Assembly: GCA_024399835.1 (NCBI GenBank)
Contig: JAKSNK010000017.1
Coordinates: 1-39,285, forward strand
DNA length: 39,285 nucleotides
Direction of reading: 5' to 3'
DNA from: Paludibacteraceae bacterium
GTDB taxonomy: Bacteria > Bacteroidota > Bacteroidia > Bacteroidales > Paludibacteraceae
The position numbers and the translations under genes were made by a program. Below, in pieces: positions 1-39,285 of the stretch; the stretch's first letter is position 1, and each line of letters opens with the position of its first letter. The notes beneath the pieces were generated by a model, which made no database searches, was not told the DNA's origin, and saw only the letters and a program-made list of their open reading frames with translations.

Positions 1-296
1 ATAGCGATTTGAAAGATAATCGCGCAAAAAGCGTTTATTGACGCTTGTTTTGGCTACTAGAAATCCGGAAAATTTCGACAACCCAAAATAAGAAAGCAGT
101 AAATGTCTATTGTTGGTATGTATTATGCCCGTTGTGGTGTGTGTATATGCCAGCGTGGAGACATTATAGTCTATTCTTGTTGTAAGGTCTTTCCGGAACC
201 TCTAGTAGGAGAATGGGCAAATAAGGTTCCACGCTTTTTTGTTGTTAGTTTATTCGGGTTGATTGGAACCATCGCCCACAAAACAACAAAAAGACA

Positions 297-2018
297 ATGA
301 GTTTATCATCTATTCGTTCTTGGTTCGCCAAAGGCAATCGCGCCCAATGGTGTGTATTTGGGTTGTTGGCACTAATGTTATTTGTAAAATGTGTGTTATT
401 TCATTGGTTTGCTTGTCATAGTATATTGATTTCGTCGATTTGGAAAAAACCATTTGTCGCAGCCGCTTTTTATCTCCCCAAAATAGCAATATCATGTTTT
501 TATGCATCTCTAATATTTTTATTAAAAGATAAAAGATGGATTATTCTTCTTTCGTTCTTAATAGATGTGTGGCTTTTGGCCAATCTTGTATATATCCGAA
601 CAAACAACTTATATCTTGATGTTTATGCATTATCTATGGCAGGGAATATGAGCGGTTTCTGGAATTCTGTTCTAATTTTTATAGAATGGAAGGATATAAT
701 TTTCTTTATTCTATCTGCGTTAATATCCATAATTATTTGGCTATTAAATTCTAAAAAAAGAAATGTTTTGCTTTGGGGAGTTTTATTGATGTTCTCTGTG
801 GTTTTTCATTATTTAGGAGAATGGTGTCATAATAAAAGCCAAGATTATCCATTTATAATATTGAATACTATTTCAAGAAAAGGTCGTTCAACAATTTATG
901 GCGTTGATTTTAAGAGTAATGTGGAATTAACATCTATTTTGTATAGCCCATTTTATATTTTTTCTGATTTTATTCAAATTAATAAAGATAGAAATTGTAC
1001 AAATATAATGACAGATCAAGATATTAAAAAATGTGACACATTCATTAATCATACCCATCCTAATGTTAAGGTCGATGGATTAATTATTATAATTGTAGAA
1101 AGTTTGGAGGATTGGGTTGTACGACCAGAAATAATGCCAAATTTATGGAAAATAACGCAGTTTAATCATATTTTCTACGCAAGTAGGATAAAAACACAAA
1201 CAATAAGTGCGGAATCTGCTGATGGACAAATGATTATAAATACAGGATTATTGCCTATTTCGGAAGGTGCGACTTGTTATCGATTCCCTTTTGTTACGTT
1301 CCCTGGAATTATGCACAATGTAACTTCTAATGCTATTACTATTCTACCACATCAAACAGATGTATGGAATCAGACTATGATGTCACCTGCTTATGGTTAT
1401 GATACTACTATTGTTTGTAGTGACGTAGATACGATTTTATTTCACAAGTTAAATGAAATCATAGATTCAGGAATAAGAAATATTCAATGTATAACAATGT
1501 CAACACATTCTCCTTTTAGTGGCTGCAAATATTCTTCTCTTACCACCCCAAAAGATATGCCTAATGTCATGTCTGATTATATTCGGGCATTCAATGCTCT
1601 TGATTATGGAATGTCACAATTCATTAATCGAATAGAAAACGATACCTCGTTAGCCACCTATACAATCATCATAACTGGAGACCATAGAATTTTCCATACA
1701 GAAAAAAGAGACTTGTTTATTGAATATACAAAAAAATCAAACCAGAATTATTCGGTTCAATACGAGAGTACTCCTCTCATTATTTATTCCCCCTCTATTG
1801 AAGGCAACATTCAAATAACAGATACTTGTTACCAAATGGACATTTATCCAACTATTATGCACTTAATCGGGTGTGAGGATTACTATTGGAAAGGATTTGG
1901 CGTAAATTTGTTGGATTCTGTCGCTCGTCATAATCGCCCTATCTCGGAACAAGAGGCTTATCGTTTGTCTGATTTGATGATACGAAGCGACTATTTTAGG
2001 CAGTATCTGGGAAAATAA
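297..2018 (+). CDS. LTA-synthase-like sulfatase-fold membrane protein
   Basis: This 573-residue protein has about five hydrophobic segments in residues 15-170, followed by an extracytoplasmic domain resembling the alkaline-phosphatase/sulfatase fold of lipoteichoic-acid synthases and phosphoethanolamine transferases. Visible signs are IIIIVESLEDW (first metal-site strand), SAESADGQM where these families place the nucleophile Thr/Ser, TGDHRIF (metal-binding D and H) and ESTPLIIYSP near the C-terminus. By family it would transfer a phospho-glycerol or phospho-ethanolamine type head group from a lipid to an envelope glycan or lipid; the substrate cannot be read here. Its DNA is clearly richer in A+T than the genes to its right, so it may be acquired. 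No partner gene is visible because the window starts just upstream. The ATG at 297 is used because the first membrane segment follows it closely. Confidence 0.72.
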   Translation: MSLSSIRSWFAKGNRAQWCVFGLLALMLFVKCVLFHWFACHSILISSIWKKPFVAAAFYLPKIAISCFYASLIFLLKDKRWIILLSFLIDVWLLANLVYIRTNNLYLDVYALSMAGNMSGFWNSVLIFIEWKDIIFFILSALISIIIWLLNSKKRNVLLWGVLLMFSVVFHYLGEWCHNKSQDYPFIILNTISRKGRSTIYGVDFKSNVELTSILYSPFYIFSDFIQINKDRNCTNIMTDQDIKKCDTFINHTHPNVKVDGLIIIIVESLEDWVVRPEIMPNLWKITQFNHIFYASRIKTQTISAESADGQMIINTGLLPISEGATCYRFPFVTFPGIMHNVTSNAITILPHQTDVWNQTMMSPAYGYDTTIVCSDVDTILFHKLNEIIDSGIRNIQCITMSTHSPFSGCKYSSLTTPKDMPNVMSDYIRAFNALDYGMSQFINRIENDTSLATYTIIITGDHRIFHTEKRDLFIEYTKKSNQNYSVQYESTPLIIYSPSIEGNIQITDTCYQMDIYPTIMHLIGCEDYYWKGFGVNLLDSVARHNRPISEQEAYRLSDLMIRSDYFRQYLGK

Positions 2019-2363
2019 TACTACGTTCTCACGATTGATATATGACAATTCTTACACATTGTCAGTCGTTCATTTTCCCTGTTTGCAACATAACATTAAC
2101 ATAACATGGTCGATGGGTGGCAATACCGCTAAGGAACCGATTTGCAATAGCAGTCGGTTCCTTAATCTTTAAAATAGTATGTCGTCCTAAGACAATCTAT
2201 ATACCGGATAAATAGGATAACACCATTTATCACCCCCTACTAACCATATTTGACAATCTGTTTTTTATTCAATTTATATGCTGTATTGAATAAATTTCGT
2301 CTTTTTTATTCAATAGAATGCAAATAAAACTGCATAAAACGGAAAAAATATGCGCCTTGCGCA
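2019..2363. other. Intergenic region between convergent genes
   Basis: This 345-base stretch lies between two convergent genes. It holds a small hairpin (TGACAAT at 2043-2049 with ATTGTCA at 2058-2064), the stronger hairpin at 2131-2163 and an A+T-rich tail (2200-2363) with repeated ATTCAAT/TATTCAAT words. I see no open frame with coding character and no RNA gene. Confidence 0.6.
2131..2163. terminator. Hairpin terminator between convergent genes
   Basis: The arms AAGGAACCGA (2131-2140) and TCGGTTCCTT (2154-2163) form a perfect 10-bp stem with a 13-nt loop. It lies 113 nt past the stop of the LTA-synthase-like gene and 200 nt past the stop of the opposing DUF1295 gene, so it could end transcripts in both directions. 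The tail after the stem (AATCTTTAAAAT) is only moderately T-rich. Confidence 0.55.
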
Positions 2364-3173
2364 TCACCCCACTAACCAAGTTTGGTCTTTGACGGAATAG
2401 ATAGGCACAAAGGGCAATAAAATGGGTGTGCTCTTTTTATAACGAAGATATGCTTCGTCCTTTCCGTAATTATGGTCTTGCCGTAACTCCAAACGACGCG
2501 CACCGCTGAACATAATATAAACAATGCCAACATAGCCCAATATGGCTATCATCCATTGCCACCAAGCGTGATAAGCACCTATACCACTAACAAAAACTCC
2601 CGTCCACAAGAGAATTTCACCCAAATAATTGGGGCAACGCACAATACGATACAGCCCCGTATCGACAAAGCGGTTAGGATTGATTTTCTTAGCCACATTC
2701 TTCTGATGGTCAGCCAATGCCTCAAGACCTATTCCCAAAGCAGCAATAACAACACCTATCCACGCTGTAACCATATTGTCGGTCAATCCGTCTGCTGCGT
2801 TTTGGACACGGAAAATAACGGGTGCTGTTTGGCATAAATACAATATGACACAACTAATCCAAATAGCAACCAAAACCATCGGCTTGTAGTCCGTATTGTT
2901 TTTGGCGTCCAAACTGACCGTTTTGGTATAACCCTTATTGTGTAACTCACGAATCAGGAGATAGGTAGCCAAGCGGCAACCGTAAAAAATCAGAAGCAAC
3001 AGCATCAATCCCGTAGCCCATGTCAGACTATGAAAATGAATAATGGCAACAGCCAATGCTATGCCTGCTACACTATATCCATAACCAATGGATATAAACC
3101 AGATGAAGCGTTTAAAACCAACGGCATCAATAGCCATTGTCAACAATGTAAGGATAAGAAAAGTAATTAACAT
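2364..3173 (-). CDS. DUF1295 family membrane protein (steroid 5-alpha-reductase-like)
   Basis: This 269-residue protein is made of six or more hydrophobic helices. It ends in the typical DUF1295/ICMT-like signature: GLYRIVRCPNYLGE at about residues 173-186, then a loop with RRLELRQDHNYGKDEAYLRYK close to the C-terminus, where NADPH or a methyl donor is bound in related enzymes. The family is annotated as 3-oxo-5-alpha-steroid 4-dehydrogenase-like, but the substrate in Bacteroidales is not established. It is a single-gene transcript with its own promoter at 3216-3248, starting within the terminator of the neighbouring operon. Confidence 0.8.
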   Translation of the reverse strand: MLITFLILTLLTMAIDAVGFKRFIWFISIGYGYSVAGIALAVAIIHFHSLTWATGLMLLLLIFYGCRLATYLLIRELHNKGYTKTVSLDAKNNTDYKPMVLVAIWISCVILYLCQTAPVIFRVQNAADGLTDNMVTAWIGVVIAALGIGLEALADHQKNVAKKINPNRFVDTGLYRIVRCPNYLGEILLWTGVFVSGIGAYHAWWQWMIAILGYVGIVYIMFSGARRLELRQDHNYGKDEAYLRYKKSTPILLPFVPIYSVKDQTWLVG

Positions 3174-3215
3174 AAAAATTAAGATTTAAGTTTGTTAAGT
3201 TATTTAAGTGATACA

Positions 3216-3248
3216 CAAATATAGTATCAAATACTATGCCAAAACAAA
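3216..3248 (-). promoter_or_regulatory. Bacteroidota-type promoter of the DUF1295 gene
   Basis: On the minus strand a TTTG box (3245-3248) and TATATTTG (3216-3223) are separated by 21 nt, matching the Bacteroidota -33/-7 pattern. The predicted start of transcription is about 35 nt upstream of the ATG at 3173. The -33 box lies inside the T-run of the adjoining terminator. Confidence 0.6.
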
Positions 3249-3284
3249 AACCTGCCTGACACATACACATGCCAAGCAGGTTTT
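3247..3284 (-). terminator. Rho-independent terminator of the M16/ftsH operon
   Basis: Read on the minus strand, AAAACCTGCTTG (3284-3273) pairs with CAGGCAGGTTTT (3258-3247), a 12-bp stem with one G-U pair and a 14-nt loop, followed by TTGTTTTGG. It starts 22 nt after the stop codon of the M16 peptidase gene, so it probably closes the five-gene operon. Confidence 0.7.
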
Positions 3285-3306
3285 ACTATCTGTTGTTTGT
3301 TGTCTG

Positions 3307-6108
3307 TTACTTTTCAGGAATCATAACAACTTCAAACATATTGCCGGAATCTACCAGTTTTTTGAGGGTCGATTGGATATCTTCGGCGCTGATGCTGTTA
3401 ACCATGTCTTCGTAGCCGTTGACGATATCTTCGCCCACCTTGTAGTAGTTATCCAAAGCATCTACCCACCAGTCGTTCTTCTCCAAGTCCTCTTTGTGGT
3501 CTTTGAGCAAGGACTCTTTATCCTTCTGCATGTCGTCTGCCAACGGACCGTTTTTGACGATGGTCTGCACTTCCTCGTGAATGATTTCCATCAGTCGTGC
3601 CTGCTTATCCGGATCAGTATCGAACTGCATCAGCAGGGCTGCTTTGCTAACGGGCAATGCCTGCATATAGCCGTAAGTACCTACGCCATACGAACCGCCT
3701 TCACGCTCACGCACGCTTTCCATGTAGCGACGGTCCAAAATACGACCTATCAGTTCCATAATAGTGCTGTTGCGCAAGGAATACGGAATATCGTACGAGG
3801 TATATTGAATACGATTGCTGGCAGTAGTGGTTTGCATGCGCCACGGGAAATAGTTCTTGACTGTCCCTTGCGGAGCGCGTATGCCACGGTCGGCAAAGTT
3901 CTCATGCTGTTTGTTGGTCTTCAGTCCTCCCAAATAAGTACAAATCAGGCGTTGTATATTGGCGTCCTGCGGATCAATATTGCCCACGAAAATAAAGGTA
4001 AAGTCTGCAGGATTGGCAAAACGGCTCTTGTAAATCTTGAGGCACTGCTTCATATCCAGTTGGCTGACCGTCTGTTTGTTCCACAGCACGACACGCTTGC
4101 TGTGATTAGCGCTCATGGCTTGTACGGAGTCCGCAAAGACGGCTTTGGAGTTGGCTTCTTTGTTCTCTATCTGGTTCATCAGCATAGTCTTGAGCGTACT
4201 GAATGCCTCTTTGTCCTGGCGGGGTGAAGTGAAGGTCAGATAAGCAAGTTGCAACATTGTCTCAAAGTCCTTGACACTGGAGTTACCGCTTACCAATTCG
4301 GTATTTGCCATCAGTTGGGGCGTAATGTCGGCAGTCTTGCCGGCAAGGGCTTTCTTCAAGTCATTGATGGAGAAGTCGCCCAAACCCATAAACTGTACGG
4401 CTTCACATGCCAATTCGGCATTGACCACTTCGTTGTCAGCCAATAAACTCTTGCCTCCCCAAGAGAAAGCGTCCATCAGTATTTCGTCCTGCTTGAACTG
4501 TGTGGGACGAATCACCACCTTGATGCCGTTGGACAGCGTCCATTCGGTTGTACCCAACTTGTCGTTGACGGCAGTTGCCACGATAGCACCATTCTTGGGG
4601 GCTTTCTTGATGAGGTCTTTGTTTACTTTCTTTTGCACGGGCGCAGCAATCTCCATATTGGTGCGATTAGCCAAAGCGGCGCGAATCTCGTCCTCTGTGG
4701 GGAGGTTCGAATCGGCTTTGTCCGGCGCTTTGATAAGCGCAATCATATTGTTGTCCGTGATATATTCGGCTGCCAAACTGTTGATTTGCTCCAGGGTGAT
4801 AGTCGGCAACAACATTTGCATAATCTTCAATTCCGTAGCAATACCGGGAATAGGTTCGCCGTCCAGGAAGTTGTCGATATACTCGTCCACATAATTGATA
4901 TTCTCCGTCTTGTCGCGCTCGTTGAATTGCTGCTGATAGTCATTCAGCAGCTCGTCTTTGGCGCGTTCCAGTTCGTCTTCGGTAAAACCGTAACGGCGCA
5001 TCTTTTCAATCTCCGTCAACAGGAGGTTAAAGGTCTCTTTGGCTTTGCCGTCCTTTGCCACCCATTGTGTATAGAAAGCATCCATAGTGGGCACAAGGTC
5101 GGTATATGCCATCACGCCACCCAACAATGGAGCATTGGGGCGCATAGACAATTCGTGTATGCGTTCCGAAAGCATGAGATAGATGAGTTCGTGATAAGTA
5201 TTCATACTCATGCCGACGATGGTAGATTTATACTCCTTGGGCAACGGTTCATGCTTGACGATGATAGACACGCTGGTCTGCTGTGCCTCTTTGTCGGTCA
5301 GTATGCCTATGTGCGGCGTTTCGTTGTCGGGAATCATCTCGTACGGGCGTTCGCCGTAGTTGGCACGACGGGGCACATTTGCCCACAGCGTTTTAATCTT
5401 TTGCTCTATTTGGTCAACATCAATATCGCCCACCACGATGATGGCTTGATTGTCGGGTCCGTACCATTTCTTATAATATGCACGCAGGGCATCATACGCG
5501 AAGTTGTTGATAACAGCCGTATCACCTATCACATCGCGGATGGCGTATTTGGTACCGGGGAACATCACGCGTTGTCCGCCAAAGTACAGACGACGACTGG
5601 CAGTATTGCCGGTGCGCCATTCTTCACGGATAACGCCGCGCTCGGCGTCAATCTCTTCGGGCAACAAACTGACGGAACAACTCCAGTCGTGCATAACCAG
5701 CAAGGCACTGTCGATGATACCCTCGCGGTAAGTAGGAACTTCGCTCAAGCGATAAACCGTTTGGTCCAACGAAGTATAAGCGTTGATATTGCCGCCGAAG
5801 TTCACGCCGATAGACTCAAAGTATTCGATGATACCTTTGCCCTGAAAATGCTCTGTGCCGTTAAAGCACATGTGCTCTAAGAAGTGTGCCAAACCGTTCT
5901 GGTTATCTTCCTCAAGGATAGCACCTACGCGTTGTGCAATATGGAACTCACAGCGTTGTTTGGGCAGTTCGTTGTGACGGATGTAATAGGTCAGACCGTT
6001 GTCTAAACGGCCTACGCGTACCGCTGAATCAATCGGTAATGGTTGTAATTGTTGCGCCGATAGCATCGTTGTTGCTATCAGGGCTGTCAGTAGCAGAATT
6101 TTCTTCAT
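3307..6108 (-). CDS. Secreted M16 (pitrilysin/insulinase) family metallopeptidase
   Basis: This is a two-lobe zinc peptidase of 933 residues if started at 6108, where a classic signal peptide begins ([18 protein letters not shown], cut before QQ). The inverted zinc motif HFLEH is at residues 75-79, and the third ligand is probably E156 in DAERGVIREEW, 77 residues after the second His, as expected for pitrilysins. The second M16 half (about 500-930) lacks the motif, as is usual for the partner lobe. It probably degrades peptides in the periplasm or at the outer membrane. The gene is last in its operon, and its first 80 bases overlap the 3' end of ftsH in another frame, suggesting translational coupling. 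An upstream in-frame ATG at 6156 would add 16 residues before the signal peptide and is less likely. Confidence 0.9.
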   Translation of the reverse strand: MKKILLLTALIATTMLSAQQLQPLPIDSAVRVGRLDNGLTYYIRHNELPKQRCEFHIAQRVGAILEEDNQNGLAHFLEHMCFNGTEHFQGKGIIEYFESIGVNFGGNINAYTSLDQTVYRLSEVPTYREGIIDSALLVMHDWSCSVSLLPEEIDAERGVIREEWRTGNTASRRLYFGGQRVMFPGTKYAIRDVIGDTAVINNFAYDALRAYYKKWYGPDNQAIIVVGDIDVDQIEQKIKTLWANVPRRANYGERPYEMIPDNETPHIGILTDKEAQQTSVSIIVKHEPLPKEYKSTIVGMSMNTYHELIYLMLSERIHELSMRPNAPLLGGVMAYTDLVPTMDAFYTQWVAKDGKAKETFNLLLTEIEKMRRYGFTEDELERAKDELLNDYQQQFNERDKTENINYVDEYIDNFLDGEPIPGIATELKIMQMLLPTITLEQINSLAAEYITDNNMIALIKAPDKADSNLPTEDEIRAALANRTNMEIAAPVQKKVNKDLIKKAPKNGAIVATAVNDKLGTTEWTLSNGIKVVIRPTQFKQDEILMDAFSWGGKSLLADNEVVNAELACEAVQFMGLGDFSINDLKKALAGKTADITPQLMANTELVSGNSSVKDFETMLQLAYLTFTSPRQDKEAFSTLKTMLMNQIENKEANSKAVFADSVQAMSANHSKRVVLWNKQTVSQLDMKQCLKIYKSRFANPADFTFIFVGNIDPQDANIQRLICTYLGGLKTNKQHENFADRGIRAPQGTVKNYFPWRMQTTTASNRIQYTSYDIPYSLRNSTIMELIGRILDRRYMESVREREGGSYGVGTYGYMQALPVSKAALLMQFDTDPDKQARLMEIIHEEVQTIVKNGPLADDMQKDKESLLKDHKEDLEKNDWWVDALDNYYKVGEDIVNGYEDMVNSISAEDIQSTLKKLVDSGNMFEVVMIPEK

Positions 6109-8104
6109 TGTTATTTGTATTTTCGTTGTCGTTTTTATCGGTGTGGTCGGAACCACCGTTGGCTTCCATTATTTCGTCGCCACGGCTTTTCCACGGGCGC
6201 GGACCCAATATGCGCTCCACATCGTCGCTGGTAATCACCTCTTTTTCTATCAACAATTGTGCCAAGGCGTTATGCCCCTCTTTGTTTTGCATCAGTATAT
6301 CTTTGGCACGCTGCATTTGCTCGTTGATTAAGTTCTGAGTCTCTTTGTCAATGGCTTCGGCAGTCTTTTCCGAATAGGGTTTCTGCAAACTGTATTCGCT
6401 GCGCCCGGTGGAGTCGTAGAAGCATATATCCTTGAGTTGGTCGGACATGCCGTAATAAGCGACCATGGCGTATGCCTGTTTGGTAGCCCGCTCGAGGTCG
6501 TTGAGAGCGCCTGTAGAAGTCTGTTCAAGGAAGACCTGCTCGGCAGCGCGACCGCCTAACAGGGAACACATCTCGTCCAACAGGTGCTCCTTGTTGGTCA
6601 GTTGCCGTTCTTCGGGCAAGTACCATGCCGCTCCAAGTGCCATGCCGCGAGGGACGATGGTCACTTTGACCAACGGGTTACCCCAGCGCAAGAGCCACGA
6701 TACGGTAGCGTGCCCGGCTTCGTGGAAGGCGATACTCTTCTTCTCTTCGGCAGTCATTATTTTGGTTTTGCGTTCCAATCCGCCGATGATACGATCCACG
6801 GCGTCCATAAAGTCCTGCTTGCCCACTTTCTTGTGCTCGTTGCGTGCAGCAATCAGGGCTGCCTCGTTGCACACATTGGCGATGTCGGCGCCGGAGAAAC
6901 CCGGTGTCTGCTTACTCAGGAAATTGACATCTACCGTTTTGTCTATTTTGAGGGGTTTGAGATGAACATTAAATATCTCCTGCCGCTCCTTCAAGTCAGG
7001 CAGTTCGACATGAATCTGCCGGTCAAACCGTCCTGCGCGCAGCAGGGCGCTGTCCAGCACATCGGCGCGGTTGGTGGCAGCCAAGATGATAACGCCCGAA
7101 TTGGTATCAAACCCGTCCATTTCGGTCAGCAACTGGTTGAGGGTCGATTCGCGCTCGTCGTTGCCTCCTGTCATCATACTCTTGCCGCGCGCACGCCCTA
7201 CGGCGTCTATCTCGTCGATAAAGATAATCGATGGGGCTTTCTCTTTCGCCTGGCGGAAGAGGTCGCGTACACGGCTGGCACCTACGCCCACAAACATCTC
7301 CACAAAGTCCGACCCGGACATGGAGAAGAACGGCACATCCGCTTCGCCTGCAACGGCTTTGGCAAGCAGGGTCTTACCCGTTCCCGGAGGACCTACCAAC
7401 AACGCTCCCTTGGGTATTTTTCCGCCCAACACGGTGTATTTCTTGGGGTTCTTGAGGAAAGAGACTATTTCCTGCACTTCCTCTTTAGCGCCTTCCAATC
7501 CGGCAACATCTTTGAATGTGACTTTGTCTTTTTTGTCCTTGTCAAACAGTTGTGCTTTGGCTTTGCCTACGCCAAATATCCCGCCTGCCATTCCGGCAGC
7601 GCCACGACCCATCCACATAAAGAAGAGGATGAGCAACAGGAAGGGTGCCACATTGACCAGCAGCAAGTACCATATATTGTGCGAGTCGGTATAAGTGACA
7701 TCAATGGCGGATAGACCTTTCTCTTGCCGGGCGGTGTTTTGCTCCGTTATCCATTTGGCAAACTCCTCGACCGAAGGCACTTGTGTCTGCAGTAGTCCTT
7801 TGGCTTTTTCGCCGGATTCGCGAGTACCAAATACTACGACATAACTGGCAGGTTGCACGGTGGCTTCCACCTTGCAGTTGGTATTGACGGAAATACTCTT
7901 GATGGCATCGTTCTCGACATAAGCCGTAAACTGTGTGTAACTCAGTTCTTTGTTCATGGCTTTGTCTTTGCCGGGGGAGTAAAACAGGAAGTACCCCAAT
8001 GCGCCAAATAGGATTACATAATACACCCAGCGCCACTTGTTGCGCTTGGGTTGCTGCGGATTTTTAAAATCCGGCATGTTCTTCTTATTCTCGTTTTTGT
8101 CCAT
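6029..8104 (-). CDS. ftsH: ATP-dependent zinc metalloprotease FtsH
   Basis: This is a 691-residue membrane-bound AAA protease that extracts and degrades membrane and short-lived cytoplasmic proteins as a hexamer. Two membrane segments (about 24-43 and 144-166) flank a periplasmic domain. The AAA module has Walker A GPPGTGKT (238-245), Walker [10 protein letters not shown] (292-300) and the SRH region [20 protein letters not shown]. The protease zinc motif is HEAGH (461-465). The C-terminal 45 residues are a low-complexity N/D/E/T-rich tail whose coding bases overlap the start of the M16 peptidase gene. It lies 29 nt downstream of the epimerase gene in the same operon. Confidence 0.97.
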
Positions 8105-8133
8105 ATACTAAAAATACCTGTTAATCATACATA

Positions 8134-9666
8134 TCAACTCTCCCAACCGTTAAACACTTCGGGTCCGTAGGAATTGTCTTCGTCTTTGTCATGCAGGGGA
8201 GTCCACAGTTGTGCAAAGAAAGGATTGCGCTTGGCTTCCTTGTCCCAATTCCACGGGCGGCTGTTGGGTTCGCCTTCGTAGGGATAAGGGAAGCAGTCGG
8301 GGCACCAGTGTCCGCCTAACAGGATAAGTCGCGGCGTAGCGGTGAACACATGTCCCTGTGCACATTGCCATTGCAGAGGAGTGTCCCAATCGCCTTTGAC
8401 CATCGTGGAAGATAAGCATTTACCGCCACGGAAAGCGGCTGCCTGCTGCATATCTTCGATGGTAAAGTCGGACATTGGCTTCTTCTCGTCGTAACCGTGA
8501 TCCAGAATGACTGCTTTCTCGCTATTGTGACTCAAATCCATTTCACCCCATGGGCGTATGGCGTTGTATGCCTCTATACTGCCGTAATAGGCGTGAATAC
8601 GCTGCTCTTTGTTGTTCTTAATCCACCATTGCGTACCGTGCTCCTTGCTGTGCGCCATGCTGCACATGGCTAATTTGACGATATGGGGAACCAGGTGCGA
8701 CAAATAAACCAACTTGCTGCGTACGGCGAATTTGAGTCCTGCGGGCAGAGTGTCGCTTTTTGCCATCTGACGGAAGTACTCCTTGACGGGCACATTGGCA
8801 CGGAAATGAAGGTATTTCTCCAGTTCGTCGCCGTCCAGGTACCACATGCCGTGGAAATTGCGCAAGGTGAACCATTTGCTGTCGAATATCTTCTCGGGTT
8901 TGGGGCATCCTATTGCGTCCAACAGCAGGCATTCAAACTCATAATTGCTGAGGCGGTATTGTTCGCCCGAACCGATGTTGTAGTAGCGTTTCCAGAACTC
9001 TTCCGGCACATCATCCCGGCATATATGTTCCAGCAGTCGTCCGCTGTCCTCTACGGTTGCCCATTCCAGCACGCCGCGGATAGGCACATGGAACATGATG
9101 GGGTCGTAGTTTTTGAGAATAGCGGGATACAGTATGCCCGATTGGCGCAAACTGACCCAATTCCTGATGGGCGAATTGGTGATGATACGCTCAGCCAATG
9201 CCTTGGTTATACCGTAGTGGTCATAGGCGCTCACGCAGATAGGGTCGCCTGTCCGTCCCCAGTGCAGGGGTTCGCGGCGGTCGCCCATCTGTGCCACACT
9301 GCCGATATAAACGACCTTGGGCTGGCGGTCAACGGGTTGTGCCAAAACGGCATCGCGTATATTTTTGGCAGCGGTCAGATTGGTCTTGCGTGTGAGCGTG
9401 GGACGGTAGTCTGCCTGAGGCGAAACCATGCCACCTACATGCAGCACCATATCTGCTCCGGTTACGCCTTGCAATACATCTTCGTAGCGGGTCAAGTCGC
9501 CCCAAACGATTTCCACGCGGTTGGCGAGGGGGGCTAACTGTGCTTTGTTCTTGCTGCTGGGGCGTGCCAGGATGCGCACTTTATATTGGTCGGGATATTT
9601 AAGCAGTTCATGCAGACCTGCAGACCCCATAGTGCCGGTAGCACCGGTTAAAAAGATTGTTTTCAT
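8134..9666 (-). CDS. NAD-dependent epimerase/dehydratase with C-terminal zinc-ribbon
   Basis: Residues 1-300 form an extended short-chain dehydrogenase fold. Visible are TGATGTMG (7-14, dinucleotide-binding loop), S123 in YIGSVAQ, and Y151 with K155 in YGITK as the catalytic pair. The remaining 200 residues are not part of the usual ~300-residue enzyme. They contain C417, then C435 and H439 in QWQCAQGHVF, and C455 and C458 in GGHWCPDC, which reads like a zinc-ribbon or treble-clef. The sugar or lipid substrate is not identifiable. The gene sits between the antiporter (6-nt gap) and ftsH (29-nt gap), so it is co-transcribed with envelope-quality-control functions. Confidence 0.82.
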   Translation of the reverse strand: MKTIFLTGATGTMGSAGLHELLKYPDQYKVRILARPSSKNKAQLAPLANRVEIVWGDLTRYEDVLQGVTGADMVLHVGGMVSPQADYRPTLTRKTNLTAAKNIRDAVLAQPVDRQPKVVYIGSVAQMGDRREPLHWGRTGDPICVSAYDHYGITKALAERIITNSPIRNWVSLRQSGILYPAILKNYDPIMFHVPIRGVLEWATVEDSGRLLEHICRDDVPEEFWKRYYNIGSGEQYRLSNYEFECLLLDAIGCPKPEKIFDSKWFTLRNFHGMWYLDGDELEKYLHFRANVPVKEYFRQMAKSDTLPAGLKFAVRSKLVYLSHLVPHIVKLAMCSMAHSKEHGTQWWIKNNKEQRIHAYYGSIEAYNAIRPWGEMDLSHNSEKAVILDHGYDEKKPMSDFTIEDMQQAAAFRGGKCLSSTMVKGDWDTPLQWQCAQGHVFTATPRLILLGGHWCPDCFPYPYEGEPNSRPWNWDKEAKRNPFFAQLWTPLHDKDEDNSYGPEVFNGWES

Positions 9667-9672
9667 ATTGTG

Positions 9673-11298
9673 TTATTTGATAGTTTGCGTGTCGTTGCTT
9701 TTGAGCAGTTTGTCCCACTTATCTTTGAAGAAAGAGTGTGTGTGGTGAGTCATTTGCAACCACCAGTGGGTAAGTATCTGCTGCTCTTCGTCCTCCATGT
9801 CCTGTACCACCTGCTGTGCGTTGCCGTCAGAGATGACCAGCAGCCGGTCGCCGGTCTGCAGTTCGGTGTCTCCCGTAGGCACAAAGAAAGTGTCTTCCCG
9901 TCGTGCCATGATAACGAGCGTGTGGGCAGGTACGGCAATATCCTTCAGACAATGTCCGTTGGCAAGCAGTTCGTCGGTCACTTCGCGCTCGTGGGCGGAA
10001 GAAGCAACCTCTTCGGGCAAGTCGATGTCGAAGTACCTGAGTTTGCGTTCAGCCGTCTGGTGTTGTGCCAATTTGAGTTTCATCGCCACGGTACTCAAAC
10101 TGGTGCCTTGCGCCAACAAACTGACGATGGTACACATGAATACGATATTAAAAATCAGTCCTGCCTGCGGCACATTGTTGGCTTCGCACAGGATAGCGAA
10201 GATGATAGGCACGGCACCTTTCAACCCCACCCAACTGACGAGCAGACGGTCGCTTTGGCTAAACCGTTCGCGCCAAGGGGCAAGACAGGTGAATACGCTG
10301 ACGGGACGGCTGATAAAAACCATCACAACGGAGATAATCAGACAGGGTAGCCATACTTCCAATTGCAGGAAGTCGCTGGGAGTGACCATCAGTCCCAACA
10401 TGAGGAACATGACGAGTTGGCTGAGCCAGGTCAGACCGTCGAAGAAAGATTTCGTTTGGCGTTTCTTGGTAAAACGGCTGTTGCCGATAATCAGTCCGCC
10501 TATGTAAACCGCCAAATAAGGATTGCCTTTCAGGTAATAAGTGGCGGCAAAGATAAAGATGCACGCGGTCAGTACCATGATGGGGTAAAGCGACTCGTTG
10601 TTGAGTTGTGCGCGTTTGAGCAGTTCGACCACCACTTTGCCGAAGGCGAAACCCATCACGCCGCCCATAACGAGTTGGATGAGTATATTCTGCACTATCT
10701 CGAGTGTGCTGACTTCGGCGTTTCCGCAGAGGGCAATATCAATCAGCGTGACAGTGAGTATGTATGCCATAGGGTCGTTGGCACCGCTCTCCAGTTCCAG
10801 CAGCGGGCGCAAGTTGTGCTTGAGCCGTATGCCGTTGGTGCGCAGAATGCTGAATACGCTGGCGCTATCGGTCGAAGACATAGTGGCAGCCATCAGCAGG
10901 GCAGTCCATATACTGACTTCGGCAACGGCGGAAACCCACCCGAAGATGAAATAGATGAGTATGCCCGTAATGGCGCAAGTTAGCAACACGCCTATGGTGG
11001 CAAGGGTTATACCGGGAGCAATCACGGGCTGGATATCGCTCATTTTGGTGTCCATACCGCCGGAGAACAGTATGACGCAGAGGGCAACGGTACCGATGGC
11101 TTGTGCTGCGCCGGTACCGACCTTGTAGGTTATGCCTTCGCTACCGAACCAATAGGGGATGCCTTCGGGTCCGAACAGCATACCTACTGCCAAGAAGAGC
11201 AACAGGGCGGGAACTCCGTATTTGAAACCAATCTTGTCAGTAAAGATACTGGCAAAGAAGAGAAGAGACAGAACTAACAGAACAAATTCGACCTGCAT
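9673..11298 (-). CDS. nhaP2: Potassium/proton antiporter, CPA1/NhaP2 type
   Basis: This 541-residue protein has a CPA-type transporter core of about twelve hydrophobic helices over residues 1-390. The ion-binding region is recognisable in MAATMSSTDSASVFSIL and ELESGANDPMAY, the latter containing the conserved ND pair. The C-terminal part (about 430-520) resembles an RCK_C/TrkA_C ligand-binding domain, as in NhaP2/CvrA K+/H+ antiporters, and would regulate transport by sensing ions or nucleotides. It would expel K+ in exchange for H+ across the inner membrane. It begins 2 nt after the thioredoxin stop codon, so translation is likely coupled. Confidence 0.88.
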   Translation of the reverse strand: MQVEFVLLVLSLLFFASIFTDKIGFKYGVPALLLFLAVGMLFGPEGIPYWFGSEGITYKVGTGAAQAIGTVALCVILFSGGMDTKMSDIQPVIAPGITLATIGVLLTCAITGILIYFIFGWVSAVAEVSIWTALLMAATMSSTDSASVFSILRTNGIRLKHNLRPLLELESGANDPMAYILTVTLIDIALCGNAEVSTLEIVQNILIQLVMGGVMGFAFGKVVVELLKRAQLNNESLYPIMVLTACIFIFAATYYLKGNPYLAVYIGGLIIGNSRFTKKRQTKSFFDGLTWLSQLVMFLMLGLMVTPSDFLQLEVWLPCLIISVVMVFISRPVSVFTCLAPWRERFSQSDRLLVSWVGLKGAVPIIFAILCEANNVPQAGLIFNIVFMCTIVSLLAQGTSLSTVAMKLKLAQHQTAERKLRYFDIDLPEEVASSAHEREVTDELLANGHCLKDIAVPAHTLVIMARREDTFFVPTGDTELQTGDRLLVISDGNAQQVVQDMEDEEQQILTHWWLQMTHHTHSFFKDKWDKLLKSNDTQTIK

Positions 11299-11300
11299 AA

Positions 11301-11738
11301 TTACTTATTCGTTTCGGTTTTCGGTTTTTTGCCTAACAGATGTTCGTCGATTATTTTGGCTATTTCTTCCTTGGGGTACAGTCCTTTGAGCAGTATGGGT
11401 TTTCCGCTAACGGGAATGTAGAGCACTTGCGGGATGCTGGTGATGTTGAATATGTATGCCAGTTCGCGTTCCTGCTCGGTGTCTGCCTTGTAGAAAGTAA
11501 CTTTGCCTTTGTAGGTTTCGCTCAGTTCCTCCATGATGGGAGCCAATCGTTTGCAAGGTCCGCACCAAGTGGTGTAGAAGTCGATAACGCAAGGTTTCTT
11601 ACCGGCATATTTCCACTCTTTGTTGACGGTGTAGTCCATGATTTTTTTCTTGAAGGCATCCGTATTGATGTATGTTACTTCTGCCATTGTGTGCATTGCC
11701 ATGGTTACGGTCAATGCGATAAGGAATAGTTTTTTCAT
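11301..11738 (-). CDS. Periplasmic thioredoxin-fold protein
   Basis: This is a 145-residue thioredoxin with an N-terminal signal peptide (MKKLFLIALTVTMAMHTMA) and the active site TTWCGPCKR, followed by the cis-proline segment ITSIPQVLY. It would act as a disulfide reductase or exchanger outside the cytoplasm. The start at 11738 is chosen because it opens the signal peptide; an in-frame ATG 33 nt upstream would add an unlikely polar leader. It is the first gene of the operon, about 66 nt downstream of the inferred transcription start. Confidence 0.88.
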   Translation of the reverse strand: MKKLFLIALTVTMAMHTMAEVTYINTDAFKKKIMDYTVNKEWKYAGKKPCVIDFYTTWCGPCKRLAPIMEELSETYKGKVTFYKADTEQERELAYIFNITSIPQVLYIPVSGKPILLKGLYPKEEIAKIIDEHLLGKKPKTETNK

Positions 11739-11810
11739 ATTGTTTTGTATTATGTTCAATGTTTTCGACATTTATTTTGCTCCATACTAACCCAATCTAC
11801 AAATATCGTG

Positions 11811-11842
11811 CAAATATACTAAAAAAATTCGGGATATGCAAG
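11811..11842 (-). promoter_or_regulatory. Promoter of the thioredoxin-antiporter-ftsH operon
   Basis: On the minus strand CTTG (11839-11842) and TATATTTG (11811-11818) are 20 nt apart, the Bacteroidota -33/-7 arrangement. The -33 box extends into TTGCATATCCCGAA, which recurs with small changes at the promoters at 13567, 20561 and 39225. Confidence 0.7.
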
Positions 11843-11929
11843 TTTTAGCGCCACTAAATAGATTTTTAATCTATAAATCGGCATTTTTGTCTGTCTCTCT
11901 CTTAATTCTTAATTCAAAATTCTTAATTC
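11834..11929. repeat. Promoter-associated intergenic repeat, copy 1
   Basis: This stretch runs from the -33 element outward: TATGCAAGTTTTAG, the palindrome ATAGATT-TTT-AATCTAT (11858-11874), AAATCGGCATTTTT, a CT-rich spacer and the block CTTAATTCTTAATTC with AAAATTCTTAATTC (11901-11929). The same order of elements is found at 13590-13682 upstream of another minus-strand gene, with few differences. Confidence 0.75.
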
Positions 11930-11942
11930 ATTACGGTAGCAC

Positions 11943-12033
11943 AATTAAGGATGACTATGCTTACTATTTTTAACAATTTAGGGGACAAAATGCGTTCTGC
12001 ATTTGTCCCCTAACCGTTCGCTCATCCTTAATT
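11943..12033. repeat. Nested inverted repeat containing a terminator-like hairpin
   Basis: The outer arms are AATTAAGGATGA (11943-11954) and TCATCCTTAATT (12022-12033), a perfect 12-bp pair. Inside lies a second hairpin of TTAGGGGACAAAATGC (11978-11993) with GCATTTGTCCCCTAA (11999-12013), one bulged A and a 5-nt loop. On the minus strand the inner hairpin is about 110 nt past the stop of the lipoprotein gene and may terminate it. The double nesting is more than a simple terminator needs and may be a small mobile or exapted repeat. Confidence 0.65.
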
Positions 12034-12122
12034 TATCTCTAACTCATCGTTAACTTATTGGTCATTGACCTCAAAACTGACGATTGTTAAGAAACAGGTT
12101 GGGCAAGTTGGAAGATTACCGA

Positions 12123-13505
12123 TTACAAATCCGTCTTCAAGTCTATCGTAAATGCCCGGTCTGCCTGGTCTCTCACATTGAAAAGGATAGTGCGCTGTGT
12201 GGAGTTATAGACACAAGACCAGTTGGTAACCTGTCCGGGCACCTCAATGCCGTAATTGCCATACTGAAGGACACGCAACGCTTCCTCCTCATCCATAACC
12301 AACGAATAATGACTCATCATATTGTGAGCACGGAACACGCCGCCAAACGCTCTCTGCCAATAGTCCGTATAGAAAGTAGAAGACGGCGTAGGATGATAAT
12401 AATAGTTCTCCATGCTCTTGTATTCGTATGCTATGTTGTGGTTGCCCAAGAACGCCGATTGAGAGCGTGCGTTCTCGTCATAGACATACAGAATATCCGC
12501 CTGACCTTTGGGATTTCCGACTATTTGCACATCCTTGCTCTCATCCCTCCAGTACTCCAGCGTAAGCCACTTTCCGTTTGCATCGGAGAAACACCAATGC
12601 AAATTGGCACTCCGATCAAGAGCAACATAATTGTAAGACTTGAACAGGTCAACCACTTCCTCCACCGTTGTGCACTTGGCGAGGGTCAGATTAGCCAAAG
12701 CAATAAAGTTTGCCTGCTTTTTTCCGGGTATTCTCTGGTCGGTGCCATAAGGACGCGGCGTGGGACTCGGATACGGGTCAATAACGGTACTGTCCTGAGC
12801 TTGGAAATCGGGAAGTTGGTAACAAGTAAGAACCAATCCGGCATCGTTCATGCCATCAACAGTAGAAAGCGGCTGGCGAAGCAGGACATTGAGTTCGATA
12901 TCCTTTCTCAAAAGTACGGTGTCTCCTGCATATTTGTCCAGTATTCCCGAGAATTTTTGCGCGCCGTTCAGGTCTGTCATCATCACGCTCTTGTGCTCGC
13001 CCGGCTTGACATTGTGGTTGAAAACGACAACCATCTCTCCGTAGTCTCCGTCGAAATTACGGCAGTTCAGCATTTCTCCTTTGGTGTTCGTGCAGATAAA
13101 ACCCGAGCAGGATGCAGCGAGATCGGGAAGTTCGCCCTGGGGTACAGGAGTTGAGAAAAGCGCCTTAGAGACTTTGGCTGTCACATTCGCCATGCAGAAC
13201 ACATCAAAATGTTCGCCCCACGGTTGTGTCAGCAGACTTTCCCAATCGACCTTCGCGGTATAGTCCATGTAGTAGATAGGTTTGCCCTTGACATAACGGA
13301 TAGATTTCAAAGTTGCTTCCGAGCCCTCGGGAATACATTCGTCGAATGTAATTTTCGGGTTGGGTATTTCCCTACCGACAGCACGCAATTTTTCAATCGT
13401 GAATCCATCTTTTTTAGGTTCGGTGTTGGCGGGTTCATTCTTTTCTTTGCACCCGGTCAGCGCGACGGCGGCAACAGCCATCAATGCCAAAAACAGTTTA
13501 CGCAT
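12123..13505 (-). CDS. Lipoprotein with C45/NTN-hydrolase-like motif
   Basis: This is a 460-residue lipoprotein: signal peptide with lipobox ALTGC, acylated Cys at residue 19. The segment ASCSGFICTNTKGEMLNCRN followed by FDGDYG resembles the active-site start of linear-amide C-N hydrolases (C45 acyltransferase and choloylglycine/penicillin-acylase group), with C133 as the candidate nucleophile and R149/D152 as the conserved pair. In autoprocessed members this Cys becomes N-terminal; here it is preceded by a pro-region of about 110 residues after the lipid anchor, which would be cut off if processing occurs. The substrate is unknown: an amide or N-acyl compound is likely. It is a single gene with its own promoter at 13567. 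Confidence 0.72.
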   Translation of the reverse strand: MRKLFLALMAVAAVALTGCKEKNEPANTEPKKDGFTIEKLRAVGREIPNPKITFDECIPEGSEATLKSIRYVKGKPIYYMDYTAKVDWESLLTQPWGEHFDVFCMANVTAKVSKALFSTPVPQGELPDLAASCSGFICTNTKGEMLNCRNFDGDYGEMVVVFNHNVKPGEHKSVMMTDLNGAQKFSGILDKYAGDTVLLRKDIELNVLLRQPLSTVDGMNDAGLVLTCYQLPDFQAQDSTVIDPYPSPTPRPYGTDQRIPGKKQANFIALANLTLAKCTTVEEVVDLFKSYNYVALDRSANLHWCFSDANGKWLTLEYWRDESKDVQIVGNPKGQADILYVYDENARSQSAFLGNHNIAYEYKSMENYYYHPTPSSTFYTDYWQRAFGGVFRAHNMMSHYSLVMDEEEALRVLQYGNYGIEVPGQVTNWSCVYNSTQRTILFNVRDQADRAFTIDLKTDL

Positions 13506-13566
13506 AATGTAATTTTGAATTTTGAATTTTGAATTATGAGATTAGCAAGTTTGCATAAATCGGGTA

Positions 13567-13598
13567 CAAAGTTACAACAAAAATTTGGCATACGCAAA
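13567..13598 (-). promoter_or_regulatory. Promoter of the C45-like lipoprotein gene
   Basis: On the minus strand TTTG (13595-13598) and TAACTTTG (13567-13574) are 20 nt apart. The -33 box continues as TTTGCGTATGCCAAA, the same extended element as at the rho promoter. Confidence 0.7.
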
Positions 13599-13632
13599 TA
13601 ATTAGGGCACAAAATAGATTTTTTAATCTATA
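13574..13632. repeat. 59-bp inverted repeat, left copy
   Basis: This segment matches the reverse complement of 20527-20585 with one mismatch in 59 bases. It covers the -33 region of the minus-strand promoter, TTAGGGCAC, and the palindrome ATAGATT-TTTT-AATCTAT (13614-13631). The two copies face outward and enclose the cas12a, CRISPR and ATPase island. Confidence 0.85.
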
Positions 13633-13682
13633 AATCGGCATTTTTACCAATCTCTTAATTCTTAATTCAAAATTCTTAATTC
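13590..13682. repeat. Promoter-associated intergenic repeat, copy 2
   Basis: This has the same element order as 11834-11929: extended -33 element, TTAGGGCAC, palindrome, AAATCGGCATTTTT, then the CTTAATTCTTAATTC block. The order and orientation relative to the downstream minus-strand gene are the same as in copy 1. Confidence 0.75.
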
Positions 13683-13801
13683 CATCTCCCCGGTTCGCCC
13701 TCTCTTAATTCTTAATTCAAAATTCTTAATTTACTCTCCCCAACTCCGTCCTCTAAACTCATGTCTATGTTATTGATTATCAATGTCGCTATCGAACGGT
13801 T

Positions 13802-13823
13802 AAGCAACGGTCAAGCAACGGTC
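13802..13823. repeat. 11-bp tandem pair, left
   Basis: AAGCAACGGTC occurs twice head to tail. A related pair of AAGTGTCGGTC, equal at 8 of 11 positions, lies on the other side of the cas12a locus at 18681-18702 in the same orientation. Confidence 0.7.
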
Positions 13824-13875
13824 AGTATAGGATGAGCGAATGGTGGCGCTCAAAAACCGCCTTTTTTATCTCAAA

Positions 13876-13898
13876 ATTCTTAGCCACTAGGGCACGAT
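13876..13898. repeat. 23-bp repeat, imperfect extra left copy
   Basis: This differs by one base (CCACTAGG in place of CCACAAGG) from the copy at 13910-13932, which lies 34 bp further on in the same orientation. Confidence 0.75.
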
Positions 13899-13909
13899 TG
13901 CAGTGGGCA

Positions 13910-13932
13910 ATTCTTAGCCACAAGGGCACGAT
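13910..13932. repeat. 23-bp inverted repeat flanking cas12a locus, left copy
   Basis: ATTCTTAGCCACAAGG followed by GCACGAT is the exact reverse complement of 18621-18643. Outside the 23 bp, both copies run into CTTAATTC/GAATTAAG low-complexity sequence. The pair encloses the cas12a promoter, the gene and the whole CRISPR array. Confidence 0.85.
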
Positions 13933-13967
13933 TTTTTTCTTAATTCTTAATTCAAAATTAAATAATA

Positions 13968-13999
13968 TTTGCATATATCAAAATTAATCAGTATCTTTG
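13968..13999 (+). promoter_or_regulatory. Probable cas12a-CRISPR promoter
   Basis: TTTG (13968-13971) and TATCTTTG (13992-13999) are 20 nt apart, fitting the Bacteroidota consensus. The 16 bases TTTGCATATATCAAAA are identical to the -33 region of the ATPase promoter at 18905. The transcript would have a leader of about 160 nt before the ATG at 14169. Confidence 0.65.
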
Positions 14000-14168
14000 T
14001 AGGAAAAAATAAGAAAAAAAACGAAAAAAACTACAATGTGACACCAAATTGACACTTTGAAGTAGTAATTTTGCAGTCGAAAAGCATTAATCGCATGATT
14101 GAATGTGTGTGTGCCAGCGAAGCGAGAAAAATGATATACACGATATTGATAATACTAATTGATGCACT

Positions 14169-17100
14169 ATGAAAACAATGACAGATTTGACCGGATTGTA
14201 TCCGCTCAGCAAAACCTTACGATTCGAACTCAAACCTATCGGTAAAACGCTTGAACATATTGAGCGTAAAGGGCTTATCGCCCAAGACGAACAGCGTGCA
14301 GAAGACTATGAGAGAGTAAAAGACCTGATAGATAAATACCACAAAAAGTTTATTTCTCTATGCTTGAACAAATGCAGATTGAAGGTGGAATCGACCGGAG
14401 AATATGATTCGTTGGAAGAATATGTGGAATTTGCAGGCATAGCCAAAAGAACGCAGGAAGAAGAAAATGCGTTTACGAAGGTAAAAGAAATGCTACGCAA
14501 GACGGTAGCGGATTCATTTAAGAAAGACCCTGATCAATTCAAGGAACTCTTCAAGAAAGAAATCATTACCGAACACCTGCCCAATATGTTGCTCACAGAC
14601 GGAAGCGAAGAAGATAAAAAGAAAGTGGAGAGTTTTGCCTTATTTACTTCTTATTTCACTGGCTTCCATCAGAATAGAGAAAACATGTATTCTGCTGAAG
14701 AAAAGTCGACAGCAATAGCGTATCGGTTGATACATCAGAATCTGCCCATGTTTTTGGACAATATCAAGTCGTTTGAAAAAATACAAGCAACCATCGATGG
14801 CAAAGACATGGAAGAACTTGAGAACGCATTTAGGGAATGCTTGAATGTGGAGCATATAGCAGATATGTTCCAATTGGCATATTTTACCGAAATACTGACT
14901 CAGGAGCAGATAGATGTATATAATTATATTATAGGTGGAAAAACCGAAGAAGACGGCACCAAGATAAAGGGAATAAACGAATATGTAAATCTCTACAACC
15001 AGCAGCATAAAGACAGCAGATTGCCTTTGCTCAAACCGCTTTATAAAATGATATTGAGCGACCGCACCACTCTGTCGTGGTTGCCGGAACAATTCAAGAG
15101 CGACGAAGAAATGTTGACGGCTATCAACGAGGCAATCAAAAAGTTGAATGACGAAGTACTCAACACCGCCAATCAAGACAATCTGCAACAATTGCTGAGT
15201 CATCTGTCCGACTATGATACCCGTCATATCTATATAACCAACAATCATTGCCTGACGGACATATCGCAACAAATTTTTGGTCAATATGACCGTTATACTA
15301 CTGCTATCAAAGAAGAAATAAAGAGCAGTTTGAAACCCACCGCCAAGGAGAAAAAAGATCCAGACTTATTGAATGACAGGACAAGAAAACTATTTGATGC
15401 ACGCAAGAGTTTCTCTATAGCCGAACTAAACGAATATGCCCAAGCGGAAGCGAATCAGACCATAGAAGTTTATTTTGCGCAACTGGGCTCCTACGACCGA
15501 AACGGAGAACAACAAATCAGTTTGCTTTCTCGTTTGAATATGGCATATAACGAAGCAAAAGAGGTGTTGGATGGTAAATATACGAATCTCAATCAATCCA
15601 AAGAAGCGACTGAAAAAATCAAGAATCTTCTGGATGCCTACAAAGCCATTCAATTCTTTGCGCAGCCGTTAGCCGGCTCCGGCGATGAAGCGGAAAAAGA
15701 TAACGAGTTTGATGCCAAGTTACGGAATTTGACGAATACATTAAGCGAAGTGATTACGCCTTTGTATGACAAAGTCCGCAATTGGCTGACCCGCAAGCCG
15801 TATTCCACGGAGAAGATTAAGTTGAATTTTGAGAATGCTCAATTGCTTGGCGGATGGGATGTAAACAAAGAACCAGATTGTACAGCCATTTTGTTGCGTA
15901 AGCACAAACAGTATTATCTTGGTATCATGGACAAGAAATCCAATCACTCATTTGATATTGACGAACTGCCAAGCGAGGGCGATTGTTATGAGAAAATCGA
16001 TTATAAATTGCTACCCGGAGCAAATAAGATGTTGCCTAAAGTATTCTTTTCAAAAAGCAGAATAGATGAATTTAACCCGTCAGATGCTATAAAAAAAGCA
16101 TATGAAAAAGGAACACACAAAAAAGGTCCCGATTTTTCTCTTGCAGATTGTCATCGTCTAATCGACTTCTTCAAGGCATCTATCGCCAAACATGAAGACT
16201 GGAAACGCTTCCCCTTCTCTTTCTCGGATACCGGCAGTTATGAAGACATCAACGGATTCTATCAGGAAGTGGAGCAACAAGGATATATGATAGGTTTCCG
16301 CCCTGTATCTGAAGCATATATAAATCAATTGGTGGAAGAAGGAAAATTGTATTTGTTCCAAATTTGGAATAAGGATTTTTCAGAGTACAGCAAGGGACGC
16401 CCCAATATGCACACGATGTATTGGAACATGTTGTTTGACGAGAAGAACCTGGCAGATGTCATCTACAAACTGAACGGACAAGCTGAAGTGTTTTTCCGCC
16501 AAAAAAGTTTGGATATAGCCAAGACCTGTGTTCATGCCGCCCAACAACCCATAAATAATAAAAACAAGAGTAATCAGAAACAACAAAGCACCTTTGATTA
16601 CGATATCATCAAAGACCGCCGTTATACGATGGATAAATTCCAATTCCATGTGCCTATAACGATGAATTTCAAATCAAAGGGGCGTGAAAATATCAATTCG
16701 CAAGTAAGAGAAATCATCCGCAATAACGGCATCCAACATGTAATCGGAATTGACCGCGGAGAGCGCCATCTGCTGTATCTGTCGCTGATTGATTTGAAGG
16801 GCAATATCGTCAAACAGATGACATTGAACGATATCATCAACGAATACAAGGGGAACACCTACGCTACCAACTATAAACAACTGTTGGAATATCGCGAAGG
16901 CGAACGAACCGAAGCACGCAGAAGTTGGCAGACAATCGAAAATATCAAGGAATTGAAAGAAGGTTATTTGAGTCAGGTGGTGCATGTGATAGCCAAGATG
17001 ATGGTGGAATACAACGCCATAGTGGTGCTGGAAGACCTGAATGGAGGTTTCATGCGCGGTCGGCAGAAGATAGAGCGCAATGTGTACGAGCAGTTTGAGA

Positions 17101-17924
17101 AGAAACTGATAGACAAACTCAATTATTATGTAGATAAACAAAAAGAGGCAACCGAAGCGGGCGGAGTACTGCATGCCTTGCAATTGACCAGCAAGTTTGA
17201 GAGTTTCCAGAAATTAGGAAAACAAAGCGGTTGCCTGTTCTATATCCCGGCATGGAATACCAGCAAAATAGACCCCGTTACCGGATTTACCAACCAGTTG
17301 GATACGCGCTATCAAAATGTGGAAAAGGCGTTGCAGTTCTTTGGCAGATTTGACAGTATCCGTTACAACAAAGAAAAAGATTGGTTCGAATTTATGTTGG
17401 ATTACGATAAGTTTACTACCAAAGCAGAAGGAACTCAAACCCGTTGGACCTTATGTACTTACGGAACACGCATCCGCAGTTTCCGCAACGACATCAACAA
17501 ATGGGTTCCCAAGGACGTGGTGCTGACTGAAGAATTCAAACAAGCATTTGCAGCGGCTAATATCGATGTCAACGGCAATTTGAAAGATGCGATATGCAAC
17601 CTGAACGAAAAAGCACATTTGGAGGAACTGATGCATTTGGTAGGTTTGCTGGTTCAATTGCGGAATAGCAAAACGAATACGGAGATAGATTATATGCTTT
17701 CGCCTGTGGCTGACAAGAATGGAGTATTCTATGACAGCAGAACCTGCCCGGACACTTTGCCCAAAGATGCAGACGCTAACGGTGCCTATAATATAGCAAG
17801 AAAAGGTATTTGGGTTATTCGCAAAATCCAAGAAGACCAAACGAATGACAAGGTAGATTTGAAAATCACGAATAAGGAGTGGTTGGCATTCGCCCAACAA
17901 AAACCATATTTGAAACATCTATAA
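14169..17924 (+). CDS. cas12a: CRISPR effector nuclease Cas12a (Cpf1), type V-A
   Basis: This is a 1251-residue RNA-guided DNA endonuclease that also matures its own crRNAs, of normal family length. The N-terminus (LTGLYPLSKTLRFELKPIGK) is the canonical Cas12a opening. By comparison with AsCas12a and FnCas12a, the RuvC residues are D862 (GIDRGERHL), E955 (VVLEDLNGGF) and D1202 (DADANGAYN), and the Nuc residues are R1165 (LRNS) and D1174. PAM contacts are K567 (GWDVNK) and K620 (LPGANKMLPK). Processing residues are H789, K798 and K815, with Y819 in place of the FnCas12a Phe. Nothing appears truncated, so the enzyme should be active, probably with a T-rich PAM. M1 and M4 are both possible starts. 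The stop codon lies inside the first CRISPR repeat. No cas1, cas2 or cas4 is near; the neighbours are core genes and an AAA ATPase. Confidence 0.98.
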   Translation: MKTMTDLTGLYPLSKTLRFELKPIGKTLEHIERKGLIAQDEQRAEDYERVKDLIDKYHKKFISLCLNKCRLKVESTGEYDSLEEYVEFAGIAKRTQEEENAFTKVKEMLRKTVADSFKKDPDQFKELFKKEIITEHLPNMLLTDGSEEDKKKVESFALFTSYFTGFHQNRENMYSAEEKSTAIAYRLIHQNLPMFLDNIKSFEKIQATIDGKDMEELENAFRECLNVEHIADMFQLAYFTEILTQEQIDVYNYIIGGKTEEDGTKIKGINEYVNLYNQQHKDSRLPLLKPLYKMILSDRTTLSWLPEQFKSDEEMLTAINEAIKKLNDEVLNTANQDNLQQLLSHLSDYDTRHIYITNNHCLTDISQQIFGQYDRYTTAIKEEIKSSLKPTAKEKKDPDLLNDRTRKLFDARKSFSIAELNEYAQAEANQTIEVYFAQLGSYDRNGEQQISLLSRLNMAYNEAKEVLDGKYTNLNQSKEATEKIKNLLDAYKAIQFFAQPLAGSGDEAEKDNEFDAKLRNLTNTLSEVITPLYDKVRNWLTRKPYSTEKIKLNFENAQLLGGWDVNKEPDCTAILLRKHKQYYLGIMDKKSNHSFDIDELPSEGDCYEKIDYKLLPGANKMLPKVFFSKSRIDEFNPSDAIKKAYEKGTHKKGPDFSLADCHRLIDFFKASIAKHEDWKRFPFSFSDTGSYEDINGFYQEVEQQGYMIGFRPVSEAYINQLVEEGKLYLFQIWNKDFSEYSKGRPNMHTMYWNMLFDEKNLADVIYKLNGQAEVFFRQKSLDIAKTCVHAAQQPINNKNKSNQKQQSTFDYDIIKDRRYTMDKFQFHVPITMNFKSKGRENINSQVREIIRNNGIQHVIGIDRGERHLLYLSLIDLKGNIVKQMTLNDIINEYKGNTYATNYKQLLEYREGERTEARRSWQTIENIKELKEGYLSQVVHVIAKMMVEYNAIVVLEDLNGGFMRGRQKIERNVYEQFEKKLIDKLNYYVDKQKEATEAGGVLHALQLTSKFESFQKLGKQSGCLFYIPAWNTSKIDPVTGFTNQLDTRYQNVEKALQFFGRFDSIRYNKEKDWFEFMLDYDKFTTKAEGTQTRWTLCTYGTRIRSFRNDINKWVPKDVVLTEEFKQAFAAANIDVNGNLKDAICNLNEKAHLEELMHLVGLLVQLRNSKTNTEIDYMLSPVADKNGVFYDSRTCPDTLPKDADANGAYNIARKGIWVIRKIQEDQTNDKVDLKITNKEWLAFAQQKPYLKHL

Positions 17925-18452
17925 AACATATTTAATTTCTACTATTGTAGATAAGCGTACCATCAGATCAAACAGCTTTTCGTCTATAGAACATATTTAA
18001 TTTCTACTATTGTAGATTTGAAAGGATAAGTCATGAACTATAAGTCTATAGAACATATTTAATTTCTACTATTGTAGATGCCAAAAGCAATGGTATCCCA
18101 GGGCTTAAGTCTATAGAACATATTTAATTTCTACTATTGTAGATAATGAAAACAATGTGACAGTCCAAGAGTTGTCTATAGAACATATTTAATTTCTACT
18201 ATTGTAGATAGAGAGATAGTGCTGTGTGCGCGCATTATAAGTCTACAGAATGTATTTAATTTCTACTATTGTAGATGTCTATGCAATGGCTATCGTCGAA
18301 AATGTCTATAGAACTCATTTAATTTCTACTATTGTAGATATGAATATATTGTGGAACCCTTAAAAAGTCTATAGAATGTATTTAATTTCTACTATTGTAG
18401 ATTGGGTAAAACGATTACATTCCCTTCCTAGTCTATAGAATGTATTTAATTT
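17917..18452 (+). CRISPR. Type V-A CRISPR array, 8 full repeats, 8 spacers, one truncated repeat
   Basis: The 36-bp repeats begin GTCTATAGAACATATTT and end in the Cas12a handle AATTTCTACTATTGTAGAT (stem TCTAC/GTAGA, loop TATT). They lie at 17917-17952, 17982-18017, 18044-18079, 18109-18144, 18174-18209, 18241-18276, 18304-18339 and 18367-18402, with a 22-bp stump at 18431-18452 lacking the handle. Spacers between them are 29, 26, 29, 29, 31, 27, 27 and 28 nt. Repeats 2-5 are identical; repeat 1 differs at positions 1 and 8; repeats 6-8 vary in the first 13 bases, while the handle never changes. The first repeat starts 8 bases before the end of cas12a, so there is no separate leader and expression probably comes from the cas12a promoter. 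Matching promoter-proximal identity to the middle of the array suggests the trailer end is oldest. Confidence 0.98.
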
Positions 18453-18620
18453 AATCTCCGAAGACGAAAAAAAGATAATCTGCAAGGCATAAAAAAGCAT
18501 GAATTGATGTAATGTTTGCCCCAAAAGTTCGTAATCAGAATAGTAGGATATGGAGAATCGGTGAGTTGGTGAATCGGGGAATCGGGTGAGATTGAATTAA
18601 GAATTATGAATTATGAGATA

Positions 18621-18643
18621 ATCGTGCCCTTGTGGCTAAGAAT
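18621..18643. repeat. 23-bp inverted repeat flanking cas12a locus, right copy
   Basis: ATCGTGCCCTTGTGGC followed by TAAGAAT is the exact reverse complement of 13910-13932. It is preceded by GAATTATGAATTATGAG, which corresponds to the low-complexity sequence next to the left copy. Confidence 0.85.
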
Positions 18644-18680
18644 TAAGAGAGACGCGAACACCCATAAAAGAGAGGGCAGG

Positions 18681-18702
18681 AAGTGTCGGTCAAGTGTCGG
18701 TC
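18681..18702. repeat. 11-bp tandem pair, right
   Basis: AAGTGTCGGTC occurs twice head to tail. It resembles the pair at 13802-13823. Confidence 0.7.
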
Positions 18703-18762
18703 AACCCTCGACTATTTGCTTACTCAAAAAGACAACGAAATTGCCGCTTTAAAACCTAAAAT

Positions 18763-18813
18763 TGCTCAACTTGCTTTGTTGTACTTCCGCATACCGGGCT
18801 ACATTTACTGCTC
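18763..18813. repeat. 51-bp direct repeat flanking ATPase gene, left copy
   Basis: This copy matches 20241-20291 at 48 of 51 positions, sharing CTTGCTTTGTTGTACTTCCG in the centre. The two copies lie 141 bp before the ATPase start codon and 15 bp after its stop codon. Confidence 0.85.
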
Positions 18814-18829
18814 CGCTGTATGTTTTTAT

Positions 18830-18890
18830 CACAAACAACCGAACAAAATCGTCTCAAACAACCGAACAAAATCGCCACAAACAACCGAAT
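18830..18890. repeat. 23-bp tandem repeats next to ATPase promoter
   Basis: Two units of 23 bp sharing CAAACAACCGAACAAAATCG (18830-18852 and 18853-18875) are followed by a partial third (18876-18890) that keeps CACAAACAACCGAA. They end 14 bp before the -33 box of the ATPase promoter, so they could be an operator or activator site. Confidence 0.75.
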
Positions 18891-18904
18891 TTTGCAAAAA
18901 AAGA

Positions 18905-18936
18905 TTTGCATATATCAAAAAAAAACAGTACCTTTG
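18905..18936 (+). promoter_or_regulatory. Promoter of the DUF4143 ATPase gene
   Basis: TTTG (18905-18908) and TACCTTTG (18929-18936) are 20 nt apart. Transcription should start near 18943, only about 10 nt before the ATG at 18954, so the mRNA would be almost leaderless. Confidence 0.7.
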
Positions 18937-18953
18937 CACAAAATATCAAAGAT

Positions 18954-20225
18954 ATGAAATATAAACAACGAATAGCAGATAGTCTATTAGAACGAAAACT
19001 ATCAACAAAAGGTGCTGTCCAAATAGAAGGTCCAAAATGGTGTGGTAAGACAACCACTGCTAAGCAAATCGCAAAAAGCGTGCTCAATCTTGGGGATGAC
19101 ACGGTCCTTAAACAAAGTCAACGAATGATGCAGATTGATTCAAAGACATTGCTTGAAGGTAGTACCCCTCGTTTGATAGACGAGTGGCAAACCATTCCTG
19201 CTTTATGGGATAGTGTACGAAGTGAAGTGGATAGCCGTGGTGAATTCGGACAGTTTATTTTAACAGGTTCGTCTGTACTACCCGATGCTAATGAGACCAT
19301 CCATAGTGGAACCGGGCGTTACGCGCATATAAGCATGCGCCCTATGAGTTTATACGAATCTTTAGAGAGTTCAGGTGCAATTAGTCTAACAGATTTATTT
19401 GAAGGCAAACAAATAGAGCCAGTTGCCAACAAACTGGATATTGAAAACATTGCATATCTCTTATGCCGTGGCGGATGGCCACAAGCTACTCTTTTGAAAG
19501 GCAATTTAGCCCTGGATTTGGCCTTTGATTATGTTGATTCACTTGTAACAAAAGATGTTCAGCGAGTGGATGGTGTTAAACGAAGCGCCGACCGAGTACG
19601 CAGATTATTGCGTTCATACGCACGGAATATCTCCCATCAAGTTCCATATAAAACATTCAAAGCGGATATATTAGCAAATGATACGGAAACATTGGATGAA
19701 GATACGGTAGCAGATTATATCCGGGTACTGAAGCAGTTATATGTAATTGAAGATATGGAGGCATGGAACCCGAATCTGCGCAGCAAGGCGGCAATTCGTA
19801 CAACAGACACCAGATATTTTGTAGATCCAAGTATCGGAACAGCAGCGCTTGGGCTCGGTCCACGAGATTTGATAAACGATCTTGAAACATTCGGCTTGTT
19901 ATTTGAGAATATGGCAGTCCGTGACCTACGGGTATATGCAGACGCACTACTGGGGAAAATATACCATTATCGGGATAGTGATGGGTTGGAGTGTGATGCT
20001 GTGCTACATCGCCGTAATGGGACATACGGACTAATAGAAATCAAATTGGGAGGACTGGATGATATTGATAAAGCCGCGGATACATTACAAACTCTTGCGG
20101 GGAAAATCGATACTGATAAAATGAAGGAACCGTCGTTCCTTATGGTCATGACAGCTGTTGGTCCTTATGCATACCGCAGACCTGATGGTGTTTATGTAGT
20201 TCCCATCGGTTGTCTTAGACTGTAG
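18954..20225 (+). CDS. AAA ATPase with DUF4143 (PD-(D/E)XK-like) C-terminus
   Basis: This is a 423-residue protein of the AAA_14/DUF4143 family. It shows Walker A GPKWCGKT (26-33), Walker B PRLIDEWQ (73-79 region), the sensor-like strand FILTGSS (101-107), and a C-terminal segment with D348 (ECDAVL) and IEIKLGG (361-367), which is the D-ExK core of the PD-(D/E)XK fold. Such genes are frequent and multi-copy in Bacteroidales; their role is not settled, and defence or toxin-related roles have been suggested. The start at 18954 is preferred over an ATG 192 nt upstream because the promoter lies between them and the upstream stretch is repeat sequence. The gene is enclosed by 51-bp direct repeats. 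I see no evidence that it works with Cas12a. Confidence 0.87.
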   Translation: MKYKQRIADSLLERKLSTKGAVQIEGPKWCGKTTTAKQIAKSVLNLGDDTVLKQSQRMMQIDSKTLLEGSTPRLIDEWQTIPALWDSVRSEVDSRGEFGQFILTGSSVLPDANETIHSGTGRYAHISMRPMSLYESLESSGAISLTDLFEGKQIEPVANKLDIENIAYLLCRGGWPQATLLKGNLALDLAFDYVDSLVTKDVQRVDGVKRSADRVRRLLRSYARNISHQVPYKTFKADILANDTETLDEDTVADYIRVLKQLYVIEDMEAWNPNLRSKAAIRTTDTRYFVDPSIGTAALGLGPRDLINDLETFGLLFENMAVRDLRVYADALLGKIYHYRDSDGLECDAVLHRRNGTYGLIEIKLGGLDDIDKAADTLQTLAGKIDTDKMKEPSFLMVMTAVGPYAYRRPDGVYVVPIGCLRL

Positions 20226-20240
20226 AACAGTAAGAAAATC

Positions 20241-20291
20241 TGCTAAACTTGCTTTGTTGTACTTCCGCATATCGGACTACATTTACTGCTC
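20241..20291. repeat. 51-bp direct repeat flanking ATPase gene, right copy
   Basis: This is the partner of 18763-18813, with three mismatches in 51. It begins 15 bp after the ATPase stop codon. Confidence 0.85.
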
Positions 20292-20526
20292 AACTTTGTA
20301 TCTTGGGCTACCGTCTTGTGCGTTAGTTGTATATTTCGGCGTTCTGCCTTGTAAAAGGTGTTTGTATATTCGGCACTCCCTTGCCAAAGGCAATTTCTCC
20401 GAATGGTAGTCCTCGTCTTTATTAACATACGCAAGTTTTAGGGCACAAGGTTGGCACCTTTGCATCATCCGTTTTTTTGTATTTCATTATATGCAAGCAT
20501 CTATAAACCGCCAAAAATCGTATGAC

Positions 20527-20585
20527 TATAGATTAAAAAATCTATTTTGTGCCCTATTTATTTGCGTATGCCAAATTTTTGTTGT
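20527..20585. repeat. 59-bp inverted repeat, right copy
   Basis: This is the reverse complement of 13574-13632 with one mismatch. It includes the palindrome ATAGATT-AAAA-AATCTAT (20528-20545), TGCCCTA and the extended -33 element of the rho promoter. Confidence 0.85.
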
Positions 20586-20592
20586 ATATTTG
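20561..20592 (+). promoter_or_regulatory. Promoter of the rho operon
   Basis: TTTG (20561-20564) and TATATTTG (20585-20592) are 20 nt apart. The -33 element reads TTTGCGTATGCCAAA. The leader before the rho ATG would be about 48 nt. Confidence 0.75.
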
Positions 20593-20646
20593 CAGTCGAT
20601 TTGAGGATATTCCTCCTTTTCCCAGAGAAACATACACATTAAATTT

Positions 20647-22488
20647 ATGCAATACGATTCACAGAAATTAGGGCGATTAACGCTCGAAGAACTAAAAAAA
20701 GTGGCAAAAGAATTCGGTATCAAAGTCAGAAACACCAAAAACGAGCAAATGCTCATCTATGAGATTTTAGACGCTCAAGCCGACCAAAAAGCCGAGAAAG
20801 TACAAGCCAAAGAAGACGCTAAAGGTGAAGCCAAAGGCGACCGCAAACGCGAGCGCGTTCGCATGCGCCACACTGCCGAACCGCAAAAAGTCAGCACACA
20901 AAACCTGAAAGCGGAAAAAGTAATCGCTACCGTCGGTTCAGAAAAAGAACAAGTAACCAAAATGCAGGAACAGTTGCGCGAGAACAATCACACTCCCAAC
21001 AAAACCGTCCAAAAAGCACAAGCCGTCAAGTTTGCTCCCGTCAATGCCATTATACCCGACGCTCCTGCCAAAGCAGAAGAGCCGGTTAAAGCGGAAGCGC
21101 CTGCTACAGTAGAAACACCCGCCGCAGCAGAAGTGCCTGCCGAGCATGCACCCAAAGCCCCCAAGGGGAAGAAGAAAAAAGGCGCACAACAGCAGGCACA
21201 AGCACAACAACCACAGCCGGCACAACCTGCACAACAGGCACCGCAAAACCAGCCCGGTCAGCCGGTCAATCAACCTGCCAACCAGCAAACCAATTCCCAA
21301 CCTAATCAGCCGGCACAATCGGCACAACCCAACCAACCCAATCAGCCCAACCAGCCGGAGTTCCGCATTATCAACGGCGGAGGTGTACTGGAAATGGAAA
21401 AAGACGGATACGGATTTTTGCGCCAGCCCAAATACAGTTATGCTTCATCCACGGAGGATGTCTATGTGAATCAGCAGAAGATTCGCCAATACGGTTTGCG
21501 CCCCGGAGACACGGTAGAATGTACGGTTCGCGTGAGCGACAAACCCAACGAGAAAGTTCACCCGTTAGACAAAGTGCTGACCGTCAACGGCATGGACCCC
21601 GAGGAAGCGAAGAAGCGTCCGGCATTTGAGAGTCTGACTCCACTCTTCCCCGACCAGAAGTTCACACTCTGCAAGGGCACGCACGACGACCCGTTGTCGG
21701 TTCGTATCATCGACTTGTTTGCACCCATCGGCAAGGGTCAGCGCGGACTGATAGTTGCACAGCCCAAAACCGGTAAGACCGTACTGCTCAAGCAGATAGC
21801 CAACGCCATTTCCGACAATCACCCGGAGGTGTATATGATGGTACTGCTCATAGACGAGCGTCCCGAAGAAGTGACCGACATGGCACGGAGCGTAAAAGCG
21901 GAAGTGGTGGCTTCCACCTTCGACGAACCGGCAGACAACCATGTCAAAGTAGCCAATATAGTATATGAAAAAGCACGCCGGTTGGTAGAATGCGGCAAGG
22001 ATGTGGTTATCCTACTCGACTCTATCACCCGTTTGGCACGCGCCTACAACACGGTGGCTCCCGCCAGCGGCAAAGTGCTGTCCGGCGGTGTGGAAGCCCA
22101 AGCATTGCACAAGCCCAAGCGCTTCTTCGGAGCGGCGCGTAATATCGAGTTCGGCGGTTCGCTGACCATCATCGCGACGGCACTAACCGAGACCGGCAGC
22201 AAGATGGACGACCTCATCTTTGAGGAATTTAAGGGAACCGGCAACATGGAACTGCAACTTGACCGCAAACTGGCGAACAAGCGCGTTTTCCCTGCCGTAG
22301 ATATACCTGCCTCCAGTACGCGCAGAGACGACCTGTTGTTACCGCCCGAGGTACTGAGCCGCATGTGGCAGATACGCAAGCAATTGAGCGACATGAACGG
22401 CGTAGAAGCCATGGAGCGGCTGAAGACATACATGGAGCGCACCGAAGACAATGACCAGTTCCTACTTGCCGTAAATGGAGAGCGATAA
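20647..22488 (+). CDS. rho: Transcription termination factor Rho with disordered insertion
   Basis: This is a 613-residue hexameric RNA helicase that ends transcription. The Rho_N region is at residues 5-45, the cold-shock-like RNA-binding domain at about 240-315, and the ATPase Walker A AQPKTGKT at 371-378, with [13 protein letters not shown] and the Q/R-loop region [20 protein letters not shown] following. Between Rho_N and the RNA-binding domain is an insertion of about 190 residues: first charged K/A/E-rich, then (about 180-238) almost only Q, P, N, A and S. E. coli Rho, at 419 residues, lacks it. Insertions of this type are known in Bacteroidota; in Bacteroides thetaiotaomicron a disordered Rho region has been reported to drive phase separation. 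It heads a six-gene operon and overlaps aroQ by 14 nt. Confidence 0.97.
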
Positions 22489-22903
22489 ACACATACTAAT
22501 CCTCAACGGACCCAATCTGAATCTGTTAGGGCGGAGAGACCCCAAGCAGTACGGAACGCGCACCATGGAGCAAATCATGGTGGATTTGCAGCGGACTTAC
22601 CCCGAGGTCTATTTCACCTATGTGCAATCCAACCACGAGGGGGTATTGATAGACACTCTGCAGCAAGCCGAACAGTACGCGGGTATCGTTCTCAACGCAG
22701 GAGGTTACACCCATACGAGCGTAGCGCTGCGCGATGCCGTGGAGATGTGCCTGAACCCCGTGATAGAGGTACACCTAAGCAATATACACGAGCGCGAGGC
22801 ATTCAGACAAGTGAGCATGCTGAGCGATGTATGCCGCGAAACAATCATAGGAAAAAACTGTTATGAAGAGGCAGTTAGCCATATTATTTCTATTGGCGGT
22901 TAG
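22475..22903 (+). CDS. aroQ: 3-dehydroquinate dehydratase, type II
   Basis: This 142-residue enzyme catalyses the third step of the shikimate pathway, dehydrating 3-dehydroquinate. The type II signature is clear: [17 protein letters not shown] near the N-terminus, followed by Y26 (catalytic Tyr region), [22 protein letters not shown] and [14 protein letters not shown]. Its length is normal for the dodecameric enzyme. The start lies within the rho gene, 14 nt before the rho stop, which suggests coupled translation. Confidence 0.96.
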
Positions 22904-23567
22904 TTGGAGCGCTTATGCCCAAATGAACAACCCGTATGTGGACGACAAAATCGTTCACTTCGGTTTTTCGTTGGGAACGAACTTCATGGGCTACGGTGTG
23001 ACCGACAGCAAGGACACCATCAACGGGGAGGTTTATCATGCCCGTACCAAATCCATGCTGCCGGGTTTCTCGGTAGGTTTTATCACCGATGTCCGGCTGT
23101 CCCGCCACCTCAACCTGCGCTTTCTGCCGACCCTCAACTTCGGTCAGATGACCGTCAGTTATCAGACGGAGAGCGGACACGATGTGCCGGGTTCGTCGGG
23201 AGACAAGGCGGAAGTGCTGAGTCTGCCGTTGGCGCTGCCGCTGGTACTCAAATGGAGTGCCGAGCGGGAAAAGAACTACCGTCCGTATTTGGTAGCCGGC
23301 GGCGGAGTAAGTTTTGACTTTGCCGGGCAGAAAGAGCGCCCTATTTATCAGAAAATGACCGACTATTTCTTCACTTTCGGATTTGGTTGCGACCTCTATA
23401 TGGAGTGGTTCAAACTCTGTCCCGAGATACGCTACCAGGTAGGTTTTGCCAATGTGCTGACACCGATAGAAGAGCGTCCCGAATTAGCCAAAGGGGACTA
23501 TTTCTACACCACCGCCCTCAGCCGGCTACGCAATCAAATGTTGACTATTACTTTTAACTTCGAATAA
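22863..23567 (+). CDS. porT: PorT family outer-membrane protein (type IX secretion)
   Basis: This is a 234-residue protein with a signal peptide ([20 protein letters not shown]) and alternating-residue beta-strand character, ending in an aromatic-rich strand (QMLTITFNFE). The pattern KIVHFGFSLGTNFMGYGV, the central LSLPLALPLVLKWSAE and the late RYQVGFANVL match what I know of PorT/SprT proteins, which are needed for type IX protein secretion in Porphyromonas and Flavobacterium. It overlaps aroQ by 41 nt, and its stop codon shares one base with the next start. No other T9SS component is in the window. A generic outer-membrane beta-barrel protein is the alternative. Confidence 0.7.
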   Translation: MKRQLAILFLLAVSWSAYAQMNNPYVDDKIVHFGFSLGTNFMGYGVTDSKDTINGEVYHARTKSMLPGFSVGFITDVRLSRHLNLRFLPTLNFGQMTVSYQTESGHDVPGSSGDKAEVLSLPLALPLVLKWSAEREKNYRPYLVAGGGVSFDFAGQKERPIYQKMTDYFFTFGFGCDLYMEWFKLCPEIRYQVGFANVLTPIEERPELAKGDYFYTTALSRLRNQMLTITFNFE

Positions 23568-25045
23568 TGCGCCGTCACTTGTCCATATTACTCCTGTTGG
23601 TACCGGTGTTCATTTCCTGTCGCGAGCAGCGGCTGACGGGCGACGAATCGGCACAACTCACTTTTTCGGACGACACGGTGTCGTTTGACACTATCTTCAC
23701 TTCGTTCGGTTCGTCCACCCGCCGTGTGATAATTTACAACGACAACCCCAATGCCGTTTGCATCGAGCGTGTATGGTGGCAGCGCGGGCAACACTTCTTC
23801 GCCAATATAGACGGCGAGAACAACCCCGAAATGTGGCAAGACATCCGCATCAACGGCGGAGACAGCATTTTCCTGTTCTTACGCGCACAGATAGACCCCT
23901 ATCAGACAGGCAATCATCCCATCGAGACGGACACGCTGTGCTTTGATGTAAACGGGCACAGGCAGGTTCTTCCCGTTCAGGCATACGGAATGGATGTGAA
24001 GTTGATTCGCAGCGATTCGCTGTCGCATACCTACCCCAAGGGTTTGCGTCTGACGGCAGACAAGCCCTATCTTATCTATGACACCCTCTACATCTACGGT
24101 CCGCTGATTATCGACCCCGGTGCCACCCTCTATATGCACCAGACCGCCTCGATTGTTGCTTTTTATTCGGTAACGGCTCAAGGCACAGAGGAAGCCCCCA
24201 TACGCATCATGGGAGACAGAACGGATTGGCTGTTTCCGCAAGTGCCCTATCGCGTAGCCAGCGGACAATGGGGAGGAGTGTATCTGTTGCGGATAGACAG
24301 CGTCTGCGCCGATGCCGCCGTACAGTATAACCTGTCGAACATCCAGTTGCTGAGCGGAGAGGACGGGCTATATGCCTTTTCGGACAACTCGGAGCGCCGG
24401 GGACAGCTGACCATGCACAACGCACGCATACACAACATGTCGGATTGCGGCATCATATTGGAAAACGCCGATGCTACAATCACGAACACGGAAATCAGCA
24501 ACTGCGCCGCTTACGGTCTGCTCATCGACGGCGGCAAGCATGAGATAGACCATACATCCATAGCCAACTATTTCGGCTATCCCTATACGACCATCAATAT
24601 TCACAATGTCACCCGGCAGGATGTAGCCGGCGTGTATATATTAGCACAAGATACGGATCGTGCGCCGTCGCAGACATCGCTGCACAACTGCATTATCACG
24701 GGTGCTCATTCGCCTGCATTAGTCATTGACAGCATACCCGAAACAGGATATACGGGCGAGGTAACAGGATGCTATCTGAGAGCAGATTCCATCAAACAAA
24801 GTTGGGCACGGCATAACACCTACGCACAAAGCAAAGATACCGTATTCAACAATATCTATTACCTCTATCACGAGTACAACTATTACGATTTTCACCTGTA
24901 TAAATCATCTCCTGCACGCGGTATCGGTATGCCGTTGGACAGTCTGCCGGAGTCTGTACGGGCACTATTGGAGACCGATTTAGACCGTCATAGTCGCGAC
25001 CGCATTCATCCCGATGCCGGGTGTTACAGCAATCCGTCGGAATAG
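23567..25045 (+). CDS. Right-handed beta-helix lipoprotein
   Basis: This 492-residue protein has a lipobox (VFISC, Cys about residue 18). Residues 30-150 look like an immunoglobulin-like or Abnormal-spindle-like beta domain (STRRVIIYNDNPNAV). From about residue 170, repeated turns such as LYIYGPLIIDPGATLYMHQT, LTMHNARIHNMSDCGIILEN and ADATITNTEISNCAAYGL are typical of a parallel beta-helix. No enzyme active site is recognised, so it may bind or modify envelope polysaccharide or play a structural part. The start codon overlaps the porT stop by one base, which suggests a joint function with porT at the outer membrane, though this is inference. Confidence 0.75.
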   Translation: MRRHLSILLLLVPVFISCREQRLTGDESAQLTFSDDTVSFDTIFTSFGSSTRRVIIYNDNPNAVCIERVWWQRGQHFFANIDGENNPEMWQDIRINGGDSIFLFLRAQIDPYQTGNHPIETDTLCFDVNGHRQVLPVQAYGMDVKLIRSDSLSHTYPKGLRLTADKPYLIYDTLYIYGPLIIDPGATLYMHQTASIVAFYSVTAQGTEEAPIRIMGDRTDWLFPQVPYRVASGQWGGVYLLRIDSVCADAAVQYNLSNIQLLSGEDGLYAFSDNSERRGQLTMHNARIHNMSDCGIILENADATITNTEISNCAAYGLLIDGGKHEIDHTSIANYFGYPYTTINIHNVTRQDVAGVYILAQDTDRAPSQTSLHNCIITGAHSPALVIDSIPETGYTGEVTGCYLRADSIKQSWARHNTYAQSKDTVFNNIYYLYHEYNYYDFHLYKSSPARGIGMPLDSLPESVRALLETDLDRHSRDRIHPDAGCYSNPSE

Positions 25046-25064
25046 AGATTACAGCAAGCGAGAA

Positions 25065-25952
25065 ATGAGTTATATAGCGACCATAGGATTTTTTGACGGC
25101 GTACACCGTGGGCACCAGTACTTGATTGCCCAACTGCAACAGTTGGCGCAAGAGAGCGGTTTGTCGTCCGCCATTATTACCTTTAGCGAGCACCCGAGAC
25201 AAGTATTGGAAGGGCATTCGCCTGCGCTATTGCTCACACGGGAAGAACGCGAACAACGGCTGAAAGAGTCCGGCGTAAGGCAGGTTTTTGAATTTAACTT
25301 TTCCCTCGTCAAAGATATGAGTGCCGAAGCGTTTATGCGTCTTCTGCACGAGCAGTGCGGCGTAGAGCGGCTATTGATGGGATATGACCACCATTTCGGC
25401 AGCGACCGTCTTACCGATATAAAAGACTACAGGCAGGCGGGCGAGCGTGCCGGAGTGGCAATAACCGTAGCAGAGGAGAAGCAGAGGGACGGAGAGGCAG
25501 AGGAGCACATTTCCTCCACTACCATCCGCCGTGCGCTGACGAACGGACAGATAGAAACTGCCAACGGCATGCTCGGATACAAGTATTCCCTATCCGGCGA
25601 GGTGGTTCACGGCAGGCATGTAGGTTCACAGATGGGTTTTCCGACGGCAAACATGCAGACAGCCCCCGACAAACTGATTCCCCATAGTGGCGTCTATGCC
25701 GTAAGTATTGACTGTCCGGCAATGGCTATTCATGGTACCAAAGCGCTGCTCAATATAGGTACCAACCCCACTTTTTCGGAAGATTTGCCTCTATCGGTCG
25801 AACTGCATATACCCCACTACAAGGAGGACCTGTACGGGCAGACCATAACGGCAGAACTGCTATGCCTTCTGCGTGACGAGCAGCACTTTGCCACCGTAGC
25901 CGAATTGCAACAACAGATACAAAAAGATTTAGATTCACTCGATAAGGTATGA
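25065..25952 (+). CDS. ribF: Bifunctional riboflavin kinase / FAD synthetase
   Basis: This 295-residue enzyme phosphorylates riboflavin to FMN and adenylylates FMN to FAD. The N-terminal nucleotidyltransferase has GFFDGVHRGH (8-17) and SSTTIR (150-155). The C-terminal kinase has GFPTAN (191-196) and PHSGVYAV (206-213). The ATG at 25065 is chosen because the nucleotidyltransferase strand begins directly after it; an upstream in-frame ATG at 25014 would lie inside the previous gene. It is 19 nt after the beta-helix gene and overlaps the next start by 4 nt (ATGA). Confidence 0.95.
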   Translation: MSYIATIGFFDGVHRGHQYLIAQLQQLAQESGLSSAIITFSEHPRQVLEGHSPALLLTREEREQRLKESGVRQVFEFNFSLVKDMSAEAFMRLLHEQCGVERLLMGYDHHFGSDRLTDIKDYRQAGERAGVAITVAEEKQRDGEAEEHISSTTIRRALTNGQIETANGMLGYKYSLSGEVVHGRHVGSQMGFPTANMQTAPDKLIPHSGVYAVSIDCPAMAIHGTKALLNIGTNPTFSEDLPLSVELHIPHYKEDLYGQTITAELLCLLRDEQHFATVAELQQQIQKDLDSLDKV

Positions 25953-28888
25953 AAAAGTTTGTTTTATCCATTGTCATCGTAATGTGCGCGTGGTGTATAG
26001 CCCGTCCTACATACGCCAAAGATTATCATGTATATAATCTGCACGGACTGGTAGTAAGTGCGAGCGACGGTTCGCCCGTTGAGGTCGCAGCCGTTCAGTT
26101 ATTCAAGATGATTAGTCCCGAGGGCAAAAAAGGTATTGTGACGGACTCCAGCATGGTGACAGGTGTGCAAGCCGACCTGAACGGCGAGTATTGGATAACT
26201 TCCGTTCCCGCAGGCGAATACAAAGTATGGGTGAGCAGTATCGGTTTTAAGCCCGCTTCGCGCAAGATAAGCGTATCGGACAATATGACTATTCCTACCT
26301 TCCGGCTACAGGAAGACATAGCGCTACTGCAAGAGGTGCAAGTCAAGGGACACGCAGCGGAAATGACCGTCAAAGGGGACACAATCGAATACAACACCGC
26401 CGCCTACCATGTGAACGAGAACGCTATGGTCGAAGACCTGCTCAAGAAAATGAACGGCGTAGAAGTGGATAAAGAAGGCAAAGTGACCATCAACGGTGAA
26501 GAGATAAAAGGCGTCCGCATAGACGGAAAGAAATTCTTCGGAGACGATGTGCAATCTGCCACCAAGAACATCCCCGCAGAAATGATAGAAAAGATACAAG
26601 TCATAGACGAGAAATCCGATATGGCTAAGTTGACGGGGTTTGAAGACGACGACACGGAGCGTATCATCAACCTGACCCTCAAGGCAGACCGCAAGAAGGG
26701 CGTTTTCGGTAATTACAACGGCGGATTAGGCGCAGATATCTTCCCCGTAGGCGACCGTTGGCGCGCCGAAGACGACTTGCGCTATTCTGCAGGGGTATTT
26801 ACGAACACACTTTCGGGCGAAAGTCAAACGACCGTCATCGGAAGTGCCAACAATACGAACGAGGTTCGTACCGGCAGAGGACGCGGTATGTGGGGCGGAC
26901 AGAACGCAGGTATTACACGCAACGAGAATATAGGTGTCAATACGAATGTGGATTTTACCGACCGGTTGGACAAACGCGACGACGAGACGGAAATGCTGTT
27001 TGGCGGAGATGTCAGTTTCAATCACTCGTTCAACGACACGCGGTCGCAAGTGAATAAGGAGAGTTATTCGGGCGACATAACCTACAACAACAACGACTCC
27101 ACCAGCAAGATTTCTCACTCGTGGGATGTGAATGCGCGGTTTGAACTGGAGTATCAGATAGATACGCTGGACAAAATCATTTTGCGCCCGCAATTATCCT
27201 ACACCAACAACAATAGCGTTTCCGAGGAAGATTATACCTATTTGCGCGACAGCAGCCAAATAGGCAGCGACACCATCAATATCGGTAGGCAGGACAAGAG
27301 TTCCCGTTCGGAAGATATCAATGCCAAACTGCAAGTCATCTACAATCACAAGTTCCTCAAGCCGGGTCGCTCTGTCACACTGCGTGGAAACATCGATTTC
27401 ACCAACAGCAAAGGCAACTCCTCTACCCTCGCCCAAGATCTGCTGGCAGACACGACCAAAGTGAACCAGAACACCGACAACCGTTCCAACTCAATCAATG
27501 TGCGCCTGCGTTCATCATGGGTTGAACCGATAGCCGGCAGGAACCACTTCCTCGAGACCGCCGTCATGTTCGGCACCAACTACCGCAAGAGCAACAAGGA
27601 CCAATACGACTTTTCGTCCATTGACAGCACTTATCACCCTAATGACGAGTACTCTAACCGGCTGGAAAACCTGTTTATCCAAGAATCCGTTTCGCTCAGT
27701 TACCGCTATATACGCCCGAACATAGATTTGACGGTAGGAGCACAGTTCAACCCCAGTCAGACGATAACCAAGACTTATTACGGCGGACAACTCAGCCGCG
27801 ACACGACTATCTATGCGTGGAACTGGAGTCCGACCATGCGATTTAAGTACAACTTCGGCAAGAAAGAGTTTGCCCGTATTCACTACCGCGGTCGCAACTC
27901 GCAACCGTCTATCCAGCAAATGGAGCCCGTTCGCAACAACTCCAATGCCATGAACGAGACCGTAGGTAACTTGGGGCTGAAGCCGGCTTTTGCGCACAAT
28001 CTGCATGCCATGTACAGCAAGTTTGACCAGGATAAATTCTGGTCGCTCATGGCAGGTCTGCATGCCACGGTAACCCAAGATGCGCTGGTCAACAACTCTA
28101 TCTACGACCAAACGGGTAAACTCTATCAACAGACGGTGAATGCCCAAGGCACGCCGTGGAACTTGTCAGGAGACTTGATGTTCAATACCCCTCTTGCCAA
28201 TAAACTGCTACAACTCAATATGCGTACCTCATTGGGTTATAACCAGCGTTTGACTTATATTTCCCGCGAGCAGGATGCAGCCACAATCGAGCGGCTGATA
28301 GCCCAAAGTTCCTCCGATTTTCCGTTGGGAGAAGAGAGTAAGACGGGTAATTTGAGTGTGCGTCAAAACCTCACACTGCGTATCACGCACGATATAGTTG
28401 ATTTCGGCGTGACCGGTTCGGTTGCCTATACGCGGACGACCAATAGTCTGAACAGCCATTCGCTATCCAATGTAGTCGATTGGACCGTAACGGGCGACAT
28501 TCTGTTTCATCTGCCCAAGAGTTGGAGTATCAGTGCCGACTGCGGTTATACGGCGCGCTACGGATATGCCGGGCTGAACGATGTGAACGAGATACTGCTC
28601 AATGCCGGCATAGACAAGACTTGGGGCAATGCCACATTGTCGCTCAAGGGATTTGACCTCTTGCACCAAAAGAAGAACATCGTTCAAACCGTCGGCGAGA
28701 ACTATGTATCGTATCAGAAATGCAACACTTTGCCCACCTATGTGATGCTGACCTTTACCTATAAGTTCAACAAGATGGGTGATTTGAAAGCCACCGGCAA
28801 TGCCGCCTATATGCAGGAAATGATAGAGTCCGGCGCCGATCCGAGCAAAGGCAAGATGCCCGCCGGTCCGCCACCCTTTATGCGATAA
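25949..28888 (+). CDS. Outer-membrane beta-barrel protein with carboxypeptidase-like N-domain
   Basis: This 979-residue protein has a signal peptide and then a carboxypeptidase-regulatory-like domain (about 30-115: HGLVVSASDGSPVEVAAVQL, GEYWITSVPAGEYKVWVSS). A plug-like domain follows (about 130-230: GDTIEYNTAAYHVNENAMVE, then KKMNGVEVDKEGKVTING). A long beta-barrel with aromatic girdles ends in a Pro-rich tail. This is the architecture of TonB-dependent-receptor-like proteins of Bacteroidota whose cargo is often unknown. No SusD-like partner is adjacent, so it is not a standard glycan-uptake pair. It is the last gene of the rho operon. Confidence 0.85.
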   Translation: MKKFVLSIVIVMCAWCIARPTYAKDYHVYNLHGLVVSASDGSPVEVAAVQLFKMISPEGKKGIVTDSSMVTGVQADLNGEYWITSVPAGEYKVWVSSIGFKPASRKISVSDNMTIPTFRLQEDIALLQEVQVKGHAAEMTVKGDTIEYNTAAYHVNENAMVEDLLKKMNGVEVDKEGKVTINGEEIKGVRIDGKKFFGDDVQSATKNIPAEMIEKIQVIDEKSDMAKLTGFEDDDTERIINLTLKADRKKGVFGNYNGGLGADIFPVGDRWRAEDDLRYSAGVFTNTLSGESQTTVIGSANNTNEVRTGRGRGMWGGQNAGITRNENIGVNTNVDFTDRLDKRDDETEMLFGGDVSFNHSFNDTRSQVNKESYSGDITYNNNDSTSKISHSWDVNARFELEYQIDTLDKIILRPQLSYTNNNSVSEEDYTYLRDSSQIGSDTINIGRQDKSSRSEDINAKLQVIYNHKFLKPGRSVTLRGNIDFTNSKGNSSTLAQDLLADTTKVNQNTDNRSNSINVRLRSSWVEPIAGRNHFLETAVMFGTNYRKSNKDQYDFSSIDSTYHPNDEYSNRLENLFIQESVSLSYRYIRPNIDLTVGAQFNPSQTITKTYYGGQLSRDTTIYAWNWSPTMRFKYNFGKKEFARIHYRGRNSQPSIQQMEPVRNNSNAMNETVGNLGLKPAFAHNLHAMYSKFDQDKFWSLMAGLHATVTQDALVNNSIYDQTGKLYQQTVNAQGTPWNLSGDLMFNTPLANKLLQLNMRTSLGYNQRLTYISREQDAATIERLIAQSSSDFPLGEESKTGNLSVRQNLTLRITHDIVDFGVTGSVAYTRTTNSLNSHSLSNVVDWTVTGDILFHLPKSWSISADCGYTARYGYAGLNDVNEILLNAGIDKTWGNATLSLKGFDLLHQKKNIVQTVGENYVSYQKCNTLPTYVMLTFTYKFNKMGDLKATGNAAYMQEMIESGADPSKGKMPAGPPPFMR

Positions 28889-28925
28889 AGAGAGGGCAAG
28901 GCAAGTTTAGAGGACGGCACAGAAA

Positions 28926-28961
28926 ACAAAGAAAGTGACCTATTCGGGTCACTTTCTTTGT
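28926..28961. terminator. Bidirectional terminator between convergent operons
   Basis: ACAAAGAAAGTGACC (28926-28940) and GGTCACTTTCTTTGT (28947-28961) form a perfect 15-bp stem with a 6-nt loop. It lies 37 nt after the outer-membrane protein gene and 48 nt after the stop of tsf on the other strand, and can serve both. Confidence 0.88.
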
Positions 28962-29009
28962 ATAGCATTTGCAATTCTACATTGCAATGCTTTATTTTAC
29001 ATACAATGC

Positions 29010-29999
29010 TTATTCCACATTGAGCGTTACGCGCTTGAAGTCAACGATATTCACATTCATCTTCTTCAGCACATCCTTAACGAGCTCTTTGGCATCGCTC
29101 AAGATGTATTGCTGCTCAACCAAAGTAGATTCCTTCAGGAACTTAGCCAAACGGCCCTGAGCAATCATCTCAATCTTCTTCATATTGAGATTAGCTTCTG
29201 CCTCAGCAGGTACATTAGCGCGAATATCACGAGCCAACTGTGCCTGTTCCTCAGTCAGCCAACCCTTGGCAGTATTGGAAGCGATATGGTCGTCGCTGTC
29301 AGCGTGAGCAGGATTGATACCGGCTTTGCGCAAAGCGTTCTCAACGGCTTTGGTAATTTCGTCCTGTTTGGTTTTATCAACAGCGATAGCCAACTCTTTG
29401 TCCTTAACCTCCTGAGCCACATGGTCAGCGTCAAGAGCCACGGGAGCCATAGAAGCAACCTGCATATTAACGCCGTGAACGGTCTCCATATCAGCAGCAG
29501 CGTTGTCGGCAGCAACGATAGAAGAGAGTTTATTGCCCAAGTGATTGTAAGCGTCCACAACGGGAGCTTCGAGGAACATATAGTCGCTCAATTCCATTTT
29601 CTCTCCGGTCACGCCACTGCGCTCGGTAACGAGGTCAGCCATCGTTTGACCATTGACAGCAATAGCTTTGAGTTCGTCCAAAGATTTGGGTTTGTTAGCC
29701 ATAGCAACATCCAAAATCTTCTTTACCATAGCGATGAAGTCAGCATTTTTAGCCACGAAGTCGGTTTCGCACTTTACAGCGACGATGCAACCGAAACCGT
29801 TCTCGGCTTTAGCGAGTACGCAACCTTCGGAAGCTTCGCGGTCGCTACGCTTAGCGGCAATAGCTTGTCCGCGTTTGCGGAGCAAGTCTTTAGCCTGGTC
29901 GAAGTCGCCATTGGCTTCCTCGAGGGCTTTTTTGACATCCATCATACCTGCGCCGGTCATTTCGCGCAGTTTCTTAATATCAGCAATTGTAACAGCCAT
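29010..29999 (-). CDS. tsf: Translation elongation factor Ts
   Basis: This 329-residue protein exchanges GDP for GTP on EF-Tu. The N-terminal UBA-like module (IADIKKLREMTGAGMMDVKK) is followed by the EF-Tu contact motif in KCETDFVAKN and two dimerisation-type repeats. The length is typical of Bacteroidales. It lies 39 nt downstream of rpsB, the usual pairing. The gap holds two direct copies of GTTTAATCGGTTA (30009-30021 and 30029-30041), the second covering the rpsB stop codon. Confidence 0.97.
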   Translation of the reverse strand: MAVTIADIKKLREMTGAGMMDVKKALEEANGDFDQAKDLLRKRGQAIAAKRSDREASEGCVLAKAENGFGCIVAVKCETDFVAKNADFIAMVKKILDVAMANKPKSLDELKAIAVNGQTMADLVTERSGVTGEKMELSDYMFLEAPVVDAYNHLGNKLSSIVAADNAAADMETVHGVNMQVASMAPVALDADHVAQEVKDKELAIAVDKTKQDEITKAVENALRKAGINPAHADSDDHIASNTAKGWLTEEQAQLARDIRANVPAEAEANLNMKKIEMIAQGRLAKFLKESTLVEQQYILSDAKELVKDVLKKMNVNIVDFKRVTLNVE

Positions 30000-30038
30000 T
30001 GTTTTAATGTTTAATCGGTTAATTAATTGTTTAATCGG

Positions 30039-30902
30039 TTATTCTGCTTTGGGTTCCTCCTCCGCGGGAGCTTCGGCAGGTGCTTCAGCAGCTACTTTCT
30101 CGGGTTCGGCGGGAGCAGCGGCTTTGCGAACGCGTGTGCGGCGCTCTTTGGGAGCCGGAGCTTCGTTCTTAACCTCTTCTTCGCTATTGGCAGCGGCTTC
30201 CTCGTCTAATTTCTCGACTTTGCGTTCTTCCAAACCTTCCTTGATAGCATCGCACATAGCGCGCATGATAATCTCGATGGACTTGGTAGCATCGTCGTTA
30301 GCAGGAATAACGAAATCAACATTATTGGGGTTAGAGTTTGTATCAACGATAGCGAAAACAGGAATACCCAGACGATTGGCTTCAGCCACTGCGATATGCT
30401 CTTTCATCACATCCACTACGAACAGAGCGGAAGGCAGACGAGTCAAGTCGGCGATAGAACCCAAGTTCTTGTCCAATTTTTCGCGTTGGCGAGTGATTTG
30501 CAATTTCTCGCGTTTGGAGATATTGTCAAAAGTACCGTCAGACATCATCTTGTCGATGTTTGCCATTTTCTTGATTGCCTTGCGGATAGTGGGGAAGTTG
30601 GTGAGCATACCGCCTGCCCAACGCTCGGTGATATAAGGCATGCCAACCTCTTGAGCCATAGCGGCAACGACCTCTTGTCCCTGCTTTTTGGTAGCGACAA
30701 ACAGGACTTTGCGACCGGATTTAACGATGTTCTTCAGCGCTTCGGCTGCTTCGTCAATCATCATCGCCGTTTTGTTGAGGTCAATGATATGAATACCATT
30801 ACGCTCCGTATAGATATAAGGAGCCATAGCGGGATTCCATTTTCTTTTCAGGTGACCAAAGTGGCAACCTGCTTCTAATAGTTGATCAAAATTTGTTCTC
30901 AT
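30039..30902 (-). CDS. rpsB: Ribosomal protein S2 with acidic Ala/Glu-rich tail
   Basis: This 287-residue small-subunit protein has the standard S2 core (MRTNFDQLLEAGCHFGHLKR; later VLFVATKKQGQEVVAAMAQE and ALFVVDVMKEHIAVAEANRL). After about residue 225 a tail of some 60 residues is rich in E, A, P and K, longer than in E. coli S2. It is third in the rplM-rpsI-rpsB-tsf cluster, separated from rpsI by 79 nt that can fold into a hairpin. Confidence 0.97.
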   Translation of the reverse strand: MRTNFDQLLEAGCHFGHLKRKWNPAMAPYIYTERNGIHIIDLNKTAMMIDEAAEALKNIVKSGRKVLFVATKKQGQEVVAAMAQEVGMPYITERWAGGMLTNFPTIRKAIKKMANIDKMMSDGTFDNISKREKLQITRQREKLDKNLGSIADLTRLPSALFVVDVMKEHIAVAEANRLGIPVFAIVDTNSNPNNVDFVIPANDDATKSIEIIMRAMCDAIKEGLEERKVEKLDEEAAANSEEEVKNEAPAPKERRTRVRKAAAPAEPEKVAAEAPAEAPAEEEPKAE

Positions 30903-30919
30903 TGTTTTGATTGTTTAGC

Positions 30920-30971
30920 ATTCCTCAGGTAGGAGCGTATAGTATAGAACTATACGATCATCGAGAGGAAT
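30920..30971 (-). promoter_or_regulatory. Hairpin in the rpsI-rpsB intergenic leader
   Basis: Outer arms ATTCCTC (30920-30926) and GAGGAAT (30965-30971) enclose CGTATAG (30936-30942) and CTATACG (30950-30956), giving a two-part stem with an internal loop and a 7-nt apical loop. It ends 17 nt upstream of the rpsB start codon on the minus strand. Because S2 controls rpsB-tsf through a leader structure in other bacteria, a similar role is possible; a processing site is the alternative. Confidence 0.45.
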
Positions 30972-30981
30972 TAAATAAATA

Positions 30982-31368
30982 TTAACGTTTACTGAATTGG
31001 AAGTGTTTACGGGCTTTGGGTTGACCGGGTTTCTTACGCTCCACCTTACGGGCGTCACGCGTCATGAAGCCCTCTGCCTTCAAAGCGGCTTTGTCTTCGG
31101 GGTTCACTTTGACCAAAGCGCGAGCGATAGCGAGGCGCAAAGCTTCGGCTTGTCCTTTGTAACCGCCGCCGTCCAGATTAACCTTGATATCGTATTTGCT
31201 CTCTGCGCCCAATTTAGCGAGCGGCTGCATAACGATATAGCGTAAGATGCTGCTTGGGAAATAAACATCCAGAGCGCGATCATTGATAGTAATTTCGCCC
31301 TTTCCTTCGTTCATGTAAACACGAGCGACTGCTGATTTACGACGACCTAATGCATTGATAGTTTCCAT
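30982..31368 (-). CDS. rpsI: Ribosomal protein S9
   Basis: This 128-residue small-subunit protein begins METINALGRRKSAVARVYM and ends in the typical basic tail ending KHFQFSKR, whose last residues reach the P-site tRNA. Motif GGGYKGQAEALRLAIARAL is clear. It is 11 nt downstream of rplM, as in most bacteria. Confidence 0.98.
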   Translation of the reverse strand: METINALGRRKSAVARVYMNEGKGEITINDRALDVYFPSSILRYIVMQPLAKLGAESKYDIKVNLDGGGYKGQAEALRLAIARALVKVNPEDKAALKAEGFMTRDARKVERKKPGQPKARKHFQFSKR

Positions 31369-31379
31369 ACTCTGAATGA

Positions 31380-31835
31380 TTATTTAAGATTGTTAATGTC
31401 AATTTGAACAGGTTTTTGAGCTTCCATGTGATGCTCAGCGTCAGCGAACACGAACAGATTGTTAATCAGTTTGGCGCCCAGACGATTTTTAGGCAGCATA
31501 CCCTTAACCACCTTGCGGATAAGACGGTCAGCGCCTTTGTCCATCAAAGCGGCAGGAGACATTTCGCGTTGACCTCCGGGGAAACCGGTATAGTGAATAT
31601 ACACGCGGTCGTTCCACTTGTTGCCGGTCAGACGAACCTTAGCGGCATTGATAATGATTACATTGTCACCGCAGTCCACATTGGGAGTGAAACTGGGTTT
31701 GTACTTGCCACGAAGCAGTTTAGCCACTTTCGTGCACATACGGCCAAGAATTTGACCCTCAGCATCGACAACAACCCATCCTTTTTGAACGGTTGCACGG
31801 TTAGCCGATACTGTCTTGTAAGATAAAGTATCCAT
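31380..31835 (-). CDS. rplM: Ribosomal protein L13
   Basis: This 151-residue large-subunit protein includes WVVVDAEGQILGRMCTKVAK, the GDNVIIINAAKVRLTGNKW segment and VKGMLPKNRLG. It is the first gene of the ribosomal cluster, with a promoter at 31927-31958 and a structured leader of about 85 nt. Confidence 0.98.
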   Translation of the reverse strand: MDTLSYKTVSANRATVQKGWVVVDAEGQILGRMCTKVAKLLRGKYKPSFTPNVDCGDNVIIINAAKVRLTGNKWNDRVYIHYTGFPGGQREMSPAALMDKGADRLIRKVVKGMLPKNRLGAKLINNLFVFADAEHHMEAQKPVQIDINNLK

Positions 31836-31854
31836 TTGTTTATTAATTGTTTAG

Positions 31855-31907
31855 GTCAAGTCGACAGACATCATTTACGCTCAGTCTGAGCCACTGCCCA
31901 ACTTGAC
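31855..31907 (-). promoter_or_regulatory. Structured 5' leader of rplM
   Basis: Within the untranslated leader, GTCAAGT (31855-31861) pairs with ACTTGAC (31901-31907), and an inner hairpin GCTCA-GTC-TGAGC lies at 31879-31891. The position fits an autoregulatory site for L13. L13 leader candidates have been proposed in Bacteroidia by comparative genomics, but I cannot compare sequences here. Confidence 0.5.
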
Positions 31908-31926
31908 GAGTTGTTAAAAAAGCTTG

Positions 31927-31958
31927 CAAAGTTACTAAATTTTTAGCACATACACAAA
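31927..31958 (-). promoter_or_regulatory. Promoter of the rplM-rpsI-rpsB-tsf cluster
   Basis: On the minus strand TTTG (31955-31958) and TAACTTTG (31927-31934) are 20 nt apart. The -33 element lies inside the 3' end of the upstream DUF4296 gene and lacks the GCGTATGCC extension seen at other promoters here. Confidence 0.7.
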
Positions 31959-32411
31959 TTTTTCTGCACTTTTTTGTTCTTTTTTTTGCCAATAGTCCAA
32001 TTTGTACCCTTCTTGGCATTTTTTCAGCCAATCGTCAATGAACGACGAAGACAGATTGGCGTATTGGTTATTCCAATATATTTCGTATTGTTCATACTGT
32101 TGTTCCAAGCGTGCCACAACCTTCGGATAGATCTTGTCGAAGACGGTCGGATTGGCGGTGTACCATACGAGCGACGAGTCGAACTGCGCCTGTGTAATAC
32201 CGTGCCGTTCCAATACTTGCTGATAATAGCCCTTAATTTCTTCGTCGTGCCCATAGTTCATACCCGCTTCCTGAATCAGCGCATCCATCGTGTGCAGATC
32301 CACGAAGATATCTTCCATCTGCCGTGCAGACAGCACATTACGAGGGCGACAAGCCGTCACGACCAACGAGACCAACAGCAACAAACAAAGTATGTACGGT
32401 ATTTTTTTCAT
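31935..32411 (-). CDS. DUF4296 lipoprotein
   Basis: This 158-residue protein has a lipobox (VVTAC, Cys about residue 21). It then has the DUF4296 pattern MEDIFVDLHTMDALIQE and a helical body with FDSSLVWYTANPTVFDKIYPK and many aromatic residues. The function of the family is unknown; it is restricted mainly to Bacteroidota. It follows lspA with a 1-nt gap, so the signal peptidase that matures lipoproteins is made next to this lipoprotein. Its 3' end contains the rplM promoter. Confidence 0.85.
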   Translation of the reverse strand: MKKIPYILCLLLLVSLVVTACRPRNVLSARQMEDIFVDLHTMDALIQEAGMNYGHDEEIKGYYQQVLERHGITQAQFDSSLVWYTANPTVFDKIYPKVVARLEQQYEQYEIYWNNQYANLSSSFIDDWLKKCQEGYKLDYWQKKEQKSAEKFVYVLKI

Positions 32412-32412
32412 C

Positions 32413-32976
32413 CTATTTGCTTTGACTATCTTTGTTTTTCTGTTCCAAACTCATATCAAGGTCTTTTCTGAACCATATCAGGATGCAAATGGCAGCCACG
32501 GTTATACAGCTGTCTGCGAGGTTGAAGACGGGTTGGAAGAAGATACATTCGCCTGCCGAATTGGTAATAAGCGGGAAATAGAGCATGTCTATCACTCTGC
32601 CGTAAAACCAGCCGGCATATCCGAACAGTTTGCCGTAAAACACGCAATCCACTATATTTCCCAATGCCCCTGCGGTCACCAAAGCAATCATCGCCACATA
32701 CGAAGTGCGTGTATCGCGCTTACGGATGAGCGTATGGGTGTACCAGCAGAGCAGCCCGACCGCCACAATACGGAAGAGGGTGAGGAAGATTTTATTGAAC
32801 CACTCTATGCCAAATGCCATACCGTCGTTTTCGATATAGCACAGTTGGAAGAAGGGCAGTATTTCCCGCGCTTCGCCCAAGCGGAAATGGCTGTGAATAT
32901 ACAGTTTGAGCACTTGGTCCAGCACAACTGCCAGCACTACAACAGATGCGAATAAAATGGTTTGTCGGCGTTTCAT
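32413..32976 (-). CDS. lspA: Lipoprotein signal peptidase (signal peptidase II)
   Basis: This 187-residue inner-membrane aspartyl protease cuts prolipoproteins before the lipidated Cys. Four hydrophobic segments are visible. The catalytic aspartates should be D110 ([13 protein letters not shown]) and D155 (VFNLADSCI), and the conserved ENDGMAFG segment is at 49-56. Residues 114-148 are longer than in the E. coli enzyme, as is common in Bacteroidota. The start codon overlaps the metK stop by 4 nt. Confidence 0.96.
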
Positions 32977-34208
32977 AGGTCAAAAGCTTTCTTAATATCG
33001 GCTACACGGTCCAGTTTTTCCCATGTAAACAGTTCAACATCGCGCCGGAAAGTTTTACCGTTCCCGTCGGTAAAATGTTTGGTAACCGTCTCGTTTTTGC
33101 GCCCGAAATGTCCATAGGAAGCCGTCTCTTCGTACATCGGTTGACGAAGTCGGAGAGTCATCTCGATAGCCCCCGGTCGCAGGTCGAAGAGTTGCATAAT
33201 GCGTGCGGCAATCTGTTCGTCGTCCGCAATGCCCGAACCGTAAGTATTCACGCACAAACTGACCGGTTGCGCCACGCCGATGGCATAACTGATTTGCACC
33301 AGCATCTCTTTGGCTACGCCGGCTGCGACCATGTTTTTGGCAATGTAGCGTGCCATGTATGCTGCCGAACGGTCCACTTTGCTGGGGTCTTTGCCCGAGA
33401 AAGCGCCTCCGCCGTGCGCGCCGCGTCCGCCGTAAGTATCTACGATGATTTTTCTGCCTGTCAAGCCCGTGTCGCCGTGAGGTCCGCCTATCACGAAATT
33501 ACCCGTAGGATTGACCAGCAACTTAAACTCCCCTTTCAACAACTCGCCATAGCGTTTGTCCCGGCGGGCGACCTCCGGCAGGAGGATAGTCTGTATGTCG
33601 TGCTTGATTTGCGCCTGAGTCACATTCGGGTCGTGCTGGGTGGAAACGACTATCGTATCCAGCCGCAGGGGCTCGTGGCGCTCGTTATATTCAATGGTAA
33701 CTTGCGACTTGGTATCGGGGCGCAGATAAGTCATCTGACTGCCCTCTTTGCGTATGCGTGCGAGAGTATATACTAAGGTGTGAGCCAAGTCCAATGTCAA
33801 CGGCATATAACTCTCCGTTTCAGTAGTGGCATATCCGAACATCATGCCCTGGTCACCGGCGCCCTGGTTGATTTTGTCCTGCTGTGTCACGCCCATATCG
33901 ATATCTGCCGACTGCTCGTGCAGGGCTTGCAGAATACCGCAGGACTCGGCTTCAAATTTATATTCGGACTTGGTGTAACCGATGTGCTGAATCGTCTGTC
34001 TGACAACCGACGGTATATCCACATAGCAGGTCGATTTGACTTCGCCGGCAACGATAACCTGTCCGGTAGTGACCATCGTTTCGCAGGCAACATGACTCTC
34101 GGGGTCTTGCGCCAAAAAAGCGTCCAATACTGCGTCGCTGATTTGATCGGCGACCTTGTCCGGGTGTCCCTCTGACACCGATTCGGAGGTAAATAAATAC
34201 TTTTTCAT
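32973..34208 (-). CDS. metK: S-adenosylmethionine synthetase
   Basis: This 411-residue enzyme makes S-adenosylmethionine from methionine and ATP. Key motifs are [11 protein letters not shown] (12-22), [12 protein letters not shown], the [20 protein letters not shown] phosphate-binding region, and [18 protein letters not shown]. It is 36 nt downstream of the lipoate-ligase-like gene and is likely part of the alaS operon. No SAM riboswitch-like structure is seen in the short gap. Confidence 0.98.
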
Positions 34209-34244
34209 TTTAGCATTTCGTTTTGTATGGGGGTTGCAAGTTGA

Positions 34245-34871
34245 TTAAATCTGTCCCCCTGTTGATATATATTGTTGCAGGGTCTGCCGGAATTGCTCCG
34301 TTGTACCCATATTTTGCATTGTTTTCAGGTTCATTACCCGTTGTCTGACGGATTGCACGGCATGTTTCTGCAGTTTCTCCTGCGAAGGAGTAAGCGCGTG
34401 TTGCAGCACATCAAAATCCACATCGTATAGCATGGTCGAGTGTACGATAGTGGCGTTCTTGAGCGCTTGGCAGGCGCTGCCGCTTACCTTGTGTCCGTTT
34501 ACCAGTATATCGTTATGATCCGTTGTGACGGCAGGATAGCCCATTTGCCGCAGCGCCGCAGCCACGCGTGCCATGAAAGCGGCAAAGACCTGTTCGCTAT
34601 GCGTAGAGGGCGAAACGAACGAAAGCATCACATTGCCCCGGTCGGCATAAACGCATCCTCCCCCGCTCCGGCGCCGTACCATCTCTATGCCGTGCCGGCT
34701 GCAATAGTCAATATCCATCTCTTGCGCCTGTACCTGGTGAAAACCGTAGATAACCGTAGGAGGGGCTATCCATGTGAAGAATGTATCTTCTGCCACCGTC
34801 TCGGCTATCTCATGCTCTTTGTTCAGATACCAAACGAGCGGTTGATTCTCTTCTACAGAACAGGTTCGCAT
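34245..34871 (-). CDS. Lipoate-protein ligase A family protein
   Basis: This 208-residue protein of the BPL/LplA fold would attach lipoate or octanoate to E2 or GcvH proteins. The motif RRRSGGGCVYAD (66-77) and the catalytic K128 in NGHKVSGSA are present. It lacks the C-terminal accessory domain of E. coli LplA, so it may be a ligase needing a partner or an octanoyl/lipoyl transferase. It overlaps the guanine deaminase gene by 19 nt. Confidence 0.85.
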   Translation of the reverse strand: MRTCSVEENQPLVWYLNKEHEIAETVAEDTFFTWIAPPTVIYGFHQVQAQEMDIDYCSRHGIEMVRRRSGGGCVYADRGNVMLSFVSPSTHSEQVFAAFMARVAAALRQMGYPAVTTDHNDILVNGHKVSGSACQALKNATIVHSTMLYDVDFDVLQHALTPSQEKLQKHAVQSVRQRVMNLKTMQNMGTTEQFRQTLQQYISTGGQI

Positions 34872-36130
34872 AGTTCTTTTCCCCGGCAGAAACGACGGCG
34901 TATATCGCGGTCATCGCCCAAATAGATATACCGCTCCATGCGTTGCTGCAAAGTATAATTGTCGTAATTGAGATAACCATCGTCTATGAGCAGGGCGTCA
35001 AACTCGTATCCGGGTTCGAAGCATCCCACTTTGCCGAAGAAAGCGCCGCCTGCCTTGGTTGCCAGATAGAACGCTTCGCTGGCTGCAAGGAACGCCATCT
35101 CGTGGTTGGTGCGCGTATATTGCACCTTGCTCACCTGTATAGCGTACTGGATGGCACGGAGCATGGACATATTGTGTCCGCCCGAGACATCCGTTCCAAG
35201 TGCAACTTGTATGCCGGCATTGAGGAATCGGCGAACAGGCGCCACACCCGAAGCCAGATTGCTGTTGGACATCGGGCAATGAACGACTATGACGCCGTTG
35301 CGCTTGAGCAACTCAAATTCTTCGCCGTCGGTATGGCAGCAATGCGCCATGAGCGTGGGTTGCTGCCCGAATAAGCCGTAGCGGTTATACACTTCGCCAT
35401 AGCACGACGAGGCGGGCTCCAATTGTTTGACCAGTTCTATCTCGCCCAGGTTCTCGCTCAAGTGCGACTGTACGGGCAAGTGATAAGTTTGTGCCACCTT
35501 GCCCAACTGCTCCAGCATGTCCCGGGTACAGGACGGCACAAAGCGCGGGGTCACGATAGGTTCGACCAAACCGTCGCGTCCGTTCTCGTCCAGATAGTGC
35601 TTGAGGTCCGTCAGTCCCTGTACCATCTGCTCGGTAGAGACATGCAATGCCTCCGGGCAGTCGCGGTTCATGGCTACCTGTCCTATCTTGGCGCCCATGC
35701 CGGACAGCAGGAAGATATCTGCCAAACATTTAGTGGCGGCAAAGTGACTGGTAGCGAAGACCGAACTGCGCATAGTGCCCTGCATCCACAACTCGTGTAC
35801 GAAGCGGCGGTAGATGCGTCCGGCGTAGGCGAGGTCGGTAAACTTGCTTTCCTCGGGGAAGGTATATGTCTGCAACCATGGCAGCAGTTCCAGATCCAAC
35901 GCCAAACCGAGGTTGCGGTATTGGGGAGCATGCACATGCAAATCGTTGAATGCGGGAATCAGCAAACGGTCTCCGTAATCAACTATTGAGTACCGGGACA
36001 AGCCGTCAGGCAATGTAGTATATACTCCTTCCACTCTTCCCTCGTCCGTTACGGCAATGTAGCCGTGTTCGACCATCCGGAACGATTCCGGCGTGGGGGT
36101 GTCAATCAGGTTGGCGCGATAGATAGTCAT
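34853..36130 (-). CDS. guaD: Guanine deaminase (amidohydrolase family)
   Basis: This 425-residue zinc enzyme turns guanine into xanthine. The amidohydrolase signature is complete: LHVHAPQ (H65, H67), QSHLSEN (H223, E226), MAHCCH (H263) and GTDVSGG (D314). The HAPQ sequence after the second His is typical of guanine deaminases. The ATG at 36130 is used because the N-terminal composite domain starts there; the frame extends further upstream only in shadow of the next gene. It is 5 nt after the GtrA-like gene. Confidence 0.9.
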   Translation of the reverse strand: MTIYRANLIDTPTPESFRMVEHGYIAVTDEGRVEGVYTTLPDGLSRYSIVDYGDRLLIPAFNDLHVHAPQYRNLGLALDLELLPWLQTYTFPEESKFTDLAYAGRIYRRFVHELWMQGTMRSSVFATSHFAATKCLADIFLLSGMGAKIGQVAMNRDCPEALHVSTEQMVQGLTDLKHYLDENGRDGLVEPIVTPRFVPSCTRDMLEQLGKVAQTYHLPVQSHLSENLGEIELVKQLEPASSCYGEVYNRYGLFGQQPTLMAHCCHTDGEEFELLKRNGVIVVHCPMSNSNLASGVAPVRRFLNAGIQVALGTDVSGGHNMSMLRAIQYAIQVSKVQYTRTNHEMAFLAASEAFYLATKAGGAFFGKVGCFEPGYEFDALLIDDGYLNYDNYTLQQRMERYIYLGDDRDIRRRFCRGKELCEPVL

Positions 36131-36135
36131 GGTTG

Positions 36136-36567
36136 TTATTTGTTTTCGTCTTTTTTCTTGAAGAAAATACGCAGTATGAAGTAGTTGGCGATACCGGCAA
36201 TCAGGATAGCCAGCAGCCCTGCCCACTCTTCGCTGACGGTCGTAACCAGCAGCAATATATTGAGGCACAGCACCTGCAGTCCGTAGTTGATGGCGCGTGC
36301 AGTCAGGAATCCGCCGGCGTTCTTCCAGTCGGGCTTGGTACCGAAAGTGTAGTAGTTGGACATGAAGTAGTTGAAAACCATCTCCACTACAAACCCTATG
36401 CTGAAGGCAGCATTGGTCAGGAACTGGTTCTCCCAATGCATCAGGTCCATTACTCCCAGCAGACCGTAGTAAATGCCGTATTGGATGCCCGTTCCTATGC
36501 CTCCCAATATAAGGAAGCGTATCATGGAACGCTGTGGTTCGTGCAGTTTAGCGGTAGGTAGTGTCAT
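36136..36567 (-). CDS. GtrA-like membrane protein
   Basis: This 143-residue protein has four hydrophobic segments and the GtrA/DPMS-TMD family pattern: [20 protein letters not shown], then [12 protein letters not shown] in the middle and a basic C-terminus ([11 protein letters not shown]). Members help move prenyl-linked sugars across the membrane or partner glycosyltransferases. The ATG at 36567 overlaps the alaS stop (ATGA), which fixes the start. No glycosyltransferase is adjacent. Confidence 0.85.
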
Positions 36568-39194
36568 GCGAGCATTTTTAGCATTTCGTCCATGGCTTGA
36601 TTCAGTCCGTCCGCATTGCGTCCGCCTGCGGTAGCGAGTGCAGGTTGTCCGCCGCCTCCGCCCTGTATGAGTTTGGCGCATGCCTTAATCATCGTTCCGG
36701 CGTTCTTGCCTTCGTCCACGAGCGGCTGACTGAGATAGACGGTAAGTGACGGTGTGCCGTTGCTGTGCGTAGCGGCAAGCAGGGCAAAGCGCTCCGTATC
36801 AAAATGCTGCTTGAGCATAGGAACGATGTCGCGTGCAAAATTGGCAGGGTACTCGCCCGTCAGTTGCAGCAGCCGGATGCCGTTCACCTCTTTGACCTGC
36901 GACAACAGGGCTTGTGCCTTTTCCGCCATAGCGGCGGCTTCCAGTTCCTCCACATGCTTTTTGGCGGCAGCCAATTCGTCTTGCAGTTTTTGGATAGCGC
37001 CGACAAGGTCTTTGGTGTTGTTAAACAGATCTTTGGCTTGCTGCAAAGTGTCCGCCTCTGCTTCGTACAGGTTCTCGGCTGCTTGTGCCGTTACCGCCTC
37101 AATACGGCGTACACCGGCTGCAACAGAGGTCTCCATGATAATGCGTACAGAGCCGATTTGTCCGGTCGAACCGATATGGCAACCGCCGCACAACTCTATG
37201 CTGGGACCGTATTTGACCACGCGAACCCGCTCGCCGTATTTCTCGCCGAAGAGTGCTATCGCGCCCATGGCTTTGGCATCGGCGATAGGCATGTCGCGAT
37301 GTTCGTCCAGAGGATAATCCTGACGGATGAACAGGTTAGCCAGTCGCTCGACTTGGCGCAGTTCGTCGGGAGTGACTTTCTGGAAGTGCGAGAAGTCGAA
37401 TCGCAAACTCTCGGCAGTAACCAAACTGCCCTTTTGCTCGATATGTTTGCCCAATACCTCGCGCAAGCAGTAGTCAAGTATATGCGTAGCCGTGTGGTTG
37501 CACATGATGGCGCGACGGCGGTCGGCATCGACGGAAGCCGTCAATGTTGCATGTTGCATGTTGAACGAAACGGGCAATTCCTCTACGATATGCACAGGCA
37601 AGCCGTTCTCACGCTTGGTGTCTATCACTCTGATTCCTGATTCGTCATCCTTAATTCTCAATTCTCCCGTGTCTCCCACTTCGCCGCCCATTTCGGCATA
37701 GAAGGGAGTCTTGTCCAAAACGATTTGGTAGAAGTCCTTGCCTTTTTGCGACACCTTGCGGTATTTGAGGATATGTGCCTCGCATTCCAATTGGTCGTAG
37801 CCCACAAACTCGGTCTCGCCCTCTTGCAGAACGGTCCAGTCGCCCAAGTCCTGCTTGTTGGCGCTCCGTCCCATCTCCTTCTGATGTTCGAGAGCGCGGT
37901 TGTACTCGTCCTCGTTGGTGGTCATATTGTTCTCGCGCAGGATGAGTTCGGTCAGGTCGAGCGGGAAACCGTAAGTATCTTTCAGCGTGAATACATCCAC
38001 GCCGCTTATTTCCGTTTTTCCTGCCTTGCGTGCGTCTGCCATCAGCTTGTCCAGCAGACCTATACCCTTGTCAAGCGTTTTGAGGAATGCCTCTTCTTCG
38101 GCTTTGATGACAGGAGTTATCTGCTTTTCCTGCCGAACGAGTTCGGGGTATGCCTCTCCCATGTCGGCGATTAGTTGCGGTACCAGTTTATACAGGAACG
38201 CTTCGCGCTGATGGAGGAAAGTGTATCCGTAGCGGACGGCACGGCGGAGAATACGGCGGATGACATAGCCGGCTTTTTCGTTGCTGGGCAGTTGTCCGTC
38301 AGCGATGGCGAACGAGATAGTACGGATATGGTCGGCAATCACGCGCATGGCGATGTCGGTATTCTCGTCCTTGCCGTAGTGGCAGTTAGCCAGTTCGCCT
38401 ATTTTGCGCAACATCGGTTGGAACACATCGGTATCGTAGTTGGACTGTTTGCCCTGAATAGTGCGCACAAGGCGCTCAAAGCCCATGCCGGTATCAATCA
38501 CTTTCTTGGCAAGCGGCTCCAGCGAACCGTCTGCTTTGCGGTTGAACTGCATAAAGACGATGTTCCAAATTTCGATTACCTGCGGGTGGTCTTTGTTGAC
38601 CAGTTCGCGACCGGGTGTCTGTGCTTTTTCCTCGGCGCTACGGCTATCGACATGTATTTCCGAGCAAGGTCCGCAGGGTCCCGTGTCGCCCATTTCCCAG
38701 AAGTTGTCGTGTTTGTTGCCGTTGATGATATGGTCTTTGGGCAGATGTTTTTCCCAGATGGCGGCGGCTTCGTCGTCGCGTCCCAGTCCCTCGTCGGGGT
38801 TGCCTTCAAAGACGGTAGCGTACAGGTTGGCGGGGTCAATCTTGAGTACATCTACGATGTATTCCCATGCGAAGTCGATGGCTTCGGCTTTGAAGTAGTC
38901 GCCAAACGACCAGTTGCCTAACATCTCGAACATGGTGTGGTGGTAGGTATCGTGTCCCACTTCCTCGAGGTCGTTGTGTTTACCGCTGACGCGGAGACAT
39001 TTTTGGCTGTCAGCCACACGGGGGTATTTGATAGGGTCGTTGCCTAAGATGATACCTTTCCACGGGTTCATGCCGGCATTGGTGAACATGAGTGTCGGGT
39101 CGTCTTTGATGACCATAGGTGCCGAAGGCACTACCTGGTGTTGTTTGCTTGCGAAAAAGTCCAAAAAGGACTTACGAATTTCTTTGCTTGTCAT
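36564..39194 (-). CDS. alaS: Alanyl-tRNA synthetase
   Basis: This 876-residue class II synthetase has the aminoacylation core with motif 1 ([15 protein letters not shown]) and [14 protein letters not shown]. The editing domain has [10 protein letters not shown] (zinc/editing HxxxH) and the partner [13 protein letters not shown]. The C-terminal coiled coil ([20 protein letters not shown]) is followed by the C-Ala domain with [14 protein letters not shown]. It is the first gene of the operon with gtrA, guaD, lipoate ligase, metK, lspA and the DUF4296 gene. Its promoter lies about 30 nt upstream. Confidence 0.98.
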
Positions 39195-39224
39195 ATTGTG
39201 AGTCAGTTATTTCGTTTGTGCGTG

Positions 39225-39256
39225 CAAAGTTACAAAGAATTTTTGGAATACGCAAT
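39225..39256 (-). promoter_or_regulatory. Promoter of the alaS operon
   Basis: On the minus strand ATTG (39253-39256) and TAACTTTG (39225-39232) are 20 nt apart. The -33 element reads TTGCGTATTCCAAAAA, and TTGCCCTTCAG lies upstream. This repeats the pattern at 13567 and 20561. Confidence 0.72.
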
Positions 39257-39285
39257 ACTGAAGGGCAATAAAGTGATATTTTATA

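What the first reader, a model, noticed from the sequence alone, without database searches (positions are those of the whole stretch)
17909..17952. cas12a stop codon lies inside the first CRISPR repeat; the array has no leader
The first 36-bp repeat starts at 17917, eight bases before cas12a ends, so the last two codons and TAA are read from repeat sequence. In the canonical repeat the same frame would give TAG, so a stop is preserved either way. A gene and array fused this way leave no room for a leader or for the usual intervening cas genes. It could have arisen by a deletion that joined cas12a to an array.
Basis: seen in the sequence. Interest (0 to 1): 0.85.

Follow-up and report, generated by a model that had tools for sequence, protein, structure and literature searches.

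The report
Cas12a gene fused to its CRISPR array
In this bacterium a deletion seems to have removed the memory-making genes and the array's own promoter from a Cas12a immune system, so that the nuclease gene ends inside its guide array and the guides are probably cut out of the nuclease's own messenger RNA.

Summary
Confirmed. The cas12a stop (TAA, 17922-17924) lies in repeat 1 (17917-17952), whose 19-nt crRNA handle is intact. Of 62 loci with an array downstream of cas12a (window included), 47 keep cas1, usually as cas4-cas1-cas2 plus a leader between gene and array; the nearest relatives' Cas12a ends one residue earlier. So this is a deletion junction, not a truncated gene. No trace of cas4, cas1 or cas2 was detected at the locus, and no Cas1 in the 85%-complete genome. 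Fifteen of the 62 lack an intact cas1 (14 are in the tree; 13 label changes). Six of these lack a canonical promoter before the array, in six separate lineages; the window and L109 overlap outright. In those six the discarded 5' part of the repeat has drifted (17.3%) but the handle hardly (0.5%); arrays with cas1 show 0.46% and 0.02%. Best reading: an interference-only Cas12a whose array is the 3' end of its own mRNA, self-processed 9 nt after the stop codon, like engineered single-transcript Cas12a and the TnpB/omegaRNA layout. Transcription and processing are inferred; a promoter-like site inside the cas12a end is a live rival. New variant of type V-A.

The parts
13969..13999 (+). predicted Bacteroidetes-type promoter of cas12a, TTG-N20-TATCTTTG
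   Evidence: motif score 14.75, one of 5 such sites on the + strand of the window; mean 1.0 in 20 single-base shuffles
14169..17924 (+). cas12a, 1251 aa, uninterrupted
   Evidence: TIGR04330 1482.6 bits; RuvC and crRNA-processing residues present
17883..17912 (+). promoter-like sequence TTG-N19-CATATTTG inside the last codons of cas12a (rival source of array transcription)
   Evidence: score 12.75; 8 of 519 sixty-nt windows of cas12a score as high
17917..17952 (+). CRISPR repeat 1, overlapping the cas12a end by 8 nt
17922..17924 (+). cas12a stop codon TAA inside repeat 1
17934..17952 (+). 19-nt crRNA handle of repeat 1; predicted Cas12a cut between 17933 and 17934, 9 nt after the stop codon
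   Evidence: handle identical in all 8 repeats; hairpin predicted in the mRNA context, though the stretch as a whole folds no better than shuffles, z -0.73; cut position by analogy with known V-A processing (recalled)
17917..18402 (+). array: 8 full repeats and the spacers between them
18431..18452 (+). truncated terminal repeat (trailer end)

Best explanation
An interference-only type V-A locus. A deletion running from about the cas4 start codon into the start of the array removed cas4, cas1, cas2 and the promoter-bearing leader, and joined the last codons of cas12a to a repeat, whose sequence now supplies the stop codon (shown by comparison with relatives; exact breakpoint known only to within several nt). 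The array is then the 3' end of the cas12a transcript: polymerase leaving cas12a enters it (follows from the sequence). Cas12a binds the handle hairpins in its own mRNA and cuts before each one, releasing crRNAs; the first cut falls 9 nt after its own stop codon (inferred). Each first cut leaves an mRNA with almost no 3' UTR, so guide production should shorten the life of the nuclease message, and a ribosome terminating at the TAA should cover the cut site (inferred). New spacers are no longer added; the repeat drifts except for the handle, which interference still needs (drift shown by comparison, cause inferred).
For: Ancestral order and partial deletions in relatives. No Cas1 match in the 85.41%-complete own genome; no other exact copy of the handle core. 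15 of 62 loci with an array have no intact cas1; the 14 that are in the tree need 13 label changes, and the six leaderless loci need 6; window+L109 and window+L073 held as a clade are rejected by AU test. 32 of 46 canonical leaders carry the TTG/TAnnTTTG motif before repeat 1, as do all 9 cas1-less loci that I did not class as leaderless. Drift: leaderless 232 changes in 79x17 positions of the 5' part against 8 in 79x19 of the handle; arrays with cas1 68 in 861x17 against 4 in 861x19; window 9/136 against 0/152, Fisher p=0.001, taking positions as independent. H789, K798, K815 align, read by hand, with LbCas12a H759, K768, K785; D862, E955, D1202 are invariant among the 6 sequences of A1; residue roles recalled. 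In human cells a reporter transcript carrying a crRNA gave less signal without a protecting Triplex, and with processing-deficient AsCas12a H800A there was no such difference (PMC11641575, passages).
Against: No RNA data: transcription through the junction, processing and mRNA turnover are inferred. A promoter-like CATATTTG with a TTG at 19-nt spacing lies 4 nt before repeat 1, and a full-scoring TAGGTTTG site lies at 17641 inside cas12a, so the array may have its own transcript. No spacer target found: the first 20 nt of five of the eight spacers gave no exact match in viral contigs, and the array gave only weak hits in 13 phage records, best E 0.01. The link between leader loss and drift reaches p 5e-5 only when relatedness is ignored; by independent pairs it goes 5 or 6 to 0, p about 0.06, and L109 and L062 supply 192 of the 232 changes while L073 has one. 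L050 and L041 (gaps 88 and 216) were classed leaderless by absence of the motif, so 'the others keep it' is partly by definition. Handles are far more uniform than 5' parts in arrays with cas1 too (4 against 68), so handle conservation alone does not single out the fused loci.
Confidence: 0.62

Rival explanations
1. The array keeps an independent promoter that now sits inside the cas12a coding end (TTG-N19-CATATTTG, 17883-17912) or at 17641, so cas12a and array are transcribed separately as in ordinary loci.
For: Score 12.75 just before repeat 1 equals that of several leaders (L036, L053, L065, L071), and the spacing is right; 17641 scores 14.75.
Against: The -7 box lacks its first T and lies 4 nt from the repeat, where 22 of the 32 scoring leaders have 9-13 nt and 10 have 21-26 nt. 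The same motif arises from coding sequence in L040, and 4 of 75 relatives score as high near the end of cas12a. The other five leaderless loci have no site that scores so high. It would not stop cas12a read-through.
Confidence: 0.2
2. A dead relic: the deletion killed the system, and gene and array are merely not yet decayed.
For: No targets found for the spacers tested; first repeat altered; adaptation genes lost.
Against: 1251-aa frame uninterrupted with catalytic residues; 0 changes in 152 handle positions while the 5' part has 9 in 136. In L109 and L062, with 27% and 46% drift of the 5' part, the handle is still within 2%. L033 and L041, both without cas1, show dN/dS 0.16 (that figure may cover time before the losses).
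Confidence: 0.13
3. Assembly artefact: two contig ends misjoined at a CRISPR repeat.
For: The source is a draft genome of 46 contigs; repeats can mislead assemblers.
Against: Repeat 1 is unlike the other repeats (positions 1 and 8), its unique bases adjoin the cas12a end, and the join is mid-contig; no other exact copy of the handle core lies elsewhere in the assembly. Similar fusions occur in other assemblies, L109, L073, L062, themselves draft assemblies. No read data were available.
Confidence: 0.04
4. Adaptation continues in trans, with cas1-cas2 in the missing part of the genome.
For: Genome 85% complete. Of 12 other genomes searched, 4 of the 10 without local adaptation genes (those of L109, L073, L050, L052) had a Cas1 elsewhere; the two with the canonical layout had one or more as well.
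Against: No leader; repeat 1 differs from repeats 2-5, which argues against recent insertion at that end. In F. novicida the leader bases -3 to -1 and the first six repeat bases matter for integration in vitro (PMC13034035, section 17 part 1).
Confidence: 0.07

Closest known systems
Type V-A CRISPR-Cas (Cas12a)
   Same: Effector, crRNA handle, array orientation, processing residues
   Different: No cas4-cas1-cas2, no leader, array overlaps the cas12a stop codon
Engineered single-transcript Cas12a (Campa et al. 2019, not read; seen as cited in PMC11641575)
   Same: Nuclease frame and array on one transcript, guides cut out by the nuclease
   Different: Natural; no Triplex or other sequence between stop codon and first repeat
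TnpB/omegaRNA (Nety et al. 2023, PMC10278001, abstract and passages seen)
   Same: Guide RNA made from the effector's own mRNA
   Different: Several spacers from an array; Cas12a uses its WED domain for processing, TnpB its RuvC domain (same paper); here a secondary reversion, not ancestry
L109 (Ruminococcus MAG RUG11824), L073, L062
   Same: Array at -2, +15 and +19 of the cas12a stop, no adaptation genes between
   Different: Separate lineages; L109 and L062 repeats far more drifted, L073 hardly

Membership tests
Type V-A CRISPR-Cas | Cas12a effector | tested here: met
   TIGR04330 1482.6 bits, cut-off 300
Type V-A CRISPR-Cas | 36-nt repeats ending in the UCUAC-loop-GUAGA handle | tested here: met
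   8 repeats
Type V-A CRISPR-Cas | RuvC and crRNA-processing residues | tested here: met
   D862, E955, D1202; H789, K798, K815 (roles recalled)
Type V-A CRISPR-Cas | cas4-cas1-cas2 adaptation module (usual, not required for the subtype name) | tested here: not met
   no tblastn match in the window at E 1e-3, no Cas1 match in own genome, 85% complete
Type V-A CRISPR-Cas | leader with promoter before repeat 1 (usual) | tested here: not met
   no room between gene and repeat; only an atypical motif inside cas12a
Single-transcript self-processing effector-guide unit | no space for a separate terminator or leader between effector and guides | tested here: met
Single-transcript self-processing effector-guide unit | guides cut from the effector mRNA | not testable with these tools
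   needs RNA data
TnpB/omegaRNA (OMEGA) | TnpB protein with a single guide scaffold at a transposon end | tested here: not met
   the protein is Cas12a and an 8-repeat array follows it; transposon ends were not looked for

The most novel reading that the evidence does not exclude
Type V-A systems repeatedly shed their adaptation half and leader and become natural single-transcript units, in which Cas12a cuts its own mRNA just after the stop codon to free its guides, limiting its own expression, with translation termination and guide cutting competing for the same few bases: a return to the TnpB/omegaRNA layout, leaving a heritable, frozen immune memory kept by selection on the handle alone.
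Probability: 0.42. Interest if true: 0.75.

Novelty: new variant of a known kind. Interest (0 to 1): 0.6.

Why it matters
It offers natural counterparts of what was built by hand as single-transcript Cas12a, and a comparative test of what each half of a V-A repeat is for: the 5' part appears to be kept uniform by spacer acquisition, the 3' part by interference. It also makes testable whether Cas12a regulates its own message, and how a frozen CRISPR memory is maintained.

Tried and rejected
Truncated cas12a: rejected, the tail is one residue longer than in the nearest relatives. Stop codons in repeats as a selected safety device: not shown; stops in at least two frames are commoner than in shuffles (54 of 58 against 72%), but the conserved handle gives one of them in every repeat, and stops in all three frames are as in shuffles (11 of 58 against 18%). 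Empty-site comparison through the upstream neighbour gene: matches in 5 other genomes of 61, the best full-length one 42% identical, of no use. Phage-borne relatives: none confirmed in viral contigs, nor the exact repeat. Spacer targets: none (three of eight spacers were not tried in viral contigs). Rfam: no match at gathering score in 13400-20700. Exact breakpoint: L045 also ends in KH before its last residue, so the junction could lie a base or two inside repeat 1; undecided. Rows dropped before counts: of the 80 loci, L085, L098, L101, L102 and L107 were left out from then on, because the match stops short of the gene's end or near the contig end; itself kept 80 of 258 relatives. Four of 76 rows were left out of the tree for stops or frame breaks (L052, L063, L066, L094). 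14 of 76 loci showed no downstream array in the DNA held. Arrays with under 3 repeats were left out of the drift count (58 of 62 used), and in L091 only its main array was counted. AU tests of the window with L062, L041 and L032 did not finish.

Full report
Observation. The cas12a frame (14169-17924, 1251 aa) ends with TAA at 17922-17924, inside the first CRISPR repeat (17917-17952). Eight full repeats follow at 62-67 nt spacing, and a ninth is cut off after 22 nt. The exact handle core occurs nowhere else in the assembly. The array is oriented with the handle at the 3' side of each repeat, so its leader end is the cas12a end.

Ancestral layout. I read 75 of the 80 loci returned (80 of 258 relatives) plus the window. 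In the usual layout cas4 starts within or soon after the cas12a stop, cas4-cas1-cas2 follow, and the array comes next: 39 of the 47 loci with cas1 and an array have it 1910-2104 nt downstream, 7 farther (2532-5257), and L091 has a lone handle earlier. Among the closest relatives, Xylanibacter muris (L094; 74% in its best segment) and L034, L036, L040 (67-68%) have this layout; L032 (71%) has lost the cas genes but kept a leader. After the conserved WLxFxQ motif the window has 8 residues (QKPYLKHL), these five have 7 (for example QKPYLND); of the 75 loci in which the motif was found (window included) 24 have 7 and 3 have more than the window, besides L079, where the motif differs. The window therefore carries a deletion junction between cas12a's last codons and repeat 1, with no tblastn trace of cas4, cas1 or cas2 and no Cas1 match in the 85.41%-complete genome.

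Recurrence. Of 76 loci, 62 show a downstream array; 15 of these have no or truncated cas1 and 47 keep it. What is left between gene and array varies: nothing detected (window, L109, L073, L062, L050, L081, L032, L052, L097), a cas4 stub (L041, L108, L110), cas4 and cas2 stubs (L033), cas2 (L077), shortened cas4 and cas1 with cas2 (L047). On the Cas12a tree (60 rows labelled) loss needs 13 changes and the six leaderless loci 6; the method cannot tell gain from loss. In a first count, ten rows needed 9 changes, 8 forced by supported branches, no more clustered than shuffled labels. In a further set of 16 loci, 8 were copies of earlier ones; of the 8 new ones L001, L012, L015 and L135 also lack cas1 before the array (gaps 489, 604, 384, 181), none abutting, and the other four show cas1 and no array in the DNA held. 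cas12a itself is patchy: 17 of 393 genomes of the order at E 0.001 (16 over the cut-off), and only the window's own among 101 genomes in a search of relatives.

Leader. Of 46 canonical loci, 32 have TTG-N18..21-TAnnTTTG-like motifs at score 12.75 or more in the 60 nt before repeat 1, 22 of them 9-13 nt from it and 10 of them 21-26 nt; the 14 without include several non-Bacteroidota. 8 of 519 sixty-nt windows of this cas12a and 28 of 1266 of the whole window score as high. All nine cas1-less loci not classed as leaderless score 12.75 or more; of the six leaderless ones only the window does, with a weaker copy (CATATTTG) inside the cas12a end, 4 nt from the repeat. cas12a has its own full-scoring motif at 13969-13999.

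Repeat drift. Counting changes from each array's consensus: leaderless arrays 232 in 79x17 positions of the 5' part (17.3%) and 8 in 79x19 of the handle (0.5%); cas1-less arrays with leader 79 in 103x17 (65 of them in L110) and 1 in 103x19; arrays with cas1 68 in 861x17 (0.46%) and 4 in 861x19 (0.02%). In the window 9 of 136 against 0 of 152. Repeats were found by a pattern within the handle, which favours conserved handles; but spacing shows only one likely missed repeat in the six leaderless arrays (in L050). Ignoring relatedness p is 5e-5; independent pairs go 5 or 6 to 0 in most pairings, sign test p about 0.06. Reading: acquisition keeps the 5' part uniform by copying; interference keeps the handle.

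Mechanism. Cas12a in the window has the residues for crRNA processing and DNA cutting (roles recalled). The handle hairpin is predicted in the mRNA context. By the known cut site (recalled), the first cut lies between 17933 and 17934, 9 nt after the stop codon. A terminating ribosome reaches about that far downstream (recalled toeprint distance), so termination and first-guide cutting should compete. After the cut the message has a 9-nt 3' UTR. In human cells a reporter transcript from which AsCas12a excises a crRNA gave lower signal without a Triplex, not so with H800A (PMC11641575, passages). TnpB makes its omegaRNA from its own mRNA (PMC10278001, abstract and passages).

Literature. Ten searches of the open library (only the listings shown were read, some of them cut short) listed no paper that by title or abstract start describes cas12a ending in its own array or repeat drift after loss of adaptation. 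Subscription papers are mostly not held, and that some Cas12a loci lack adaptation genes is, from recall, already known.

Verdict. Real, best explained as a deletion product, of a kind that has recurred, and likely functional as a single-transcript interference-only unit; RNA evidence is the missing step.

Noticed in passing
L130:401-426 (MK496734.1, Capybara microvirus Cap1_SP_161, near 2204): A solitary V-A crRNA handle in an unannotated stretch, inside a longer inverted repeat and followed by a terminator-like hairpin: looks like an RNA anti-CRISPR against Cas12a (V-A Racrs have been tested, PMC10651486 passages)..
   Followed up: partly
L131:401-432 (MG945527.1, Microviridae sp., record marked unverified): A second microvirus with a solitary V-A handle-like sequence.
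   Followed up: partly
window 18758-18826 and 20236-20304: 69-nt direct repeats, 84% identical, flank a DUF4143/AAA_14 ATPase gene just after the array.
   Followed up: no
window 17641-17648: A full-scoring Bacteroidetes promoter motif (TAGGTTTG with TTG at 19 nt) inside cas12a, about 270 nt before the array.
   Followed up: no
L091, 196 nt after the cas12a stop: A lone handle lies before cas4 while the main array lies after cas2.
   Followed up: no
L104, upstream of the cas12a stop: 32 handle matches upstream of the cas12a stop besides 56 downstream.
   Followed up: no
L066: cas1 and cas2 lie upstream, 5.0-6.2 kb before the cas12a stop, and no array was seen downstream.
   Followed up: no
MK170447.1 (Methanosarcina virus MetMV), 14832-14885: Best phage hit of the array query, in 8 pieces at one short place, so probably the repeat and not the spacers.
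   Followed up: no
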